Origin: Thermoanaerobacterales bacterium | GTDB taxonomy: Bacteria; Bacillota; Thermosediminibacteria; Thermosediminibacterales; Tepidanaerobacteraceae | Length of the DNA stretch: 64,000 nucleotides | Assembly: GCA_012840135.1 (NCBI GenBank) | Contig: DUMA01000018.1 | Location: forward strand, 1 to 64,000 | Direction of reading: 5' to 3' | Part shown: positions 1 through 64,000 of the stretch, piece by piece | How the letters are laid out: every line of letters starts with the position of its first letter | How positions within the stretch are numbered: position 1 is the stretch's first letter | The notes under the pieces: model-generated | Databases searched by the model: none | What the model was told of the DNA's origin: nothing | Seen by the model: the letters and a program-made list of their open reading frames with translations, nothing else | Translations under genes and position numbers: made by a program

Positions 1-116
1 CAAAAATTATGGTCCAAACCTGCTGAAAAATAGCAGGGTATTGGAAAATAAATGAATAAAGATTAGGTTATCAAGGTCCAATGAAAAAAGGATAAGATTT
101 AAAATCGCGTTTTTCA

Positions 117-827
117 ATGGTAACTAATTACTCTGATGATATCATCCGTTGGACTGTGGCACCGGAACTTCCAGGAGCTCTGGAGATGGGCAGAGAACTT
201 AAAGGCCGAGGCATATTGCCATCTATAGGCCATAGCAATGCCATATATGAAGAGGTCCAAAAAGCCTTTGAAAACGGATATACTCATATAACTCATCTTT
301 ACTCCGGCATGTCTATGGTCCGCCGCATTAATGCTTATCGATATGCAGGGGTTGTAGAAAGCGCTTTTTTAATAGATGAAATGACTGTAGAGATCATAGC
401 AGATGGGAAGCATCTGCCTCAGAGCTTGCTCCAATTGATATATAAGATAAAAGGTCCCGACAGCATATGTCTTATAACCGACTCTATGAGAGCAGCAGGG
501 ATGCCCGATGGGGAATACATCCTCGGTTCCTTGGAGGGCGGCCAAAAAGCCATTGTGGAGGATGGCGTGGCAAAACTTCCGGATAGAAGCGCCTTTGCGG
601 GGAGTGTGGCTACTACCGACAGGCTTGTCAGGACCATGTTCAAAATAGCAGGAGTTCCTTTACTAGATGCGGTTAAGATGATGACTGCAACACCTGCCCG
701 AATTATCGGCGCAGATGACCGTAAAGGAACTCTCGCTCCGGGTAAAGATGCTGATGTAGTGATTTTTGATGAAGATATTAATATAAAAGAGGTTATAGTG
801 AAAGGTAGTTTGAGATATAAAAACTAA
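117..827 (+). pseudogene. nagA: N-acetylglucosamine-6-phosphate deacetylase, N-terminally truncated
   Basis: The 236 residues match the C-terminal two thirds of NagA (family length about 380), the zinc-dependent amidohydrolase that turns GlcNAc-6-P into GlcN-6-P and acetate. Visible are VAPELPGA near the start, the metal/substrate histidines in GHSNA and THLYSGM, the catalytic Asp in TDSMRAAG, and the end-domain motif GTLAPGKDADVVIFD. Missing are the N-terminal sandwich strand, the first metal site (HxH) and the LEGPF glutamate, roughly 145-155 residues. The frame upstream of the ATG meets stops at once (for example TGA at 24-26) and shows no NagA sequence in the 116 bases available. There is no clear ribosome site at the ATG. 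Most likely a dead 3' fragment left by a deletion or rearrangement; a separately made partial domain is the less likely alternative. Confidence 0.75.
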
Positions 828-894
828 TCAATCGTATTTAAAAAAATTTATGTTATGCCAAATAGTATTTTATAAGATAATAAGGAGGATAATT

Positions 895-1977
895 ATGAAA
901 AGAAAGATTGCGTTCCTACTCATCATTGTGGTGCTTGCATCTTTGGTAATCAGTGCATGCGGTTCCACAAAAACTAATCAACCTGCATCACCTAAAGCTC
1001 CTGCGAACACATCAACAACAAATTCTCCATCAACAGAGAAAAAGTTTACACTCAAGTTAGCCGGAATAAAGACAGAAAATGATCCTGCTACCTTAGCCAT
1101 GGAGCGTTTTGCAGAAATAGTTAACAGCAATACCTCTGCCAATATTACCGTAAAAACTTTCCCTAATAGCGTTCTTGGCTCTGTTAACGACATGCTGAGT
1201 GGTATGCCAAACGGTATAACAGATATGTTTTATAACACTTTATCATGTTATAGCTGGCTTGAAGGTGCCAAAAAGTTTAATGCTGTTGCAGCGCCTTTCA
1301 TTTGGAATAGCCACGATGAACTGCAGGCATTTTTGGATTCCGATATTGCTAAAGGATGGTTTGAAGAGGCTGCTGCATCTACAGGAGTGCGAGTACTCGC
1401 TGCTGCGGGAGAACTTCCACCTAGACAATTGACAGCAAATCGACCTATTAGATCTGCAGCGGACTTCGAGGGCCTGAAAATTAGAACAGCTGAATCGGCA
1501 CTGGTCCAGCAGACAATGAAAAAATTGGGTGCTACACCTGTTGTTATACCATTTGCCGACTTATATATGGCTTTAAGGCAGGGAACAGTCGACGCGCAGG
1601 AAAACAATTTTATCACAGTTAAAAATAACAGTCTCTATGAAGTACAGAAATACTTTATGAAGACTGATTATATCAGGGATGTTTCCGCAATATTTATAAG
1701 TGAAAATATATGGAAACAATTATCTCCCAACCAGCAGGCCGTTCTACAGGAAGCTGCCCGTAAGGCTGTAAATTATGAAGCTGAACTGATTGCTGCATCT
1801 ATGGATGAAACTATGAAGTTCTTAAATGAACATATGACTTATGTTGAGATTGATGTAAAATCAATTCGGGATAAACTGGGAGCAAATTTTTATAAGGAAA
1901 TCGATGATGCTGGAGGACTTTGGCCTACAGGCACTATAGACAAAATACTGGAATTTAAAGCTAATTATAACAAGTAG
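895..1977 (+). CDS. dctP: TRAP transporter solute-binding lipoprotein (DctP family)
   Basis: Extracytoplasmic receptor of a tripartite ATP-independent periplasmic (TRAP) transporter, which uses an ion gradient to import organic acids. The start is the ATG at 895, 6 bases after AAGGAGG; a longer frame from 850 has no ribosome site. Residues 1-22 form a lipoprotein signal with lipobox ISAC (Cys22 lipidated), followed by a Ser/Thr/Pro/Asn linker to about residue 45 and the DctP fold. The GLKIRTAES segment holds the conserved Arg that binds a substrate carboxylate in this family, so an acidic ligand is expected. It is followed by the two membrane genes; a strong hairpin in the gap may raise receptor mRNA levels relative to the permease. 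The cupin and SIS neighbours hint at a sugar-acid substrate, which is inference only. Confidence 0.93.
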   Translation: MKRKIAFLLIIVVLASLVISACGSTKTNQPASPKAPANTSTTNSPSTEKKFTLKLAGIKTENDPATLAMERFAEIVNSNTSANITVKTFPNSVLGSVNDMLSGMPNGITDMFYNTLSCYSWLEGAKKFNAVAAPFIWNSHDELQAFLDSDIAKGWFEEAAASTGVRVLAAAGELPPRQLTANRPIRSAADFEGLKIRTAESALVQQTMKKLGATPVVIPFADLYMALRQGTVDAQENNFITVKNNSLYEVQKYFMKTDYIRDVSAIFISENIWKQLSPNQQAVLQEAARKAVNYEAELIAASMDETMKFLNEHMTYVEIDVKSIRDKLGANFYKEIDDAGGLWPTGTIDKILEFKANYNK

Positions 1978-2004
1978 AACCAGCTTTTGCTTAATATGGA
2001 AGGG

Positions 2005-2035
2005 GTTATACCCCTCAGAATATGAGGGGTATAAC
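2005..2035 (+). promoter_or_regulatory. Intercistronic hairpin between dctP and dctM
   Basis: A perfect 12-bp stem (2005-2016 with 2024-2035) and a 7-base loop sit just before the dctM ribosome site. No T-run follows, so it is not a standard terminator. Such stems after binding-protein genes usually protect the upstream mRNA end and so make more receptor than permease; that role is inferred here. Confidence 0.7.
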
Positions 2036-2056
2036 TTACTAAGGAGGATGGATTTA

Positions 2057-3343
2057 ATGGCAATACTTATCATTTTTATTGTTATGTTCGTCTTTATGTT
2101 TCTTGGTATGGATATTTTTATATCCATGGCAATTGCCGGAAGTACGTATTTGCTTACCACCGGTAATGGTCCGTTAACCATGATATCAAATAACATGATA
2201 AACGGTTTGGCTAATATACCATTATTGGCAATTCCATTTTTTATTCTTGTAGGGGAATTGATGAATATATCAGGTATGACTGACCGACTCTTGGACTTTT
2301 CACTTTTCTTTATCGGAAAATTTAAAGGAGGTCTTGCTCACGCCTGCATAGTTGTCAATGTCATTTTTTCTTTAGTTTCCGGTTCAGGGCCTGCCGATGC
2401 CGCAGCGATTTCCCCAGTACTGCTGCCAAAAATGAAGGAAGAAGGTTATCCTGAAGATTTCTCAGCAGCCTGTAATGCTGCAGGTGCCGTGTTGGGTCCA
2501 ATTATTCCGCCGGGTATACCAATGGTGTTTTTAGCGCTGATTACAAATTTGTCCATCGGCCGATTATTTTTAGGTGCTATGATTCCAGGTTTATTAATGG
2601 CCCTATTAATGGGAGTTGTCGTAATCATAAAAGTGCGAAAGATGAATTTGAAACCCCACAAAGGCACTATGACATGGAAGGGATTTTGGAAAGTCCTTCG
2701 GGAGTCCTGGCTCTCCCTGATCGCACCTGCAATTATTTTCGTTGGTGTGTTCTCGGGAATGGCTACCGTTACTGAGGTTGCAATACTTGCTACGGCATAC
2801 GTACTGATTATAGGCATCTTTGTTTATAAAAAAATAACATTCAAGGGTATGTTCAAGGCTTTTAAAAATACTGCTTTGTTTTCTGCAGCTATCATGGCTC
2901 TTTTTGCAGTAGCTGGCATTTTTTCTTACATGATTGCAGTCGAGGGACTGGGAACTCAGCTTATTCAACTGATAAATCAGTATGACATGTCACCTGCTAT
3001 GTTTTTACTGTTTTGCAATATCTTATTTTTAATTCTTGGCATGATTATGGATGCAACCCCCGCCATGCTGATCTTTGGACCTTTGCTTCTGCCTATCGCC
3101 ACTCAGTTGGGCATAGACCCTACGCATTTTGGTACAGTTATGATCTGCAATCTTATGATAGGTTTGATTACACCGCCCGTAGGCGCACTGTTATTCTTAG
3201 AAACAAAAATTTCAGGCCTTCCTTTTGAACGTGTAACCAAGGCAGCAATTCCCTTCGTTGGAGCATTACTGATTGCACAAGTTCTTACAACATACATTCC
3301 GGACATAGTAACATTTCTTCCGGATTTAGTGTTTGGAGGGTGA
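2057..3343 (+). CDS. dctM: TRAP transporter large permease subunit (DctM family)
   Basis: The 428-residue membrane protein is the transport channel subunit of the TRAP system. It is hydrophobic throughout, with about 12 predicted helices, and carries DctM-typical stretches such as SGSGPADAAAISPVLLPKM, LGPIIPPGIPMV and DATPAMLIFGPLLLPIA. The start is ATG 2057, 9 bases after AAGGAGG; the ATG at 2048 overlaps the ribosome site itself and is rejected. It is followed by the small subunit dctQ only 4 bases after its stop. The order here is P-M-Q, whereas Q usually precedes M. The ion dependence and substrate cannot be read from the sequence. Confidence 0.93.
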   Translation: MAILIIFIVMFVFMFLGMDIFISMAIAGSTYLLTTGNGPLTMISNNMINGLANIPLLAIPFFILVGELMNISGMTDRLLDFSLFFIGKFKGGLAHACIVVNVIFSLVSGSGPADAAAISPVLLPKMKEEGYPEDFSAACNAAGAVLGPIIPPGIPMVFLALITNLSIGRLFLGAMIPGLLMALLMGVVVIIKVRKMNLKPHKGTMTWKGFWKVLRESWLSLIAPAIIFVGVFSGMATVTEVAILATAYVLIIGIFVYKKITFKGMFKAFKNTALFSAAIMALFAVAGIFSYMIAVEGLGTQLIQLINQYDMSPAMFLLFCNILFLILGMIMDATPAMLIFGPLLLPIATQLGIDPTHFGTVMICNLMIGLITPPVGALLFLETKISGLPFERVTKAAIPFVGALLIAQVLTTYIPDIVTFLPDLVFGG

Positions 3344-3347
3344 TGTG

Positions 3348-3830
3348 ATGAAAAAAATATTGGATAAAATAGCAGATTTACTGGCTAATATCTCAAGTGC
3401 CTTGTTTATTATCATCTTTGCAATAAATATGTTAGAAATAATCAGCAGAACTTTTATTAATTATTCTTTGTTATGGGTATCTGATGTGACTGTCATTTGT
3501 GTAGTATGGATGATTTGTTTGTCTATGGCTGTAGCTGTTTACCACAAAGAACATTTGATAATGGATTTTTTGGTAAATAAGATGCCGAAAAAAGTACAAC
3601 GGATATTGACTATTGCCATTAATATCATTTGTATTGCTTTCTTCTTTATGCTTTTCTACACAGGTCTACAAACTGCTGCAACTAAGAAGGCACTCATTTA
3701 CCCATCTATTATGTGGTCACAATTATGGTCCTATTCGGCTTTGCCTGTATTTGCAATTTTATCTGCAATATTTATGATACCACGGCTAATCAGCTCGTTT
3801 AAAGGCAATACGGCAACTGAAGCCAAATAA
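3348..3830 (+). CDS. dctQ: TRAP transporter small permease subunit (DctQ family)
   Basis: The 160-residue membrane protein has four predicted helices and matches the DctQ small subunit, which pairs with DctM in the membrane. Typical features are the first helix ending in EIISRTFINYSLLWVSDVT and the charged HKEHLIMDFLVNKMPKK loop. The ATG at 3348 lies 7 bases after GGAGGG, which is inside the dctM 3' end, so the two genes are probably translationally coupled. The alternative ATG at 3333 overlaps dctM and lacks a ribosome site. Confidence 0.9.
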   Translation: MKKILDKIADLLANISSALFIIIFAINMLEIISRTFINYSLLWVSDVTVICVVWMICLSMAVAVYHKEHLIMDFLVNKMPKKVQRILTIAINIICIAFFFMLFYTGLQTAATKKALIYPSIMWSQLWSYSALPVFAILSAIFMIPRLISSFKGNTATEAK

Positions 3831-3849
3831 GGATGGTGATAAGGTTATT

Positions 3850-4182
3850 ATGAAGTTATATGTTAATCAGGTTGACATAAGCCCGATTAAATTCGAGGAA
3901 TATGAATACATACCGTTACTGACAGAAGAAAACGGTTGCCAGGCGGGATGCAGGACCGGGCTTTTAATGTATACCCAATTGGAATACAAACAGGGCGGTA
4001 TTCATGAAGATCAAGAGGTTTTTTACGTATTAGAGGGAACCGGCAGTGCCCTGGTGGGGGAAAGTGAATTTAAACTTTATCCCGGGATATGTTTTATCGT
4101 TCCGCCAGGTTTGTACCATTCAATTAAGAGGGATAAGGAATGTGATTATGTTAAAATGTTCTTTTTCCACGCTGCTGTTTGA
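3850..4182 (+). CDS. Cupin-domain protein
   Basis: A 110-residue single-domain cupin. The two cupin motifs are visible: GGIHEDQEVFYVLEGTG (metal His and Glu) and YPGICFIVPPGLYHSI (second His). Small cupins of this type are metal-dependent isomerases or ligand-binding proteins, often for sugars or sugar acids. It lies 19 bases after dctQ and shortly before the SIS-domain gene, so it probably belongs to the same catabolic cluster and may process the imported compound. No specific reaction can be assigned. Confidence 0.8.
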   Translation: MKLYVNQVDISPIKFEEYEYIPLLTEENGCQAGCRTGLLMYTQLEYKQGGIHEDQEVFYVLEGTGSALVGESEFKLYPGICFIVPPGLYHSIKRDKECDYVKMFFFHAAV

Positions 4183-4253
4183 TTTTCCATTACTAATTAC
4201 AATGGGCGATTTTAATTGAAAATATAATAATACAAATCGAAAGGAGTAATAAA

Positions 4254-5015
4254 ATGAATAGGGAAGTTCAAGAATATAAGAAAATAATATCATCTATATT
4301 TGATGAAATAATTTCGGAGGAAGAGTCGGTCAAAAAAGCTGCTGCTGTTATTGGCGATTCAATTATGAGGGATCAGGTCATTCATGTTATAGGACCAGGT
4401 GGACATTCTAATATGGCAGTAGAGGAAATGTTTTCCCGCGCAGGTGGATTTGCCTGCATCAACGCCATATTAGATCCCGGAACGAATCTTAGCCATGGCG
4501 GATTCCGCTCTATGAAGGTTGAGAGAATTCCTGGCTATGCTGCTGCCGTTCTTAATTCTTATGGTGTCGGCAAAACTCCTAATGAAGTCCTTATTATCAT
4601 AAATGCCTATGGTATCAATGCCATGACAATTGACTGTGCCCTTGAAGCGAAAAAACTTGGGGTAACAACTATAGCCATTACTTCAAGGTCCTTTGCAGAC
4701 AGGATTCCTAAGGATCATCCTTCACGTCATCCCTCAGGTGCAAATCTGTATCAATCCGTCGACATCTTTATCAATAACCATCTGCCGTACGGTGATGCTA
4801 TCATTTCTATCGATGGCTGTGAACAGAATGTCGGCCCCACATCCACATTTTGCAACTGTTTTGCTGCAAATTACCTCGTAATGGAAACCTGCAAGTATCT
4901 GGTATCTAAAGGGTACACACCTCCTGTTTTTAGAAGCGGGAATATGCCCGGCGGTGATGAATATAACAAGCATCTTGTTGAGAAGTATTCTGGAAAGGCA
5001 ATCCTATTATTCTAA
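4254..5015 (+). CDS. SIS-domain protein (UPF0309-like sugar isomerase domain)
   Basis: The 253-residue protein has a SIS fold (phosphosugar isomerase/binding). The N-terminal GPGGHSNMAVEEMFSRAGG segment forms the sugar-phosphate loop, and IINAYGINAMTIDCALEAKKLG the second SIS strand-helix unit. It resembles the uncharacterised UPF0309 group, members of which sit in carbohydrate clusters. A good ribosome site (AAAGGAG) precedes ATG 4254. Together with the nagA remnant, the TRAP genes and the cupin this suggests use of an amino sugar or sugar acid; the exact reaction is unknown. A long hairpin follows. Confidence 0.85.
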   Translation: MNREVQEYKKIISSIFDEIISEEESVKKAAAVIGDSIMRDQVIHVIGPGGHSNMAVEEMFSRAGGFACINAILDPGTNLSHGGFRSMKVERIPGYAAAVLNSYGVGKTPNEVLIIINAYGINAMTIDCALEAKKLGVTTIAITSRSFADRIPKDHPSRHPSGANLYQSVDIFINNHLPYGDAIISIDGCEQNVGPTSTFCNCFAANYLVMETCKYLVSKGYTPPVFRSGNMPGGDEYNKHLVEKYSGKAILLF

Positions 5016-5061
5016 GATAAGCGCTTGTGTTGTATAAAATTAGCTTGATATTAATGGGAAA

Positions 5062-5103
5062 GGCACAGGAATTGTATCTGCATATCTTAACAATCCCTGT
5101 GCC
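5062..5103 (+). terminator. Hairpin terminator after the SIS gene
   Basis: A 14-bp stem with one mismatch (5062-5075 with 5090-5103) ends the TRAP/SIS cluster. Only a poor T-stretch follows, so termination may be incomplete. Confidence 0.5.
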
Positions 5104-5246
5104 GATTTAACTTTCTGAGTTATTAAATGGCATCAAAAAACATGTATTTCTATTGAAAAAACAAACCCCCAAAAGCCACAAAAAACCTGCATCTTCATCT
5201 CCGAAAAAATGGACATTTATGATATAATATAGCAAGAAGTAGAGGG

Positions 5247-5933
5247 ATGAACCTTCAAAAAGCCCTTGAGAAAAAACTAATAAAAGCCAGGAAAATAAGG
5301 ATAGAGAAAATGGGAGGGCAAAAGGGGGCTGTTCCTTTGATATCGAAAAAAGATGCCATGAATTGCAAAAAACAATTGAGAAAAATCTTTATTGAAAACA
5401 GGTTAAAACTTGATGAAAAGGATATAATGGAAAAAAGCGCAAAGATTATGTCAAAACTTTTTTCCATTAAAGAATACAGGCAGGCAAAGACCATCATGTT
5501 TTATGTCGATGCCAGAAATGAGGTAAAAACCAAATATGCCATTAAAAAAGCCCTGGCCGAAGGCAAGAGGGTGCTGGTGCCGAAGGTGAAGAAGGGAAGC
5601 GGCCTTCTAGCGGTAGAAATCGGAAGCCTTGAAGAGCTTTCACCGGGCACCTTCGGCATACTGGAGCCGGAGGGGGAGGAAGGTATACCTCCCGAGGAAA
5701 TAGATCTAGTGGTGGTTCCGGGGGTGGCCTTTGACAGAAGGGGCAACCGAATAGGCTACGGAGCTGGGTTCTATGATGGTTTTTTGCCGAAGCTTGGGCC
5801 TGGCGTTAAAAAAGTAGCCGTGGCCTTTGAGATGCAGATGGCCGAAAGCCTGCCCGCAGAAGAACACGATATAAAAATAGATATGATTATAACCGAAAAT
5901 GGCATATACGATTTTCGATGCAATACTAAATGA
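5247..5933 (+). CDS. 5-formyltetrahydrofolate cyclo-ligase
   Basis: The enzyme converts 5-formyl-THF to 5,10-methenyl-THF with ATP, returning a dead-end folate to the one-carbon pool. The phosphate-binding and catalytic motif RIGYGAGFYDGFL lies near residue 170; LVVVPGVAFDRRGNRIGYG is family-typical. At 228 residues it is about 40 longer than most relatives. The ATG at 5247 follows GTAGAGGG, while the internal ATG at 5358 would give the usual length but has a poor ribosome site, so the start is uncertain. A TATAAT-like box at 5223-5228 suggests a promoter just upstream. Confidence 0.92.
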   Translation: MNLQKALEKKLIKARKIRIEKMGGQKGAVPLISKKDAMNCKKQLRKIFIENRLKLDEKDIMEKSAKIMSKLFSIKEYRQAKTIMFYVDARNEVKTKYAIKKALAEGKRVLVPKVKKGSGLLAVEIGSLEELSPGTFGILEPEGEEGIPPEEIDLVVVPGVAFDRRGNRIGYGAGFYDGFLPKLGPGVKKVAVAFEMQMAESLPAEEHDIKIDMIITENGIYDFRCNTK

Positions 5934-5940
5934 AATGCCC

Positions 5941-6097
5941 GACTGTCTTCAGAAAAATAGACTGCCGGCGAGCATTACCGGCCCGCATGTATTATCCATG
6001 GGACTGGCTCTTGATGATGCGGCTTGCTGCCGCGGAAGGCGCGGGAGCCTTTCCAAGCGGAATAATGCATGCGGGTTTTTATTTAACAGTCTTTTTT
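5941..6097 (+). ncRNA. Strongly structured RNA region, unassigned (terminator, leader or small RNA)
   Basis: Between the cyclo-ligase and guaA lies a nested fold. There is a small hairpin (5964-5968 with 5978-5982), a 14-bp stem (5982-5995 with 6062-6075, one G-U pair) capped by inner stems (6006-6010 with 6045-6049; 6019-6023 with 6029-6033), then T5. An outer GACTGT/ACAGTC pair (5941-5946 with 6086-6091) is followed by T6. The two alternative T-runs could be a terminator for the folate gene, an attenuator for guaA, or a free RNA of about 155 nt. No purine riboswitch core is recognisable. The length and the long-stem-with-bulge outline are loosely like 6S RNA, but no 6S sequence signature could be confirmed. 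Confidence 0.45.
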
Positions 6098-6195
6098 GGG
6101 GTAGTTTTTTTACAATACATTATGGAAAAGCTTTAAATTTTATGGGATAATATAAAATGGACTTGATTTTTATGGTCGGAAACGGAGGTCATTTA

Positions 6196-7731
6196 ATGCA
6201 GCAAGTCAAGGAAAATGTCATCATTCTGGATTTTGGGGGTCAGTACAGCCAGCTGATTGCCAGGCGAGTGCGGGAAGCCCACGTGTACTGTGAAATATTG
6301 TCTTACAAAACACCCCTGGAAAAAATCCTGGCAAAAAAGCCGAAGGCCATCATATTTTCCGGTGGTCCCGCCAGCGTGTATTCTGAAAATGCGCCGGTGT
6401 GCGACAGGCGACTTTTCGACTCGGGTATCCCGATTCTGGGCATATGCTACGGCATGCAGCTTATGTGCCACCTGCTGGGAGGGAAGGTTGAGCCTGCAAG
6501 AGCCCGGGAGTACGGTCGTGCGGATCTTTTTGTGGATGAAGAGGGGGGATTGTTTTGCGATCTGGAGACGAAGATGACCGTTTGGATGAGCCACAGCGAT
6601 TCGATTCTGGCTCTGCCCGAGGGATTTAAAACTCTGGCCCATACAGCAAACACGCCCCATGCCGCCATAGGCAACGGCGCAAATCTTTTCGGGGTGCAGT
6701 TTCATCCCGAGGTGGTGCACACCCCCCGGGGGAAAGAGATATTGAACAATTTTCTCTTCGGCATTGCGGGTTTGAGCGGCACCTGGTCCATGACGGCTTT
6801 CGTGGAGGAACAGATAAAAATAATCAGGGAAACGGTAGGGGACAAAAAGGCCCTTTGCGCCTTAAGCGGCGGGGTGGATTCCTCGGTAGCGGCATTGATA
6901 ACCCACAAAGCCATCGGCGACAACCTCACCTGCATTTTCGTAGACCATGGCCTGCTCAGGAAAAATGAAGCTCGAAGCGTGGAGAAAACCTTCAGGGACA
7001 GGTTCCACATTAATTTAATAGCCGTGAATGCAGCCGAGCGTTTCCTCGAAAAGCTTAAAGGAGTGACGGACCCTGAGAAAAAGAGGAAAATCATAGGAGA
7101 GGAATTTATAAGGGTTTTTGAGAGTGAAGCTGCAAAACTTGGAAAGATAGATTATCTCGTCCAGGGGACACTGTACCCGGACGTCATAGAGAGCGGTACC
7201 GAGACTGCTGCGGTCATAAAAAGCCATCACAACGTGGGGGGCTTGCCGGAAGACGTGGAATTTGAACTCATAGAGCCCCTGAGAGATTTGTTCAAGGATG
7301 AGGTGAGAAGGATTGGCGCCCAGCTGGGCCTTCCCGAAGAAATAGTTTACCGCCAGCCCTTCCCGGGGCCCGGCCTTGCCATCAGAGTGCTGGGTGAGGT
7401 GACTCCTGAAAAACTGGATATTTTGAGGGAAGCCGATGCCATAGTATACGAAGAGATAAAAAAAGCCGGCCTCTACAGGGAACTGTGGCAGGCATTTGCG
7501 GTGCTGCCGGATATAAGAAGCGTCGGCGTCATGGGAGATGAACGCACTTATGCCTATACGGTGGCCGTCAGGGCGGTAGTGAGCGAAGACGGCATGACAG
7601 CAGACTGGGCGAGGCTTCCCGCAGAAGTACTGGACAACATATCCACCCGCATAGTCAATGAAGTCCCCGGGGTAAACCGCATAGTCTATGACATAACTTC
7701 GAAGCCGCCGTCTACGATCGAATGGGAATAA
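6196..7731 (+). CDS. guaA: GMP synthase (glutamine-hydrolysing)
   Basis: Makes GMP from XMP, glutamine and ATP. The 511 residues are the normal length. Domains in order: class I glutamine amidotransferase with nucleophile Cys in GICYGMQL (about residue 84) and QFHPEV; ATP pyrophosphatase with P-loop [10 protein letters not shown] (about 225); and the C-terminal dimerisation domain ending in KPPSTIEWE. The start is ATG 6196, 7 bases after GGAGGT, giving [16 protein letters not shown]; the upstream ATG at 6157 has no ribosome site. A sharp terminator follows the stop. Confidence 0.97.
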
Positions 7732-7753
7732 TAACAATAAAAGCCGTCAAATT

Positions 7754-7779
7754 GCACCCGGGTCAAAACCCGGGCTTTT
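7754..7779 (+). terminator. Rho-independent terminator after guaA
   Basis: CCCGGG (7757-7762) pairs with CCCGGG (7769-7774) over a 6-base loop, followed by C and T4. It isolates guaA from the pst promoter. Confidence 0.85.
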
Positions 7780-7788
7780 CTACGGGAA

Positions 7789-7853
7789 TTTACACAAACT
7801 TTACATAAACTTAACAATTTTATAACATGATTTGTATGTATACTTGCTATGAT
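7789..7853 (+). promoter_or_regulatory. Pho-box array and promoter for pstCA
   Basis: Four hexamers stand exactly 11 bases apart: TTTACA 7789-7794, TTTACA 7800-7805, TTAACA 7811-7816 and ATAACA 7822-7827, each separated by 5 bases. This matches the PhoP box of Gram-positive bacteria (TTAACA-like direct repeats with 5-base spacers). A -10 box TATGAT (7848-7853) lies 20 bases after the last repeat, so the array covers the -35 region as in PhoP-activated promoters. Expected effect: induction of pstC-pstA under phosphate limitation. Confidence 0.85.
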
Positions 7854-7887
7854 TTTATTGGAATAATTTAAAGAAGGAGACATATTT

Positions 7888-8778
7888 ATGGCTAACCCGA
7901 AGCTCATGAATAAAATTGGCAGGAATTTTACATTATTATGTGCCAGCCTTCTTATTGTGACGACTATTTCGATAATTATATTCATTGCCTCAAAGGGTTT
8001 GTCCACTTTTATTAAAGACGGGGTGTCCATTGCGGATTTTTTATTTGAGAAGGTGTGGCGGCCCGATGCGCCCAAATCCGAGGGAGGACCGCTGGTAGGG
8101 GCACTACCTTTCATAGCAGGGTCCGTGGCGGTATCCCTGCTGGCGCTTGTTCTGTGCACCCCTTTCGGTCTTGGTGTAGCTATTTTCATGTCGGAAATTT
8201 CTCCCCGTTGGGGCCGCAAAGTCCTTCAGCCTGTAATTGAGCTTTTTGTGGGCATACCATCTGTTGTTTACGGGTGGATAGGTCTCAGCGTGCTGGTGCC
8301 TTTTATCAGAAACCATATAGGAGGCCTTGGATTCAGCCTCCTGGCGGGATCTATAGTTCTGGCCATCATGATATTTCCCACCATAGCCAGTGTCTCCACC
8401 GACAGCCTTCAAGCCATGTCCAACGATATCAGGGAAGCATCCCTGGCTCTTGGGGCCACCCGCTGGCAGACCATAAGGATGGTGCTTATTCCTGCAGCTC
8501 TTCCGGGGATTTTGACGGGTGTCGTCCTGGGCCTTGCTAGAGCTTTTGGAGAAGCTTTGGCGGTACAGATGGTCATAGGAAATGCCATCAGGATGCCCGA
8601 TTCCCTGTTAAAACCGATGCATACCATGACAAGCATAATAACGATGGAAATGAGCAATACGGTGATGGGGACCGTGTGGAACGATGCCCTCTGGTCTATT
8701 GCACTGTTATTGATGTTCATATCCTTTTTGTTTATCATGCTCATCAGGATCATTGAAACCAGGAGGGCTGTAAAATGA
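7888..8778 (+). CDS. pstC: Phosphate ABC transporter permease PstC
   Basis: One of two membrane subunits of the high-affinity phosphate importer. The 296 residues include an N-terminal helix, a periplasmic loop and the ABC permease core. The EAA motif is visible as REASLALGATRWQTIRMVLIPAALPG near residue 190, and GLARAFGEALAVQMVIGNA is typical of PstC. ATG 7888 follows AAGGAG by 9 bases. It overlaps pstA by 4 bases. No pstS binding protein precedes it and no pstB ATPase follows, so these partners must be encoded elsewhere. Confidence 0.95.
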   Translation: MANPKLMNKIGRNFTLLCASLLIVTTISIIIFIASKGLSTFIKDGVSIADFLFEKVWRPDAPKSEGGPLVGALPFIAGSVAVSLLALVLCTPFGLGVAIFMSEISPRWGRKVLQPVIELFVGIPSVVYGWIGLSVLVPFIRNHIGGLGFSLLAGSIVLAIMIFPTIASVSTDSLQAMSNDIREASLALGATRWQTIRMVLIPAALPGILTGVVLGLARAFGEALAVQMVIGNAIRMPDSLLKPMHTMTSIITMEMSNTVMGTVWNDALWSIALLLMFISFLFIMLIRIIETRRAVK

Positions 8779-9674
8779 TGAATGCCAGAACTTCCGATAA
8801 AATAGCCACCATTATCTTTTATTCCATTGCGATTTTTATTTCTTTGCTCTTAATAGCACTTATAGGTTTTATTCTGTACCATGGCCTTAGAGTAATCAAC
8901 TGGCATTTTCTGACAAGCCCTCCCAGCGCTTTCAGAGCTGGAGGCGGAGTAGGGCCCCAAATCTTCAATTCCTTTCTTTTACTGATACTTACCATGATAT
9001 TTACCATTCCGTTGGGCCTCGGAGCAGGCATCTACCTTTCTGAATTCTCTAGAGAAAGCAGATGGACAAGAATTATCAGGATCTGCACAGAAACTCTGGC
9101 ATCCCTTCCTTCCATAGTCATAGGACTTTTCGGTCTATTATTTTTCGTTACGGTTTTGAAATGGGGTTTTTCTCTATTATCAGGAGCGCTGGCCCTGACT
9201 GTGCTCAATCTTCCAGTCATGACGAGGATATCGGAAGATGCCCTGAGAAGTGTCAAAAGGGAATTGAGGGAAGCGAGCCTTGCACTGGGAGCTACTCAGT
9301 GGCAGACCATAGTGCATGTAGTGCTGGTGGCGGCCATTCCGGGACTGGTGACGGGAATCATCCTGACTGCAGGCCGCGTGTTCGGTGAAGCTGCGGCACT
9401 GCTCTATACTGCGGGCATAACCACACCACGCCTGCAATTTAACAACTGGAATCCCCTTAACATGAACTCCCCGTTGTATATATTCCGGCCGGCCGAAACT
9501 CTGGCCGTGCATATCTGGAAGGTCAACAGCGAAGGTCTTGCTCCCGATGCAAGACAGATAGCCGACGGAGCCTCGGCCATACTGATTATCATGGTGCTGT
9601 TTTTCAATATTGTTTCAAGATGGTTCGGTCGATGGCTTTACGGAAGAATGACGGGAAAACACGGCAAAGCGTAA
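8775..9674 (+). CDS. pstA: Phosphate ABC transporter permease PstA
   Basis: The second membrane subunit of the phosphate importer; 299 residues with six predicted helices. The EAA loop reads REASLALGATQWQTIVHVVLVAAIPG near residue 175, nearly the same as in PstC, and GEAAALLYTAGI is family-typical. The ATGATG start overlaps the pstC stop (ATGA), with AGGAGG 8 bases before, so translation is coupled. The usual next genes pstB and phoU are absent; aroC follows after 31 bases. Confidence 0.95.
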   Translation: MMNARTSDKIATIIFYSIAIFISLLLIALIGFILYHGLRVINWHFLTSPPSAFRAGGGVGPQIFNSFLLLILTMIFTIPLGLGAGIYLSEFSRESRWTRIIRICTETLASLPSIVIGLFGLLFFVTVLKWGFSLLSGALALTVLNLPVMTRISEDALRSVKRELREASLALGATQWQTIVHVVLVAAIPGLVTGIILTAGRVFGEAAALLYTAGITTPRLQFNNWNPLNMNSPLYIFRPAETLAVHIWKVNSEGLAPDARQIADGASAILIIMVLFFNIVSRWFGRWLYGRMTGKHGKA

Positions 9675-9705
9675 TAAAGTGTAATTCGGTGGGAGGGCTT
9701 AATTC

Positions 9706-10845
9706 ATGTTGAGATTTTTGACAGCGGGAGAATCGCACGGCAAGGCCCTGGTGGCCATAATCGAAGGTCTGCCGGCAAATCTTGAGATAAATGAAGAAGA
9801 TATAAACAGGCAGCTTTTCAGGCGCCAGCAAGGTTACGGCCGCGGCGGAAGAATGAAGATAGAAAAGGATGAAGTGGAAATTCTGAGCGGCGTCCGAAAG
9901 GGTAAAACCATAGGAAGCCCTCTTGCGCTCATGATAAAAAACCTGGACTATGACAACTGGAAGGACCGGGAAGTGCTCCCGGTAACAAAGCCCAGGCCCG
10001 GCCACGGAGACCTGACAGGTGCCATTAAGTACAATCAGAAGGATATAAGAAATGTGCTGGAAAGAGCCAGCGCCAGGGAGACTGCCGCCAGGGTGGCGGT
10101 AGGGGCTGTGGCAGCCCAGCTTCTTGCAAACTTTGGCATTAAAATAATGAGCCATGTGATATCGATAGGCGATGTAAGTTTAAAATCCTGCGACTATTCT
10201 ATTGAAGATTTAACCGATGCTGATAAGTCGCCGGTGCGCTGCATAGATGAAGCAGTGTCGACACGGATGATGAAAGCTATAGATGAAGCGAGGGCTCAGG
10301 GTGACTCTCTGGGTGGGGTTTTTGAAGTTGTGGCTACAAATGTCCCTGTAGGCCTGGGAAGCCATGTCCACTGGGACAGGAAGCTTGACGGCCTTATAGC
10401 CTGGGCTTTTATGAGCATCCAGGCCATCAAAGGCGTGGAGATAGGCCTGGGATTTGAGGCGGCGCGCAAAAAGGGTTCCGAGGTGCATGATGAGATCTTT
10501 TACGAGAAGACTCTCGGGTTTTATCGAAAGACCAACAATGCGGGAGGGCTGGAGGCGGGCCTCTCCAACGGTTGCCCCATAGTGGTGAGGGCTGCCATGA
10601 AACCCATTCCCACACTGTACAAACCCCTCAGAAGCGTCGATATTATAACAAAAGAACCCTTTGCCGCCAGCATCGAGCGGTCGGATGTATGCGCCGTGCC
10701 AGCAGCCAGCATAGTGGGAGAAGCCGCCCTGGCCTGGGTCCTGGCCGGAGCCATGGTAGAGAAGTTCGGTGGAGACAGCATTGAGGAAATGCGAAAGAAT
10801 TTTCACGAATATAATGCAACTATTAATCAAGAAAGAAAGAGATGA
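9706..10845 (+). CDS. aroC: Chorismate synthase
   Basis: Last step of the shikimate pathway: removes phosphate from 5-enolpyruvylshikimate-3-phosphate to give chorismate, with reduced FMN as cofactor. The 379 residues begin with the signature [20 protein letters not shown]. The basic loop [29 protein letters not shown] and [15 protein letters not shown] match the FMN and substrate site. ATG 9706 lies 9 bases after GGGAGG. aroB follows within 5 bases, so these form an aromatic amino acid operon, probably cotranscribed at a low level from the pst promoter. Confidence 0.97.
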
Positions 10846-10849
10846 AAGC

Positions 10850-11923
10850 ATGGAGTGTATTACTGTAAATTTGGGCAAAAGGTCTTATCCGATTTTTATA
10901 GAGCGTGGAATTTTGGGCAAAATTGGTAAAATTGTAAGAGAGCATTTTTCCGGCCGGAAGATCCTGGTCATAACGGATAGCAATGTGGTGGATTTATATG
11001 CCCGGCAGCTTGCGGCAGGATTGGAAGATGAAGGATTTCAAACTTTTGTCGATGTGGTCCCTGCCGGCGAATCCAGCAAATCCCTCGGCCGGGCCGAAGA
11101 CCTCTATAACGCAGCCCTGGACTACAGACTCGACAGGAAGTCCGCCATCCTGGCGCTGGGAGGCGGAGTAGTGGGGGACCTGGCGGGATTTGTAGCGGCT
11201 ACATATATGAGAGGAATAGGGTTCATACAGGTTCCCACCACACTCCTTGCCCAGGTGGATAGCAGTGTGGGAGGTAAGGTGGCAGTGAACCTTCCCCGGG
11301 CCAAAAATATAGTGGGAGCCTTCTACCAGCCCAAAATGGTGATTATTGATCCCGATACTCTCCTGAGCCTCCCGGAAAGGGAGTTTGCCGAGGGGCTGGC
11401 GGAAGTTATCAAATATGGCATTATAAGGGATGAGGATTTTTTCCGCTGGCTGGAACAATATACAGAAAATCTAAGGCAAAATACAACCGGCCTTGTTCAC
11501 TCCATAAAGAGGTCCTGTGAAATAAAGGCAGAAATCGTCTCGGAAGATGAAGTCGAAAATGGGCTTCGAATGATTTTGAATTTTGGTCACACCGTGGGAC
11601 ATGCTCTGGAAACGGTTTTCGGCTATGGTACCCTCCTTCATGGCGAGGCAGTAGCTCTGGGTATGGTTTTTGAAGCAAAAATAGCCCTCCACCGAGGGCT
11701 TATTGATGAAAGGACCTTTTTGCGCATCGAAGGCCTGGTCAAGTCCGCAGTGCCGAAAGGTTTACCGCACCGCCCCGATCCGGACAGCCTTATCGAAAGT
11801 ATGAGCCTCGATAAAAAGAATTTAAATGAAAAGATAACTTTTATACTGCCTGAAAGGTTGGGCAGGGTCGGCGTTTATTCCGATATAACAGCAGAGGAAA
11901 TTCTGCAGGCTGTTACACCATAG
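10850..11923 (+). CDS. aroB: 3-dehydroquinate synthase
   Basis: Second step of the shikimate pathway: NAD- and metal-dependent cyclisation of DAHP to 3-dehydroquinate. The 357 residues from ATG 10850 are the family norm. NAD-binding GGGVVGDLAGFVAATYMRG (about residue 105) and the zinc ligands in the region LNFGHTVGHALE (about 245) and LLHGEAVALGM are present. A longer frame from 10769 overlaps aroC and is rejected. The ATG is 4 bases after the aroC stop, with a weak ribosome site inside aroC (AAAGAGATGAAAG). Confidence 0.96.
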   Translation: MECITVNLGKRSYPIFIERGILGKIGKIVREHFSGRKILVITDSNVVDLYARQLAAGLEDEGFQTFVDVVPAGESSKSLGRAEDLYNAALDYRLDRKSAILALGGGVVGDLAGFVAATYMRGIGFIQVPTTLLAQVDSSVGGKVAVNLPRAKNIVGAFYQPKMVIIDPDTLLSLPEREFAEGLAEVIKYGIIRDEDFFRWLEQYTENLRQNTTGLVHSIKRSCEIKAEIVSEDEVENGLRMILNFGHTVGHALETVFGYGTLLHGEAVALGMVFEAKIALHRGLIDERTFLRIEGLVKSAVPKGLPHRPDPDSLIESMSLDKKNLNEKITFILPERLGRVGVYSDITAEEILQAVTP

Positions 11924-11929
11924 ATGCCG

Positions 11930-12361
11930 TTAAAGTGCTTTAGCCATTCCGCTTTCTAGAAGCTTTCTGCGCTCTTCAGCCTTTTCAAGGATGCCTTTCT
12001 GACTGACAATATGGCGTTCGTGATAACCTTTTCCGATTATACCAACTTCGTCATAAGCGGTCAGCTCAAAAGTCAATTTATTTCCGTCAATGGCCTTCAG
12101 CACTGATTTTACAGTTACGGTCATCCCCTGACAGGTGGGCTTTTCATGGGTTATATCTATTACTTTTCCTACGGTAATGAAACCTTCCAGCAATAGAGGA
12201 TCAACGGCTTTGACCGACGCCTCGATCATCATGGCTACCAGAGCAGGTGTTGCGAGAAGGGTTTTCAGGGCACCGCTGCCTATGGCAAGAGCGGTGTCTT
12301 CTTTTTCTATTGTCTTTTGAACAACCCCGGTTAACCCTATTTTCAATCTGGGAAAGTCCAT
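11930..12361 (-). CDS. Thioesterase, FlK-like hot-dog fold
   Basis: A 143-residue protein resembling the fluoroacetyl-CoA thioesterase (FlK)-like hot-dog group. TPALVAMMIEASVKAVDPLL carries the conserved Glu/Ala helix, VGKVIDITHEKPTCQGMTV the substrate strand, and FELTAYDEVGIIGKGYHERHIV the His-containing C-terminal strand. Relatives in anaerobes hydrolyse unidentified short acyl-CoAs. The start is ATG 12361, about 8 bases after GGGGG; an in-frame TTG at 12367 is too near the ribosome site. It converges on aroB with only 6 bases between stops. Confidence 0.8.
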   Translation of the reverse strand: MDFPRLKIGLTGVVQKTIEKEDTALAIGSGALKTLLATPALVAMMIEASVKAVDPLLLEGFITVGKVIDITHEKPTCQGMTVTVKSVLKAIDGNKLTFELTAYDEVGIIGKGYHERHIVSQKGILEKAEERRKLLESGMAKAL

Positions 12362-12623
12362 TAACAAAACCCCCTTTCATCATTGTACTTATATTATAAT
12401 ACAAAATATATAAAAATTAAAGAAATGACAAAAAATTCACATATAGGCGATTATATCCAAATAAATGATGTACAATTCAATATTTAAAGTATATTAAAAT
12501 AAAATTATTAAGAAGGAAAGTTTTAATATGCGTAGAATATATATTTAGTATAGCACATTAAACACAAAAATGATATCTGATTTAAATCTGAGCATTTACT
12601 AGAAAACATCGGGAGGTATTTTT

Positions 12624-13715
12624 ATGAGCAGGAAAATTACATTATCCGTAATCAAGGCTGATATTGGAGGCTTTGTGGGCCACAGTAGCGTCCATCCGGA
12701 ACTTTTGCAGGAGGCGGAGAAAGCTCTGGAGCAAAAGGGACAGGGACTACTGGAAGATTTTAAAGTGACCTGTGTGGGCGATGACATCAATCTTGTGATG
12801 ACTCACCGGAAAGGTGTGGACAATGAGCAGATTCACAGGCTGGCATGGGAGACATTCCTTTCATGCACTCAGGTTGCCAGGAAATTGAAGCTTTACGGAG
12901 CGGGTCAGGACTTGCTGTCAGATTCATTCTCAGGAAATATCAGGGGCATGGGTCCGGGAGTGGCGGAGATGGAATTTGAAGAGCGCCCCAGCGAACCCGT
13001 GATAGTTTTCATGGCCGACAAGACCGAGCCCGGGGCATGGAATCTACCGCTTTACAAGATGTTTGCCGACCCCTTCAACACCATCGGCCTGGTCATAGAC
13101 CCCAAGATGCACGACGGTTTTAAATTCGAGGTTTTGGATCTAATCGAAAACAAGAAAGTGACCTTTTCCTGTCCGGAAGAATTATACGACATGCTGGTTT
13201 TTCTGGGAGCGGCCAACAGGTATGCCGTACGTGCCGTATACCGCAAAAATGGGGAAATAGCGGCGGTGTCTTCTACCCAGAGAATGAACCTGATGGCAGG
13301 CAGGTATGTGGGAAAGGACGATCCGGTGCTTATAGTGCGCTGCCAGAACGGCCTGCCGGCGGTGGGAGAGGCGCTGGAACCTTTTTCCAATCCCCACCTT
13401 GTGGCAGGATGGATGCGCGGATCCCACTTCGGCCCTATCATTCCCGTCTCTCAGAAAGAATCCACCCCTACGCGCTTTGATGGGCCGCCAAGAGTCATTG
13501 CACTGGGGTTCCAGCTGGCAGAAGGAAAGCTCGTCGGCCCCCAGGACCTCTTCGCTGATGTGGCTTATGACAGGGCAAGGCAAAAGGCTTTGGAAATAGC
13601 CGATTACATGAGAAGTCTTGGGCCCTTTGAACCCCACAGGCTGCCCCTGGATGAGATGGAGTACACATCCATGCCTCAGGTCATGGAAAAGTTAAAAGAC
13701 AGGTTTGTTCAATAA
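12624..13715 (+). CDS. Fructose-1,6-bisphosphate aldolase/phosphatase (bifunctional)
   Basis: Gluconeogenic enzyme that both condenses DHAP with glyceraldehyde-3-phosphate and removes phosphate from FBP, so flow runs one way to fructose-6-P. The 363 residues start with the hallmark KADIGGFVGHSSVHPEL; the Asp/Mg ligands DDINLVMTH and the later KTEPGAWNLPLYKMFADPFNT are also typical. This family is best known from archaea and deep-branching thermophilic bacteria, which supports a thermophile. ATG 12624 follows GGGAGGT by 8 bases. In the 256 bases upstream the only coding-like item is a seven-codon frame (including stop) at 12528 with a ribosome site, of unknown meaning. Confidence 0.94.
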   Translation: MSRKITLSVIKADIGGFVGHSSVHPELLQEAEKALEQKGQGLLEDFKVTCVGDDINLVMTHRKGVDNEQIHRLAWETFLSCTQVARKLKLYGAGQDLLSDSFSGNIRGMGPGVAEMEFEERPSEPVIVFMADKTEPGAWNLPLYKMFADPFNTIGLVIDPKMHDGFKFEVLDLIENKKVTFSCPEELYDMLVFLGAANRYAVRAVYRKNGEIAAVSSTQRMNLMAGRYVGKDDPVLIVRCQNGLPAVGEALEPFSNPHLVAGWMRGSHFGPIIPVSQKESTPTRFDGPPRVIALGFQLAEGKLVGPQDLFADVAYDRARQKALEIADYMRSLGPFEPHRLPLDEMEYTSMPQVMEKLKDRFVQ

Positions 13716-13731
13716 TGACGGAAAGATTGAA

Positions 13732-13757
13732 GGCAGGATCTTTTTCTCCTGCCTTTT
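13732..13757 (+). terminator. Terminator after the FBP aldolase/phosphatase gene
   Basis: GGCAGGA (13732-13738) pairs with TCCTGCC (13747-13753), then T4. Confidence 0.85.
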
Positions 13758-14233
13758 CCTATTAGAAAAATTCGGGCAAAATAAACTTAAAAAATGCTTT
13801 ATAAAATATTTTTGAAATCTTACACAATAAGCAGGAATTTTATGTTTTTTGTAGAAATAATATAATATTCAAACCGGGTTACCCAGTATACTGACAAACT
13901 ATTTAGTATACTGAGTACCCGAAAATCACAGGACGGTCCTGGCAAAGAAACCTTATCATTCACAAAATATTTCAGCAAGGCAAGGAGTTTCTATGCAAGG
14001 ACCAAAAACTTGTAATACTCTGAAAGGGGGTAAGATGTGGGGGAAGAGAAAGCAAGATATTGAGGTAAACTTATTTTTATCTTTAGGATCTCGGGTTCCA
14101 ACATCTTCGCAAAGTGGAAAGAAAGTTTTGGGAAGTTTTAGTTCCGGGTAGACAGGATCAGGTTATGGGGAGAAACGGCTGGAAAAGCCTCGTCCACGTG
14201 ACGACTAAATTTTAATCAGAAAGGAGAAATGGC
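13758..14233 (+). promoter_or_regulatory. Long leader of the NSS transporter gene with repeated operator-like sites
   Basis: These 476 bases hold no known gene. AGTATACTGA occurs twice, 20 bases apart (13885-13894 and 13905-13914), flanked by GGGTTACCC and GAGTACCC; spacing of two helical turns suggests a dimeric regulator site. A 52-codon frame (13993-14151) has AAGGAG five bases before its ATG but shows no recognised domain. Near the end, GGCT/AGCC (14177-14190) and TCGTC/GACGA (about 14191-14206) form two small hairpins just before the transporter ribosome site. No T-box, glycine or SAM riboswitch signature was found. Confidence 0.45.
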
Positions 14234-15691
14234 ATGGAAAAGAGAGAATCCTTTGCAACCAGGTTCGGTTTCATAGCTGCAGCCATGGGCCAGGCTATTG
14301 GTACGGGCAATGTCTGGCGTTTTCCCAGGGTCGCAACAGGTAACGGCGGCGGACCTTTTATGATCGCATATATTGTGGCACTGCTGGTTTGGAGTATACC
14401 GCTTCTTATAGCGGAAGTTGTAATAGGGCGCCGTACCAGGAAGGGGACCGTGGGTGCCTTTAGGGATTTCATGGGTGAAAAGTACACCTGGATGGGCGGA
14501 TTTGTGGCTTTTGTATGTTTCGCTCTGGGAGCATACTATTCGGTCACCATGGGATGGACTCTTAGATACTTTGTTTACGGTCTTACAGGAGTTTTAAAAC
14601 CCGGTATTGATACCCAATCATTGTGGGACGGATTTATAGCAACACCCTGGCAGGGAGTGCTTTTCCACCTCATATCTGTAGCTCTTGCGGCCTTTGTAGT
14701 ATTCAGAGGAGTTCAGGGCGGCATAGAGAAAGCTTCGAAGTTCATGATACCTACACTCTTTGTGCTTTTGATAATCGGTATGGTGAGAGCTCTCACGCTC
14801 CCCAATGCTGTAGGTGGACTTCAATATCTTTTCAACCCTGATTTCAGCAAGCTTTTGAGCGGCAAAGTCTGGCTGGAGGCGTTTACGCAATCGGCGTGGT
14901 CTACCGGCGCAGGCTGGGGCTTTATGATCACCTATGCGGTATATACCAAGGAAAAAGAGGATGTTGCGGCCAACAGCTTCATTACCGGTTTTGCAGATAC
15001 TTCTGCGGCACTAATAGCCGCCATGGCCGTAATCCCCACCATATTTGCCCTAGCACCCAATAATGTAGATGATGCCATCGGTTCGGGCAACACTGGCCTC
15101 ACCTTTGTATGGCTCGCAAAGCTATTCCCTGAGATGCCCGGCGGTCAGCTGGTAGCGACGCTGTTCTTCCTGGCCATGGCTTTTGCAGCATTGACATCTC
15201 TCTATGCCATGTATGAAGTGGTCATAAGGAACTTCATGGACGCCGGATGGAGCAGAAAGACCGCAGCAACCCTGGTCGTAACAGCAAGCTTCCTGGCGGG
15301 TTTACCTTCTGCAATAAATGTGGAATTCTTAAACAACCAGGATCAGGTCTGGGGCGTAGCTCTATTAGTCAGCGGTTTACTGGTGTCATTGGCTATAGCA
15401 AAATATGGATTTGAGAAGGCAAGACTGGAAGACATAAACCCCGTGTCGGATATACATGTGGGCAGATGGTGGAACTACTGCGTACGCCTGTTCCCCGCCA
15501 TGTTTGCCGTAATCTGCGGATGGTGGGTGTATCAGGAATTCACCTGGTATCCCGATACCTGGTGGAATCCGTTTGAGACATACAGTCCGGCCACTATGTT
15601 CATGCAGTGGATAATTGCAATACTCATATTCTATGCATACAATAACGTTCTGGCAAAATCTGCAGGTCCCTCGAACAAGATATCTGCCTGA
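14234..15691 (+). CDS. Sodium-dependent transporter, NSS/SNF family
   Basis: A 485-residue membrane protein of the neurotransmitter:sodium symporter family, which imports amino acids with Na+. The N-terminal signature GQAIGTGNVWRFPRVATGNGGG lines the Na+ and substrate sites in helix 1 and the following loop; ITYAVYTKEKEDV and FVWLAKLFPEMPGG match helices 6-8. About 11-12 helices are predicted. ATG 14234 follows AAAGGAG. It is followed by a tiny gene matching the MetS small subunit, and such pairs are linked to methionine/alanine uptake, so that substrate class is likely. A long leader precedes it. Confidence 0.93.
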   Translation: MEKRESFATRFGFIAAAMGQAIGTGNVWRFPRVATGNGGGPFMIAYIVALLVWSIPLLIAEVVIGRRTRKGTVGAFRDFMGEKYTWMGGFVAFVCFALGAYYSVTMGWTLRYFVYGLTGVLKPGIDTQSLWDGFIATPWQGVLFHLISVALAAFVVFRGVQGGIEKASKFMIPTLFVLLIIGMVRALTLPNAVGGLQYLFNPDFSKLLSGKVWLEAFTQSAWSTGAGWGFMITYAVYTKEKEDVAANSFITGFADTSAALIAAMAVIPTIFALAPNNVDDAIGSGNTGLTFVWLAKLFPEMPGGQLVATLFFLAMAFAALTSLYAMYEVVIRNFMDAGWSRKTAATLVVTASFLAGLPSAINVEFLNNQDQVWGVALLVSGLLVSLAIAKYGFEKARLEDINPVSDIHVGRWWNYCVRLFPAMFAVICGWWVYQEFTWYPDTWWNPFETYSPATMFMQWIIAILIFYAYNNVLAKSAGPSNKISA

Positions 15692-15717
15692 ATGGGTAAA
15701 GAAGGGAGAGATGTTTT

Positions 15718-15819
15718 ATGGCTCCGGGAAGTTTGATAATGATGATAATAGTTCTGGGCATAGCATGGGGTGGAACATTATATTTTTTGAACATGGCTAT
15801 GCAAAAAGAGAGAAAATAA
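15718..15819 (+). CDS. NSS transporter small subunit (MetS-like), 33 residues
   Basis: A very short gene of 33 codons ending at TAA 15817-15819. The peptide begins MAPGSLIMMIIVLGIAWGGT, forms one membrane helix and ends in a basic tail (MQKERK), the pattern of MetS-type small subunits that accompany NSS methionine/alanine importers. The ATG is 7 bases after GGGAGAG and lies 26 bases downstream of the transporter stop, so both are made from one mRNA. It is too short for usual gene finders. Confidence 0.8.
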   Translation: MAPGSLIMMIIVLGIAWGGTLYFLNMAMQKERK

Positions 15820-15842
15820 TTGCTCAAATAAGATTAATAACT

Positions 15843-15872
15843 AAAACTGCGAAGATTTTCGCAGTTTTTTTT
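15843..15872 (+). terminator. Terminator after the NSS transporter operon
   Basis: Eleven-base-pair stem (15843-15853 with 15858-15868), loop GATT, and a T-run through 15872. Confidence 0.9.
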
Positions 15873-15918
15873 CACCTTTAAATATTTATGTAATATGGTA
15901 AAATAGTGTATATAATAG

Positions 15919-16698
15919 ATGAGTAAAAGAGGTAGAACTTTATTGAAATTGAGAAGGATAAATGTTTTAAAAACCGATAGTGGTATCAACTCCCAAAGAG
16001 AATTGCTGGCAAGATGCAATCAAGCCATAGACTTAACCGGTGTAAGGGGAGTAAGGTTTTGCGGGGAATTGAAGGATTTTATAAACCTGGAAAAACATCT
16101 TCATGATCTTAAACCGGGTATATCTTTTTTAGGTACCGGAGATTTTCACCATTTAACAATATATTTTCTGGATAAACTACCCATAACACCACAACTTTTA
16201 CTCTTTGATCATCATTCGGACATGATTGAACCTTTGCCAGGTACCATAAGCTGCGGCTCATGGGTGAGAGTAGCTCTCCTGCAAAAGAAAATAAAAAGAT
16301 GTATTATAGTGGGGCTAAACCCTAAAGATGAAGCCATTTCAGATAAGGGCTTTTACGGGAAGGTGGCCTTTTTCCCGGAAAATATTCCCCATGAAAAAAA
16401 ACTGTCACAGGTAATAAAACAAGTTTTGGATAGCCCTGAGCCATTATATATCAGTATCGACAAGGATGTACTTTCACCCGGAGAATCTTTTACTAACTGG
16501 GATCAGGGTTCCATGACACTGAATGAACTCGTCGACTTTTTGAAAATCATATCCCAAACCAAGACTATCGTAGGGGTCGATATATGTGGAGAATGGCCGG
16601 CTCCGGTACATGAAATTTTATATACGGCGCAAGATAGGGAAAAAATTAAAATAAATCAGGAAGCCAATCTCAAAATTTTGGATGGACTCTATAAGTGA
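15919..16698 (+). CDS. Arginase/agmatinase-fold protein
   Basis: A 260-residue (or slightly shorter) ureohydrolase-fold protein. Metal-site motifs are FLGTGDFHH, LLFDHHSDM (DxHxD) and SIDKDVLSPG, which keeps the two Asp of SxDxD but has Ser where arginases have the third Asp. The first motif differs from the classical GGDHS. It could be an agmatinase-like enzyme or a relative with another amidine substrate. It sits before MTA phosphorylase, which removes the by-product of polyamine synthesis, so a polyamine link is possible but unproven. The start is unsure: ATG 15919 lacks a ribosome site, while TTG 15943 follows AGAGGT. The gene is more AT-rich than its downstream neighbours. Confidence 0.75.
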   Translation: MSKRGRTLLKLRRINVLKTDSGINSQRELLARCNQAIDLTGVRGVRFCGELKDFINLEKHLHDLKPGISFLGTGDFHHLTIYFLDKLPITPQLLLFDHHSDMIEPLPGTISCGSWVRVALLQKKIKRCIIVGLNPKDEAISDKGFYGKVAFFPENIPHEKKLSQVIKQVLDSPEPLYISIDKDVLSPGESFTNWDQGSMTLNELVDFLKIISQTKTIVGVDICGEWPAPVHEILYTAQDREKIKINQEANLKILDGLYK

Positions 16699-16736
16699 CC
16701 AATTAAAAAAATATTATTAAAAAGGAGATGATTTTA

Positions 16737-17540
16737 TTGGAATTTAGAGCCGATGTCGGCGTCTTCGGAGGATCTGGATTTTATTCCTTTCTGGATGATG
16801 TCAGGGAGATAACTGTGGAGACCCCCTATGGTCCCCCCAGCGATAAGATAGCCCTGGCAAAAATAGGCGATAAGACGGTGGCCTTTTTGCCAAGGCACGG
16901 CAAAGGCCATACTCTTCCGCCCCACATGATAAACTACCGGGCAAACGTATATGCCATGAAACAACTGGGGGTAAAAAGGATACTGGGCCCCTGCGCCTCC
17001 GGTAGCCTCCAGCCCCATGTAAAACCGGGAGATTTTGTGATCTGCGACCAGTTTGTAAACCGCACCTGGGGCCGAAAAGACACCTTTTACGATGGGCCCA
17101 TAACCACCCACATAGGTGGTGCCGAACCCTATTGTCCCGAGCTCAGGAAGATAGCCATCGAGGCGGCGAAGGAGAAGGGTCTGCCGGTGCATGAAAGGGG
17201 CACCGTAGTGGTTGTCCAGGGGCCGCGGTTTTCAACGAAGGCTGAGAGCCGGGAATTTTCGAGCCATGGCTGGGAAGTCATAAACATGACCCAGTACCCC
17301 GAAGTGGTTTTAGCCCGGGAGATGGAAATCTGCTATGCAAATATCACTCTCATTACCGACTACGACGTAGGGCTGGAAGAAAATCCTGATATAGAGCCAG
17401 TAAGTCATGAAATGGTTTTGCGTGTGTTTAATGAAAACATAGGCAAGCTGAAAGACCTCCTCTATGATATAATAAGGCGTATTCCTGATAAAAGGAGCTG
17501 CCGGTGCGGCGAAGAGCTGAAGAGCGCGAGGATGACATAA
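16737..17540 (+). CDS. mtnP: S-methyl-5'-thioadenosine phosphorylase
   Basis: Splits 5'-methylthioadenosine with phosphate into adenine and methylthioribose-1-phosphate. Motifs: VGVFGGSGFYSF at the N terminus (phosphate loop), PRHGKGHTLPPHMINYRAN (phosphate/sugar) and the purine-site stretch ending in VINMTQYPEVVLAREMEICYANI. TTG 16737 is the likely start, 9 bases after AAAGGAG; the ATG at 16728 touches the ribosome site. Its neighbours, a class II aldolase just downstream and metK 2.6 kb on, fit SAM by-product salvage. The isomerase MtnA is not in the window. Confidence 0.92.
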   Translation: MEFRADVGVFGGSGFYSFLDDVREITVETPYGPPSDKIALAKIGDKTVAFLPRHGKGHTLPPHMINYRANVYAMKQLGVKRILGPCASGSLQPHVKPGDFVICDQFVNRTWGRKDTFYDGPITTHIGGAEPYCPELRKIAIEAAKEKGLPVHERGTVVVVQGPRFSTKAESREFSSHGWEVINMTQYPEVVLAREMEICYANITLITDYDVGLEENPDIEPVSHEMVLRVFNENIGKLKDLLYDIIRRIPDKRSCRCGEELKSARMT

Positions 17541-17599
17541 AAGATTCTTTGCAGGCGCTGTTTCAACATCGATCAATACACGGGAAAGGTGATTATTAT

Positions 17600-18253
17600 A
17601 TGTTGCTGAAGTTAAAACAGATGGTGGTAGAATACGGAGAAAAGATCGTAAAAGAAGGTCTGGTGGTAGCCACCTGGGGGAACCTGAGCGCCAGAGAAGA
17701 GGATGAGGAAATATTTGTCATCACCCCCAGCGGCATGAACTACCACATCCTTGAACCGGAAGACATAGCTGCGGTAGATTTTGCCGGAAAACCCATCGGC
17801 ACCGGGCGCAAACCTTCCGTAGAAACGCCCATGCATGCGGCCATTTACAGGGCGAGGCCCGATGTAAAGGCCATAATTCACACCCACAGCATCAACGCCA
17901 GCGCCTGCGCGGCAGCCCGGGTGGAGATACCATGCATAATGGAAGATATGGCATCCATGGTGGGCGGGCCGGTGAAGGTAGCCGAATACGCGCCGACGGG
18001 TACCGAGCAACTGGCCGGAAATGTTCTTGCCGCCCTTGGAGACAGGAATGCAGTGCTGCTTGCCAACCACGGCGTGGTGACCGTCGGCAGGTGCCTGGAG
18101 GAAGCCTTTAAGCTCAGCATGATGGTGGAGAAGACTGCGGAGATATTCATAAAATCCAGGATATTGGGCCAGCCTTTTTCCCTGAGCGGGGAGGAAACAT
18201 GCTATTTAAAAGACTTTTACAGAAGATGCTACGGTCAGAATATGGAGAAATAA
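17600..18253 (+). CDS. Class II aldolase/adducin-family protein
   Basis: A 217-residue zinc-dependent class II aldolase like fuculose-1-phosphate aldolase. Zinc ligands appear in AIIHTHSINA (HxH) and LLANHGVVTVG (His), the phosphate loop in ATWGNLSARE and TPSGMNY, and the probable catalytic Glu in PCIMEDMA. The start is ATG 17600 after AAGGTG; the longer frame from 17504 overlaps mtnP. Directly after mtnP, it may cleave methylthioribulose-1-phosphate or deoxyribulose-1-phosphate to DHAP plus an aldehyde, as in the DHAP shunt. Methylthioribulose-1-P dehydratase (MtnB) is a relative and cannot be excluded. Confidence 0.85.
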   Translation: MLLKLKQMVVEYGEKIVKEGLVVATWGNLSAREEDEEIFVITPSGMNYHILEPEDIAAVDFAGKPIGTGRKPSVETPMHAAIYRARPDVKAIIHTHSINASACAAARVEIPCIMEDMASMVGGPVKVAEYAPTGTEQLAGNVLAALGDRNAVLLANHGVVTVGRCLEEAFKLSMMVEKTAEIFIKSRILGQPFSLSGEETCYLKDFYRRCYGQNMEK

Positions 18254-18261
18254 AGGTAGCA

Positions 18262-18290
18262 TTGCATAAAAGATACAAATGTAATATAAT
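18262..18290 (+). promoter_or_regulatory. Sigma-A-type promoter for the HEAT-like gene
   Basis: TTGCAT (18262-18267), 17-base spacer and TATAAT (18285-18290), about 40 bases before the start codon. Confidence 0.75.
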
Positions 18291-18329
18291 AGACAAAGCG
18301 GCATTTCGATAAAAAGAAAGGAGCGACCC

Positions 18330-19913
18330 ATGCAAAAAAGGACCCCTAAAAAAGCATGTAAAGTCGATTACCGGCTTTTATATAAAAGAAAAATAGTAGA
18401 TTTTTTGGAATCCTTAAAGGACAAAGAATACACCATCTGGCAGATGAACGAATCGATGAAAAAACTTTTCAGCATGGGAGAACAGGTAGTACAGATATGC
18501 CTTGCCAAACTGAGAGAAAATGACGAAGGACTGGCTCCTGTGGTCTGCTACGCTCTGGAGTATGCCGATAATTACGATGTGGTGGCCCCGTTGATGGATA
18601 TCCTGATCATGCCGGATATTTCTGACAAGGTAAAAGCAAGAATACTTACTGTGTTGTCCCATTACGGCGTGGATGCGGGCGAGCTACCCCTGGACATGAT
18701 AATGAAGGATTTCGACAGGGTTGCGTCAGAATCTCTTGCGGAGATGCTGGAAGACATAAGCAAGGATTATTTTATGATTCTGTATATCCTCGACGACATG
18801 GAAGAGTTCCCTCCGGATATGAAACTATCATATGTCAAAGACATCGGCGACCTGAAGGATGAGAGGGCTGTGGGGCTGCTGGAAATCATTGCTACGATGG
18901 ATGACGTTCCCTTAGCCCAGGAAGCCATAAAAGCTCTTGGAAAGATAAAAAGCGGCAAATCTCTTTTTGCCCTCAGCAAACTGGTCAATACTGTAAATGA
19001 TGACCGCACCCGGAAAATCGTTGAGAGAGAGATTCAGAGGTTAAAATTTAGCGGCGTGCAGATGGAAATAGCCCATCCCCCTGTGGCACTTGACAAACCT
19101 GTGAAAATTATCGTTTCCTCTGTAGATGGCCTTGGGAACCGAGCACTTTGGATCGCCTGGAAAAATCCTATAAAAGCCCGAAAGCTCGCTTCCATGAACC
19201 TGCTGCTCAATGCCGATACGGGCATTAAAGACTGCTGGGGCGTGCCGCAGATAAGCACTAGGGAATTTAACTCCTCGGTCAAAGACCTTGCCAAGACCAC
19301 CCTCATCGCAGAATGCAATATGGAATATGCGGTTGCACTGATAAAGGATGCGCTTTTCCTCAACCAGGAAAAGGGCATTGAAATACCGTACCAGTTTTTT
19401 TTCTGGAAGCATCTTCTGGAGCAGAATTATAACCTGAAACCTAAATCATACAAACCGTCCTTTGAGAAATACGACCTGGAAGAGATAGCAAGCAACAATG
19501 AATACTTCAAAAGTACCTTTGACCTGTTCAATTACAGGCTTTTTGACGACTGGTTTATAGCGGAGCCCAGGGTATACGATTACGCCGAGGAAAACAAGTC
19601 GAAAAAAGGCTATACAATAAAAAAAATGACGGCTCAGAGAGCGGAAAAGCTGTTTTCAAAGTTTACCCAGGAATTGATCGAGCCCCAGGTCCATGTGATT
19701 AAAAGAATGATGGAGCTGTCGGCTGATTTTCTCGACAGATCCGGCCAAAAAGAGCTGGCAAAGGTAGCTTTATCTGCGCTGCTCCATATGAATATAAGAC
19801 CCCTTTACTACCATCCATTCATACAGAGGATGATAATCGAGAGTATCAGAGTAGCCCTGAACAATATGAAAAACGGTTTCGACATGAGGGTGAATCCCGA
19901 TGCCTTTGAATGA
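18330..19913 (+). CDS. Hypothetical protein with HEAT-like helical repeats
   Basis: A 527-residue soluble protein without catalytic motifs. The first 220 residues look like tandem HEAT repeats: units such as EQVVQICLAKLRENDEGLAP, YDVVAPLMDILIMPDISDKV and DERAVGLLEIIATMDDVPLA recur at 30-40 residues. The rest is mixed helix and strand, with a basic N terminus (QKRTPKKACK). ATG 18330 follows AAAGGAG and has its own promoter. It lies between the MTA genes and metK but is probably a separate unit, as repeats follow it. A scaffold role would be usual for such repeats; no function is assigned. Confidence 0.75.
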   Translation: MQKRTPKKACKVDYRLLYKRKIVDFLESLKDKEYTIWQMNESMKKLFSMGEQVVQICLAKLRENDEGLAPVVCYALEYADNYDVVAPLMDILIMPDISDKVKARILTVLSHYGVDAGELPLDMIMKDFDRVASESLAEMLEDISKDYFMILYILDDMEEFPPDMKLSYVKDIGDLKDERAVGLLEIIATMDDVPLAQEAIKALGKIKSGKSLFALSKLVNTVNDDRTRKIVEREIQRLKFSGVQMEIAHPPVALDKPVKIIVSSVDGLGNRALWIAWKNPIKARKLASMNLLLNADTGIKDCWGVPQISTREFNSSVKDLAKTTLIAECNMEYAVALIKDALFLNQEKGIEIPYQFFFWKHLLEQNYNLKPKSYKPSFEKYDLEEIASNNEYFKSTFDLFNYRLFDDWFIAEPRVYDYAEENKSKKGYTIKKMTAQRAEKLFSKFTQELIEPQVHVIKRMMELSADFLDRSGQKELAKVALSALLHMNIRPLYYHPFIQRMIIESIRVALNNMKNGFDMRVNPDAFE

Positions 19914-19919
19914 TTAAAC

Positions 19920-20125
19920 GGGGACGTTCCTCCGCCTGCCCCAGTATCGGAAGTCAGATATCGGAAGTCGGAAGTCAGAATAGAAGGATTTGTCATTTCG
20001 GCAAATCCAAATTAATCTGACCTCTACATTCGACCTTTGCTATAAAGAGGTGCGTCCCCTGATTATAAAGGGGACGTTCCTCCGCCTGCCCCAGAGGAAT
20101 GCCTCAGAAAAGGAGGTGCGTCCCC
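19920..20125 (+). repeat. Tandem GGGGACG...CGTCCCC inverted-repeat elements
   Basis: A 25-base unit starting GGGGACGTTCCTCCGCCTGC occurs at 19920-19944 and again at 20070-20094, exactly 150 bases apart. Each is followed by an inverted partner, GAGGTGCGTCCCC (about 20048-20060 and 20113-20125), so two stem-forming units stand in tandem between the HEAT gene and metK. The second copy lies next to the metK ribosome site. Related GGGACGGTT sequences recur at 29.98, 52.5 and 54.9 kb. Confidence 0.8.
19978..20036 (+). repeat. Dispersed hairpin repeat, copy A
   Basis: Starts GAATAGAAGG; stem GGATTTG (19986-19992) with CAAATCC (20002-20008); then AAATTAATC and GACCTC. A diverged copy at 27557-27610 keeps the flanks but changes both stem arms to GGAATTG and CAATTCC, so pairing is preserved. 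Confidence 0.75.
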
Positions 20126-20149
20126 TTACCTTAGAAAAGGAGGTATAGA

Positions 20150-21346
20150 ATGGGAAAAGATTTCCTATTTACTTCAGAATCAGTTACCGAAGGCCATCCA
20201 GACAAGATATGCGATCAGGTGTCGGATGCCATACTGGATGCCATATTCGAAAAGGACCCTTACGCACGGGTGGCGTGCGAGACCGCCGTAACTACCGGAC
20301 TGGTAATGGTTATGGGAGAGATAACCACTGACTGTTATGTGGACATACCCAAAATCGCCCGGGAAACCATAAGGGAAATAGGATACACGCGGGCGAAATA
20401 CGGCTTTGATTGTGATACATGTGCCGTGCTCACTTCTATTGATGAACAGTCCCCGGATATCGCCATGGGTGTAAACAATGCCTATGAGCTGCGGGAAGGC
20501 CAGGAAGCCCACGATGATCTGGACAGGATCGGGGCCGGCGACCAGGGCATGATGTTCGGCTTTGCGGTGGACGAGACCCCCGAGCTCATGCCGATGCCCA
20601 TTTCCCTGGCCCACAAGCTTGCCAGAAGGCTTTCGGAAGTCCGGAAATCAAAATTGCTTACGTACCTGAGGCCCGATGGGAAAACCCAGGTAACGGTCCA
20701 GTATGTGGATTCAAAGCCCGTGAGGGTGGACAAGATTGTGGTTTCCGCCCAGCACAAATCATCGGTGGAACTTCCGACTCTCAAAGCCGATATCATAGAG
20801 CATGTGATAAAAAAGGTCATTCCGGAACATCTCATGGACAGCGCCACCAAAATATATGTGAATCCCACCGGCAGGTTCGTGGTGGGAGGGCCCCATGGGG
20901 ATTCGGGGCTCACGGGCCGCAAGATAATAGTGGACACTTACGGCGGCTATGCCAGACACGGTGGAGGCGCCTTTTCCGGCAAGGACCCCACAAAGGTGGA
21001 CCGTTCCGCAGCATATGCAGCAAGATATGTGGCGAAAAATATTGTAGCCGCAGGCCTGGCAAAAAAATGCGAAGTCCAGGTGGCATATGCCATAGGGGTT
21101 TCACACCCGGTATCCATCATGGTTGATACTTTCGGTACCGGAGTCATATCCGACGAAAAAATCCAGAAACTTATTGTAGAAAACTTTGACCTGCGACCCG
21201 GAGCCATTATTCGAGACCTGGACCTGAGGAGGCCCATATACAAGCAGGTAGCGGCTTACGGCCACTTCGGGAGGCCGGACCTCGACCTTTCCTGGGAAAA
21301 AACAGATAAAGCAGAACTCTTGAGGAGACAAGCAAGCAGCCTGTAA
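20150..21346 (+). CDS. metK: S-adenosylmethionine synthetase
   Basis: Forms SAM from methionine and ATP; acts as a cytosolic tetramer. The 398 residues contain [16 protein letters not shown], the ATP motif [10 protein letters not shown] and the phosphate loop [16 protein letters not shown], all intact. ATG 20150 follows AAAAGGAGGT by 6 bases. No SAM riboswitch precedes it; the upstream space is filled by inverted repeats. A short hairpin (21335-21341 with 21349-21355) after the stop may weakly terminate before degS. Confidence 0.98.
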
Positions 21347-21422
21347 ATGGCTGCTATTTCTGTAAAAAAGAAGGAAATACTCGGCTGCTGTCGAATATTA
21401 TCCAAAAAGGAGGTGGTCGCAT

Positions 21423-22589
21423 CTGAAAAAAAACCGGCTGGACATATCATACCTCAACCAGGTGATTGATTCCACCATAGAAGCGGTGGAAAAAGGCCAG
21501 AAGGAGATTTTCAACATAGCTGAACACTCAAAGCGCGAGTGTCAGCGCCTTGAAAAAGAATTGCTTCATGTAAAGCAACTGGCAAAAGAGACCATAGAAA
21601 GGGTCGATGCTCTTGAAAAACAGGAAAAAGCTGCAAAGTTCAAACTCATGATGGTGAGCCGGGATTTTAAAAAATACAGTGAAGATGATATAAAGAATGC
21701 TTACGAAGAAGCCAGGGATATACAGATAAAGCTGTCTCTTGAAAAGGAAAGGGAGCTGCAACTCAGAGAAAAGAGAAACGATATTGAAAGAAACTACAAG
21801 AGCATGATGACCATCCTGGAGCAGGCCGAGCATCTCACCATGCAGGTGGGAGTCGCCCTGAGCTTCCTTAAGGGCAACCTGGAAGATATCTCCGGGCAGC
21901 TTACCGATGCGGCCCAGAAGCGCAACTTTGCATCCCAGATCATAAAAGCCCAGGAAGAAGAACGAAGGCGGGTGGCCCGGGATATTCACGATGGCCCGGC
22001 TCAGACCATGGCCAATATCATAATCCAGGCCGAGATATGTGAAAAGCTTTTTGAAAAGGATCTGGACAGGGCCAAAGAGGAGCTAAAGGAGCTGAAAGAG
22101 ATTGTGAGGGGGTCCCTCAAGGAACTTCGCAAGATCATATTCGATTTAAGACCTTCGGCTCTGGATGACCTGGGCCTCGAGGCCGTGGTGAGGCGATCGT
22201 GCTCCGAATTCCAGGAAGACACAGGGGTACATACCGATTTTAGAATATTCGGCGACAGAATGAGAATGGACCCCAGCATAGAAGTGACGCTGTTCAGGAT
22301 AATTCAGGAAGCCCTTTCAAATATAAAGAAGCATGCCAATGCGAATAATGCTGTTATAAAACTTGAAATCGGCGGTGGCCTGGTGAACCTCGTGATAGCT
22401 GACGATGGCAGCGGATTTGATTTAAACGCCCGGACGGCCGGATCAGAAATGCAGGACCACTTCGGACTTTTGAGCATAAAAGAGCGCACGGAACTTTTAA
22501 ACGGTACGATCCACATAGAGACAGCTCCGGGTGCAGGCACAAAAATCTTTATAACAATCCCCGTAAAGGGAAGAAGGGAGGGAGATTGA
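21423..22589 (+). CDS. degS: Sensor histidine kinase DegS (probable CTG start)
   Basis: Cytosolic kinase without membrane segments that phosphorylates DegU. The N-terminal coiled-coil sensor region (about 1-175) resembles DegS. The phosphoacceptor segment EEERRRVARDIHDGPAQTMA carries the His, and the HATPase part shows DDGSGFDLN and GAGTKIFITIP. The first usual start codon is GTG 21462, but homology to B. subtilis DegS extends further upstream. AAGGAGG lies 9 bases before an in-frame CTG at 21423, giving 388 residues, so a CTG start is proposed. It overlaps degU by one base. Confidence 0.9.
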   Translation: MKKNRLDISYLNQVIDSTIEAVEKGQKEIFNIAEHSKRECQRLEKELLHVKQLAKETIERVDALEKQEKAAKFKLMMVSRDFKKYSEDDIKNAYEEARDIQIKLSLEKERELQLREKRNDIERNYKSMMTILEQAEHLTMQVGVALSFLKGNLEDISGQLTDAAQKRNFASQIIKAQEEERRRVARDIHDGPAQTMANIIIQAEICEKLFEKDLDRAKEELKELKEIVRGSLKELRKIIFDLRPSALDDLGLEAVVRRSCSEFQEDTGVHTDFRIFGDRMRMDPSIEVTLFRIIQEALSNIKKHANANNAVIKLEIGGGLVNLVIADDGSGFDLNARTAGSEMQDHFGLLSIKERTELLNGTIHIETAPGAGTKIFITIPVKGRREGD

Positions 22590-23230
22590 TGGGCAAGATA
22601 TCGGTGGTACTGGTAGACGACCATGTGCTGGTCCGCAAAGGGTTAAGAAAAATACTGGAGATGGAGGAAGACATCGAAGTAATTGGTGAGGCTTCAGACG
22701 GTATTTCTGCCATTGAAGAGATAAAGGCAAAAAAGCCCCGCGTGGTTCTGCTGGATATTAACATGCCACAGATGAACGGCATAGAAGTTACAAAAGCATT
22801 AAAGAAGGAACGGCTGGATACGAAGATAATAATACTTACCATCTATGATGACCGGGAATACCTTCTGGAACTCATCAAGATGGGAATATCGGGCTACATA
22901 CTCAAAGATATAGATCCCCAGGGCCTGATAGATGCCGTAAGATCCGTCAGCCGCGGGGAAACCTATATTCAGCCCAACCTTACCCGGGCTCTGATCGCCG
23001 AATACAACCGAATGACCCAGCCCATAACCGGCGCGGGCAAACCGCTTACTGCCAGGGAAAAGGAGGTTCTCGCTTTTATAGCTGAAGGCCTCAGCAACAG
23101 CGAGATTTCGTCCAGACTGGCCATCAGCGAAAAAACGGTGAAAAACCACGTGAGCAGCATTTTAAGAAAATTAAATCTTCAGGACAGGACCCAGGTGGCA
23201 GTTTTTGCACTCAAAAACAAACTGGTATAG
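22589..23230 (+). CDS. degU: Response regulator DegU (NarL/LuxR type)
   Basis: The 213-residue partner of DegS. The receiver domain has the acidic pair in LVDDH, the phospho-Asp in VVLLDINMPQMNG (about residue 55) and the Lys in GYILKDI. The C-terminal LuxR-type helix-turn-helix reads LTAREKEVLAFIAEGLSNSE with ISEKTVKNHVSSILRKL. ATG 22589 overlaps the degS TGA (ATGA arrangement) after GGGAGGGAG; the in-frame TTG at 22586 is less likely. DegU governs exoenzymes, motility and competence in Bacillus; targets here are unknown. Confidence 0.95.
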   Translation: MGKISVVLVDDHVLVRKGLRKILEMEEDIEVIGEASDGISAIEEIKAKKPRVVLLDINMPQMNGIEVTKALKKERLDTKIIILTIYDDREYLLELIKMGISGYILKDIDPQGLIDAVRSVSRGETYIQPNLTRALIAEYNRMTQPITGAGKPLTAREKEVLAFIAEGLSNSEISSRLAISEKTVKNHVSSILRKLNLQDRTQVAVFALKNKLV

Positions 23231-23292
23231 TAACGGTATGGCCCCCTTCCGAATAATATGTATACATGAGAGTTCCGGGAGGGGGAAGAATC

Positions 23293-23721
23293 ATGCCTTT
23301 CGACATTGTAATCATTTTTATGACGGTATTTGCCATGTTCGGAGTATTATATGTTTTTCAAGTATTTTTCCTGTTTTATTTCCGCAAAAATGCCGGTATA
23401 AGGCACGAAACGGTGATTGTAGTCAAAAATGCCCAGGATAAAATAGAAGGTATCGTAAGAGGATTTTACCGGCATCATAACGGCAGAGCGGAGGAACTCT
23501 GGATAGTAGATGGCGGTTCTTCAGACCAGACCATAGAGATCCTTGAGAGGCTTTCACTGACATTTCCGGGGTTAAAGGTGTTGATGCTTCCGGAGCTGCC
23601 GCCGAAGGCGTGCATGCAGGAGACGTTAAAATATATTGATAAACCTGCGATACTATTTCTGGATCTTACGACACATGCGGGAAATATTGATGACTTTTTA
23701 AGACAAAAAGTGTCGAAATAG
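23293..23721 (+). CDS. Small membrane-anchored protein with glycosyltransferase-like segment
   Basis: A 142-residue protein. Residues 3-30 form one membrane helix; a cytoplasmic domain follows with ELWIVDGGSSDQTIEILERL, which looks like the nucleotide-binding DxS strand of GT2 glycosyltransferases. The fold stops well short of a full GT2 domain (missing the DxD and acceptor half), so it is either a reduced relative or unrelated. ATG 23293 follows GGAGGGGGAAG. It lies 62 bases after degU and may be cotranscribed. Function unknown. Confidence 0.7.
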   Translation: MPFDIVIIFMTVFAMFGVLYVFQVFFLFYFRKNAGIRHETVIVVKNAQDKIEGIVRGFYRHHNGRAEELWIVDGGSSDQTIEILERLSLTFPGLKVLMLPELPPKACMQETLKYIDKPAILFLDLTTHAGNIDDFLRQKVSK

Positions 23722-23864
23722 GTCTAAAATACTATGTAAATTAGGACAACCGAGTGATATCAATTTTTTCCAATACATTTTATAATTATATTTGTAAAAG
23801 CCCTATTTCTTCTCAAAGTTTTACCCCTTAGTTCTTTTTATGCCCCCCTTTCTTTCGTGGTGTT

Positions 23865-23896
23865 GACCCTGAAATAAACTGAGGGTCTTTTTTTTT
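23865..23896 (+). terminator. Terminator downstream of the degSU cluster
   Basis: GACCCT (23865-23870) pairs with AGGGTC (23882-23887), followed by a nine-T run. The rest of the 23722-23964 gap is AT-rich with no gene seen. Confidence 0.85.
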
Positions 23897-23964
23897 ATAT
23901 TCCCAAAAGGAAATATACTATTTGTGTAGAATATATATAAAAATAAACTTGTGGGGGCATATAT

Positions 23965-25656
23965 ATGCTTTCGGTAAAAAAATATACCTGGCTGGTGGCA
24001 GGGCTTGGTATCGGGTTATTTCTTATATTTACCGGAATTTGCGGTTTTAAAATGCGGGAATCATGGGAGAATTTTCTGATATTCTTAATACTTATGGTAA
24101 TATCAGAACTTCATGTAATACACATTAATCACAGTTTTTTAACCATGGAATTCGGTTTCGTTTATGCATCTGTTTTGATTTTCGGTCCAATTCCCGCTGC
24201 TGCCATGAAGTTTTTGAGCACTTTTATTACCCAGTGCTACCTGCGCAGAAAGTATGAGTTCAGGGAGAGATTGGGCATCATATTTTTCAATATAGGGCAG
24301 TACATGATAAGTTTTTTTGGAGCTCTCGGTGCCTATTATATTGCATCTAAAGTCTTTGCAGGCTATGGTACGGTTCATACTGCTGTCGCCCGGGGCGCGG
24401 GAATAATTGCATATTTTTTTATGAATAACCTTATGGTGGAAGGCTATATTTACCTTGACAAGCACAAGAAACTCTTTATAAAATTGGGGCAATCTTTAAT
24501 AAATGATGCCACGACATATCTAATAGCGGTGCCCGCCGGCATTATCATGGCCGAAACCTACGAACATTTCGGCTTTTACTCGATATTTTTCGTGTTTCTT
24601 CCGTACATGATAATAGTATATGTTTACAGGTTTTACATGAACCTTATAGCCACCAACCGGGAACTGAGAGCCCTTTACGATGTGGCTGCCACCATGACGT
24701 CCACCCTGGACATAGACGAAGTGCTGGAAATAGTTCTTGTATCCATAGAAAATCTTGCCCCCTGGGATACCGCATGCCTTTTCGTTTACCAGCACGGAGC
24801 CCTGGTGCCCGCAGTGTACGACGGCTTCAGCGACAGCAAGTTTAAAGATGTGAAAATAAAGCCGGGCGAAGGGATTACCGGTTCCTGTCTGTTGAAGGGG
24901 AAGGGTGAAATTGTAAACAACTGTCAGAACGACCTCAGATTTTTACGTTTGCCGGGCTTGCCCAAAGATACCAGGTCTATGATGGCCGTTCCCCTGATAA
25001 GCGGCAGTGAACTGATAGGAGCCATTGCTCTAACCAGTTCGAAAAACTTTGTTTATACGCAGAAACACCTTACCCTGATGAGCATTCTAGCGAGCCAGGC
25101 GGCGGTGGCCATTTCCAATGCAAGACTTTTCGACAGGACGACACAGATGGCCATCACTGACGGTCTTACTAAACTTTATAATTACCGGTACATCTATGAT
25201 GAACTGGAGCGGCAGGTCAACAGAGTAAAATATAACGGCGGGGTTTTCAGCCTCATCATAATAGATATTGATCACTTTAAAGCCTTTAATGACATGTATG
25301 GCCACCAGATAGGTGATGAGATACTCCAGAATCTGGCAGTAGTCTTAAAAAACAACGTGCGGGCAAAGGATTCGGTGGGGCGCTACGGCGGTGAAGAATT
25401 TGCCATCATACTGCCGGACATATCGTCGGTGGAAGCTGCAGGCATTGCCGAAAGAATAAGGCAGGCTGTGGAAAAAACGGAGCTTGCCAGGACAGCATCG
25501 GGCAAGGGCCTGTATATAACCATAAGCGCGGGCGTCGCGTCCTATCCCGATGATGCTCTTTCGGTAGACGATCTGGTGAGAAAGGCGGACAACGCGCTGC
25601 TGTTCGGGGCAAAACAGGACGGCAGAAACAAGGTGGTCCAGTTTAAGAAATACTGA
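23965..25656 (+). CDS. Diguanylate cyclase with membrane, GAF and GGDEF domains
   Basis: A 563-residue enzyme making c-di-GMP from two GTP. Residues 1-225 are a multi-helix membrane sensor. A GAF domain follows (about 245-395, TSTLDIDEVLEIVLVSIENL to QAAVAISNARLF). The C-terminal GGDEF domain has the active motif RYGGEEF near residue 475 and an upstream RAKD matching the RxxD inhibitory site, so product inhibition is expected. ATG 23965 lies after GTGGGGG. Two tandem HD-GYP proteins in this window could degrade the product. Confidence 0.92.
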   Translation: MLSVKKYTWLVAGLGIGLFLIFTGICGFKMRESWENFLIFLILMVISELHVIHINHSFLTMEFGFVYASVLIFGPIPAAAMKFLSTFITQCYLRRKYEFRERLGIIFFNIGQYMISFFGALGAYYIASKVFAGYGTVHTAVARGAGIIAYFFMNNLMVEGYIYLDKHKKLFIKLGQSLINDATTYLIAVPAGIIMAETYEHFGFYSIFFVFLPYMIIVYVYRFYMNLIATNRELRALYDVAATMTSTLDIDEVLEIVLVSIENLAPWDTACLFVYQHGALVPAVYDGFSDSKFKDVKIKPGEGITGSCLLKGKGEIVNNCQNDLRFLRLPGLPKDTRSMMAVPLISGSELIGAIALTSSKNFVYTQKHLTLMSILASQAAVAISNARLFDRTTQMAITDGLTKLYNYRYIYDELERQVNRVKYNGGVFSLIIIDIDHFKAFNDMYGHQIGDEILQNLAVVLKNNVRAKDSVGRYGGEEFAIILPDISSVEAAGIAERIRQAVEKTELARTASGKGLYITISAGVASYPDDALSVDDLVRKADNALLFGAKQDGRNKVVQFKKY

Positions 25657-25662
25657 AAAATA

Positions 25663-25691
25663 GCCGGGCTTAAACCTTGCCCGGGCTTTTT
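25663..25691. terminator. Bidirectional terminator between convergent genes
   Basis: CCGGGC (25664-25669) pairs with GCCCGG (25679-25684), with T5 after it on the plus strand. It overlaps the last codons of the minus-strand GH18 gene. Confidence 0.75.
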
Positions 25692-27361
25692 AAAACTTCA
25701 AAAATTACATCCCATACGGGTGATTCCTCAAATCCTTTTCTCCAGGCGGCCGCCCCCGCGAGATCATATTTTCTTACGAGGGAAGTCTTGAGCTTAATGG
25801 ACATTTCATCTTCCAGCCAAATTTTGTAAACCGAATCTCCCTTGGTATAATAGGCGAAATTCTGGCCGGATGCCTCATCCCAGGACATGCGGGCTTTGTT
25901 TTTTTTCAGGGTTTCCCGGGCCTGGGCCATGGAAAGGGCCTTGGATTTTACCACCGGTGTTCCGTCAGGTCCCGGAGTTTCTTCCCATTCCCTGGTATAA
26001 AAAGGTAGGCCGAGGATCACTTTTTCGGGCGGAACATCTTCCAGCAGTGTCTTTATTCCACGCTCCACCCAGCCTATGGAAGCCACCGAACCGCTTTCCG
26101 GACTGCCGGCCCAGTGCTCGTCATAGGCCATCAAGACGAGATAATCGACGATTTTTCCCAGTTCTTTGCGATCATAGCACAAAGACCAGTTGGCGCTCTG
26201 GGATTTAACGGTGATATCCTGGGATACGGTAATGCCGGCTTCATGCATCACAGGTACAAGCTCCCGCATGAACTGAACCAGAAGGTTTTTATCCTCCAGG
26301 TTGATATTTTCAAAATCTACGTTTATGCCGTCCAGGTGAAACAGCTCGGCGTACATCAGGATCTGCCTGATGATGTTTTCCCGAGCTTCGGAACTTTTTA
26401 AAAAATCGTGGGTTATATTGGGGTCGAAACTGTTATCAATCAAAGCCCATACCGCCAGGTTGTTCTTGTGGGCCCACTCTACATATGAAATGTCTGCCTT
26501 GCTCTCGATGGTGCCCCTGCCATCGATTATGGAAAACCATGTAGGGGAAATTATATCGAGCCCTTTGGGGGCATTTTCCCGGTGCACATCTGGAGTGGCA
26601 CTGTGAATGTAATCCCACACCATGTTGAGCTTTCCACGCCCGGGATTTTGTACAAACTTTTCCGGAGCTTTTTCCACCTTGAAACTCATTTCAAAAACCT
26701 CCAGTTTTTTCCCGGGCACAAAGCCCACTACCCCATCTTTCGTCCTCACCTGGTACCAACCTTTTTCATAACCGTACACAGTAAGCTCCTGGCTCTGTTT
26801 CACATTCTTCACCGTCGGCGAAAACCATGATGGGGAAAGTTTCACTGCAACCTCCCGCCCCAGGGTCCTGCCCATTTTTCTGACGGCCACCTTTCTGTCG
26901 ATAATGACCCTGTCATAATCCGGCAGCACCCTGACATCTATCCCGTATAGTTCTTCCAAAAGCCTTATGGGTATGTACGGTTCACCCAGGACTTTCACCG
27001 GAAAGGAAATCTCCACGGGTTTTGTGTTTATCATGGCCGTCAGGCTGTCGGTCTTCAGGCGGACCGTCTTGTTGTATGTGGTGATGGTGACCTTGTTTTC
27101 CACGGGGTCCCAGAAAATATATGGATCAAGATTCTCCTTAATAATATTATATGAAATCAGGACATTTCCGTTTTCAATTATAAATGGCTGGAGATTTTCG
27201 AAAACCTTGTTTTCTATCACCAGCACGGGCTTTCCCCCGGCATATACCGAAACCGAATTAAGGCTCCTAAAAAGCAGTGTATAAAATAAAGCTGCAAAAA
27301 TAAGGACCAGGACAAGAAAAATTTTTCTTAAAATATGTATCCCTCCAAAGATGCCAGGCAC
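25670..27361 (-). CDS. Glycoside hydrolase family 18 protein with copper-amine-oxidase-N-like and SH3 domains
   Basis: A 563-residue exported or membrane-anchored protein related to YaaH-type cell-wall/spore enzymes. In order: N-terminal helix (10-30), a CuAO-N-like domain (about 40-150, with EPYIPIRLLEELYGI), an SH3 segment (about 165-225, VYGYEKGWYQVRTKDGVVGF) and the GH18 barrel (about 240-560). The GH18 catalytic line DGINVDFENI contains DxxDxDxE with the acid Glu. It likely binds or cuts peptidoglycan or chitin-like glycans. Start unclear: ATG 27361 has no ribosome site, whereas GGAGGG lies inside the frame 6 bases before an ATT codon at 27334-27332. Confidence 0.88.
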   Translation of the reverse strand: MPGIFGGIHILRKIFLVLVLIFAALFYTLLFRSLNSVSVYAGGKPVLVIENKVFENLQPFIIENGNVLISYNIIKENLDPYIFWDPVENKVTITTYNKTVRLKTDSLTAMINTKPVEISFPVKVLGEPYIPIRLLEELYGIDVRVLPDYDRVIIDRKVAVRKMGRTLGREVAVKLSPSWFSPTVKNVKQSQELTVYGYEKGWYQVRTKDGVVGFVPGKKLEVFEMSFKVEKAPEKFVQNPGRGKLNMVWDYIHSATPDVHRENAPKGLDIISPTWFSIIDGRGTIESKADISYVEWAHKNNLAVWALIDNSFDPNITHDFLKSSEARENIIRQILMYAELFHLDGINVDFENINLEDKNLLVQFMRELVPVMHEAGITVSQDITVKSQSANWSLCYDRKELGKIVDYLVLMAYDEHWAGSPESGSVASIGWVERGIKTLLEDVPPEKVILGLPFYTREWEETPGPDGTPVVKSKALSMAQARETLKKNKARMSWDEASGQNFAYYTKGDSVYKIWLEDEMSIKLKTSLVRKYDLAGAAAWRKGFEESPVWDVIFEVLKSPGKV

Positions 27362-27556
27362 TATTTATTCACTTATTCAAAATTCATTAAATCCTTTCAC
27401 TAGAATTTATTTGCTAAAACACTATTTTATTCGACAAAAGTCCACCTTTTCCTCTTTTTTGGAATCTGGCAAAATTCGGAGGCCGGAAGCTGGAAGCGGG
27501 AGGTCAGACAAAGAAAAGAAGGGGACGGCATGCTCGAAGTTAGACGTTCGTAATTC

Positions 27557-27632
27557 GAATAGAGGGAATTGCCATAAAGGACAATTCCAACTTAATCAAA
27601 CCTCGAACTTCGAATCCCGAACCTCGAAAATT
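27557..27632 (+). repeat. Dispersed hairpin repeat, copy B
   Basis: Starts GAATAGAGGG; stem GGAATTG (27565-27571) with CAATTCC (27582-27588); then AACTTAATC and ACCTCGAACTTCG. It is the second copy of the element at 19978. The wider gap 27362-27727 (366 bases) otherwise holds CGAA-rich short repeats and no recognisable gene. Confidence 0.75.
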
Positions 27633-27727
27633 AGAGGCCTGTGTTGCACTGTACCTCAAAAAATGCTACAATGAACGCAGGATTTTTGCACCCTTTTAGA
27701 GCTAATTTTACGTCAGGAGTGGCCTGC

Positions 27728-29920
27728 ATGGTGGAAATAGAAGGCACCGTAGAGAGGATTTCCTATCACAATGAGGAAAATTGCTTTACAGTAGCCAGAA
27801 TTTCTATTAAAGAGAACAACGACATAGTGACGGCCGTCGGGTATTTTCCATCATTGGAAGTGGGGGAAGTGCTGAAGCTCAGGGGAAACTGGGTGATGCA
27901 CAAAGATTACGGGTACCAGCTCAAAGTGGAGCATTATGAAACGGTGATGCCTGCCAGTTTAAAAGATATTGAGAATTATCTTGCTTCAGGTGTAATCCGC
28001 GGTATAGGTGCTGTTACGGCCAAAAAAATAGTCGAAAAGTTCGGCGAAAGATCCCTGGAGGTTTTGGGGGAGTCTCCCGATAAGCTTCTCACACTGGAGG
28101 GCATCGGTGAGAAAAGGAAAGAAATGATAGCCGAGTCTTTCAGGGAACAGCAGGAGACCCGGGCGATAATGCTGTTCTTGCAGCAATACGGTATAGGGCC
28201 GGGCGTCGCTGTAAAAGTATATAAAAAGTACAGGGAAAAGTCTATAGAAGTTCTGAAAGAAAACCCTTACAGGCTGGCGGACGAGGTCTACGGCATAGGT
28301 TTTAAGACCGCCGATAAGATTGCCCTCAAGATGGGAATGGCCGAAAATTCTACGGAGAGACTCTCCTCAGGCCTGAAATATACCCTTCTGAATGCCGCGG
28401 AAGACGGTCATGTATTTCTGCCGAAACAGGAACTCATACATAGAGCCAAGGATCTTCTGGAAATAGAAGACGAATCTTTATTGGAACAATCTCTACGGGC
28501 ACTGGCGGAAAAAGAAGATGTGGTGATAGAAAAAACCTGGGGCAGGGAGGAAATTTACCTTTCGGGCTTTTATCTCTCGGAAAAATCTGTGGCCCGGCGC
28601 CTCTTTTTGCTTTCTGCAATGGCTGATAAACCCCTTAGGATTTCGGACGCACACATAGACAACATAGAGAAAAAGTGCTCTATAAAGCTTGCAAAAAGGC
28701 AGCGGGAAGCCCTGGAAGCGGCCGCAGCTTCAGGCGTCCTGGTCATCACGGGAGGCCCGGGGACCGGCAAGACTACCACGGTGAAAAGCCTTATAGAGTT
28801 TTTCAGAAGCCAGAAACTAAAAGTAGCTCTTGCAGCTCCTACGGGTCGGGCCGCCAAACGCATGGCGGAGGCTACCGGTTATGAAGCCAAAACCATACAC
28901 CGGCTTCTGGAATACAAGGCTTATGAAGAGGGAAGCATGGCTTTTGGCAAAAACCAGGATGAACCTCTGGATGAAGATGTAATAATCGTCGATGAGACCT
29001 CCATGGTGGACATCATCCTGATGCACCACCTGCTTTCGGCATTGAAACCCGGCGCAAGGCTCATTCTGGTGGGCGATAAAGACCAGCTTCCTTCCGTAGG
29101 TCCCGGCAGCGTGCTTAGGGAAATTATAGCCAGCGGTAGAATACCTGTTGTGGTGCTGGACGAGATTTTCCGCCAGGCCAGGGAAAGCATGATAGTGGTA
29201 AACGCCCACAGAATAAACCAGGGTTTCTTCCCCTATCTCAACGTAAAAGGCAAGGATTTTTTCTTTGAACAGGTGATCCCGCCGGAAGAGATTTTGAATA
29301 CCGTTCTGGCCCTGGTTAAAACCAGACTGCCGGGATACGCCGGCCTTGATCCCATGGAAGATATTCAGGTCATAACCCCCATGAAAAAAGGAATAGTTGG
29401 AGTAATGAATCTCAATGAAAAACTGCAGCAGCTTTTAAATCCTCCTGACCCGGGTAAAAAGGAATGGCGCTTCCGTTCCCTTACCTTCCGGGAAGGTGAC
29501 AGGGTCATGCAAATAAAAAACAATTATGACAAGGAAGTGTTCAACGGAGATTTGGGTAGGATAATAAAAATTGATGAAGAGGGCAGAGTGCTGGTGGCCT
29601 TTGACGAACCCGGACAGGATCGGGAAGTGGTTTATCAGTCCCAGGACCTGGAAGAGCTCAGCCTGGCTTATGCCCTTTCGGTCCACAAGAGCCAGGGCAG
29701 CGAGTTTCCAGCAGTGGTAATGCCTATCACCACCCAGCACTATGTGATGTTGCAGAGAAACCTGCTCTATACGGCCATAACCCGGGCAAAAAAGCTGCTG
29801 GTGCTGGTGGGCACCAAACAAGCTCTCAGCATTGCCATACATAACAACAGAGCCATGGCGCGTTACAGCCGCCTGGCCGACAGGATTGCGGAGGAATTCG
29901 ACGGCGCAAGGCTGGTATAA
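27728..29920 (+). CDS. recD2: ATP-dependent DNA helicase RecD2
   Basis: A 730-residue 5'-3' helicase of the RecBC-independent RecD2 type, used in DNA repair. The N-terminal OB-like and helix-hairpin-helix region (about 80-220) contains GIGAVTAKKIVEKFG and GIGEKRKEMIAESF. The SF1B motor has Walker A GGPGTGKTTTVK (about residue 342), motif II DETSMVD, QLPSVGPGSVL, and the late motif YALSVHKSQGSEFPAVV near 655. ATG 27728 follows CAGGAGTGG; the frame is open from 27641 but lacks a ribosome site there. Codon 30 of that longer frame is the chosen start. Confidence 0.95.
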   Translation: MVEIEGTVERISYHNEENCFTVARISIKENNDIVTAVGYFPSLEVGEVLKLRGNWVMHKDYGYQLKVEHYETVMPASLKDIENYLASGVIRGIGAVTAKKIVEKFGERSLEVLGESPDKLLTLEGIGEKRKEMIAESFREQQETRAIMLFLQQYGIGPGVAVKVYKKYREKSIEVLKENPYRLADEVYGIGFKTADKIALKMGMAENSTERLSSGLKYTLLNAAEDGHVFLPKQELIHRAKDLLEIEDESLLEQSLRALAEKEDVVIEKTWGREEIYLSGFYLSEKSVARRLFLLSAMADKPLRISDAHIDNIEKKCSIKLAKRQREALEAAAASGVLVITGGPGTGKTTTVKSLIEFFRSQKLKVALAAPTGRAAKRMAEATGYEAKTIHRLLEYKAYEEGSMAFGKNQDEPLDEDVIIVDETSMVDIILMHHLLSALKPGARLILVGDKDQLPSVGPGSVLREIIASGRIPVVVLDEIFRQARESMIVVNAHRINQGFFPYLNVKGKDFFFEQVIPPEEILNTVLALVKTRLPGYAGLDPMEDIQVITPMKKGIVGVMNLNEKLQQLLNPPDPGKKEWRFRSLTFREGDRVMQIKNNYDKEVFNGDLGRIIKIDEEGRVLVAFDEPGQDREVVYQSQDLEELSLAYALSVHKSQGSEFPAVVMPITTQHYVMLQRNLLYTAITRAKKLLVLVGTKQALSIAIHNNRAMARYSRLADRIAEEFDGARLV

Positions 29921-29978
29921 AAGAATAGAATAAGATATAAGATCGGTTTCCTGATATATGAAAAAGACAAGTCAACGG

Positions 29979-30085
29979 ATCGTCCCCAGGCACACTTCGA
30001 TGTGTCAAGAGAACCGTCCCTATGACAAACCCATGACACACCGGGTGTGTCAAAAGAACCATCCCCGTGACACACCGTGACACAT
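29979..30085 (+). repeat. GGGACGGTTCT-type repeats, two inverted copies
   Basis: Two tandem elements read on the minus strand as GGGACGGTTCTCTTGACACA (complement near 30001-30020) and GGGGATGGTTCTTTTGACAC (near 30046-30065), each bracketed by TGTGTCA/TGACACA inverted ends. They fill the recD2-larE gap. Related copies lie near 52485-52530 and 54891-54925. Confidence 0.75.
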
Positions 30086-30110
30086 ATATTTTTTAAATGG
30101 AGGTTTTAGG

Positions 30111-30959
30111 ATGCCAACCGAACAGGATTTGGAACAAAAGTTAGAACAACTGAAATCTGTGGTAAAAGAATTAGCCGGTGTTCTTGTGGCATTTTCCGGC
30201 GGCGTGGATAGTACCTTTTTATTGAAGGTTTGCCTGGATGTGCTGGGAAAGGATAGGGTCCTGGCGGTTACGGCCCGCTCCGCCACTTATCCCGAAAGGG
30301 AATTGAATGATGCCGTAAAGCTCGCCGATATGCTGGGAGCCCGGCATATAATAATTGAGTCCGAAGAACTGGATATACCCGGATTTTCTGACAATCCCCC
30401 CGAAAGGTGTTATTACTGCAAAAGGGAGCTCTTCGGGAAGCTGACGGCCATAGCCAGGGAGGAGAAATTGAGTTACGTGGTGGATGGTTCCAATTTTGAC
30501 GATACAGGGGATTTCAGGCCTGGGATGAGAGCTGTAAAAGAATTGGGAGTGAGAAGTCCTCTGAAGGAAGCGGGCATCACAAAGGACGAAATACGGACCC
30601 TCTCGCGGCGGATGGGACTTCCCACATGGGACAAGCCGTCTTTTGCATGCCTTTCGTCAAGATTCCCTTATGGTGAAAAAATTACCCGGAAGAAATTAGA
30701 CAGGGTGGCACGAGCTGAGGAGGTATTGAGGGATATGGGGTTTTCCCAGTACAGGGTGAGAAGCCATGGCGACATAGCCCGTATCGAGGTCAAGCCCGAA
30801 GAGATGGCCAGGTTCTTTGAAAGGGGTTTGCGGGAGCATGTGGCGACCATGCTTAAAGAAGCGGGGTTTTCGTATGTAACATTGGATCTTTTAGGATACA
30901 GGACCGGCAGCATGAATGAGGTGCTAAAAGAGGAGGAAAAGGCAATTTGGAAAAACTGA
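30111..30959 (+). CDS. larE: ATP-dependent sacrificial sulfur transferase LarE
   Basis: Works in building the nickel-pincer nucleotide cofactor: it adenylates the pyridinium carboxylates and supplies sulfur. The 282 residues have the PP-loop VAFSGGVDSTFLLK near residue 28, the pair in PERCYYCKRELF (about 105) and the conserved Cys in PSFACLSSRFPYG (about 180). With CxxC plus this Cys it fits the multi-cysteine LarE group thought to carry an iron-sulfur cluster, rather than the single sacrificial Cys form. ATG 30111 follows GGAGG. It overlaps larB by 13 bases. Confidence 0.92.
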   Translation: MPTEQDLEQKLEQLKSVVKELAGVLVAFSGGVDSTFLLKVCLDVLGKDRVLAVTARSATYPERELNDAVKLADMLGARHIIIESEELDIPGFSDNPPERCYYCKRELFGKLTAIAREEKLSYVVDGSNFDDTGDFRPGMRAVKELGVRSPLKEAGITKDEIRTLSRRMGLPTWDKPSFACLSSRFPYGEKITRKKLDRVARAEEVLRDMGFSQYRVRSHGDIARIEVKPEEMARFFERGLREHVATMLKEAGFSYVTLDLLGYRTGSMNEVLKEEEKAIWKN

Positions 30960-31720
30960 GAGACTTGCTGGAGAATGTGAAGAAAGGTGAAATATCCATA
31001 GATGAGGCAATGGAGCACCTTAAAGGCTTGCCCTTCGAGGACCTGGGATTTGCCAGAATCGACCACCACCGGGCTTTAAGGCGCGGCGTGCCTGAAGTTA
31101 TTTTCTGCCAGGGAAAAACCCTGCCCCGCATAGTTGAAATCGTACGTCATATGCTTGAAAAAAGCGCCGTCGTAATGGGTACCAGGGCAGATAGAACTGT
31201 CTTTGAAGAAGTGCAAAAAATAGCGCCGGATGCAAGATATCATGATGAAGCCAGGATATTTGTCATCGAGAAAGAAAAGCTGCCTCGAAACAGCGGGACC
31301 ATAGCGGTGGTTTCCGCCGGTACATCGGATATCCCCGTGGCCGAAGAGGCCGCCGTCACCGCCGAAGTCTTCGGGAATCAGGTGGAAAGGCTCTATGACG
31401 TTGGGGTGGCGGGCATACACCGTCTGTTTATGAACATGGAAGTGCTGCACAGAGCCCGGGTGATCATAGTGGTGGCGGGCATGGAAGGAGCCCTGGCCAG
31501 CGTGGTGGCGGGCCTTGTGGACAAACCCGTTATCGCCGTGCCCACCAGCGTGGGCTATGGAGCCAATTTTCACGGGCTTTCGGCCCTCCTCACCATGCTG
31601 AATTCCTGTGCCGGAGGCATCACCGTGGTCAATATCGACAACGGCTTCGGAGCAGGATTCGCCGCCCATCAGATAAACAGACTGGGGGAAGGGGAGAGTA
31701 AAGCGGAGGTCAATAAATAA
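30947..31720 (+). CDS. larB: Nickel-pincer cofactor biosynthesis carboxylase LarB
   Basis: LarB carboxylates and hydrolyses nicotinic acid adenine dinucleotide, the first step of nickel-pincer cofactor synthesis. The 257 residues show a PurE-like C-terminal half with VVSAGTSDIPVAEEA, VAGIHRLF, VVAGMEGALASVVAGLVDKP and VPTSVGYGA. The start is TTG 30947, with AGGAGG about 10 bases upstream inside larE. Its TAA shares a base with the ATG of the restriction endonuclease gene, and GGAGGT at 31705 serves that start. Confidence 0.94.
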   Translation: MEKLRDLLENVKKGEISIDEAMEHLKGLPFEDLGFARIDHHRALRRGVPEVIFCQGKTLPRIVEIVRHMLEKSAVVMGTRADRTVFEEVQKIAPDARYHDEARIFVIEKEKLPRNSGTIAVVSAGTSDIPVAEEAAVTAEVFGNQVERLYDVGVAGIHRLFMNMEVLHRARVIIVVAGMEGALASVVAGLVDKPVIAVPTSVGYGANFHGLSALLTMLNSCAGGITVVNIDNGFGAGFAAHQINRLGEGESKAEVNK

Positions 31721-32598
31721 TGCAATTATGGAATAAAGAAGTTGAAAGAAAATTTTTTGAGGAATCTCTGAGAATTGCCACACCTGAACAATTATTCTAT
31801 GTTACGGAAAATAATGAGTATGTGGCTTATTGGCCAAAGGGATATAAAGGGAAGAAAAGTACCCTGCAGAGCAGAAATTCTTTTATAGGAACCTTTACAG
31901 AAAAATGGGTATCGGATTTAATGAACAAAATCGTTTCGGGAAAAGGCCTGTTTGCTATTACAGGGGTCGTATGTCCTGAAATAGAGTTAACAGAGAACTC
32001 ACCAGCTGATGTAGCAATAACAGCAAAAAAAGGGAAAAATCAAAAAGCAGAAGATATATTTATGATCATCGAAGTTAAAATGTCAATTGTATGGAATTGG
32101 AAATACGTAAATGATGCTATAGATGGTAATAAATTAGTGTGTATAGGTGATTTTCATACACACCAGGGAAATCCTGGCCTTCTGCGTTCTGATTCGATGC
32201 TAAAAGCCATTGGTAAAAGTATTAATATAAGAGTTTCAAGTGAAGAAGCTACAAAAATACCAATTATTGTTATAACCAATACTCCTATAACAAATAGCTA
32301 CCAAGAAAAAGTTGATAATATTAAAAAAGCTGGTGTTATTCAGGGATTTTTATCAGTTAACCCTAAACCATCGGATGAAGAAAATAACTCTTTAAAGCAA
32401 ACTAAAGAAAAAGGATATTATAGATTCGACTGTTTTGATGAATTCAGAGATTACATAAATTCCATTCTTTATAGCGAGATTAATTTCTTTTCAGGCATGA
32501 AAAGTAAGGCAGAAATCGGTAAGATTATTGAAATAGCAAATAGAGAAACTTCTTATGAAAAAAAGGGTGAAGCTTTTTTAAGACTAATCCGGAGGTGA
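31720..32598 (+). CDS. Type II restriction endonuclease (putative, PD-(D/E)XK)
   Basis: A 292-residue protein without a recognised named family, placed directly before a DNA methyltransferase. The stretch PADVAI followed by IFMIIEVKMS fits the D...ExK metal-site pattern of PD-(D/E)XK nucleases, with the acidic/lysine triad at about residues 89 and 118-120. The gene is far richer in A/T and in AAA/ATA codons than larB and larC, a sign of transfer. It is read from the ribosome site in the larB 3' end (one-base overlap), and its own 3' end holds GGAGGT for the methyltransferase. The recognition sequence is unknown. Confidence 0.75.
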   Translation: MQLWNKEVERKFFEESLRIATPEQLFYVTENNEYVAYWPKGYKGKKSTLQSRNSFIGTFTEKWVSDLMNKIVSGKGLFAITGVVCPEIELTENSPADVAITAKKGKNQKAEDIFMIIEVKMSIVWNWKYVNDAIDGNKLVCIGDFHTHQGNPGLLRSDSMLKAIGKSINIRVSSEEATKIPIIVITNTPITNSYQEKVDNIKKAGVIQGFLSVNPKPSDEENNSLKQTKEKGYYRFDCFDEFRDYINSILYSEINFFSGMKSKAEIGKIIEIANRETSYEKKGEAFLRLIRR

Positions 32599-32602
32599 GA
32601 AA

Positions 32603-33547
32603 ATGCCGGAATCTATGTATAAGCGATATGGCACAAAAACCAGTTCTTTTGGCACTCCAGGTCGAATCAATCATGACTCATCTGAATTTTATAATAGCAA
32701 ACTTTATGCAGATATCAAAGTGCCTGAGCCGACAAGGTACAAAGAGAATCCTATTCCACCTGATGTAATTGATAAGATTTATTGCAAATCCAGTGAAAAT
32801 ATGAATGAATTACCTGACAACAGTATTCATTTGATGATAACTTCGCCACCATATAATGTAAAAAAGGAATACGATGAAGATTTATCTTTAGAAGAATACA
32901 GGGGATTATTAAAAAGAGTTTTCCAAGAAGTTTACAAAAAACTAGTCACAGGTGGAAGAGCATGTATAAATATAGCAAATCTTGGCAGAAAACCTTATAT
33001 CCCCTTACATAGTTATATAATTGAGGATATGTTAGAAATAGGATTTTTAATGAGGGGAGAAATTATATGGAATAAGGCTTCAAGTGCAAGCCCTTCCACT
33101 GCTTGGGGAACATGGCTTTCAGCTGCCAACCCTGTATTAAGAGATATACATGAATATATTCTGGTATTCTCCAAAGAATCTTTTGCCAGAAAAAGGGGAA
33201 GTAAAGGAAGTAAGGAGAGCACAATAAGTAAAGAACAGTTTTTGGAATGGACCAAGAGTGTATGGACGTTTCCTGCAGTGTCTGCAAAAAGCATTGGCCA
33301 TCCGGCACCTTTTCCCGAGGAATTGCCTTTTAGATTGATTCAATTGTATTCATTTAAAGGAGATGTAATTTTAGATCCGTTTTGCGGGAGTGGCACTACA
33401 TGCCTTGCAGCACTGAAATGTCAAAGGCACTATGTAGGGTATGATATAGAAGAAAAATACGTCAATCTATCATATAGCAGAATAAATGCATATTTAAAAG
33501 AAGAGATGGTTGAACAGCAAAAAATAGATTATTTTGGGAAAGGATAA
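32603..33547 (+). CDS. DNA methyltransferase, beta-class (N6-adenine or N4-cytosine)
   Basis: A 314-residue SAM-dependent methylase protecting the site cut by the upstream nuclease. The catalytic motif IV TSPPYN (about residue 78) comes before the SAM-binding motif I DPFCGSGTTCLAALKC (about 257), the order of the beta class; TSPPY is used by both N4-cytosine and N6-adenine enzymes. ATG 32603 follows GGAGGTGAGAAA. AT-rich like its partner, so the pair moved together. LarC resumes 52 bases later. Confidence 0.92.
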   Translation: MPESMYKRYGTKTSSFGTPGRINHDSSEFYNSKLYADIKVPEPTRYKENPIPPDVIDKIYCKSSENMNELPDNSIHLMITSPPYNVKKEYDEDLSLEEYRGLLKRVFQEVYKKLVTGGRACINIANLGRKPYIPLHSYIIEDMLEIGFLMRGEIIWNKASSASPSTAWGTWLSAANPVLRDIHEYILVFSKESFARKRGSKGSKESTISKEQFLEWTKSVWTFPAVSAKSIGHPAPFPEELPFRLIQLYSFKGDVILDPFCGSGTTCLAALKCQRHYVGYDIEEKYVNLSYSRINAYLKEEMVEQQKIDYFGKG

Positions 33548-33599
33548 AAAGTAAATTTTAAGGAGGGAAGGGTCGTTTCCAGACGATACCTGAAACAGT

Positions 33600-34829
33600 A
33601 TGAAAACATTGTATCTCGATTGCTTTTCAGGCATCAGCGGGGACATGTTTCTGGGTGCCATGCTAGACCTGGGCCTTGATGAAAAAATTTTTTTGGACGA
33701 ACTGCACAAACTGCCCCTGGAAGGTTACGAAGTGGAAATAAAGAAATCAGAAAACGGCGGTGTTGTCGGGACCGATGTCTGCGTAAAAGCCCACGAACAC
33801 CATCCTCATCGAGGGTTGAAGCACATATATGAAATAATCGACAGTAGCGGCCTCAAACCCGAGGTAAAGCAAAAGAGCAAGGATGCTTTTTTAAGGCTTG
33901 CTACAGCCGAAGGTAAAATCCACGGTAAATCCCCGGAACAAATCCACTTCCATGAGGTGGGGGCCGTGGATTCCATAGTGGACATAGTGGGTGCGTTCAT
34001 CCTGATGGATATGCTCAAGCCGGATAGAGTCTATGCTTCTTCGGTCAATGTGGGTTCCGGCACAGTAAAATGCGCCCATGGAATCCTGCCCGTTCCCGCA
34101 CCGGCCACGATGGAGCTGCTGCAGGGAGTGCCGGTATATTCCAGGGGCGAGGAAGGCGAACTTACCACTCCCACGGGAGCTTTGCTACTTTCGACCTTTG
34201 TAGACGAATTCGGCTCCATACCGGCCGGATCTATCCAAAAGACCGGCTACGGTCTGGGCAAAGCCCGGCGAAACTCTCCCAACGTGCTCAGGGCTGTGCT
34301 GATAGAGCAGGTGGAGGTTCATGGGGACGATAGCGCTGCGCCGTCGCTACCGGGCGGCCTCTGCTGCCGAGACGGTTTTGACCATGACCGGGTGGCCGTG
34401 CTGGAAGCCAACATCGATGACATGAATCCCCAGCTTTACGATGAAGTCATGGAATGCCTTTTTGAAAAGGGCGCCCTGGACGTGTATCTCACTCCTATAA
34501 TCATGAAAAAAACCCGCCCGGCGGTGAAGCTCACCTGTATATGCCCGGAAGACAAAAAAGGTTTGCTTATAAAGGCCATGTTAGAAAATACCACCACCCT
34601 GGGAGTACGGGAGATAGAAATGGACCGCACCAAACTTTTCAGGGAAATAAAAAAGGTAAACACATCCCTGGGGGAGATCCATGTCAAGATTTCTAAAAGA
34701 GGAAATAAAGTTATAAGGATGAGTCCAGAATATGAAGATTTGAAAAGGCTGGCCAGGCAAAAGGAAAGACCTTTGGCTGAAGTATGGGGGGAAGTCTTAA
34801 AAGAAATAGAACCGGATGACCAAAGATAG
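33600..34829 (+). CDS. larC: Nickel-pincer cofactor biosynthesis protein LarC
   Basis: LarC inserts nickel into the pincer precursor, using CTP. The 409-residue frame is continuous; in Lactobacillus the same protein is split into larC1/larC2 and joined by frameshifting. Start signature YLDCFSGISGDMFLGAMLDLG; His-rich KAHEHHPHRGLKHI (about residue 65); KIHGKSPEQIHFHEVGAVDSIVDIVG; C-terminal half with EANIDDMNPQLYDEVME. ATG 33600 is fixed by an in-frame TGA at 33591, but the nearest good ribosome site (AAGGAGG) is about 35 bases upstream, so the local leader looks disturbed. No larA racemase lies in the window. Confidence 0.94.
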   Translation: MKTLYLDCFSGISGDMFLGAMLDLGLDEKIFLDELHKLPLEGYEVEIKKSENGGVVGTDVCVKAHEHHPHRGLKHIYEIIDSSGLKPEVKQKSKDAFLRLATAEGKIHGKSPEQIHFHEVGAVDSIVDIVGAFILMDMLKPDRVYASSVNVGSGTVKCAHGILPVPAPATMELLQGVPVYSRGEEGELTTPTGALLLSTFVDEFGSIPAGSIQKTGYGLGKARRNSPNVLRAVLIEQVEVHGDDSAAPSLPGGLCCRDGFDHDRVAVLEANIDDMNPQLYDEVMECLFEKGALDVYLTPIIMKKTRPAVKLTCICPEDKKGLLIKAMLENTTTLGVREIEMDRTKLFREIKKVNTSLGEIHVKISKRGNKVIRMSPEYEDLKRLARQKERPLAEVWGEVLKEIEPDDQR

Positions 34830-34873
34830 CAACTAAAGTTTTGTCTATTTATTACAGGTTTCATTTGCCCAAA

Positions 34874-34905
34874 CCATTGTAAAAGACATCTTACAATGGT
34901 ATACT
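34874..34905 (+). promoter_or_regulatory. gltX promoter overlapped by a perfect inverted repeat
   Basis: TTGTAA (34877-34882), 17-base spacer, TATACT (34900-34905). A perfect repeat CCATTGTAA (34874-34882) and TTACAATGG (34891-34899) covers the -35 box and spacer, so a repressor could block the polymerase. No T-box motif is present. Confidence 0.65.
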
Positions 34906-34941
34906 AGTCTAAGAAATCAAGTTCGATAGGAGTGTTTTTTA

Positions 34942-36411
34942 ATGTCGGAAAAAGTTCGGGTGAGATTTGCTCCGAGCCCCACGGGAAGCTTACATATAGG
35001 CGGGGCCAGGACTGCGCTTTTTAATCTTCTTTTTGCACGGCACAACAACGGGACTTTTGTTTTAAGGATAGAAGACACCGATACCGAGCGTTCCACAGAA
35101 GAATCGGCCCGGCAGATAGTAAGATCCCTCAGGTGGTTGGGCCTGGAATGGGATGAGGGGCCCGAAAAGGGCGGAGACCTCGGTCCATACTTTCAATCCC
35201 AGCGCCTGGAACTTTATAAAAAAGAAGCCAAAAGACTTCTGGAGGAGGGCAAGGCTTATTACTGCTACTGTACGCCGGAGGAGCTGGCAGAGCGCCGGGA
35301 GGCTGCGTTGAAGGCGGGTAAGGCTCCCCGTTATGAAGGCTGCTGCCGGGAGCTGACGGAGGAGCAGAAAAAGAAATTCGAAGCCGAAGGCCGCAAACCT
35401 ACTGTAAGAATAAAAGTGCCTCAGGAAGGCCAGACCGTAGTGGACGACTTCATCCGAGGGCAGGTCGTATTTGAAAACTCGGTGCTGGACGATTTCATCA
35501 TATTCAAGTCGAACGGCATACCCACCTACAACTTTGCCTGTGTGGTGGACGACCATGCCATGGGCATAACGCACATCATAAGGGCGGAGGAACATCTTTC
35601 CAATACGCCCAAGCAAATACAGGTGTATAAGGCCCTGGGCTATGATATCCCGCAATTTGCTCATGTCCCCATGATACTGGCCCCCGACCGCAGCAAGCTG
35701 AGCAAGCGCCACGGGGCCACATCGGTGGAGGAATTCAGGGACCAGGGATATCTGGCCGAGGCCATCGTAAACTACCTGACTTTGCTCGGGTGGTCTCCGG
35801 AGGGCAATGAGGAAATCTTCGACCTGGAAAAAGCCGTGAAGGAATTTTCTCTGGAGAGGGTCAACAAAACCGCAGCCATATATGATGTAAAAAAACTAAC
35901 GTGGATAAACGGCCATTACTTGAGGGAACTGGACCTTGATTATATAACAAATCAGGTAATTCCCTTCATGATAAAAAAAGGTATCATCACCGAAGAAGAA
36001 TCTAATAAAAAATATGAATATATCAAGCAGACGGTGGCCATTTCCAGAGACAGGTCCAAAACTCTGGATGAACTGGCCGATTCTATAGCCTTCTTCTTTA
36101 AAGATGTGACTGAATACGAGGAAAAAGGCGTGAAAAAGCATTTTTGTAAAGAAAATGCCGCCGAACTCCTGGTCAAAGGAGCCGAAGCACTGGAAACACT
36201 GGACGAGTTCACCCACGAGTCTACCGAACATGCCTTCAGGAGCCTTACCGAAAGCATGGGACTCAAAGCCGCGGAGCTCATCCACCCCACGCGCCTTGCC
36301 ATCACCGGCAGGACTGTAGGTCCCGGGCTCTTCGAGATAATAGTGCTCCTGGGCAAAGGGGAAACCGTAAAACGCATGAAAAAGGCGGCGGAGTGGATAA
36401 GAAAGCACTAA
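34942..36411 (+). CDS. gltX: Glutamyl-tRNA synthetase
   Basis: Charges tRNA-Glu (and, in many Gram-positives, tRNA-Gln for later amidation). The 489 residues are full length. Class I signatures are [20 protein letters not shown] at the N terminus (HIGH form HIGG) and [11 protein letters not shown] (KMSKS form) at about residue 252; the C-terminal anticodon-binding part begins near 330. ATG 34942 follows TAGGAG. Expression may be controlled by the palindromic promoter site upstream. The 200 bases after it hold no clear gene. Confidence 0.97.
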
Positions 36412-36610
36412 TTTCGCCTGTGGTGCTTCCCGTTTCGCACCTCGATGAAGCCCCGGGCCTTAATTTATTCCCAATATAGCTGCCGTCCGCAAGGTTCGGA
36501 TTTAGGAGCGGCCCCCCGCCTTATGTCATGGCTCCGCCGTGCGCCGCGTGCCGCCCTGATCGGCTTTTATGGAAGTATACATTATTAAGCTGGAGGAGAG
36601 ATGTTGGGGC

Positions 36611-37183
36611 ATGGTAAAATTTCCTGCGCGGGAAGAAGCTTTTGCGCTTTTGAAAAAGTACAACCAGAATGAAAGCCTCATCAAACATGCGCTGGCAGTG
36701 GAAGCTGTGATGCGCCACTTCGCTGAGGTGTTTGGGGAAGATGTGGAAAAATGGGGTATTATAGGCCTGGTGCATGACCTGGATTACGAAAAGTACCCCG
36801 AACAGCACTGCAAGAAAGTGAGGGATATACTCACCGAAGAAGGATGGCCTGAAGAATACATAAAGGCCGTCCAGAGCCACGGCTGGAAAATATGCGTCGA
36901 TATAGAACCCACCGAAAGAATGGAGAAGGTACTGTATACCATCGATGAACTGACGGGCCTTATCACCGCTACCGCTCTGGTGCGCCCGGATAAGAGCATC
37001 ATGGGGACCACCGTAAAGTCCGTCAAAAAGAAATGGAAGCAGAAAGGTTTTGCCGCCGGAGTAAATCGTGAAGTCATAGAAGAAGGCGCCAGGATGCTCG
37101 GTATGGATCTGGACTGGATCATCGAGGAGACCATCAAAGGTATGCAGAAGGTGGCCGGTGAAATAGGCCTGAAAGGAGAATAA
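36611..37183 (+). CDS. HD-domain protein (HDIG type)
   Basis: A 190-residue HD-fold protein. The metal motif appears in IIGLVHDLDYEKYPEQH (HD, about residue 55) after an upstream His (SLIKHALAVEAVMRHF), and the later VQSHGW and YTIDELTGLITATALVRP give further HD ligands. Proteins like this are called HDIG-domain predicted hydrolases; substrates are unknown, perhaps nucleotides. ATG 36611 is 11 bases after GGAGGAG; the frame is open upstream to 36569 without a better site. A strong hairpin (37217-37239) follows. Confidence 0.85.
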   Translation: MVKFPAREEAFALLKKYNQNESLIKHALAVEAVMRHFAEVFGEDVEKWGIIGLVHDLDYEKYPEQHCKKVRDILTEEGWPEEYIKAVQSHGWKICVDIEPTERMEKVLYTIDELTGLITATALVRPDKSIMGTTVKSVKKKWKQKGFAAGVNREVIEEGARMLGMDLDWIIEETIKGMQKVAGEIGLKGE

Positions 37184-37216
37184 TCTGAATTAAAAAGCAG
37201 GTTGAAGTGTGTTAAA

Positions 37217-37239
37217 CCCCGGCTGTTCATCAGCCGGGG
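37217..37239 (+). terminator. GC-rich hairpin after the HD gene
   Basis: CCCCGGCTG (37217-37225) pairs with CAGCCGGGG (37231-37239), loop TTCAT. There is no T-run, so it may pause or protect mRNA ends instead of terminating. Confidence 0.5.
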
Positions 37240-37341
37240 GGAATATGCAGGCGCGTTCTGTTCTGAAAGCGGCGCCCGCCGCCGGTTCCGCCCGTACCTG
37301 GGACTGGCTGTGCAGTGCGTGTATTTATATTTGTAGGGCCG

Positions 37342-38004
37342 TCAGAACTCCCTGCTTTCATATATTTTTATGGAAATCGCCAGGGAGATCATTATAATGA
37401 TCAAGGTGAAGCCTGCTGCTGCCAAACCTATTGAGTTCCAATTGGAATGCTGTGTTAAATTCATAAAGTGGTTGATTGTATCCAGACCGGAATGCCTTTT
37501 TATATAATCCGCCAGAAAACCGGGAGCAAAGAACAATCCAAAAAATATGGCCATATCAAAATACCTTGCATTGATTCCGAACTTATAAGCCAGAGGCGTG
37601 TGAAATGAAGCCAGGATGCCTATCATGAAAAATGCTGTTACGAAATCCTGCGGCTTTACATAAGCAAGATCGGGAAATCCCGGGACTGTTTTAAGAATCA
37701 TGCCTACCAACGACATTATCAATATGCCGATAAATATCACGGCGATGTAAAATAAATACCTTGCCATCACCACCTGTCTCCTTGTTACCGGCAGGCTGTT
37801 TATTATTAAATCGCTCTTGTTCTTTTCATCCAGGTTGACGGTATACATGAGGTAAATATAACTTATGGCTACAGAGCCCATGATATATACGAAATCTTTG
37901 AAGACATCCCCCCGAAAGACTATGAAGAAAAACACACTGTATATGATGGATATCAGGGGTGTTTTTTTCTGTACAAGAAAATCCTTTAATACCAGGTTAA
38001 GCAT
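37342..38004 (-). CDS. ABC-2 type transporter permease
   Basis: A 220-residue membrane protein with six predicted helices, of the short ABC-2 permease type. YTVNLDEKNKSDLIINSLPVTRRQVVMARY (here abridged in meaning: a cytosolic loop with the SLPVTRRQVVMARY motif) is typical of YtrC/bacitracin-type exporters. It overlaps the ATPase gene by 8 bases and is last in the operon gntR-ATPase-permease. The exported substrate is unknown; such systems often respond to cell-wall stress or bacteriocins. Confidence 0.88.
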   Translation of the reverse strand: MLNLVLKDFLVQKKTPLISIIYSVFFFIVFRGDVFKDFVYIMGSVAISYIYLMYTVNLDEKNKSDLIINSLPVTRRQVVMARYLFYIAVIFIGILIMSLVGMILKTVPGFPDLAYVKPQDFVTAFFMIGILASFHTPLAYKFGINARYFDMAIFFGLFFAPGFLADYIKRHSGLDTINHFMNLTQHSNWNSIGLAAAGFTLIIIMISLAISIKIYESREF

Positions 38005-38866
38005 TATTATTCCCCCTTACCGTGTATAACATGATATCATCTAAAGTGGGCCTTTCGAAAACCACATTGCTTCCCAGGACCCTTTTGGCTTTTTTCACAT
38101 CCCTGATCAGAGCCTCAAAACCAAACTCGTTCTCTCTTATTCCGATAAACTCCTTCCTGATATCGGCGTTCAGCAGTTCTCTACCGCCCTTTACTATACC
38201 GTAACTTTCCATTACGGCGTCTTTGGTGTCGCTGAACACAACTTCTCCTTTGTTAATAAAAGTAATGTAATCGGCTATCTTTTCCAGATCTTTGGTGATG
38301 TGGGTGGAGAAGAGCACCCCCATGTTTTCGTCCTGCATGAGGTCGGAGAGGATTTCGAGTATTTCCGCCCTGAATACCGGGTCCAGGCCTGATGTGGGTT
38401 CATCCATTAGTATGAGCTCGGCGTGGTGCGACAGGGCCATGGCAATGGAAAACTTCATTTTCATCCCCTTTGAGAGGTCCTTAATCTTTTTCCGGGGAGG
38501 GAGTTCAAATCTCTTTAAATATTTTTGAAAGACAGCTTCATCCCAGTTTGTGTAAAACCTTGCGATGATATATTTCATCTCCTGTACAGTCAGGTCGTCA
38601 TAATAGTGGTTTTCATCATATACGAAGCCTATCCTCTGTTTTATCTCCCTTTCGTTTCTGATACTGTCGAGCCCCTCAAAAAAGATCACCTTTCCGCCGT
38701 CCTTTTTTATCAAATTCATTATCAGCTTAATGGTGGTGGTCTTGCCGGATCCGTTAGGGCCGATGAACCCCATGATATAGCCCCGCTCAAGGCTGAAGCT
38801 GATATCCTTCAATGCAAAGTCTTTAAATTTTTTCTTCAGGTTTTCAACCTTCAGTATAGTGTTCAT
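37997..38866 (-). CDS. ABC transporter ATP-binding protein
   Basis: A 289-residue ATPase that powers the adjacent ABC-2 permease. Walker A GPNGSGKTTTIK (about residue 36), signature LSKGMKMKFSIAMAL, Walker B LILMDEPTSGLDP and the switch His in FSTHITKDLEKIADY are all present. Its ATG overlaps the stop of the GntR gene by 4 bases, and it overlaps the permease gene by 8, so all three are translated together. Confidence 0.93.
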   Translation of the reverse strand: MNTILKVENLKKKFKDFALKDISFSLERGYIMGFIGPNGSGKTTTIKLIMNLIKKDGGKVIFFEGLDSIRNEREIKQRIGFVYDENHYYDDLTVQEMKYIIARFYTNWDEAVFQKYLKRFELPPRKKIKDLSKGMKMKFSIAMALSHHAELILMDEPTSGLDPVFRAEILEILSDLMQDENMGVLFSTHITKDLEKIADYITFINKGEVVFSDTKDAVMESYGIVKGGRELLNADIRKEFIGIRENEFGFEALIRDVKKAKRVLGSNVVFERPTLDDIMLYTVRGNNNA

Positions 38867-39243
38867 TTTTCACCCTCCCTATAAATAAGTTCCAGCATTT
38901 CCTGAAGCTCTGCAAGGCTTAAACCCAATAGCCGCGCGTCTTCCACTGCTTTCTCCAGTTTTTCCTCAAGCATCTTGAGCCGCTTTTCCCGCAGAAGTTC
39001 TTTGTTCTCACCCGATACGAAGCTTCCCTTCCCCCCGACGGTTTCTATGAGGCCTTCTTTCTCCAGCTCCTCATAGGCCCTTTTGGTGGTGATGACACTG
39101 ATCTGGAGTTCTCTGGCAAGACTCCTGATGGAAGGGAGCATATCTCCTGCCGACAGCTCTCCTGTCAGTATCTGATTTTTGATCTGCCTGGCTATCTGTT
39201 CATATATGGGTTCTTTGGATGCATAGGAGATGATGATCTGCAT
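38863..39243 (-). CDS. GntR-family regulator, YtrA subfamily
   Basis: A 126-residue repressor with an N-terminal winged helix (PIYEQIARQIKNQILTGELS through SIRSLARELQISVITTKRAYEELEKEGL) and a short C-terminal dimerisation helix, the YtrA layout. The likely start is ATG 39243, 6 bases after AAGGGGGG; GTG 39249 is possible. YtrA regulators control their own ABC transporter operon, as seen here. A symmetric operator covers the promoter. Confidence 0.92.
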   Translation of the reverse strand: MQIIISYASKEPIYEQIARQIKNQILTGELSAGDMLPSIRSLARELQISVITTKRAYEELEKEGLIETVGGKGSFVSGENKELLREKRLKMLEEKLEKAVEDARLLGLSLAELQEMLELIYREGEK

Positions 39244-39273
39244 AGGCACCCCCCTTCTGTATATAAAGTATTA

Positions 39274-39315
39274 ACCGTATATAAACAGTATATACAGTTT
39301 ATGGTTTGATGTCAA
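39274..39315 (-). promoter_or_regulatory. Promoter and operator of the gntR-ABC operon
   Basis: On the minus strand: TTGACA (39315-39310), 17-base spacer, TATACT (39292-39287), a near-consensus promoter. Overlapping its -10 is an inverted repeat, ACCGTATATA (39274-39283) with TATATACAGT (39289-39298), one mismatch, which fits a GntR/YtrA dimer site for autoregulation. Confidence 0.8.
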
Positions 39316-39913
39316 CAGTTTTACTTTATAAATTCTTTATAAATGCGGGTTAGTTTAATTTATGGAAATAAAAATTACTTTCCATACCGGAGCAAAGAAT
39401 AAAGTCGTTTAAGTGCGGGCCCATCCGGCTTACCGCTCCACTGAAATAACGATACAGAAAAGGTAATAAAGGCTGAAGCGTCCTTCCTGCGCCAGCGGTT
39501 ATAGAGGTGATACGGTACAAATGGTATTTTTGTCCTCTGCCGGTGCCAGTTGGCGGTATGGGGTTTAAATTGATATTTCCTATGACGATTCCATCGGCCT
39601 CGGCGGCGTCGGCGTTCTCATAGCTTCTCTGATGGCCACGAGCCTTGGGAATACGGTGTGGCCTTTGGTGCCGTGGGCGTGGCCGGTGCGCTTGTGCATG
39701 CTGCCGGGGGTTTATTTGCCCGGGGTGAAACTTCCGCCGCCGTTAGAATCTTCAGGGTTTTTCCTTAATCAAAGCCTGAAAGGTATAATTCCCGCTGCAG
39801 TATTCTTTACGGTTATGCTTTTGGGAGGATTAGGCAAAGTTTGCCAAAGCCGACCCCCACACCGAATATATTTCTACGGTATGGGGTATCGGCTACCGGT
39901 AGGAGAAAATAAG
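39316..39913 (+). pseudogene. Decayed region upstream of the kinase remnant
   Basis: About 600 bases without an intact gene. Around 39580-39740 a hydrophobic Gly/Ala-rich stretch reads as GGVGVLIASLMATSLG in one frame and then continues as GVAFGAVGVAGALVHAAGGL in the next frame, as if a membrane protein had suffered a frameshift. The parent family could not be named. The rest shows no motif. Confidence 0.4.
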
Positions 39914-40765
39914 ATGATGGAAAAAAAGCCTCTAAAAGCTCAATTTATTATCAGTTTCATACTCATACTGGCGTTCAGCGTCGCCGCCACCATCGCCACA
40001 TATTTTTTGGGCTTTGTATTGTATGGGAAAATCGAATACAAAAACATGTATCCGGCCAATTATTACGAGAAAAAAATCCCCGACATAGAGGATCATATAA
40101 GGAAGAGGGGGGTGTATATTTTCAGCCGCGCGGGGCAGGCGGCTCTTGAAAAAATCATTCCTGCTGAAGGCATCTCCTACCAGGTGATGGATAGTTCCGG
40201 CCGCCGGATCTACGGCACAGATAAAGAGTTAATCGTAGAGGACCAGAGCCAGCTCTACAGAAAGATAAACACCACTTTCAGCTTAAAAAGAAAGTACGTC
40301 CGGTTGGTGCCGGTAATAGATCCCCAGGGGAAAATAGCCGGTGCCGTATCCCTTTCCTACGCTCTGGCTCCTACTTACCGCAGCTTAACGGATAAAATGT
40401 GGATTTCCATTATATTTTTTGCGGTCATATTTTCCCCGTTTTTTTATGTAATCCTTTTCACCTGGGTGTTCGCAAGGATCTTCGCCAAGAATATCGCAAA
40501 ACCTTTAAATCTGCTGATAGAGGCGTCGGTGAAAATAGGGGAGAAAAACCTGGATTTCGTCATCGACTATGATGCTCCCAATGAACTGGGCAGGCTCTGT
40601 AAAGCATTTAATGAAATGAAGAATGAGCTGGAAAAGTCGCTGGTCCTCCAGTGGAGGATGGAACAGCAGAGGCGGGAGATGCAGGAGACGCTGGCCCATG
40701 ACCTTAAAACGCCGCTTTCCATCATCCAGGGATATGCGGAGGCCCTTAAGGCGGAGCCTGCATAG
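39914..40765 (+). pseudogene. Sensor histidine kinase, C-terminally truncated
   Basis: From ATG 39914 (after GGAG) runs a typical kinase N-terminus: membrane helix (about 10-35), extracytoplasmic sensor region, second helix (about 160-185), HAMP segment (KPLNLLIEASVKIGEKNLDF) and the phosphoacceptor box in TLAHDLKTPLSIIQGYAEAL. The frame ends 6 residues later at TAG 40763, with no ATP-binding domain in any frame downstream. No response regulator lies nearby. A deletion has probably inactivated it; the frame also runs open upstream to 39632 in sequence that does not look coding. Confidence 0.85.
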
Positions 40766-40929
40766 CCTTTGACATAGCAGTTTGTAAGTGATAAATAGAG
40801 TAGGGAATACATGTCGTGTTCGATGAAATCAGAAAAATTTATCAATCCAGACGGAGTGAATAACAGCCCAGGTCACAGTCCCGGGCTTCCTGACTTATAA
40901 GTAAGAAGGTAAAATGGGATATTATTTTC

Positions 40930-41182
40930 CAGCACTCTTTAAATATATGGTCCCGCCAAGCTCACTTTTTAACATCTACATGTGTATGGTGCAAAGCCCT
41001 CTCAATTTTTCAGGCGGAGTAGCTTCCTTCTATAAGTTTTTGCTCCGCCGGGGAAACTTCAGGCATCAATATTTTCAATGAGTTCTTTTGTCTGTTTTCG
41101 AACTTCCTTCGGATTTACACCCCAGTTTGATCTTCAATACTTTTTTCGACTGTTCAGTCTAAATCTCTTTTACGTCCGACAT
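40930..41182 (-). pseudogene. DUF438-type protein remnant with frameshifts
   Basis: On the minus strand a ribosome site (AGGAGG, 41197-41192) precedes ATG 41182, reading MSDVKEI and then a stop. Across at least two frame changes the sequence continues as KKVLKIKLG, VNPKEVRKQTKELIENIDA, SPAEQKLIEG and IERALHHTHVDV, which matches the N-terminal DUF438 pattern (a PAS/hemerythrin-associated domain). One nonsense codon, two frameshifts and further stops show a dead gene. The rest of 41198-41473 shows nothing recognisable. Confidence 0.7.
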
Positions 41183-41473
41183 TTTATACATCCTCCTGAT
41201 GCTGACTGTGATTTCTCAGCTCGAACCGCTCCTCGAGGGCAAATGCCGATTTACCAGACGGCGAAAATCCTGCATGAAACCTTCACGCAATGCCCTGCAC
41301 CAATTTTATCCAACGGTACGGTAGGTTAGCTGATGCAGCCTTTATAATATCACCACGCCCTGATGTAAAAAGTATAACATCTCTCACATATAAGCATGAT
41401 TTTATCAAAATATAGTTTACAAACTATCTGAAAATTGATATCATATTAAGGACGAGTGAAGGGAGGGCATCCT

Positions 41474-41600
41474 ATACCGAACCGGGCTTTCGACTGGTTG
41501 AACCAGGCTATAAAGGATTTGAAGCATGCGGAGGAATCCCGGTGCAGTGGACATCATGAATGGGCGTGTTTTGCCGCCCAGCAGGCGGGAGAAAAAGCCA
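41474..41600 (+). pseudogene. HEPN-domain protein, 5' fragment
   Basis: Reads PNRAFDWLNQAIKDLKHAEE, then WACFAAQQAGEKA, the start of a HEPN-domain protein (partner of minimal nucleotidyltransferases). The expected start codon is ATA (41474-41476) behind GGGAGG, perhaps a mutated ATG; GTG 41456 is the only alternative. The match stops at the GAGAAAAAGCC sequence, where it meets an SDR fragment in another frame. Confidence 0.75.
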
Positions 41601-41714
41601 GAAGATATCGCCAGGGCGTGCCTCTTTCTTACAGCCGATGAGAACAGCTTCATTACCGGGATAAACCTTGTAATCGACGGCGGCATGACCCGAAAGATGA
41701 TCTACGAGCCATAG
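41594..41714 (+). pseudogene. Short-chain dehydrogenase, 3' fragment
   Basis: Forty residues, KKPEDIARACLFLTADENSF then ITGINLVIDGGMTRKMIYEP, are the conserved C-terminal end of an SDR-family oxidoreductase, complete to its stop at 41714. The catalytic Ser-Tyr-Lys part is gone. It is joined directly to the HEPN fragment at a shared GAAAAAGCC, as expected from a deletion between two genes. Confidence 0.8.
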
Positions 41715-41844
41715 AAAACACATTTGACCTTGCAGATACATTTTCGCGGACCCGGATGGAGATTTGCTCCCAAACCCCCATCCCCACCGGAAGGCGAGGG
41801 TTAGCCTTTGACGGGCCCTAGAAATTGTCACTTCAGCGGTAGCG

Positions 41845-42228
41845 CTAGCATAAGGGTTCGGGCCTCTGTATAAAGTGGATTATATTTCCCTCGATGTCTT
41901 TGAAGAATACGGTTTTTACGCCCTTTGCATTTGTGCTCAATTCTGTCAGGATTTCTACGTTATTCTTTAAAAGATTTTCATATTCCTTTTCTATATTGTC
42001 TGTACCGAAAGCCAGATGCCTTATACCCTGGTATTTGTTATTTACACTCTCACTTGAAACTTCCGCAGGATATATTTCGATTAAACCGCCATCCGGTAAC
42101 ATTAGAAAAAAGGTGGGTTTTTCTTTTTTGTTGTCATACACCACTTTGAGATTAAAAAGCCTGACATACCAGTCTTTTAACGCCACCGTGTCTTTTGCGC
42201 AAATTCCCACATGTTCCAGGTTTAACAT
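41845..42228 (-). CDS. VOC/glyoxalase-family protein
   Basis: A 127-residue single-domain protein of the vicinal oxygen chelate fold. HVGICAKDTVALKDWYVRLFNLK, RHLAFGTDNIEKEYENL and FFKDIEGNIIHFIQRP give the His and Glu metal ligands of this superfamily (glyoxalase I, epimerases, resistance proteins). ATG 42228 follows AGGAGAGG. A perfect palindrome lies in its promoter region. Substrate unknown. Confidence 0.85.
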   Translation of the reverse strand: MLNLEHVGICAKDTVALKDWYVRLFNLKVVYDNKKEKPTFFLMLPDGGLIEIYPAEVSSESVNNKYQGIRHLAFGTDNIEKEYENLLKNNVEILTELSTNAKGVKTVFFKDIEGNIIHFIQRPEPLC

Positions 42229-42271
42229 ATGAATCCTCTCCTTTCATGAAAGTTTTGGCAGGTTCATATTA

Positions 42272-42286
42272 TGAGACGACGTCTCA
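42272..42286 (-). promoter_or_regulatory. TetR-type palindromic operator near the VOC gene
   Basis: TGAGACG-A-CGTCTCA is a perfect 15-base palindrome, 44 bases upstream of the VOC start, just downstream of a minus-strand TATTAT-like -10. Its size and form resemble TetR-family operators. No TetR gene is visible in the window. Confidence 0.55.
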
Positions 42287-42483
42287 CTATAATATACATT
42301 CGCTATAAAATTTTAAAATCCTTCCTATTCCCAATATTTTATTTCAAGCTCAGAGGACAGCGAGACCGTGGGGGAAGTTGTGTTTAGTAGAAACCGCCTG
42401 TTTTGACAATTATTGCAATTTACCTTATTGAATGATAATATAAAATTAAGAATACGAAAGTTTTAAAATTAGGTGGTGGCAGG

Positions 42484-43284
42484 GTGATTTTTGAAGATAT
42501 AGATAAGTTAAAATGTAGACTGGATAGTTTGAGGCCTATTCATCCAGAGATAATGGAAATAATAGATAAAAAATTTAAGATCGATTGGACATACAATTCG
42601 AATGCTATTGAAGGCAGCTCTCTTTCACTTCAAGAAACATCATTTTTTTTGCAGTATGGACTTACTTCTAAGGGAAAGCCGTTAAAAGACTACCTGGAAG
42701 CACAAAATCATGCAGAGGCTATTGACTGGTTAAGGGACATCATTAAAGAGAAAAAGCCTATTACCGAAGGCCTAATAAAAGAGCTTCATGCCCTTCTCTT
42801 TAAAGGTATAGACTATATCTGGGTAGGTCCCCCAGATATTAGGGTGAAAAAAAAGATATCACCAGGGAAATATAAGACCGAGCCTAATTATGTTATCACA
42901 CTAGAGGGTGAAATTCACTATTATTGTGAGCCTATTAGAGTTCCGGAAGAAATGGAAAAGCTGGTGAAAATGATAAACAACTCCCTGTATCATCCTGTAG
43001 AATTAAGTGCCAGAGCCCATTACAAGCTGGTTGCAATCCATCCTTTTGATGATGGCAATGGAAGAGTAGCAAGGTTGCTCATGAATTTGATCTTAATGAA
43101 ATATGGTTATGTTCCCGTAGTTATAAAGCAGGAAAATCGAGAGGATTATTATAAAGCTTTGATGAAAGCCGATGCGGGAGAAATGGACGACTTTATTCAG
43201 TTAGTAGCCGCGGAAGAAAGAAATAGTCTCAGGCTAATATTGGAAATTATAGAAAAACATATGGAGAAACGAGGCCAGATATGA
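42484..43284 (+). CDS. Fic-family protein
   Basis: A 266-residue Fic-domain enzyme that probably transfers AMP (or another phosphoryl group) to target protein hydroxyls. The active motif HPFDDGNGRVARLLMN lies near residue 183, complete with catalytic His. The N-terminal segment TYNSNAIEGSSLSLQET contains the (S/T)xxxE(G/N) type autoinhibitory helix before the Fic core, so activity is likely self-restrained. GTG 42484 follows AGGTGGTGGCAGG. It stands alone, not with an obvious antitoxin, just before ssrA. Confidence 0.92.
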   Translation: MIFEDIDKLKCRLDSLRPIHPEIMEIIDKKFKIDWTYNSNAIEGSSLSLQETSFFLQYGLTSKGKPLKDYLEAQNHAEAIDWLRDIIKEKKPITEGLIKELHALLFKGIDYIWVGPPDIRVKKKISPGKYKTEPNYVITLEGEIHYYCEPIRVPEEMEKLVKMINNSLYHPVELSARAHYKLVAIHPFDDGNGRVARLLMNLILMKYGYVPVVIKQENREDYYKALMKADAGEMDDFIQLVAAEERNSLRLILEIIEKHMEKRGQI

Positions 43285-43297
43285 AATCTGATATTTC

Positions 43298-43326
43298 TTG
43301 ATAACAGGTGTCTTTTGTTGTATAAT
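43298..43326 (+). promoter_or_regulatory. Promoter of ssrA
   Basis: TTGATA (43298-43303), exactly 17 bases, TATAAT (43321-43326). Transcription would begin near 43333, leaving a short 5' leader to be cut at 43349 by RNase P. Confidence 0.85.
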
Positions 43327-43348
43327 AATATTGAACAAAAATTTATAT

Positions 43349-43968
43349 GGGGGCGTTTGGTTTCGACGGGGGCGGCAGGGATAAAAGCTGCAGGTCGAGC
43401 TTTCCGACTCGTAAATCCGGAAGCGTAAAATAAACGCCAAAGACGAATTAGCACTCGCTGCCTAATTAAACGCAGCGCGCCCTCCCCGGCGGTGCCCGGC
43501 GGCCGGGAAAAGGGTGTCATAAATCCGGGATCTTCCCGTAGTGCGGCTCTGGCACTATAGGAGAAAATTAAAGAGCTGGCCGAACTTTTATCCTGCTCCC
43601 GGGAGAAAAGACGGCGAGAAACAAAACGGGAGATAAGCCTGTAGACGCTTTTATCGATGTGCCTTCGGACAGGGGTTCGATTCATAAAGAGTCGCCCCGT
43701 ATGGTGACATACGGGTGAAAACTCGGCTTTATCGGTGAAACCTTCATCACTGCTTGTAATAGTGATATGGTGACACCGAGGGGTATGAGGCGCAAGCTTA
43801 CAGCCCTGTATCGACTTATAGGTTCCCTAATAATCATAGGGAGTACTAGGATAGAAGCATCAAGCAAAAATAAGCTTCTATAACACGCCGGGTGGCTTTG
43901 CAGTAAGCCAAAGATATAGTCAGCACCGGTATGAAAATACCGGACTATGTGTCCCCTCGCCTCCACCA
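43349..43968 (+). ncRNA. ssrA: tmRNA with intron in the T-loop
   Basis: Transfer-messenger RNA, which frees stalled ribosomes and tags the unfinished protein. The 5' end GGGGGCG (43349-43355) pairs with CGCCTCC (43958-43964, one G-U), and an encoded ACCA ends at 43968. The 5' half shows TTTGGTTTCGACGGGG as in other tmRNAs. The tag frame 43436-43465 codes AKDELALAA then TAA. The T-arm is broken: AGGGGTTCGAT (to 43681) and TCCCCT (from 43952) are separated by 270 bases. Joined, they give a normal stem with loop TTCGATT. Without the intron the RNA is 350 nt, a normal size. A terminator follows. Splicing is required for a functional tRNA-like end. Confidence 0.95.
43682..43951 (+). ncRNA. Group I intron within ssrA, no ORF
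   Basis: The 5' exon end CGAT pairs with the internal guide: 43678-43683 with 43689-43694 form P1, with the diagnostic U-G pair (U43681 with G43691) at the 5' splice site. The intron ends in G (43951). P2 is an 8-bp stem with a GTGA loop (43696-43703 with 43708-43715); P8 is TGGCTT/AAGCCA (43893-43910); P9 is CCGGTAT/ATACCGG with a GAAA loop (43926-43943). The conserved S element AAGATATAGTC is at 43911-43921 and can form P7 with GACTTATA (43813-43820, one bulge). An extra hairpin CCCT/AGGG (about 43825-43841) resembles P7.1, hinting at subgroup IA. There is no homing endonuclease; at 270 nt it is a minimal ribozyme. Confidence 0.9.
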
Positions 43969-43978
43969 AAAGAAAATT

Positions 43979-43999
43979 ACACCCGCGAGGGTGTTTTTG
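43979..43999 (+). terminator. Terminator of ssrA
   Basis: ACACCC (43979-43984) pairs with GGGTGT (43989-43994), loop GCGA, then T-rich sequence. Confidence 0.85.
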
Positions 44000-44022
44000 T
44001 TTAATGCAAGGGGGTCTTCCGG

Positions 44023-45288
44023 ATGATAAAGGAACCGAGAATCCAGATATTCGATTTGATCATGTCTTTGTCCAGAGCTCTTGACCTGGTAAGCCCGGCG
44101 GTGGTCAATCATCACATGCGGGTGGCCTACATAGCTTTTTGTATAGGCAAACAATTAAATCTACCGGCGGCGGAGCTTCGCAGACTGGTGCTGGCAGGGG
44201 CGCTGCATGATATCGGAGCTTTTTCCCTCAAAGAAAGAATAGCCACTCTGCAGTTTGAACTTGAAAACCCTTACCAGCACGCGGAAGCCGGCTTTTTGCT
44301 TCTCAAAGATTACGGGCCTTTTTCTGGTGCCGCCGATCTCGTGCGATTCCACCATGTGCCGTGGGCTGAAGGGGCCGGGCGCGAATTTAATGGAGAAAAA
44401 GTCCCGAAGGGCAGCCATATTTTGCATCTGGCAGACCGTGTAGCCGTGCTCATAGGCAAACATCAGGAAGTTTTGGGGGAAGCCGCAAGAATCTGCGAGA
44501 TGGTAAATGGGCAGTCCGGGAAAATGTTCATGCCGGAACTGGTGGATGCCTTCAGGGAACTGGCTGCCAGGGAAAGTTTCTGGCTTGATGCCGCATCTCC
44601 ATCGCCGGAATCGGTTCTACCCCTCAGACTGGCATTGCCCACCATCGAACTGGATATGGAGGAACTGCTGCATATTTCCACGCTGTTTTCTCACGTCATC
44701 GATTTCAGAAGCCGGTTTACCGCCACCCATTCCAGCGGTGTTGCGGCCAGCGCGGAGTTGATAGCAGGGTTTATAGGTTTTTCGGAAAGAGAGTGCCGCA
44801 TGATGCGGATTGCCGGCTACCTGCACGATCTGGGAAAGCTGGCAGTGCCTGCGGAGATACTGGAAAAGCCGTCGGAGCTGACAAAGCCCGAGTTCGATAT
44901 AATTCGCAGCCATACATACTACACTTACCGTATCCTCGAGCCCATAGTCGACCTATATGAAATAAATACCTGGGCCTCCTTTCACCACGAACGCCTGGAC
45001 GGCAGCGGTTACCCATTTCACCACAAAGGTCGGGACCTGCCTCTGGGGTCCCGCATCATGGCGGTGGCGGACGTGTTCACCGCCATAACAGAAGACCGGC
45101 CCTACAGAAAGGGAATGCCTGAAGAAAAGGCTCTGCAGGTTCTCCAGCGCATGGCGGAAGATTCGGCATTGGATTCAAATATTGTATCCCTGCTGAGACT
45201 TCACTTTGATGAAATTAATGCATGCCGGATGGAGGCCCAGAAGGCTTCGGAAAAAGAATATAAAAATTTTTTGCAGCCGGTGGACTGA
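44023..45288 (+). CDS. Tandem HD/HD-GYP domain protein (first of two)
   Basis: A 421-residue cytosolic protein with two HD domains. The N-terminal one (about 10-190) keeps LAGALHDIGAFSLKE but lacks the GYP part and appears partly degenerate. The C-terminal one (about 230-400) is a full HD-GYP unit: AGYLHDLGKLAVPAEIL, HHERLDGSGYP and ADVFTAITEDRPYRKG, the pattern of c-di-GMP (or cGAMP) phosphodiesterases. ATG 44023 lies 8 bases after AGGGGG (weak). It shares its layout with the protein at 50480. It probably ends a c-di-GMP signal. Confidence 0.9.
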   Translation: MIKEPRIQIFDLIMSLSRALDLVSPAVVNHHMRVAYIAFCIGKQLNLPAAELRRLVLAGALHDIGAFSLKERIATLQFELENPYQHAEAGFLLLKDYGPFSGAADLVRFHHVPWAEGAGREFNGEKVPKGSHILHLADRVAVLIGKHQEVLGEAARICEMVNGQSGKMFMPELVDAFRELAARESFWLDAASPSPESVLPLRLALPTIELDMEELLHISTLFSHVIDFRSRFTATHSSGVAASAELIAGFIGFSERECRMMRIAGYLHDLGKLAVPAEILEKPSELTKPEFDIIRSHTYYTYRILEPIVDLYEINTWASFHHERLDGSGYPFHHKGRDLPLGSRIMAVADVFTAITEDRPYRKGMPEEKALQVLQRMAEDSALDSNIVSLLRLHFDEINACRMEAQKASEKEYKNFLQPVD

Positions 45289-45313
45289 TACCGGCCGGAA
45301 TTTAAAATAAAAA

Positions 45314-45344
45314 ACCTTATACCTGCCGGATGCAGGTATAAGGT
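45314..45344. terminator. Bidirectional terminator hairpin
   Basis: A perfect 13-bp stem (45314-45326 with 45332-45344) between the convergent HD-GYP and Hsp20 genes, with A-rich sequence before it that serves as a T-run for the minus strand. Confidence 0.8.
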
Positions 45345-45414
45345 CATTGTATTTTATCCCTTTAGGAGTGCCTGTTGGCTTGAAGTATTCGCTCTAATTT
45401 TTTTTAAAGCAGGA

Positions 45415-45849
45415 TCAGTCGATATCGATTTTGCGTCCCTGTGGTTTGGAGGGCGTCAGTTTGGGCAGTATTATCTGCAGCACGCCGTTGTTGAAGCTGG
45501 CCTTTATGGCATCGCCGTTGACGTTCTCCGGCACGGGGATGGTCCTGGAAAAGCTGCCGCGGCGGCGTTCCCGGTGGATATAGTTTTCGCCCTTTTCTTC
45601 GGTGGTCTCGTCCTGCTGGGCGGAAATCGTGAGCATATTGTTTTCAAAGCGGATCTCTATATTGTTCTTGTCATATCCCGGCAGGTCCGCCTCCACGATA
45701 TACTCTTTTTCAGTTTCCCTCATGTCGGCTCTTACCGGCTGCATGTTGAAGAAATTGTCAAAGAAGTCTTCGAAATCAAAGCCGAAATCGAAAAACCCGG
45801 GAAGCAGTCCTCCTCTACGCCTCCATGGAACTAAACCTCTACCCCGCAT
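45415..45849 (-). CDS. Small heat-shock protein, Hsp20/alpha-crystallin
   Basis: A 144-residue ATP-independent chaperone that holds unfolding proteins. The alpha-crystallin domain runs from about residue 40 (VRADMRETEKEYIVEADLPG) to IKASFNNGVLQIILPKL. The N-terminal arm is rich in Phe and Gly (FFDFGFDFEDFFDNFF), and a C-terminal PQGRKIDID tail replaces the usual IxI. ATG 45849 follows AAAGGAGG. It is driven by a sigma-A type promoter; no CIRCE or HrcA site is seen. Confidence 0.94.
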   Translation of the reverse strand: MRGRGLVPWRRRGGLLPGFFDFGFDFEDFFDNFFNMQPVRADMRETEKEYIVEADLPGYDKNNIEIRFENNMLTISAQQDETTEEKGENYIHRERRRGSFSRTIPVPENVNGDAIKASFNNGVLQIILPKLTPSKPQGRKIDID

Positions 45850-45890
45850 AAAATTACCTCCTTTTACAAATATTACTTTTTGTTACCATT

Positions 45891-45919
45891 ATTATAGCAC
45901 GAAGGTCAGGGAAGGTCAA
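45891..45919 (-). promoter_or_regulatory. Promoter of the Hsp20 gene
   Basis: Minus strand TTGACC (45919-45914), 17-base spacer, TATAAT (45896-45891). Confidence 0.8.
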
Positions 45920-46086
45920 TATATTTATTAAATTTTTTTTAACTTCCGGAAGGTTTTGCGGGCCCCGTATAGAAATAAATATATTTGACTACAATTATTT
46001 TGTATCATTTAGAAATAAAAAATTCAGGGCGCAATTTTTTAATAAAACGAATATAGATTATAAAAATAAAAGTATCGAGGTGTTAA

Positions 46087-46491
46087 ATGGAAATCGGCGT
46101 TGATATTGTGGAGATCGACAGGATAAGAAGGGCCTGCCGGAGAAAAAGGTTTCTGGAAAGATTTTTTACACTGCAGGAACTATCGGGCCTTGATAAAGAA
46201 AAATCCGCCACTTTTTTTCAGCGCGTGGCCGGCAAATTTGCGGCCAAAGAAGCCGTGGCAAAGGCTCTGGGGACCGGTTTTAGATTTTTTCGGTGGCAGG
46301 AAATACAGATACTCAACGACCGAAACGGCAAGCCCTATGCCGTTCTTTCGGGAAAGGCCGAAGAAATATTAAAATCCGGAGGGTTTGAGAAAATACTTGT
46401 GACCATATCTCACTGCAGGGATTATGCCGTAGCCTTTGCGACAGTCCTGGGAGGTGAATGCTGTGAAGGTTGTAAGCCCTTCAGCCATTAG
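46087..46491 (+). CDS. acpS: Holo-[acyl-carrier-protein] synthase
   Basis: Transfers 4'-phosphopantetheine from CoA to a serine of ACP. The 134-residue protein has the typical GVDIVEIDRI start (Asp for Mg) and FAAKEAVAKALGTGF (Glu/Lys). SHCRDYAVAFATV is the final strand. ATG 46087 follows GAGGTG. Its 3' end overlaps the nnr gene by 29 bases, giving a long Cys-rich tail (GGECCEGCKPFSH). The acpS-nnr-alr order is common in Firmicutes. Confidence 0.95.
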   Translation: MEIGVDIVEIDRIRRACRRKRFLERFFTLQELSGLDKEKSATFFQRVAGKFAAKEAVAKALGTGFRFFRWQEIQILNDRNGKPYAVLSGKAEEILKSGGFEKILVTISHCRDYAVAFATVLGGECCEGCKPFSH

Positions 46492-48052
46492 GGAACTGGA
46501 CAGGAAGGCCATTGAGGACATGAAGGTTCCCGGAATCGTGCTCATGGAAAATGCCGGCCGGGAAGTGGCCCTGGCGGTAAAACGCTTGTTGGATGAGGAA
46601 CCCGTGAAAAAATCAAGAAAAGTGGCACTCTTTTGCGGCAAGGGCAACAACGGCGGCGACGGATTCGTGGCTGCCCGCCACCTGACCAATATGGGTTTTG
46701 AGCCGGTGGTCTTTCTTGCAGCAGAACCGGAGGAGATAAAAGGAGATGCCGCCGTAAATTACCGCATAATTATGAATATGGGTATTTCCACCGCAATCAT
46801 CAGGAATGGTAAAGACCTGGACGAAGCCCGAAAATACTGCCGGGATGCCGCAGTTCTGGTTGATGCCCTCTTCGGCACCGGCTTGAAAGGAGAAGTACGG
46901 GGCGTGGGCAGGCAGATGATCGAACTTATGAACAGCCTGGATGTCCCGGTGATTTCGGTAGATATACCTTCTGGCATTTCAGGGGAAACCGGGAAAGTGC
47001 TGGGGGTCGCTGTCAAGGCAAAGCGAACCGTGACTATGGCCCTTCCAAAAACGGGTCTGGTGCTTTACCCCGGTGCCGCCTATGCTGGAAAGATTGTCGT
47101 GGCTGACATAGGGATGCCCGTCAGCATATTAAAGAGTGCCGAAGCTTGCGCGGAACTGCTGGATATGAACTCGGTTGCCGGCCTTTTTAAACCTTATCCC
47201 CCCGATGCCCATAAGGGAACTTTCGGCAGGGTCTTTATCCTGGCGGGTTCGGCCGGCATGACGGGAGCAGCAGCCCTCTGCGGCATGGCGGCGGCAAGAA
47301 GCGGAGCGGGCCTCGTGACCCTGGGAATTCCGGCGAGCCTAAATGACATCATGGAAGTTAAGGTTACCGAAGTCATGACCCTTCCTCTGCCCGAGACACC
47401 CGAAAGAAGCATTTCCGTCAAAGCTTTAGAAAAAGCCCTGGAATTTGCCTCCGGCTGCGATGCCGTGGCCGTCGGACCCGGCCTTTCGCGGCAGGATGAG
47501 GCCCGGGATTTTATAAGGCAATTCGTAGCGGCTTGCCCGGTACCAATGGTGATAGATGCCGACGGTCTCAACGCCCTGGCAGAAGAACCTGAAATCCTGG
47601 CAGGACTTAAAGTGCCGGCTGTAATTACTCCGCACCCCGGCGAGATGGCGAGGCTACTTTCCACCGATGCCGGTGCCGTCCAGGAGGAGCGGATGGGGAC
47701 GGTCCGCAAAGCCGCAAACAGATTCCGGTGCGTCGCCCTGTTAAAAGGTGCCCGGACCCTGATAGCCACACCCGAAGGGGATTTATGGATAAACCCCACC
47801 GGCAATCCCGGCATGGCCACCGGCGGCAGCGGCGATGTGCTCACTGGCATGATAGCGGCTTTTATGGCCCGGGGCATGAAACCTCAAGACGCCGCCTTGG
47901 CCGGAGCTTACCTCCACGGCATGGCAGGGGATCTCGCTGCAGCTGTGAGGGGCGAACTTTCCATGATAGCAGGGGACCTCATAGATTTTCTGCCGGAGAC
48001 GTTTTTGAAGTTGGAGGTTGGAGGTTCGAATACGCAGCCGATTGATGGTTAA
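46463..48052 (+). CDS. nnr: Bifunctional NAD(P)H-hydrate epimerase / ADP-dependent NAD(P)H-hydrate dehydratase
   Basis: Repairs hydrated NADH and NADPH. About residues 1-215 are the YjeF epimerase (GIVLMENAGREVAL, FCGKGNNGGDGFVAARHL), and about 235-520 the CARKD kinase-like dehydratase (HKGTFGRVFILAGSAGMTG, VAVGPGLS, ITPHPGEMARLL, NPTGNPGMATGGSGDVLTGM). GTG 46463 follows GGGAGG by 10 bases; an earlier in-frame start at 46436 has no ribosome site. The last residues (GGSNTQPIDG) come from GGAGGTTGGAGGTTCGAATA, which resembles the dispersed repeats seen elsewhere. Confidence 0.95.
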   Translation: MKVVSPSAIRELDRKAIEDMKVPGIVLMENAGREVALAVKRLLDEEPVKKSRKVALFCGKGNNGGDGFVAARHLTNMGFEPVVFLAAEPEEIKGDAAVNYRIIMNMGISTAIIRNGKDLDEARKYCRDAAVLVDALFGTGLKGEVRGVGRQMIELMNSLDVPVISVDIPSGISGETGKVLGVAVKAKRTVTMALPKTGLVLYPGAAYAGKIVVADIGMPVSILKSAEACAELLDMNSVAGLFKPYPPDAHKGTFGRVFILAGSAGMTGAAALCGMAAARSGAGLVTLGIPASLNDIMEVKVTEVMTLPLPETPERSISVKALEKALEFASGCDAVAVGPGLSRQDEARDFIRQFVAACPVPMVIDADGLNALAEEPEILAGLKVPAVITPHPGEMARLLSTDAGAVQEERMGTVRKAANRFRCVALLKGARTLIATPEGDLWINPTGNPGMATGGSGDVLTGMIAAFMARGMKPQDAALAGAYLHGMAGDLAAAVRGELSMIAGDLIDFLPETFLKLEVGGSNTQPIDG

Positions 48053-48116
48053 TATTATGTGTCTGATTATAAATTGAAAAGCTTTCTCACCGAAAAATTT
48101 GAAAGGAGCATACCCC

Positions 48117-49298
48117 ATGGATCTTTTGCACCTCCGGCCCACCAGGGCCGAGATAAATCTGGACCACCTGGAGCACAATCTCAGGGAGATACGGCGGGCT
48201 ACAGCACCCGGAGCTAAAATCTGCGCCGTGGTTAAGGCCGACGGTTACGGCCACGGGGCTCTGGAAGTGGCCCGGACAGCCCTGGACTGCGGGGCTTCCT
48301 ACCTCGCCGTGGCATTCCTGGACGAAGCACTGCAGCTGAGAGAAGAGGGCATAAAAGCTCCCATCCTTATTTTGGGTTTTACACCCGAAGGACAATTTGA
48401 TAAAATAATAGAGCATGACATCACACAGACCGTATACGATGTATCATCGGCCCAAAAACTTTCTCTGGAAGCCAGAAAGCAGGGTAAGAAGGCGAAGGTC
48501 CACATCAAGCTGGATACCGGCATGAGCCGCATAGGATTTCAGGCAGAACCTTCCTGCATCGATGAAATCAAAAAAATTTTTTTCCTGGAAAACATTGAAG
48601 TGGAAGGCATGTTTACACACTTTTCCAAAGCCGATGAGAGGGATAAGACCTTCACCCTGGAACAGTTCAAAAAATACATGGCGGTGGCCGAAGCTCTCGA
48701 AAGGGAAGGATTAAAGATTCCTTTAAAGCATGTTGCCAACAGCGCAGCCATAATGGAACTGCCCGATATGCACCTTGACATGGTGCGCCCGGGTATAATC
48801 CTTTACGGACTTTACCCTTCCGATGAGGTAGACAGGAGCAAAATTGACCTCAAGCCTGTGATGTCCCTGAAGACCAGAGTTTCCCACGTAAAGACCCTGG
48901 GCCCCGGCAGGGCGATCAGCTACGGCGGCACTTTCATCACAAAAAGACAGAGCATTATCGCCACATTGCCCGTGGGGTATGCCGACGGCTACTCCAGGCT
49001 GCTTTCATCCAGAGCATCGGTGGTGATAAGGGGTCAGAGGGCTCCGGTGGTGGGCAGGATATGCATGGACCAGTGCATGGTGGATGTCACCGACATAAAA
49101 GGCACCGTGGAACCCGGGGAAAATGTATTGCTTTTCGGCGGTGCTGGCGAAGGAGCGGTTTCCACCGATGAAATCGCAAAGCACATAGGCACCATCAACT
49201 ACGAAGTGGTCTGCGCCGTATCCAGGCGCGTTCCAAGAGTTTATGTAAGAGATGGCAGGATTGTAAAAATCAAAAATCTTTTGGCAGCAAAGGTATAA
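48117..49298 (+). CDS. alr: Alanine racemase
   Basis: PLP enzyme giving D-alanine for peptidoglycan. The 393 residues contain the PLP lysine in AVVKADGYGHGA (about residue 39), the C-terminal beta domain with ISYGGTF and LPVGYADGYSRLLS, and MDQCMVDVTDI. ATG 48117 follows AAAGGAG by 12 bases; the frame is open to 48099, inside the ribosome site. It sits before the ndoAI-ndoA pair, the arrangement of Bacillus alr-ndoAI-ndoA. Confidence 0.96.
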   Translation: MDLLHLRPTRAEINLDHLEHNLREIRRATAPGAKICAVVKADGYGHGALEVARTALDCGASYLAVAFLDEALQLREEGIKAPILILGFTPEGQFDKIIEHDITQTVYDVSSAQKLSLEARKQGKKAKVHIKLDTGMSRIGFQAEPSCIDEIKKIFFLENIEVEGMFTHFSKADERDKTFTLEQFKKYMAVAEALEREGLKIPLKHVANSAAIMELPDMHLDMVRPGIILYGLYPSDEVDRSKIDLKPVMSLKTRVSHVKTLGPGRAISYGGTFITKRQSIIATLPVGYADGYSRLLSSRASVVIRGQRAPVVGRICMDQCMVDVTDIKGTVEPGENVLLFGGAGEGAVSTDEIAKHIGTINYEVVCAVSRRVPRVYVRDGRIVKIKNLLAAKV

Positions 49299-49311
49299 TT
49301 TTCTTGTTTGA

Positions 49312-49341
49312 TTGACATAATTATATTGACTTTTATATAAT
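49312..49341 (+). promoter_or_regulatory. Promoter for ndoAI-ndoA
   Basis: TTGACA (49312-49317), 18-base spacer, TATAAT (49336-49341), about 50 bases before the antitoxin start, so the pair need not depend on alr transcription. Confidence 0.75.
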
Positions 49342-49390
49342 AAAATATATACGTGCGTGCGTTTCCGAAATTTGTTAGGGGGTGCCCGGT

Positions 49391-49666
49391 GTGGCCGACT
49401 TGAAGAGGATAATTGTAAGTCTGCCAAACAATTTACTGGAAGAAGTAGACGGTATCGTGGCTCTGGAAAACAAAAACCGCAGCGAATTTATCCGGGATGC
49501 CATGCGATTATATATAAAAGAAAGGGAAAAAATAAGAGTGAGAGAACAGTTAAAAACAGGTTACATGCAAATGGCCGAAATCAATGTAAAACTGTCCGAA
49601 ATGGGATTGCACGAGGATTTGAAGGACTTTGTACTCTACGAAACAAGACTTTCGGGGTGTGAATAA
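49391..49666 (+). CDS. ndoAI: Antitoxin EndoAI, ribbon-helix-helix type
   Basis: A 91-residue antitoxin. The N-terminal ribbon-helix-helix ([20 protein letters not shown] then [14 protein letters not shown]) binds DNA and its own promoter; the C-terminal part neutralises EndoA. The likely start is GTG 49391, 9 bases after the AGGGGG run; the ATG-less frame opens at 49382. It is followed by the toxin gene after one base. Confidence 0.9.
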
Positions 49667-49667
49667 T

Positions 49668-50018
49668 GTGCTTGTAAGGCGAGGGGATGTATACTATGCG
49701 GACCTTAACCCTGTGATCGGTTCGGAGCAGGGTGGAGTAAGGCCTGTCCTGGTGGTACAGAATGACGTGGGGAATAAGTACAGCCCCACTGTTATTATTG
49801 CAGCCATAACTTCCCAGATCGACAAAGCCAAACTGCCCACCCATGTGGAACTTGCACATGAGGACTTCGGTCTGGAAAAGGATTCAGTCATTTTGCTGGA
49901 ACAGTTGAGGACCATAGACAAGAGGAGACTCAAAGAAAAAATAACATTTCTCGACCAGGATATCATGGTTAAAGTGGACGAAGCCCTGAAAATAAGCCTT
50001 GGCCTTGCCGAATTCTAA
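49668..50018 (+). CDS. ndoA: Endoribonuclease toxin EndoA (MazF family)
   Basis: The 116-residue toxin cuts single-stranded mRNA at a short site. [20 protein letters not shown] is the MazF start, with Arg in [12 protein letters not shown] and the Thr/Ser strand in [19 protein letters not shown] 49668 is chosen because it gives the standard EndoA N terminus; the ORF is open upstream to 49629 within the antitoxin gene. Coupled to ndoAI with a one-base gap. Confidence 0.94.
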
Positions 50019-50033
50019 AAACGGGGAGGTGAC

Positions 50034-50276
50034 ATGATGGAGCCGCTGACTATCATGGCATTGCGCCTGGACCACAGAGTTGATATAGCGCCGAAGGTGC
50101 AGGAAGTGCTGACAAGGTACGGCGACAAGATCCTATGCCGGATGGGGTTGCCGGACCCGGCCAAAGAAGATGGGATAATAACCCTCTACATGAACACATC
50201 GGTCCAGGAAACCGAAGAGTTTTCAAAAGAGCTGACGACCATCGGCGGAGTGAGCGTTTCTCATATGAGAATATAG
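50034..50276 (+). CDS. TM1266-type iron-only hydrogenase system putative regulator
   Basis: An 80-residue protein of an ACT/NikR-C-like fold. ALRLDHRVDIAPKVQEVLTRYG, then GIITLYMNTSVQETEEFSKEL, matches the TM1266 group named for its genomic link to [FeFe] hydrogenase maturation. The ATGATG at 50034 follows GGGGAGG. It is probably cotranscribed with ndoA, from which 15 bases separate it. Its real role is uncertain, and no hydrogenase genes are visible here. Confidence 0.8.
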   Translation: MMEPLTIMALRLDHRVDIAPKVQEVLTRYGDKILCRMGLPDPAKEDGIITLYMNTSVQETEEFSKELTTIGGVSVSHMRI

Positions 50277-50286
50277 ATTACATACA

Positions 50287-50314
50287 AAACTTCGGGTAAT
50301 GCCGAAGTTTTTTT
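50287..50314 (+). terminator. Terminator after the ndoA operon
   Basis: AAACTTCGG (50287-50295) pairs with CCGAAGTTT (50302-50310), then T's to 50314. Confidence 0.9.
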
Positions 50315-50479
50315 ACTTTAAATATATACAAATCTAGATAATTTTAACAAAAAAGAAGGATTACTCGAATTAATTTAGAATATATATTAATATGTATTCA
50401 TTTTCGATAAACTTTTGCAAAAATCTGCTTCATTCGACCGATTCGCAGCAGCTTTTTGCAATACATTTGGAGGAGCAAT

Positions 50480-51682
50480 ATGGAGGATAAGTCTCGTTTC
50501 TTTTCAGAGCTGATTTCGGCCCTTTCCTTGATGATGGATCTGGACGAGAACCGGAAACTGTTTCACGCGTGGAGGGTGGCCATCCTGGCCGAAAGACTAG
50601 CACAAAAAATACTTCCGGAATACCGGACCCAGATTTTTTATGCCGGGCTTCTTCACGATATAGGAGCCATATCGCTGCCGGAACACGTAGTTCATTACAC
50701 CGATATCAAAGAGCACTTTACAAATCAGATTCTATTTAAACATCCCGAAAAAAGCGCCCATATCGTGAGGCAGATAAGCCCGCTTTTTATAGCAGCCGAC
50801 ATGATAATGGACCACCATGAGCAGTGGGACGGCAGCGGTTATCCAAGAGGGCTTGCCGGAAACAACATCAATCTGGGAGGGCAGATTCTCCGGATAGCCG
50901 ATACCTTCGACATCCTCGCCCGGGTCAAACCTCCCCTCAGTCTGAACGGCATGAAGACATCGCTTGCCGCCCGAAGGGGTACTGAGTTCTCCGACCTGAT
51001 CTACGAGCTGATGGTTACCACCCTTGAAGAAGGCGACTTTTTCAACGAGATCATGGATGAGAAAGCCGTGGCCGACAAAATATTTACCATCATAAATGGC
51101 CTGCCCTCAATCGATTTGAACTCATGCAGGACCGACACCGAGGAGATCATAATGGTCTTCGCCAAGGTAATCGACGCCAAGCACAGTTATACTGCGGGCC
51201 ACTCGGAGCGCGTGGCTGAGTATACATACATGTTAGCAAAAGCCTTAGGCCTGCCCGAGGCTGAAGCCCAGAGGCTAAAAGTGGCAGGATATCTCCATGA
51301 TGCGGGGAAGGTGGCCGTTCCGCGATACATCCTGGACAAACCGGGCCCCCTTACCATCGATGAATTCAAGCTCATGAAAAGACATCCCGTCTACACTATG
51401 GAAATCCTGAGCATGGTAAACTCCTTAAAGGACCTGGTGGTCATATCCGGAGGCCACCATGAGCGCTATGACGGGGCCGGCTATCCGGACGGCCTGTCGG
51501 GAGAGGCAATACCCTTTGGAGCGAGGATCATGGCTGTGGCCGATGCGTACGATGCCATGACCTCCCGAAGACCTTACCAGAAACAGAGAAACTCCATCGA
51601 GACAAAAGAAGTGATCGAAAAAAATTCCGGCAGCCAGTTCGACCCGAGGGTGGCAAAAGTTGCCATAAAGGTTCTACCATAG
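50480..51682 (+). CDS. Tandem HD-GYP domain protein (second of two)
   Basis: A 400-residue cytosolic protein with two apparently complete HD-GYP units: LLHDIGAISLPEHV with HHEQWDGSGYPRGL, and AGYLHDAGKVAVPRYIL with HHERYDGAGYPDGL plus ADAYDAMTSRRPYQKQ. Both keep metal His/Asp pairs and GYP motifs, so both may act. ATG 50480 follows GGAGGAG. Paralogous to the protein at 44023. Expected to hydrolyse c-di-GMP made by the cyclase at 23965, by family knowledge. Confidence 0.9.
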   Translation: MEDKSRFFSELISALSLMMDLDENRKLFHAWRVAILAERLAQKILPEYRTQIFYAGLLHDIGAISLPEHVVHYTDIKEHFTNQILFKHPEKSAHIVRQISPLFIAADMIMDHHEQWDGSGYPRGLAGNNINLGGQILRIADTFDILARVKPPLSLNGMKTSLAARRGTEFSDLIYELMVTTLEEGDFFNEIMDEKAVADKIFTIINGLPSIDLNSCRTDTEEIIMVFAKVIDAKHSYTAGHSERVAEYTYMLAKALGLPEAEAQRLKVAGYLHDAGKVAVPRYILDKPGPLTIDEFKLMKRHPVYTMEILSMVNSLKDLVVISGGHHERYDGAGYPDGLSGEAIPFGARIMAVADAYDAMTSRRPYQKQRNSIETKEVIEKNSGSQFDPRVAKVAIKVLP

Positions 51683-51761
51683 TTCGATATTCGAAAGTTG
51701 CAATTCGGCAGAGCCGAATTCGTCGCGCAGACCCATATTAACAACTGTGGAGGTCTTGCAT

Positions 51762-52475
51762 ATGTACCCGCTCATCGGAATTACCACATCTTACGATAGC
51801 GAAAATAAAAAGGCTTCCCTGAACCGGGGGTATTTCCGGGCGGTACAGCAGGCCGGCGGCATTCCCGTGCCCGTCTTGCCCCTTGATGATAAAAAAGTCC
51901 TTTTGAGGCTTCTGGAACGGCTGGATGGCATCATCTTTTCCGGCGGCCCCGATGTGGACCCTTCCTATTTTAATGAGGAACCCCACCCGCGCACGGGAGA
52001 TATATGCCCCGAGAGAGACGAAGCTGAGGTGTTCCTCGCCCGGGAAAGCATGCGGCTTTCAAAACCCATGCTGGGCATATGCCGCGGCATCCAGCTTATA
52101 AACATCGCCCTGGGGGGAAGCATATACCAGGATATCGACTCTCAGATAAAAAAACCTTTAAAGCACCGGCAGGACGCCCCGCACTGGCACGCCAGCCATG
52201 AAGTGGAAATCACATGCGAAAACTCCTGGCTTTCTGAGATATTCGGCACAGATCGCATCCGGGTCAACAGCTTTCACCACCAGTCGGTAAAAGACATCGC
52301 TCCGGACCTCAGAGTCACCGCTGCGGCCCGGGATGGCGTCATCGAAGCCGTCGAAGCAAAGGACAGAGGCATATTTTGCGTGGGAGTCCAGTGGCACCCC
52401 GAAGAGATGTGGTACAAAGATCCCCTGCAGTTCAGACTCTTCGAGCATTTTATAAAAGTTTGTTTAAAAAATTGA
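51762..52475 (+). CDS. Gamma-glutamyl-gamma-aminobutyrate hydrolase family (class I GATase-like) protein
   Basis: A 237-residue peptidase C26/PuuD-like enzyme that hydrolyses gamma-glutamyl amides. IFSGGPDVDPSYF, the nucleophile in PMLGICRGIQLINIALGG (Cys about residue 109) and the His-Glu pair in GVQWHPEEM complete the triad. ATG 51762 follows GGAGGT by 9 bases. Next to a D-aminopeptidase and an amidohydrolase, it suggests scavenging of peptides and amides. Confidence 0.92.
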   Translation: MYPLIGITTSYDSENKKASLNRGYFRAVQQAGGIPVPVLPLDDKKVLLRLLERLDGIIFSGGPDVDPSYFNEEPHPRTGDICPERDEAEVFLARESMRLSKPMLGICRGIQLINIALGGSIYQDIDSQIKKPLKHRQDAPHWHASHEVEITCENSWLSEIFGTDRIRVNSFHHQSVKDIAPDLRVTAAARDGVIEAVEAKDRGIFCVGVQWHPEEMWYKDPLQFRLFEHFIKVCLKN

Positions 52476-52484
52476 GAAAGATAA

Positions 52485-52535
52485 CGTCCCATAACTGACT
52501 CAACTCGCTCAAAAACCGTCCCTGACTTGCGGTAT
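52485..52535 (+). repeat. GGGACGGTT-type repeat, further copy
   Basis: Minus-strand reading gives GTCAGGGACGGTTTTTGAGC (complement of about 52508-52527) bracketed by GACTCAAC and GACTTGC. Similar to copies near 30.0 and 54.9 kb. Confidence 0.55.
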
Positions 52536-52554
52536 AAGTAAAGGAGGTCTTATT

Positions 52555-53373
52555 TTGAAAATATTTATTTCTGCAGACATGGAGGGCATTTCCGGGGTTG
52601 TTTCTATGGACCAGATCAATCCCGGCGCCAGGGACTACGAGAGAGCCCGGCGCATGATGACAAGAGAGGTCAATGCGGTGATTGAAGCCGCACTGGAATA
52701 CGGCGCCACGGAAATCGTGGTCAACGATTCGCACGACAACATGGACAATATCCTGATAGAAGAATTAAACCCCAGAGCCGCCCTCATCAGCGGCAATCCC
52801 AAGCCTCTGAGCATGATGCAGGGCATCGATGAAACTTTCGACGGAGTGTTTTTTGTAGGATATCACGCCAGAGCCGGCACACCTCAGGCAGTGGTGGACC
52901 ATACATATGCCTTCAGGGTAATCAGCGCAAAAATCAACGGCAGGCCCATGAGCGAGGCCGGCCTTAATGGCAGGCTGGCCGGCCATTTTGGGGTGCCGGT
53001 GGTGTTTTTGTCCGGCGACCAGAGTGCAGTGGCCTGTGCCAGGATGGAATTGAGGGATCACGTAGGGGTGGTGGTGAAGGAGGCCGTAGGCCGCACCGCA
53101 GCCGTAATACACCCCTTTGAAGTGGTTAAGGAGCGGCTCCGGGCTGGGGTGGCCGAGGCCATGAAAAACATAAAAAACATTGAACCCACAGTGGAAAAGG
53201 GCTCCGTGGAACTGGAAGTGAGCTTTTCCATTTCGGGCATGGCCGACATGGCACTGCTCATCCCCGGTGCTGCAAAAAAAGACGGCCGCACCGTCATATA
53301 CACCGCCCGCGACTACATGGAAGCCTTTAAGGTTTTCAGAGCCATGCTGGCCCTGTCATCCGGCATAAGATAA
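52555..53373 (+). CDS. D-aminopeptidase, M55 family (DppA-like)
   Basis: A 272-residue zinc-dependent peptidase, similar to Bacillus DppA, that removes D-amino acids from short peptides. The metal motif is in FISADMEGISGV (DxE), with EIVVNDSHDNMDN, FVGYHARAG (His) and SGDQSAVACARMEL. The DppA N-terminal Met-start strand is intact. TTG 52555 follows AAAGGAGG by 8 bases. Such enzymes suit recycling of D-Ala peptides from the wall. Confidence 0.93.
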   Translation: MKIFISADMEGISGVVSMDQINPGARDYERARRMMTREVNAVIEAALEYGATEIVVNDSHDNMDNILIEELNPRAALISGNPKPLSMMQGIDETFDGVFFVGYHARAGTPQAVVDHTYAFRVISAKINGRPMSEAGLNGRLAGHFGVPVVFLSGDQSAVACARMELRDHVGVVVKEAVGRTAAVIHPFEVVKERLRAGVAEAMKNIKNIEPTVEKGSVELEVSFSISGMADMALLIPGAAKKDGRTVIYTARDYMEAFKVFRAMLALSSGIR

Positions 53374-53458
53374 TAAGAAAATCAAAAGGCGCCCACAATA
53401 AATGCCGCATTTTGCCTTAAACCTTCAGCCGGTTTGATTTTAATAAGGAGTGAAAATC

Positions 53459-54619
53459 ATGATTGCTGTTGTTAACGGCCGTATATATACGATGGCAAAA
53501 AGCATCCTGCAAAAAGGAACTGTCATAATCGACGGAGGGAAGATATGCGAAATAGGGGAAGATATTGATATACCAGAAGGTGCGCAAATCATCGATGCCT
53601 CCGGCAAATACGTTTTCCCCGGATTTATCGATGCCCACAGCCATATAGGCATCTTCGAAGAGGCGGTGGGGGAAATAGGGGAAGACGGCAATGAGTGGAC
53701 CGATCCGGTCACACCTCATCTTCGGGCTCTGGATGCCGTAAACCCCGCCGACAAAGCCTTCGATGATGCCGTAAAGGGCGGTATCACCTGCGCTTTCACC
53801 GGTCCCGGCAGCGCCAATGTCATAGGCGGCCAGTCCATCGCCATTAAAACCTGGGGCAGGGTGATAGACCGCATGGTGGTGAAGGCTCCGGCAGGACTGA
53901 AGGTAGCCTTCGGCGAAAACCCCAAGAGGGTTTACGGAGAACAGAAAAAAATGCCCTCCACCAGGATGGGCACCGCCGCCCTCCTCAGGGAAACCCTTAT
54001 AAAGGCTTTGAACTACAAGAAGAAAGTGGAAAAAGACAGCCGGGACCCGGACAAAATAGTGGAAAGAGACCTGAAAATGGAAGTATTGTGCGATGTGCTG
54101 GATAAGAAGCTGCCTCTGCGGGCTCACGCCCACCGGGCCGATGACATACTGACCGCCGTACGCATAGCCCGGGAGTTCGGTGTGGATATAGTTATAGAAC
54201 ACTGTACCGAAGGCCATCTCATAGCCGACGAACTGGCCGGGGCAGGCGTTCCGGCAGTAGTGGGACCTTCCCTTACATCCCGTTCCAAAGTGGAGCTGAA
54301 GGACTTGAGTTTCAAGACCCCCGGCATCCTGGCAAGCAGGGGTGTGAAGGTAGCCATAATGACAGACCACCCGGTGATACCCATCCAGTACCTGCCGGTA
54401 TGTGCCGCCCTGGCCGTAAGGGAAGGCATGAAGGAAGAAGATGCGCTGAAGGCTATCACCATCAATGCTGCGGAAATAATAGGCATTGCCGACAGGGTGG
54501 GGAGCCTGGAAAAAGGCAAGGACGCCGATATAGTGATCTGGGACGGACATCCCCTGGAAATAAAATCAAAGCCGGCGTGCGTCTTGATAAACGGCCAGAT
54601 CGCCTATAAGAGGTGTTGA
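53459..54619 (+). CDS. Metal-dependent amidohydrolase (imidazolonepropionase-like)
   Basis: A 386-residue amidohydrolase. The first metal motif appears in FPGFIDAHSHIGI (HxH); further ligands include AHAHRADD, VIEHCTEGH, and MTDHPVIP (His/Asp). The ending GSLEKGKDADIVIWDG is the usual composite beta domain. Related enzymes are isoaspartyl or other cyclic amide hydrolases; the substrate here is not known. ATG 53459 follows AAGGAG by 10 bases; GTG 53450 is too close to that site. Confidence 0.9.
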   Translation: MIAVVNGRIYTMAKSILQKGTVIIDGGKICEIGEDIDIPEGAQIIDASGKYVFPGFIDAHSHIGIFEEAVGEIGEDGNEWTDPVTPHLRALDAVNPADKAFDDAVKGGITCAFTGPGSANVIGGQSIAIKTWGRVIDRMVVKAPAGLKVAFGENPKRVYGEQKKMPSTRMGTAALLRETLIKALNYKKKVEKDSRDPDKIVERDLKMEVLCDVLDKKLPLRAHAHRADDILTAVRIAREFGVDIVIEHCTEGHLIADELAGAGVPAVVGPSLTSRSKVELKDLSFKTPGILASRGVKVAIMTDHPVIPIQYLPVCAALAVREGMKEEDALKAITINAAEIIGIADRVGSLEKGKDADIVIWDGHPLEIKSKPACVLINGQIAYKRC

Positions 54620-54712
54620 AGATAATTTTTTTTCAAATCAAAAAAACTCTTGCCTACATGAGATAACTGTGGTAATATAAACTTAAGTTAATACTTGGTC
54701 TTTTTTTGAAAA

Positions 54713-54829
54713 CCTTCAGGGCAGGGTGAAATTCCCGACCGGCGGTAAGCCTTCAGGCGAGCCCGCGAGCTTTTTATAAGCCGATCCGGTATAAGCCGGA
54801 GCCGACAGTAAAGTCTGGATGGAAGAAGG
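54713..54829 (+). promoter_or_regulatory. FMN riboswitch (RFN element)
   Basis: Conserved core CAGGGCAGGGTGAAATTCCC followed by GACCGGCGGT, then AGCCCGCGAGC, GATCCGGT and AGCCGACAGTAAAGTCTGG; P1 is CCTTC (54713-54717) with GAAGG (54825-54829). It senses FMN and lowers ribU expression when flavin is plentiful, through the terminator that follows. Confidence 0.97.
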
Positions 54830-54850
54830 TGTATTATTGTTGCATTTTTT

Positions 54851-54877
54851 GCCCTGGAGATTTTTCCGGGGCTTTAA
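54851..54877 (+). terminator. Expression-platform terminator of the FMN riboswitch
   Basis: GCCCTGG (54851-54857) pairs with CCGGGGC (54866-54872), one G-U, followed by TTTAATTTTT. Confidence 0.85.
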
Positions 54878-54890
54878 TTTTTGCCAGAAT

Positions 54891-54925
54891 GAGTCAGGAG
54901 ACGGTTCTTTGACTCACTTGAGTCA
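54891..54925 (+). repeat. GGAGACGGTTCTTTGACTC repeat within the ribU leader
   Basis: Between the riboswitch terminator and the ribU ribosome site: GAGTCAGGAGACGGTTCTTT then GACTCACTTGAGTCA, with GAGTCA inverted ends. Same family as the copies at 29.98 and 52.5 kb. Confidence 0.65.
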
Positions 54926-55009
54926 TGTTCAAGTCAGAAGAAAGCTCCCCGGCTCACAATGGTTAAAGTTTGTTTTAACATATTTATATTTATATGAGGA
55001 GGCATTTTT

Positions 55010-55624
55010 ATGACAGCAGTCAACCAAAAAACCATGAGAAGCGAGTTGTTTCAAACCAAAACCCTCACAAAGACGGCGGTGCTGGGGGTCCTGGCCTTTA
55101 TAATCATGGCCCTGGAATTCCCCCTGCCGATGTTTGCAGCATTTTTGAAGATCGACTTCAGCGACGTGCCGGCGCTGCTGGCCGGGTTTGCCATGGGCCC
55201 CTGGGCGGGCATCATGGTGGAAGTCATTAAAAACTTCCTGCACCTTTTCAAAAGCCAGACCGCCTTTATAGGAGAAGGAGCCAATCTTTTGACGGGTATT
55301 CTCCTGGTGGCGCCCGCATCGTGGATCTATTCCATGCACAAGAGCAAAAAAAGCGCCATTACAGGTCTTCTGGTGGGAACCATCGTAATGGCGGTAGGCA
55401 TGTCCATAGCCAATTATTATGTCATAGTGCCGCTGTACCAGAAACTCCTGAACTTCCCCACCGAGGCGGTGGTGGCCATGGGTTCCAAGGTAAATCCGCA
55501 TGTGATGGACCTTAAAACCCTGGTGGTGTACAGCATATTGCCCTTCAACATAGTAAAAGGCATCATCCTTACCGTAGTGACCGCACTGATTTACAAGAGA
55601 GTGTCCCCCCTTCTTCACCGGTAA
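55010..55624 (+). CDS. ribU: Riboflavin ECF transporter S component RibU
   Basis: A 204-residue membrane protein that binds riboflavin and docks on the shared ECF module (EcfA/EcfA'/EcfT, not in this window). It has about six helices and the RibU-type FLKIDFSDVPALLAGFAMGP stretch plus the conserved FIGEGANLL. ATG 55010 follows GGAGG. It is the only gene under the FMN riboswitch and ends in a terminator. Confidence 0.93.
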   Translation: MTAVNQKTMRSELFQTKTLTKTAVLGVLAFIIMALEFPLPMFAAFLKIDFSDVPALLAGFAMGPWAGIMVEVIKNFLHLFKSQTAFIGEGANLLTGILLVAPASWIYSMHKSKKSAITGLLVGTIVMAVGMSIANYYVIVPLYQKLLNFPTEAVVAMGSKVNPHVMDLKTLVVYSILPFNIVKGIILTVVTALIYKRVSPLLHR

Positions 55625-55631
55625 ATATACG

Positions 55632-55661
55632 GGCAGCGTCGAATATCACGCTGCCTTTTTT
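55632..55661 (+). terminator. Terminator after ribU
   Basis: GGCAGCGT (55632-55639) pairs with ACGCTGCC (55648-55655), then T6. Confidence 0.9.
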
Positions 55662-55664
55662 ATT

Positions 55665-55870
55665 TTGAGATGGTTTAAGCGAACTTGTATCGGGTACAAA
55701 AGCAAAGGTATGCGAATTGCTGCCGGGGATCAAATCCGCCGGCGCATTATGGATATGGGCGTGGTGCCCGGTACGGGTATTTCGTGGAGGATGTGGTACC
55801 TCAGAGAACATGGCCCCAGCGGCTTAAGAAATCAGACCAGCCTTGTATTTTGTCGGAAGATATAATACAA
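55665..55870 (+). pseudogene. FeoA-like remnant
   Basis: SKGMRIAAGDQIRRRIMDMG then VVPGTGI matches the middle of FeoA, the small SH3-fold protein of ferrous iron uptake. The sequence then departs into RMWYLREHGP, with the usual continuation (a V-R-V strand and a final LRxxEA) lost or shifted between frames. No start with ribosome site, no feoB nearby. Best seen as a degraded fragment. Confidence 0.5.
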
Positions 55871-55927
55871 TATATTAAACGGATATGCGTGCAGGGCTTA
55901 AAAATATTTTTCATATTCGGGGATAAC

Positions 55928-56383
55928 ATGAAAAGAATTTTTGAAACTTCGAACAGAATTCAAACTGAAAAGCTCGGCGAAGCCCTGGGGAAGCGTCTGA
56001 AAGCCGGAGACTTCCTCGCCCTGACGGGCGATCTGGGAGCGGGGAAGACCGCTTTCACCAGAGGTGTAGCCCGGGGTTTGGGGATTTTAGAAGATATCAC
56101 CAGCCCCACATTTACCATCATCAACCAATACGAAGCTCCGGTACCCCTGGCCCATATGGATGCCTACCGCCTCAATTCCCCGGAGGAGTTGGAAAACGCT
56201 GGATTTTACGATTACCTGGAAGACTTTGTGGTGGTGCTGGAATGGGCCGACCGTGTGGAAGAATTGCTCCCCGCCGATGTTTTGTGGATATATTTTACCG
56301 TGCTGGACGAGAACCGCCGCAGCATAGAATTCCTATCTCAAACCCCGCACCATGATACCATACTTGAGGAGCTGGATTTTTGA
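55928..56383 (+). CDS. tsaE: tRNA threonylcarbamoyladenosine biosynthesis ATPase TsaE
   Basis: A 151-residue P-loop protein that supports the TsaB-TsaD complex making t6A37 in ANN-decoding tRNAs. Walker A GDLGAGKTAFTRG (about residue 38), SPTFTIINQY switch, and Walker-like MDAYRL. ATG 55928 is near a weak ribosome site (GGGGATAAC). It overlaps tsaB by one base. The frame is open upstream to 55685, in FeoA-remnant sequence. Confidence 0.95.
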   Translation: MKRIFETSNRIQTEKLGEALGKRLKAGDFLALTGDLGAGKTAFTRGVARGLGILEDITSPTFTIINQYEAPVPLAHMDAYRLNSPEELENAGFYDYLEDFVVVLEWADRVEELLPADVLWIYFTVLDENRRSIEFLSQTPHHDTILEELDF

Positions 56384-57129
56384 TGATTATTCTCGGGATA
56401 GACACTTCTTCCATGGTGGCCACTGCTGCAGTGATGAGCCAGGAAAAGCTGCTGGCAGAGTACATCGTGAACAACAAAAAAAACCACTCCGAAAAGATGA
56501 TGCAGGTGATAGACAGGGTGCTGCAGGACTCCGGCATATCCCCTGAAGACCTGGATGCCGTGGCGGTAGCCAAAGGTCCCGGCTCCTTTACCGGCATCCG
56601 CATCGGCATGGCATGCGCCGAAGGCATCGCCCATGCCCTGGGGAAGCCCATGATAGGTGTCAATACCCTGGACGGACTTTCATACAACTTGATGGGAGAA
56701 AGTTCCTTCATATGTCCCGTGGTGGACGCCCAGAGGCAGGAATTGTATGCGTCCCTTTACCGCTGGGAAGACGTCCGGTTAAACAGACTGTGGGAATATG
56801 AAGTTGTAAAAGCCGCAATTCTTGTGGAAAGACTTTCGGCCCTTGCGGAAAAAGTTGTGGTCCTGGGGGATGGGGTGCCGGTTCTGAAAAAAGCGCTGGG
56901 CGAGAAGGAACTTCCGGTGCAGCCGGCACGGGGACTAATAACCTTTGCCCATCCCGCCTTTGCCATGCCGCGGGCTTCATCCATTGCGGCCATTGCCCTG
57001 GAAGAATACGCCCGGGGCAGGATGGACACGTGTTATACCGTAAAGCCCTTTTATATAAGGAGATCTCATGCCGAAGAAAAATGGGAGGAAAAACATGCAG
57101 GAGCGCGCACCAGCCGATGTAACGATTGA
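56383..57129 (+). CDS. tsaB: tRNA threonylcarbamoyladenosine biosynthesis protein TsaB
   Basis: A 248-residue ASKHA-fold partner of TsaD. ILGIDTSSMVATAAVMSQ, VAKGPGSFTGIRIGMACAEG and VVDAQRQELYASLYRW are diagnostic. It likely starts at ATG 56383, inside the tsaE stop; TTG 56380 is possible. Its end overlaps rimI by 35 bases. The last residues (GGKTCRSAHQP-like in frame RTSRCND) come from this overlap. Confidence 0.95.
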   Translation: MIILGIDTSSMVATAAVMSQEKLLAEYIVNNKKNHSEKMMQVIDRVLQDSGISPEDLDAVAVAKGPGSFTGIRIGMACAEGIAHALGKPMIGVNTLDGLSYNLMGESSFICPVVDAQRQELYASLYRWEDVRLNRLWEYEVVKAAILVERLSALAEKVVVLGDGVPVLKKALGEKELPVQPARGLITFAHPAFAMPRASSIAAIALEEYARGRMDTCYTVKPFYIRRSHAEEKWEEKHAGARTSRCND

Positions 57130-57559
57130 AATAATGAAAATGCAGGACCTGGACGATGTGCTTGAAATAGAACAGCAGTGCTTCACCACTCCCTGGTCCC
57201 GATATGCTTTTACCTGTGAACTGAAAGACAACCAGTTTTCCCACTATATCATTGCAAAGGTCGGCGGGAAGATCGTGGGTTACGGGGGCATGTGGATAGT
57301 GCTCAATGAAGCCCACGTGACCAATGTGGGCGTTTTGCCCGAATACCGGGGAGAAGGCATAGGAGAACTCATCATGAGAACCCTCATGGCCATTGCGAAA
57401 GAGCACGGCGCCGACAAGATGACCCTGGAAGTCCGAAAAAGCAACTATGTGGCCCAGAACCTCTATTCAAAGCTGGGTTTCGAACCCTGCGGCATCCGCC
57501 GGGGATACTATATCGACAACAAAGAAGACGCAGTAATAATGTGGGTGGACCTGCAGTAG
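57095..57559 (+). CDS. rimI: Ribosomal protein alanine N-acetyltransferase RimI
   Basis: A 154-residue GNAT acetyltransferase for the N-terminal Ala of S18, usually found with tsaB. GNAT motif A VTNVGVLPEYRGEGIGELIM supplies the acetyl-CoA loop (RGEGIG), preceded by ETS-like EIEQQCFTTPWSRYAF. ATG 57095 follows GGGAGG by 6 bases; an earlier start at 57068 lies further into tsaB. It ends the plus-strand t6A block. Confidence 0.93.
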   Translation: MQERAPADVTIEIMKMQDLDDVLEIEQQCFTTPWSRYAFTCELKDNQFSHYIIAKVGGKIVGYGGMWIVLNEAHVTNVGVLPEYRGEGIGELIMRTLMAIAKEHGADKMTLEVRKSNYVAQNLYSKLGFEPCGIRRGYYIDNKEDAVIMWVDLQ

Positions 57560-57607
57560 CCCGTTTCAATCTGACGTCCCCCGGTCAATGTATGGAAAAA
57601 TAAGTAT

Positions 57608-57710
57608 TTATCCACATATCCACAGACTTATCCACAGGAAAACCTCAAAAAGGATACTTTGTCCCGAAGTTTTCCACAATATCCCCAGAAAAAAAATCCA
57701 CTTATCCACA
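57608..57710 (+). promoter_or_regulatory. Cluster of DnaA boxes between rimI and tsaD
   Basis: Three perfect TTATCCACA boxes (57608-57616, 57628-57636, 57702-57710) and two with one change (ATATCCACA 57616-57624; TTTTCCACA 57670-57678), all in one direction within 103 AT-rich bases. This density is typical of oriC or of DnaA-titrating/regulatory clusters. No dnaA, dnaN or other replication gene is nearby, so a titration or regulatory site is more likely than the origin. Confidence 0.75.
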
Positions 57711-57712
57711 AA

Positions 57713-58723
57713 TTAAAATAGGTTTAAAGTCGCATAAGCATTTAGGTCCATGTCCGATAAATGACCGTCCTTATACCTATAATAACCCGCACAGGCTATC
57801 ATGGCTGCATTGTCGGTGCACAACACCATGGGAGGAAAATGGACTTTGAAGTCCTTACCGGATCGTTTCACCAGTTCCTCCCTCAGCTTGCTGTTGGCTG
57901 CAACACCCCCCGCCAGGGCGATGGTCTCCACCTTCTTCAAGCGGGCGGCCTCCAGTGTATTTTCCACCAGAGCATCCACCACGGCCTTTTGAAAACTGGC
58001 CGCCACATCTTCCACCACCACCGGAAGGTTCTTTTGTTTTCTCTGGTTCAGGTAATTGAGCACCGCCGATTTTATGCCGCTGAAACTGAAACTCAGGTCC
58101 TCACCCCTGACGTGAGCCACCGGAAATGAAATGGCATTTTCATCGCCGGATCTTGCTGCTCTGTCGATAAGCGGTCCGCCGGGATACCCCAGCCCCAGGG
58201 CCCGGGCTGTCTTGTCAAAGGCCTCCCCGGCGGCGTCATCCACCGTCCTCCCCAGTACTTCATATTTGCCGTAATCCTCGACATACACAATATGGGAGTG
58301 GCCTCCCGAAACTACCAGGCAGAGAAAAGGGGGCTCCAGCCCGCTATCCAGAAAGTTGGCGAAGATGTGCCCTTCTATGTGGTTTACTCCGACAATGGGC
58401 TTTTTCAAAGTATATGCCAGCCCCTTGGCATAGGAGACCCCCACCAGAAGAGCACCCACCAGCCCCGGCCCGCAGGTTACCGCCACCAGATCCAGGTCGC
58501 AAAACCCTACCCCTGCATCCTCCAGAGCTTTCTGGACCACATGACATATGGCCTCCAGATGCTTCCGGGACGCTATCTCGGGCACCACCCCGCCGAATTT
58601 TTCATGCCACTTAATCTGGGAAAAAATAACATTGGAGAGCACCTTCCGCCCTCCTTGAACCACCGCCGCCGAAGTCTCATCGCATGATGTCTCAATGCCC
58701 AGTGTAAAAAAATCTTCGGTCAA
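57713..58723 (-). CDS. tsaD: tRNA N6-adenosine threonylcarbamoyltransferase TsaD
   Basis: Catalytic subunit of t6A synthesis, transferring threonylcarbamoyl to A37. [14 protein letters not shown] at the N terminus, metal ligands in [11 protein letters not shown] (HxxxH), VSGGHSHIV, and LGLGYPGGP are intact. The start is TTG 58723 (10 bases after AAGGAG), giving 336 residues, the family norm; the longer frame to 58801 runs into the ABC-F gene leader. It is downstream of the ABC-F gene on the minus strand and faces tsaE-tsaB-rimI. Confidence 0.95.
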
Positions 58724-58802
58724 TCCGATTCCACTCCTTATATCAGTATAAAAAGGGTCGGAAAGTCGCAAGACCTTTCCTCGACCTGTCTTTTCCACCA
58801 AC

Positions 58803-60689
58803 CTACCCCAGGTTTTCGTAGAGCTCTTCCAGTTCGGCTGTCACCGCTCTGTAGCGGGAGTTTACTTCTTTTGCCCTTTCAGGATTGCCGTAGACCTCCG
58901 GCTGACAGAGCAGGTGCTCCAGCTCCTCCATCTCCCTTTCCAGGGCCAGTATATCCTGCTCTATCCGCTTTATCCTCATCTCTTCCTGTTTCTGTTCCTC
59001 CCGCCTTTTCTTCTCCTGAATCCTGGCCTTGCGCTCCCGGGTCTTGTTTTCGACAATCTGTGGTTCTTCGGGTTTTTCAATCTCCCGCTTCTTTTCAAGA
59101 TAGTAGTTGAAATCCCCATCAAAATCCCTGATGCCATCAGGTGTGAATTCCCATATGCGGGTGGCTATTTTGGAAAGAAAATACCTGTCGTGGGAAACGG
59201 CAATGATAGTGCCGTTAAATTCCAGGAGGGCCTGTTCAAGTTTCTCCTTTGATATTATATCCAGATGATTCGTAGGTTCATCCAGCAAAAGCAGGTTGGC
59301 TCCCTGCAGGATGGCCTTTGCCAGTGCAACCCTGCTCTTTTCGCCACCGCTCAGCACCCCTACGGGCTTTTCCGCATCCTCCCCGGAAAACAGCATGCTG
59401 CCGAGAAAAGAGCGGATCTGGGTCATGGAAAGCCCCGGCGCTGCACTCCATATTTCAGAAAGCACCGTGGAATCCGGCGACAGGTCTTCCTGCTCCTGGG
59501 CAAAAAACACCGGCTGGACCTTATGGCCAAAATACACGCTTCCATTGCCGGGCTCCAGTTCTCCCGCCAGAATTTTCAACAGCGTGGACTTTCCGATGCC
59601 GTTGGGCCCGACGATTCCTATGCGCTCTCCCCGGAAAACCTTGAGGTTCACGCCGCACAGGATGGGCCTTTTACCGTAAGAAAATCCCAGATCAACAATG
59701 CTTAACACTTCCCGGCCGCTGGTCTGCTGTGCATTGAACCTGACCTTCATGATAGGTTTTGCCGCCTTTTCCGCCATGGATTTTGGCATGAGCTCCTCCA
59801 GCATCCTGCGGCGGGTCTCGGCCTGAACGTAATTCCTGTGGGATATGAAGTTCTGGATGCTCTTTTTCAGGCGATCGATCTCCTTCTGCCTCAGGATTTC
59901 ATGCTTCTTTTCTATGGATAGATTGGTCTCCTTCTTCCTTATAAACTCCGAATAATTTCCGGAATATGCTGTCAGGCGGCAGTTTTCCAGCTCAAAGATT
60001 CTGGTGGCCATCCTGTCCAGAAAATACCTGTCATGGGATACCACCAGCACCGCTCCTGGATAATCCTTTAAAAATCCTTCCAACCACTGCAGTGATTCCA
60101 TGTCAAGATAATTGGTAGGCTCGTCCAGCAGCAGGAGATCCGGGGACTCCAGAAGCAGCCTCGCCAGGGCCAGGCGCGTCTTCTGGCCGCCGCTTAAAGT
60201 GGAAAGCGGCATGGCAGGGTCATCAAAACCAAGGCCGTTCAACACCCCGCGGATGCGGCTCTGAATCTCGTAGCCTCCGCTGCTTTTAAAGGCTTCCAAC
60301 ATGATGGAATATCTTTCCATCAACCGCTGAAGGGCGTCCTCATCGCTGTAGATTTCCGGCAGAGACATCTGTTTTTCCAGTTCCCGAAGCTGCCTCTCCT
60401 GTTCCCACTGGGCTTCAAATACGGATTCCAGAGCATCGCCCACGGTCTCAAAACCCTCCGACTTTATATCCTGGGCCATGTAACCCGTGGCGATTCCTTT
60501 GGAAAACGATATGGTGCCCGTGTCGTATGGCATCCGGCCGGCAAGAATCTTCAGGAGAGTGGACTTGCCGGCTCCGTTTAAACCCACCAGCCCTATCTTA
60601 TCCCTTTCCTCTATTAAAAAACTCACATTTTCGAGTATAGTATCAGTCCCAAAACTTTTTCCCAGGTTCGATACGGAAAGTATGGTCAT
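58803..60689 (-). CDS. ABC-F family ATP-binding protein
   Basis: A 628-residue soluble protein with two ABC domains and no membrane part; ABC-F factors bind ribosomes and help translation or give antibiotic protection. First half: Walker [42 protein letters not shown] linker with charged helices follows (about 245-310). Second half: [42 protein letters not shown]-terminal coiled coil (about 535-628) marks the Uup/YdiF side. The start is probably ATG 60689; TTG 60704 is the alternative. Confidence 0.92.
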
Positions 60690-60888
60690 AGCATCACCCG
60701 TCAAACAATACTACATGTATATGTTAGCACAGCCGCCGGTATAAAACAAGGTGGTTTGCAGCCGAGGGCTATTGTCCCGCTCGTCCGAAAACAATAAAAA
60801 AATTTACATACCAAAAGGAATTTTAAAAAAAATATCGAATTATAATATAAAGTGGGCAACCCAGTAGCCCGGATATGGAGGCTATAAA

Positions 60889-61593
60889 ATGGATTTCCAG
60901 AAAGTGAAGAATATAAGACTTTACGAGACCATCATCGACCAGATAAAACAAATGGTGGACCAGGGGGAGCTGCAGCCTGGAGACAAGTTTCCTTCGGAAA
61001 GGGAACTTATGGAAAAACTTGGGGTGAGCAGGGCGGTCCTGAGGGAAGCCTTCAGGGTTTTGGAGTCCCGCGGCCTGGTGGAGAGCAAGCCCGGCGGCGG
61101 TCGATATCTGAGAAAGGCCAGCGGCTTTCAGCTGAACGGGATTACATCCATGGATCTTGAGAGGTTCGCATTGATGGATGTAGTGGAAGCCAGAGGAATC
61201 GTTGAAGTTAAAGTGGCCATGCTGGCTGCAGAACGGGCCAGCGACCAGGAAATCGAAAATCTCCTGGCTCTTGATGAGGAATTCCACGGGAGCAAGAGAA
61301 ATCTTGAGGAATACAGGGAAAAGGATCGGGACCTGGCTTTTCACATGGCTCTGGCCGAGATGTCCCATAATTTTATGCTCAGGGAAATGGTGAGTTTTAT
61401 GCTCACCCTCACAAAGGATTTGCGGGAAAAAGCAATACTGGAATACGATGATTGGATTAAGCTGTGCGAACAGCACAGTGATATAGTAAGAGCCATAGTG
61501 GCAAGAAACCGCGATGATGCGGCCCATAAAATGTTTCTACATATGGAAACCCTGCGCCAGGATATACTGAAGGATAAGCTGAAGATAAGCTGA
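60889..61593 (+). CDS. FadR/GntR-family regulator with FCD domain
   Basis: A 234-residue transcription factor. The N-terminal winged helix (IIDQIKQMVDQGELQPGDKF, then RELMEKLGVSRAVLREAFRVLESRGL) binds DNA; the C-terminal FCD domain (about 85-225) has the metal/ligand positions in DVVEARGIVEVKVA, DLAFHMALAEMSHN and HSDIVRAIVARN. FCD regulators sense organic acids or amino-acid-derived ligands. ATG 60889 follows TATGGAGG. It stands 200 bases before the oxidoreductase operon and very likely controls it; that gap holds TGTGACAATGTTCACA (61646-61661), a possible operator. Confidence 0.92.
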   Translation: MDFQKVKNIRLYETIIDQIKQMVDQGELQPGDKFPSERELMEKLGVSRAVLREAFRVLESRGLVESKPGGGRYLRKASGFQLNGITSMDLERFALMDVVEARGIVEVKVAMLAAERASDQEIENLLALDEEFHGSKRNLEEYREKDRDLAFHMALAEMSHNFMLREMVSFMLTLTKDLREKAILEYDDWIKLCEQHSDIVRAIVARNRDDAAHKMFLHMETLRQDILKDKLKIS

Positions 61594-61794
61594 AGCGATG
61601 TTCAAATACCTGGATTGGAGTTGCGGTCAAGGTTTCCTGCAAAAATGTGACAATGTTCACAAATCAACCGGCGCAAGGGGGAATATTCCGGTAAAGGAGG
61701 GATGCTTTATCTATAAAAATTTACAGAAAGGAGCGATATATTACCAAATATCAAACAATTGTATATTCCATGAAATTTACAAGGAGGGACAAAA

Positions 61795-62100
61795 ATGCGA
61801 ATAGTAAAACACCCCATTCTTTCTTTTGAAAGAGGCAGGGAAGTGGAATTTACTTTCGATGGCAGGAAGATGAAAGGATATGAAGGAGAACCCATAGCCG
61901 CAGCCCTTCACGACAACGGCGTGAGGGTTTTGAGCTACAGCAAGCACCTCCATAGAGCCAGAGGATTTTACTGTGCCATTGGCAACTGCTCATCCTGCCT
62001 CATGACGGTAAACGGCGAGCCCAACGTCAGGGTTTGCACAGAAAAGCTCCGGGAAGGCATGGTTGTAGAAACGCAAAAGGGAAGAGGTGATATCAAATGA
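61795..62100 (+). CDS. (2Fe-2S) subunit, HcnA-like
   Basis: A 101-residue [2Fe-2S] protein with the plant-type ferredoxin fold of HcnA/opine oxidase small subunits. The cluster Cys are in FYCAIGNCSSCLMTVNG (C-x4-C-x2-C) and VRVCTEK. It begins the four-gene set of a flavin oxidoreductase. ATG 61795 follows AAGGAGGG. It overlaps the next gene by 4 bases. Confidence 0.92.
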   Translation: MRIVKHPILSFERGREVEFTFDGRKMKGYEGEPIAAALHDNGVRVLSYSKHLHRARGFYCAIGNCSSCLMTVNGEPNVRVCTEKLREGMVVETQKGRGDIK

Positions 62101-63188
62101 AGAAAACCGAGATAGCGGTAATTGGCGGAGGGCCTGCAGGTCTTATGGCTTCTCTGGCCGCTGCCGAAATGGGAGCCAGGGTAACCCTCATTGACAGGAA
62201 TTCAAGGCTGGGAGGCCAGCTGGTGAAACAGACCCATATGTTCTTCGGTTCGGAGAAGGAATATGCTTCTATAAGAGGTATAGACATAGGAAAAATCCTC
62301 TCCGCTGAAGTGCTCAAAAACCCCAGGATTGAAACCATGCTGGATTCCACGGTCATAGGGTATTATCCCGATGACGGAGTTCTGGGTGTGGAAGTTGAGG
62401 AAAAAACCTTCGTGAAGATAAAACCAGAAAAGGTTATAGTGGCCACGGGGGCCTCGGAGAAATTCCTGCCCTTTGAAAATAACGACCTGCCCGGCATATA
62501 CGGGGCCGGAGCGGTACAGACCCTCATGAACGAACATGGCGTAATTCCCGGGGACAACGTCCTTATGGTGGGGGCAGGAAACATCGGCCTTATTGTGAGT
62601 TATCAATTAATGCAGGCGGGAGTCAATGTAAAGGCCATCATCGATGCTGCTCCCAACATCGGAGGATACTGGGTCCATGCCTCTAAAGTGGCCCGCCTGG
62701 GTGTGCCCATAATGACATCCTATACCGTAAAGGCAGCCTATGCCAATGAACTTACCGGAGCCCTGGAAAGAGCCGTTATCTGGCAGGTGGACAACAAATG
62801 GCAGCCCATACCGGGGACCGAAAAGGTGTTAAAAGTAGATGTAATATGCATTTCCGTGGGACTTTCCCCGCTGGCGGAGATATTGTGGCAGGCGGGATGC
62901 AAGATGAAATATGTACCGCAGCTGGGAGGTCACGTGGCCCTCAGAAATGAAAACATGGAAACCACCGTACCCGGTGTGTATGTGGCCGGCGATGTGGCGG
63001 GCGTGGAAGAGGCCAGCAGCGCCATGATAGAAGGCAGGCTGGCAGGCCTCAATGCCGCCAAGAGCCTGGGATATGACAACGGCACCTTTAATGAAAAAAG
63101 GCGGGAAGCCCTGGAACAACTTGAAAGCCTGCGCTCGGGTCCTGTGGGTGAAAAGATTAGACAGGGTCTGGCTCAACTGGTATCATAA
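62097..63188 (+). CDS. FAD/NAD-dependent oxidoreductase, HcnB-like alpha subunit
   Basis: A 363-residue two-dinucleotide-fold flavoprotein. FAD motif VIGGGPAGLMASLAAAEMGA at the N terminus, the second Rossmann loop VLMVGAGNIGLIVSYQLMQA near residue 160, and GVYVAGDVAGVEEASSAMIEG near the C terminus. It resembles HcnB and the alpha subunits of bacterial/archaeal opine, proline and hydroxyproline dehydrogenases. It overlaps its [2Fe-2S] partner by 4 bases. The actual amine substrate is not readable. Confidence 0.9.
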   Translation: MKKTEIAVIGGGPAGLMASLAAAEMGARVTLIDRNSRLGGQLVKQTHMFFGSEKEYASIRGIDIGKILSAEVLKNPRIETMLDSTVIGYYPDDGVLGVEVEEKTFVKIKPEKVIVATGASEKFLPFENNDLPGIYGAGAVQTLMNEHGVIPGDNVLMVGAGNIGLIVSYQLMQAGVNVKAIIDAAPNIGGYWVHASKVARLGVPIMTSYTVKAAYANELTGALERAVIWQVDNKWQPIPGTEKVLKVDVICISVGLSPLAEILWQAGCKMKYVPQLGGHVALRNENMETTVPGVYVAGDVAGVEEASSAMIEGRLAGLNAAKSLGYDNGTFNEKRREALEQLESLRSGPVGEKIRQGLAQLVS

Positions 63189-63211
63189 TTAGTATCAAGG
63201 AGGGAAAAAGG

Positions 63212-63709
63212 ATGCTCTGCACAAAAGGAATTCCCACCGCCGAAGACCTGGCCACAAGAATTCCGCCGGAAGAGAGGCGGAAAAAAGGCCCGGTGGTGAT
63301 GATAGAGTGTTTTCAGAAGATACCGTGCAACCCTTGCTATACGGCCTGCAAACATGGAGCAATTCAAAAATTTGAGGATATCAATGACCTTCCGTCCGTG
63401 AATTTCGACAACTGCAATGGATGCGGCCTTTGCATAAGCAAGTGCCCGGGTCTTGCCATATTTGTCATAGACGAGACCTATTCCGAAACCCAGGCCACCG
63501 TTTCGCTTCCATTCGAGTTTTTTCCACTTCCCCGGGAGGGGGAAGAAGTGGATTTATTAGATCGCAGCGGAACAAAAGTAGGCAGGGGCAAAGTGTTGAA
63601 AGTTAGAAACGGAAAATATGAAGACAGGACTCCGGTCATCACCGTGATAGTTCCGAAAGAACTTTCCATGGTTGTAAGGAACATTAAGGTAGGGGGCGAT
63701 GTGTCATGA
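63212..63709 (+). CDS. 4Fe-4S ferredoxin-type subunit
   Basis: A 165-residue iron-sulfur protein. CFQKIPCNPCYTACKHGAI (about residues 33-51) and CNGCGLCISKCPG (about 69-81) bind two clusters. The C-terminal 80 residues are a mixed domain with VSLPFEFFPLPREGEEVDLL. It probably passes electrons between the flavin subunits. ATG 63212 follows AAGGAGGG; it overlaps the next gene by 4 bases. Confidence 0.88.
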   Translation: MLCTKGIPTAEDLATRIPPEERRKKGPVVMIECFQKIPCNPCYTACKHGAIQKFEDINDLPSVNFDNCNGCGLCISKCPGLAIFVIDETYSETQATVSLPFEFFPLPREGEEVDLLDRSGTKVGRGKVLKVRNGKYEDRTPVITVIVPKELSMVVRNIKVGGDVS

Positions 63710-63993
63710 CGAAAAGCAAAACCATCATATGCCGTTGTGAGGATGTGACCCTGGAAGATATAGAAGCCGTCATCGCAAAAGGTTATACCTCCATGGATGA
63801 GATAAAACGCATCACCCGGTGCGGCATGGGGCAGTGCCAGGGCCGCACCTGCAGGACTCTGCTGCTGGCGGAGCTGGCAAAAGCCACCAATACTCATCCC
63901 AATGATATAAAGATAACCACTTTCCGGCCCCCGGTGAAAAATGTAAAAATGTCGGTGATACTGGGAGGGATAGAAGATGAAGAAAACAGCTGA
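63706..63993 (+). CDS. (2Fe-2S)-binding protein, BFD-like
   Basis: A 95-residue protein with the BFD-like [2Fe-2S] helical domain: IICRCEDVTLEDIEAVIAKG (CxC) and RCGMGQCQGRTCRTLL (Cys pair). In other HcnABC-type systems this domain can be fused to the alpha subunit; here it is a free gene. ATG 63706 overlaps the preceding stop. Its end overlaps the ATG of the last gene at 63977. Confidence 0.88.
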   Translation: MTKSKTIICRCEDVTLEDIEAVIAKGYTSMDEIKRITRCGMGQCQGRTCRTLLLAELAKATNTHPNDIKITTFRPPVKNVKMSVILGGIEDEENS

Positions 63994-64000
63994 GGTGGTT
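63977..64000 (+). CDS. Start of next operon gene, probable FAD subunit (partial)
   Basis: Eight codons are visible (MKKTAEVV) before the window ends. ATG 63977 lies after GGAGGGA and overlaps the BFD-like gene. The Lys-rich start running into a hydrophobic strand and the operon order suggest the HcnC-like beta flavoprotein, which must be checked past the edge. Confidence 0.5.

Follow-up and report, generated by a model that had tools for sequence, protein, structure and literature searches.

Intron-form tmRNA genes, in which a group I intron interrupts the T-loop, are known from C. botulinum (Williams 2002, as cited in PMC11915505). PMC11915505 describes 883 intron-form genes among 97,179 unique tmRNA sequences, distributed over 21 phyla and most of them interrupted at loop position 7, with a mean intron length of 293 bp in the founding set and a homing endonuclease in 36 of the intron-form tmRNAs. 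The C. botulinum intron, 287 nt long, self-splices in vitro, the substrate oligonucleotide being CGAU (PMC2729099).

We analysed a 64-kb stretch of DNA (hereafter, the window) from a Tepidanaerobacteraceae bacterium, a member of the Bacillota, in which the tmRNA gene ssrA carries a 270-nt insert. By its sequence, this insert belongs to the group I introns and is an ordinary member of the documented class, matching it in every tested respect. The two share the gene, a short ORF-less intron, a Bacillota host, a U at position -1 facing a G in P1, the terminal G and, if position 7 (of 1-8) in PMC11915505 is read as the gap between loop nucleotides 6 and 7, the insertion site; sequence divergence is the only difference that we found. 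The initial annotation had called introns at this position known but rare. Known they are, and rare as a fraction of all tmRNA sequences (PMC11915505), yet this is the main documented site and is widespread in Bacillota. Compared by description rather than by alignment, the C. botulinum intron, from another Clostridia family, has the same exon site, the same 5' exon end CGAU and a similar length (PMC2729099). The intron of Tepidanaerobacter sp. GT38 (L064), from the same family as our bacterium, occupies the same site with 78% identity over the region searched; it is 287 nt long and differs mainly in the P5 extension, P7.1/P7.2 and the P8 loops.

Organization of the tmRNA gene

The coordinates of the gene and of its intron are given in Table 1. 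The complete tmRNA of the initial annotation is borne out by a match of RF00023 to positions 43356-43684 that covers the full model (154.2 bits, E 3.7e-62) and by both gene ends, which can be read in the sequence, with the gene segments in the standard order. The 5' acceptor strand GGGGGCG (43349-43355) pairs with CGCCTCC, after which ACCA ends the gene at 43968; the resulting 7-bp stem has a G-U at its third pair, the alanine identity element. The tag frame, this alanine-type tRNA-like domain and the T-loop interruption between nucleotides 6 and 7 make the locus an intron-form (position 7) tmRNA gene. We found no sign of the permuted form, composed of two pieces with the 3' tRNA half first (RF04321, 23.6 bits, below 47). 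The promoter-like element ends 22 nt before ssrA. ARAGORN reported no tmRNA in the window, presumably because of the split T-arm.

Table 1. Features of the ssrA locus in the window
Feature	Position	Strand	Basis
Promoter-like TTGATA-17-TATAAT, 5' of ssrA	43298-43326	+	11/12 consensus match, consensus only
ssrA (tmRNA) gene with its intron and the encoded CCA	43349-43968	+	RF00023 match; ends from sequence
tmRNA exon 1, ending ...AGGGG-TTCGAT	43349-43681	+	Sequence and comparison with intron-free gene
Tag frame GCC...TAA, AKDELALAA*	43436-43465	+	Translation, with the resume codon assigned from other tmRNAs by analogy
P1, CGAU|UC with GAGUCG, U-G at splice site	43678-43694	+	99% of cells paired
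Group I intron of 270 nt without homing endonuclease ORF	43682-43951	+	R1 model, covariation, empty site in G004
P2, GUGA loop	43696-43715	+	Two-sided changes in 7/8 pairs
P3 (43722-43727 with 43887-43892)	43722-43892	+	Two-sided changes in 4/6 pairs
P4-P5-P6-P6a domain	43732-43807	+	47-intron alignment
P7, guanosine-binding helix (43813-43816 with 43918-43921)	43813-43921	+	Homology only
P7.1 and P7.2	43823-43881	+	47-intron alignment
P8	43893-43910	+	Two-sided changes in 6/6 pairs
P9.0 (GCA/UGU), P9 (GAAA loop), terminal G 43951	43923-43951	+	P9.0: 2/3 pairs covary
tmRNA exon 2, T-CCCCT-CGCCTCC-ACCA: last T-loop base, T-stem and acceptor 3' strands, CCA	43952-43968	+	
Rho-independent terminator-like hairpin and T tract, 3' of ssrA	43979-44003	+	

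Two further features of the window lie outside the gene. About 1.6 kb with glyoxalase-like and Fic-domain genes (41715-43293) adjoins ssrA upstream and is missing at the corresponding site of the congener G001, and an FMN riboswitch (117 bits) is located at 54708-54834.

Identity and structure of the insert

The exon junction can be read directly from a relative of a different genus in the same family, G004, whose intron-free tmRNA gene (L024) reads GGTTCGATTCCCCTCGCCTCCACCA, that is, the window with the insert taken out. This agrees with the splice sites (43681/43952) of the initial annotation and with its statement that removal of the insert restores the T-loop TTCGATT. Over 350 nt, the G004 gene and the spliced window gene are 94.0% identical; the agreement rises to 99% in the last 84 nt of exon 1 and is complete in the final 25 nt of the G004 gene, which match the predicted spliced product throughout. 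No sense ORF longer than 45 codons overlaps the intron, and a 95-aa antisense frame over it has no match in Pfam; the intron encodes no endonuclease of the kind that characterizes mobile (homing) group I introns.

The general group I model RF00028 gave the insert 30.3 bits (E 3.2e-5, searching 2.5 kb), short of its 50-bit gathering score, which led us to test the group I identity further. A covariance model (R1) built from 32 tmRNA introns of other bacteria, taken from the pattern search described below and leaving out those of the window, G001 and Tepidanaerobacter, found the insert as its sole match in the 64 kb, with 246.5 bits (E ~1e-80). With ARAGORN silent and RF00028 short of its gathering score, annotation can easily overlook such genes. 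We also searched with a pattern that joins the P7 strand AAGATATAGTC, the conserved element singled out in the initial annotation, to the tmRNA 3' end: it occurs once in the window and in none of 100 shuffles, and across genome contigs it retrieved 62 stretches, at least 57 of which carry an intron at the same site, after TTCGAY. The stretch from Sphingomonas (L066) matches by chance. A blastn search of the intron against phage and plasmid records returned no relative.

Over an alignment of 47 same-site introns, the thirteen helices that we assigned are 92.9% paired, as opposed to only 32-42% in slid structures, and both partners have changed in 45 pairs. The covariation score is 0.446, against 0.189 when shuffled and at most 0.118 when slid; in 500 shuffles the observed values were never reached. 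Covarying pairs occur in P2, P3, P6, P8 and P9.0, and the P8 that the initial annotation had proposed, like its GNRA loops on P2 and P9, holds. The U-G pair at the 5' splice site and the terminal G, which it had also pointed out, are each present in 47 of the 47 introns, as expected for group I. The P7 pairing GACU/AGUC is invariant in all 47, and P7 therefore provides no covariation support. The group I core is present in full (P3, P4, P5, P6, P7 and P8, with the conserved P7 strand), and P7.1 and P7.2 stand between P7 and P3 as in subgroup IA3, although this feature, a hallmark of subgroup IA, marks that subgroup generally. IA3 is also the subgroup label of the C. botulinum tmRNA intron.

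The fact that tmRNA genes are common integration sites (PMC11915505) could suggest an insert of another type, for instance the remnant of an integrative element. Such an origin is contradicted by the R1 score, the covariation and the splice-site pattern, and this genome has no att-like duplicate of the gene 3' end, so we give it practically no credit.

Proposed splicing and the unspliced precursor

We consider it very probable that the locus is an intron-form tmRNA gene whose resident intron is excised by a guanosine-initiated reaction that restores the T-loop. A sigma-A-type promoter of its own would drive this single-copy gene, yielding one precursor in which P1 would form between the intron and the 5' exon end CGAU. 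Cleavage after the U of CGAU would then be effected by an exogenous guanosine held in P7, and the released 3' OH of the exon would attack behind the last G of the intron. This would join ...TTCGAT to TCCCCT..., restoring the T-loop with a junction that would read GGTTCGATTCCCCT in a product 270 nt shorter. The internal guide has a GA that is complementary to the UC at the start of the intron and also to the UC that opens the 3' exon, and it could presumably pair with the two in turn, first as an extension of P1 and then as P10. Guanosine-dependent self-splicing of this intron, and its operation in this cell, appear likely by analogy with the C. botulinum intron. Lacking a homing endonuclease, the intron would be a resident element, probably immobile now, that persists because splicing is efficient and the mature tmRNA is needed.

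The initial annotation held that, without splicing, the alanine-accepting end cannot form. Our results speak against this: the insert lies inside the T-loop, with the strands of the T-stem and the acceptor stem flanking it, so both stems should form before splicing. Thermodynamic folding of the 620-nt precursor indeed showed P1 coexisting with both stems, at pairing probabilities of 0.91-1.0 for the acceptor stem and 0.78-0.90 for the T-stem. Splicing would thus restore the T-loop and the elbow of the molecule, on which SmpB sits, rather than the acceptor end.

The same annotation tied ribosome rescue to ribozyme splicing; we found no evidence that splicing regulates the rescue. On a regulatory reading, the intron would be a switch whose conditional splicing, for example in response to GTP or stress, sets the amount of active tmRNA and gates the rescue. 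The intron does interrupt an RNA that is important for the cell, and P1 and the tRNA-like stems could fold together in the precursor. However, we detected no extra aptamer or riboswitch around the intron, relatives of the same family live without it, and a known member of the class self-splices plainly (PMC2729099), which makes a switch very unlikely and plain excision of a resident intron the preferred reading.

Relatives and a second smpB-ssrA fragment

The intron is carried by the congener G001 and by G003 (78% identity over the region searched), whose locus is contained in the Tepidanaerobacter sp. GT38 contig NZ_JAFFJA010000124.1 (L064); this containment assigns the window to the Tepidanaerobacteraceae. 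Only exon matches were found in the family members G004, G005, G006, G007, G010, G011 and G012 and in the searched genomes of the sister family. This patchy presence could reflect either loss or gain. In a phylogeny with other tmRNA introns, those of the window, G001 and Tepidanaerobacter group together, on a weakly supported branch (86/29). To the catalogued class the window adds a clearly delimited case for which a close relative lacks the intron; such a natural pair within one family would lend itself to comparisons of fitness or splicing. A genome of the same phylum, G028, has two tmRNA genes over the cut-off, on its contigs C3 and C9.

SmpB is encoded in the same genome as the window (contig C35). 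In addition, the 3,775-bp contig C56 (L118, G000:C56:3117-3775) carries a second smpB and, at the contig end, a further ssrA of which only the 5' part is present, the one additional copy that we found in the genome. The SmpB encoded there shares 67% identity with the resident protein, rnr is duplicated as well at 64% identity, and the smpB-ssrA locus is absent from G001; for these reasons C56 is most likely a contaminant in the assembly, although it could in principle represent another tmRNA. The fragment is what might favour a scenario in which a degenerate, non-splicing insert has inactivated ssrA while another copy supplies tmRNA. Besides the probable contaminant nature of C56, this is opposed by the intact helices of the catalytic core and by the complete, single-contig genome of G001, which has one SmpB and, over the cut-off, one ssrA, in intron form. 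Moreover, the introns of the window and G001 differ at 3 of 270 positions (98.9% identity) while their flanking genes are only 84-88% identical, which argues that the intron is under constraint. An inactivated ssrA is therefore highly improbable, and a functional intron-form gene remains our interpretation.

Intron-form tmRNA genes at other loci

Five IMG/VR viral contigs (L130, L132, L133, L134 and L135) carry tmRNA-like genes with the T-loop split at the same site by short (~205 nt) group I introns, four of which score 78-86 bits with RF00028; L132 comes from a 76-kb contig with phage-like genes, and a further viral contig, L131, has only a 3' end. Introns may spread by way of such viral genes; the accessible part of PMC11915505 makes no mention of phage tmRNAs in intron form. 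In a Gracilibacteraceae MAG (L073), a second copy of intron and exon 2, devoid of exon 1, is found ~2.67 kb downstream of the intron-form ssrA, and an AAA ATPase and a RloB gene stand between the two, which suggests that a small defence-type island inserted at the intron-bearing tmRNA and brought its own intron and 3' exon. In an Elusimicrobia MAG (L093, 2747-3478), a LAGLIDADG-like ORF with a weak Pfam match (E 0.0019) seems to interrupt a tmRNA-type intron. Finally, the intron-form tmRNA of L101 (784-1229) has a C in place of the U before the splice site and an A opposite it in P1, a variant noted in PMC11915505.
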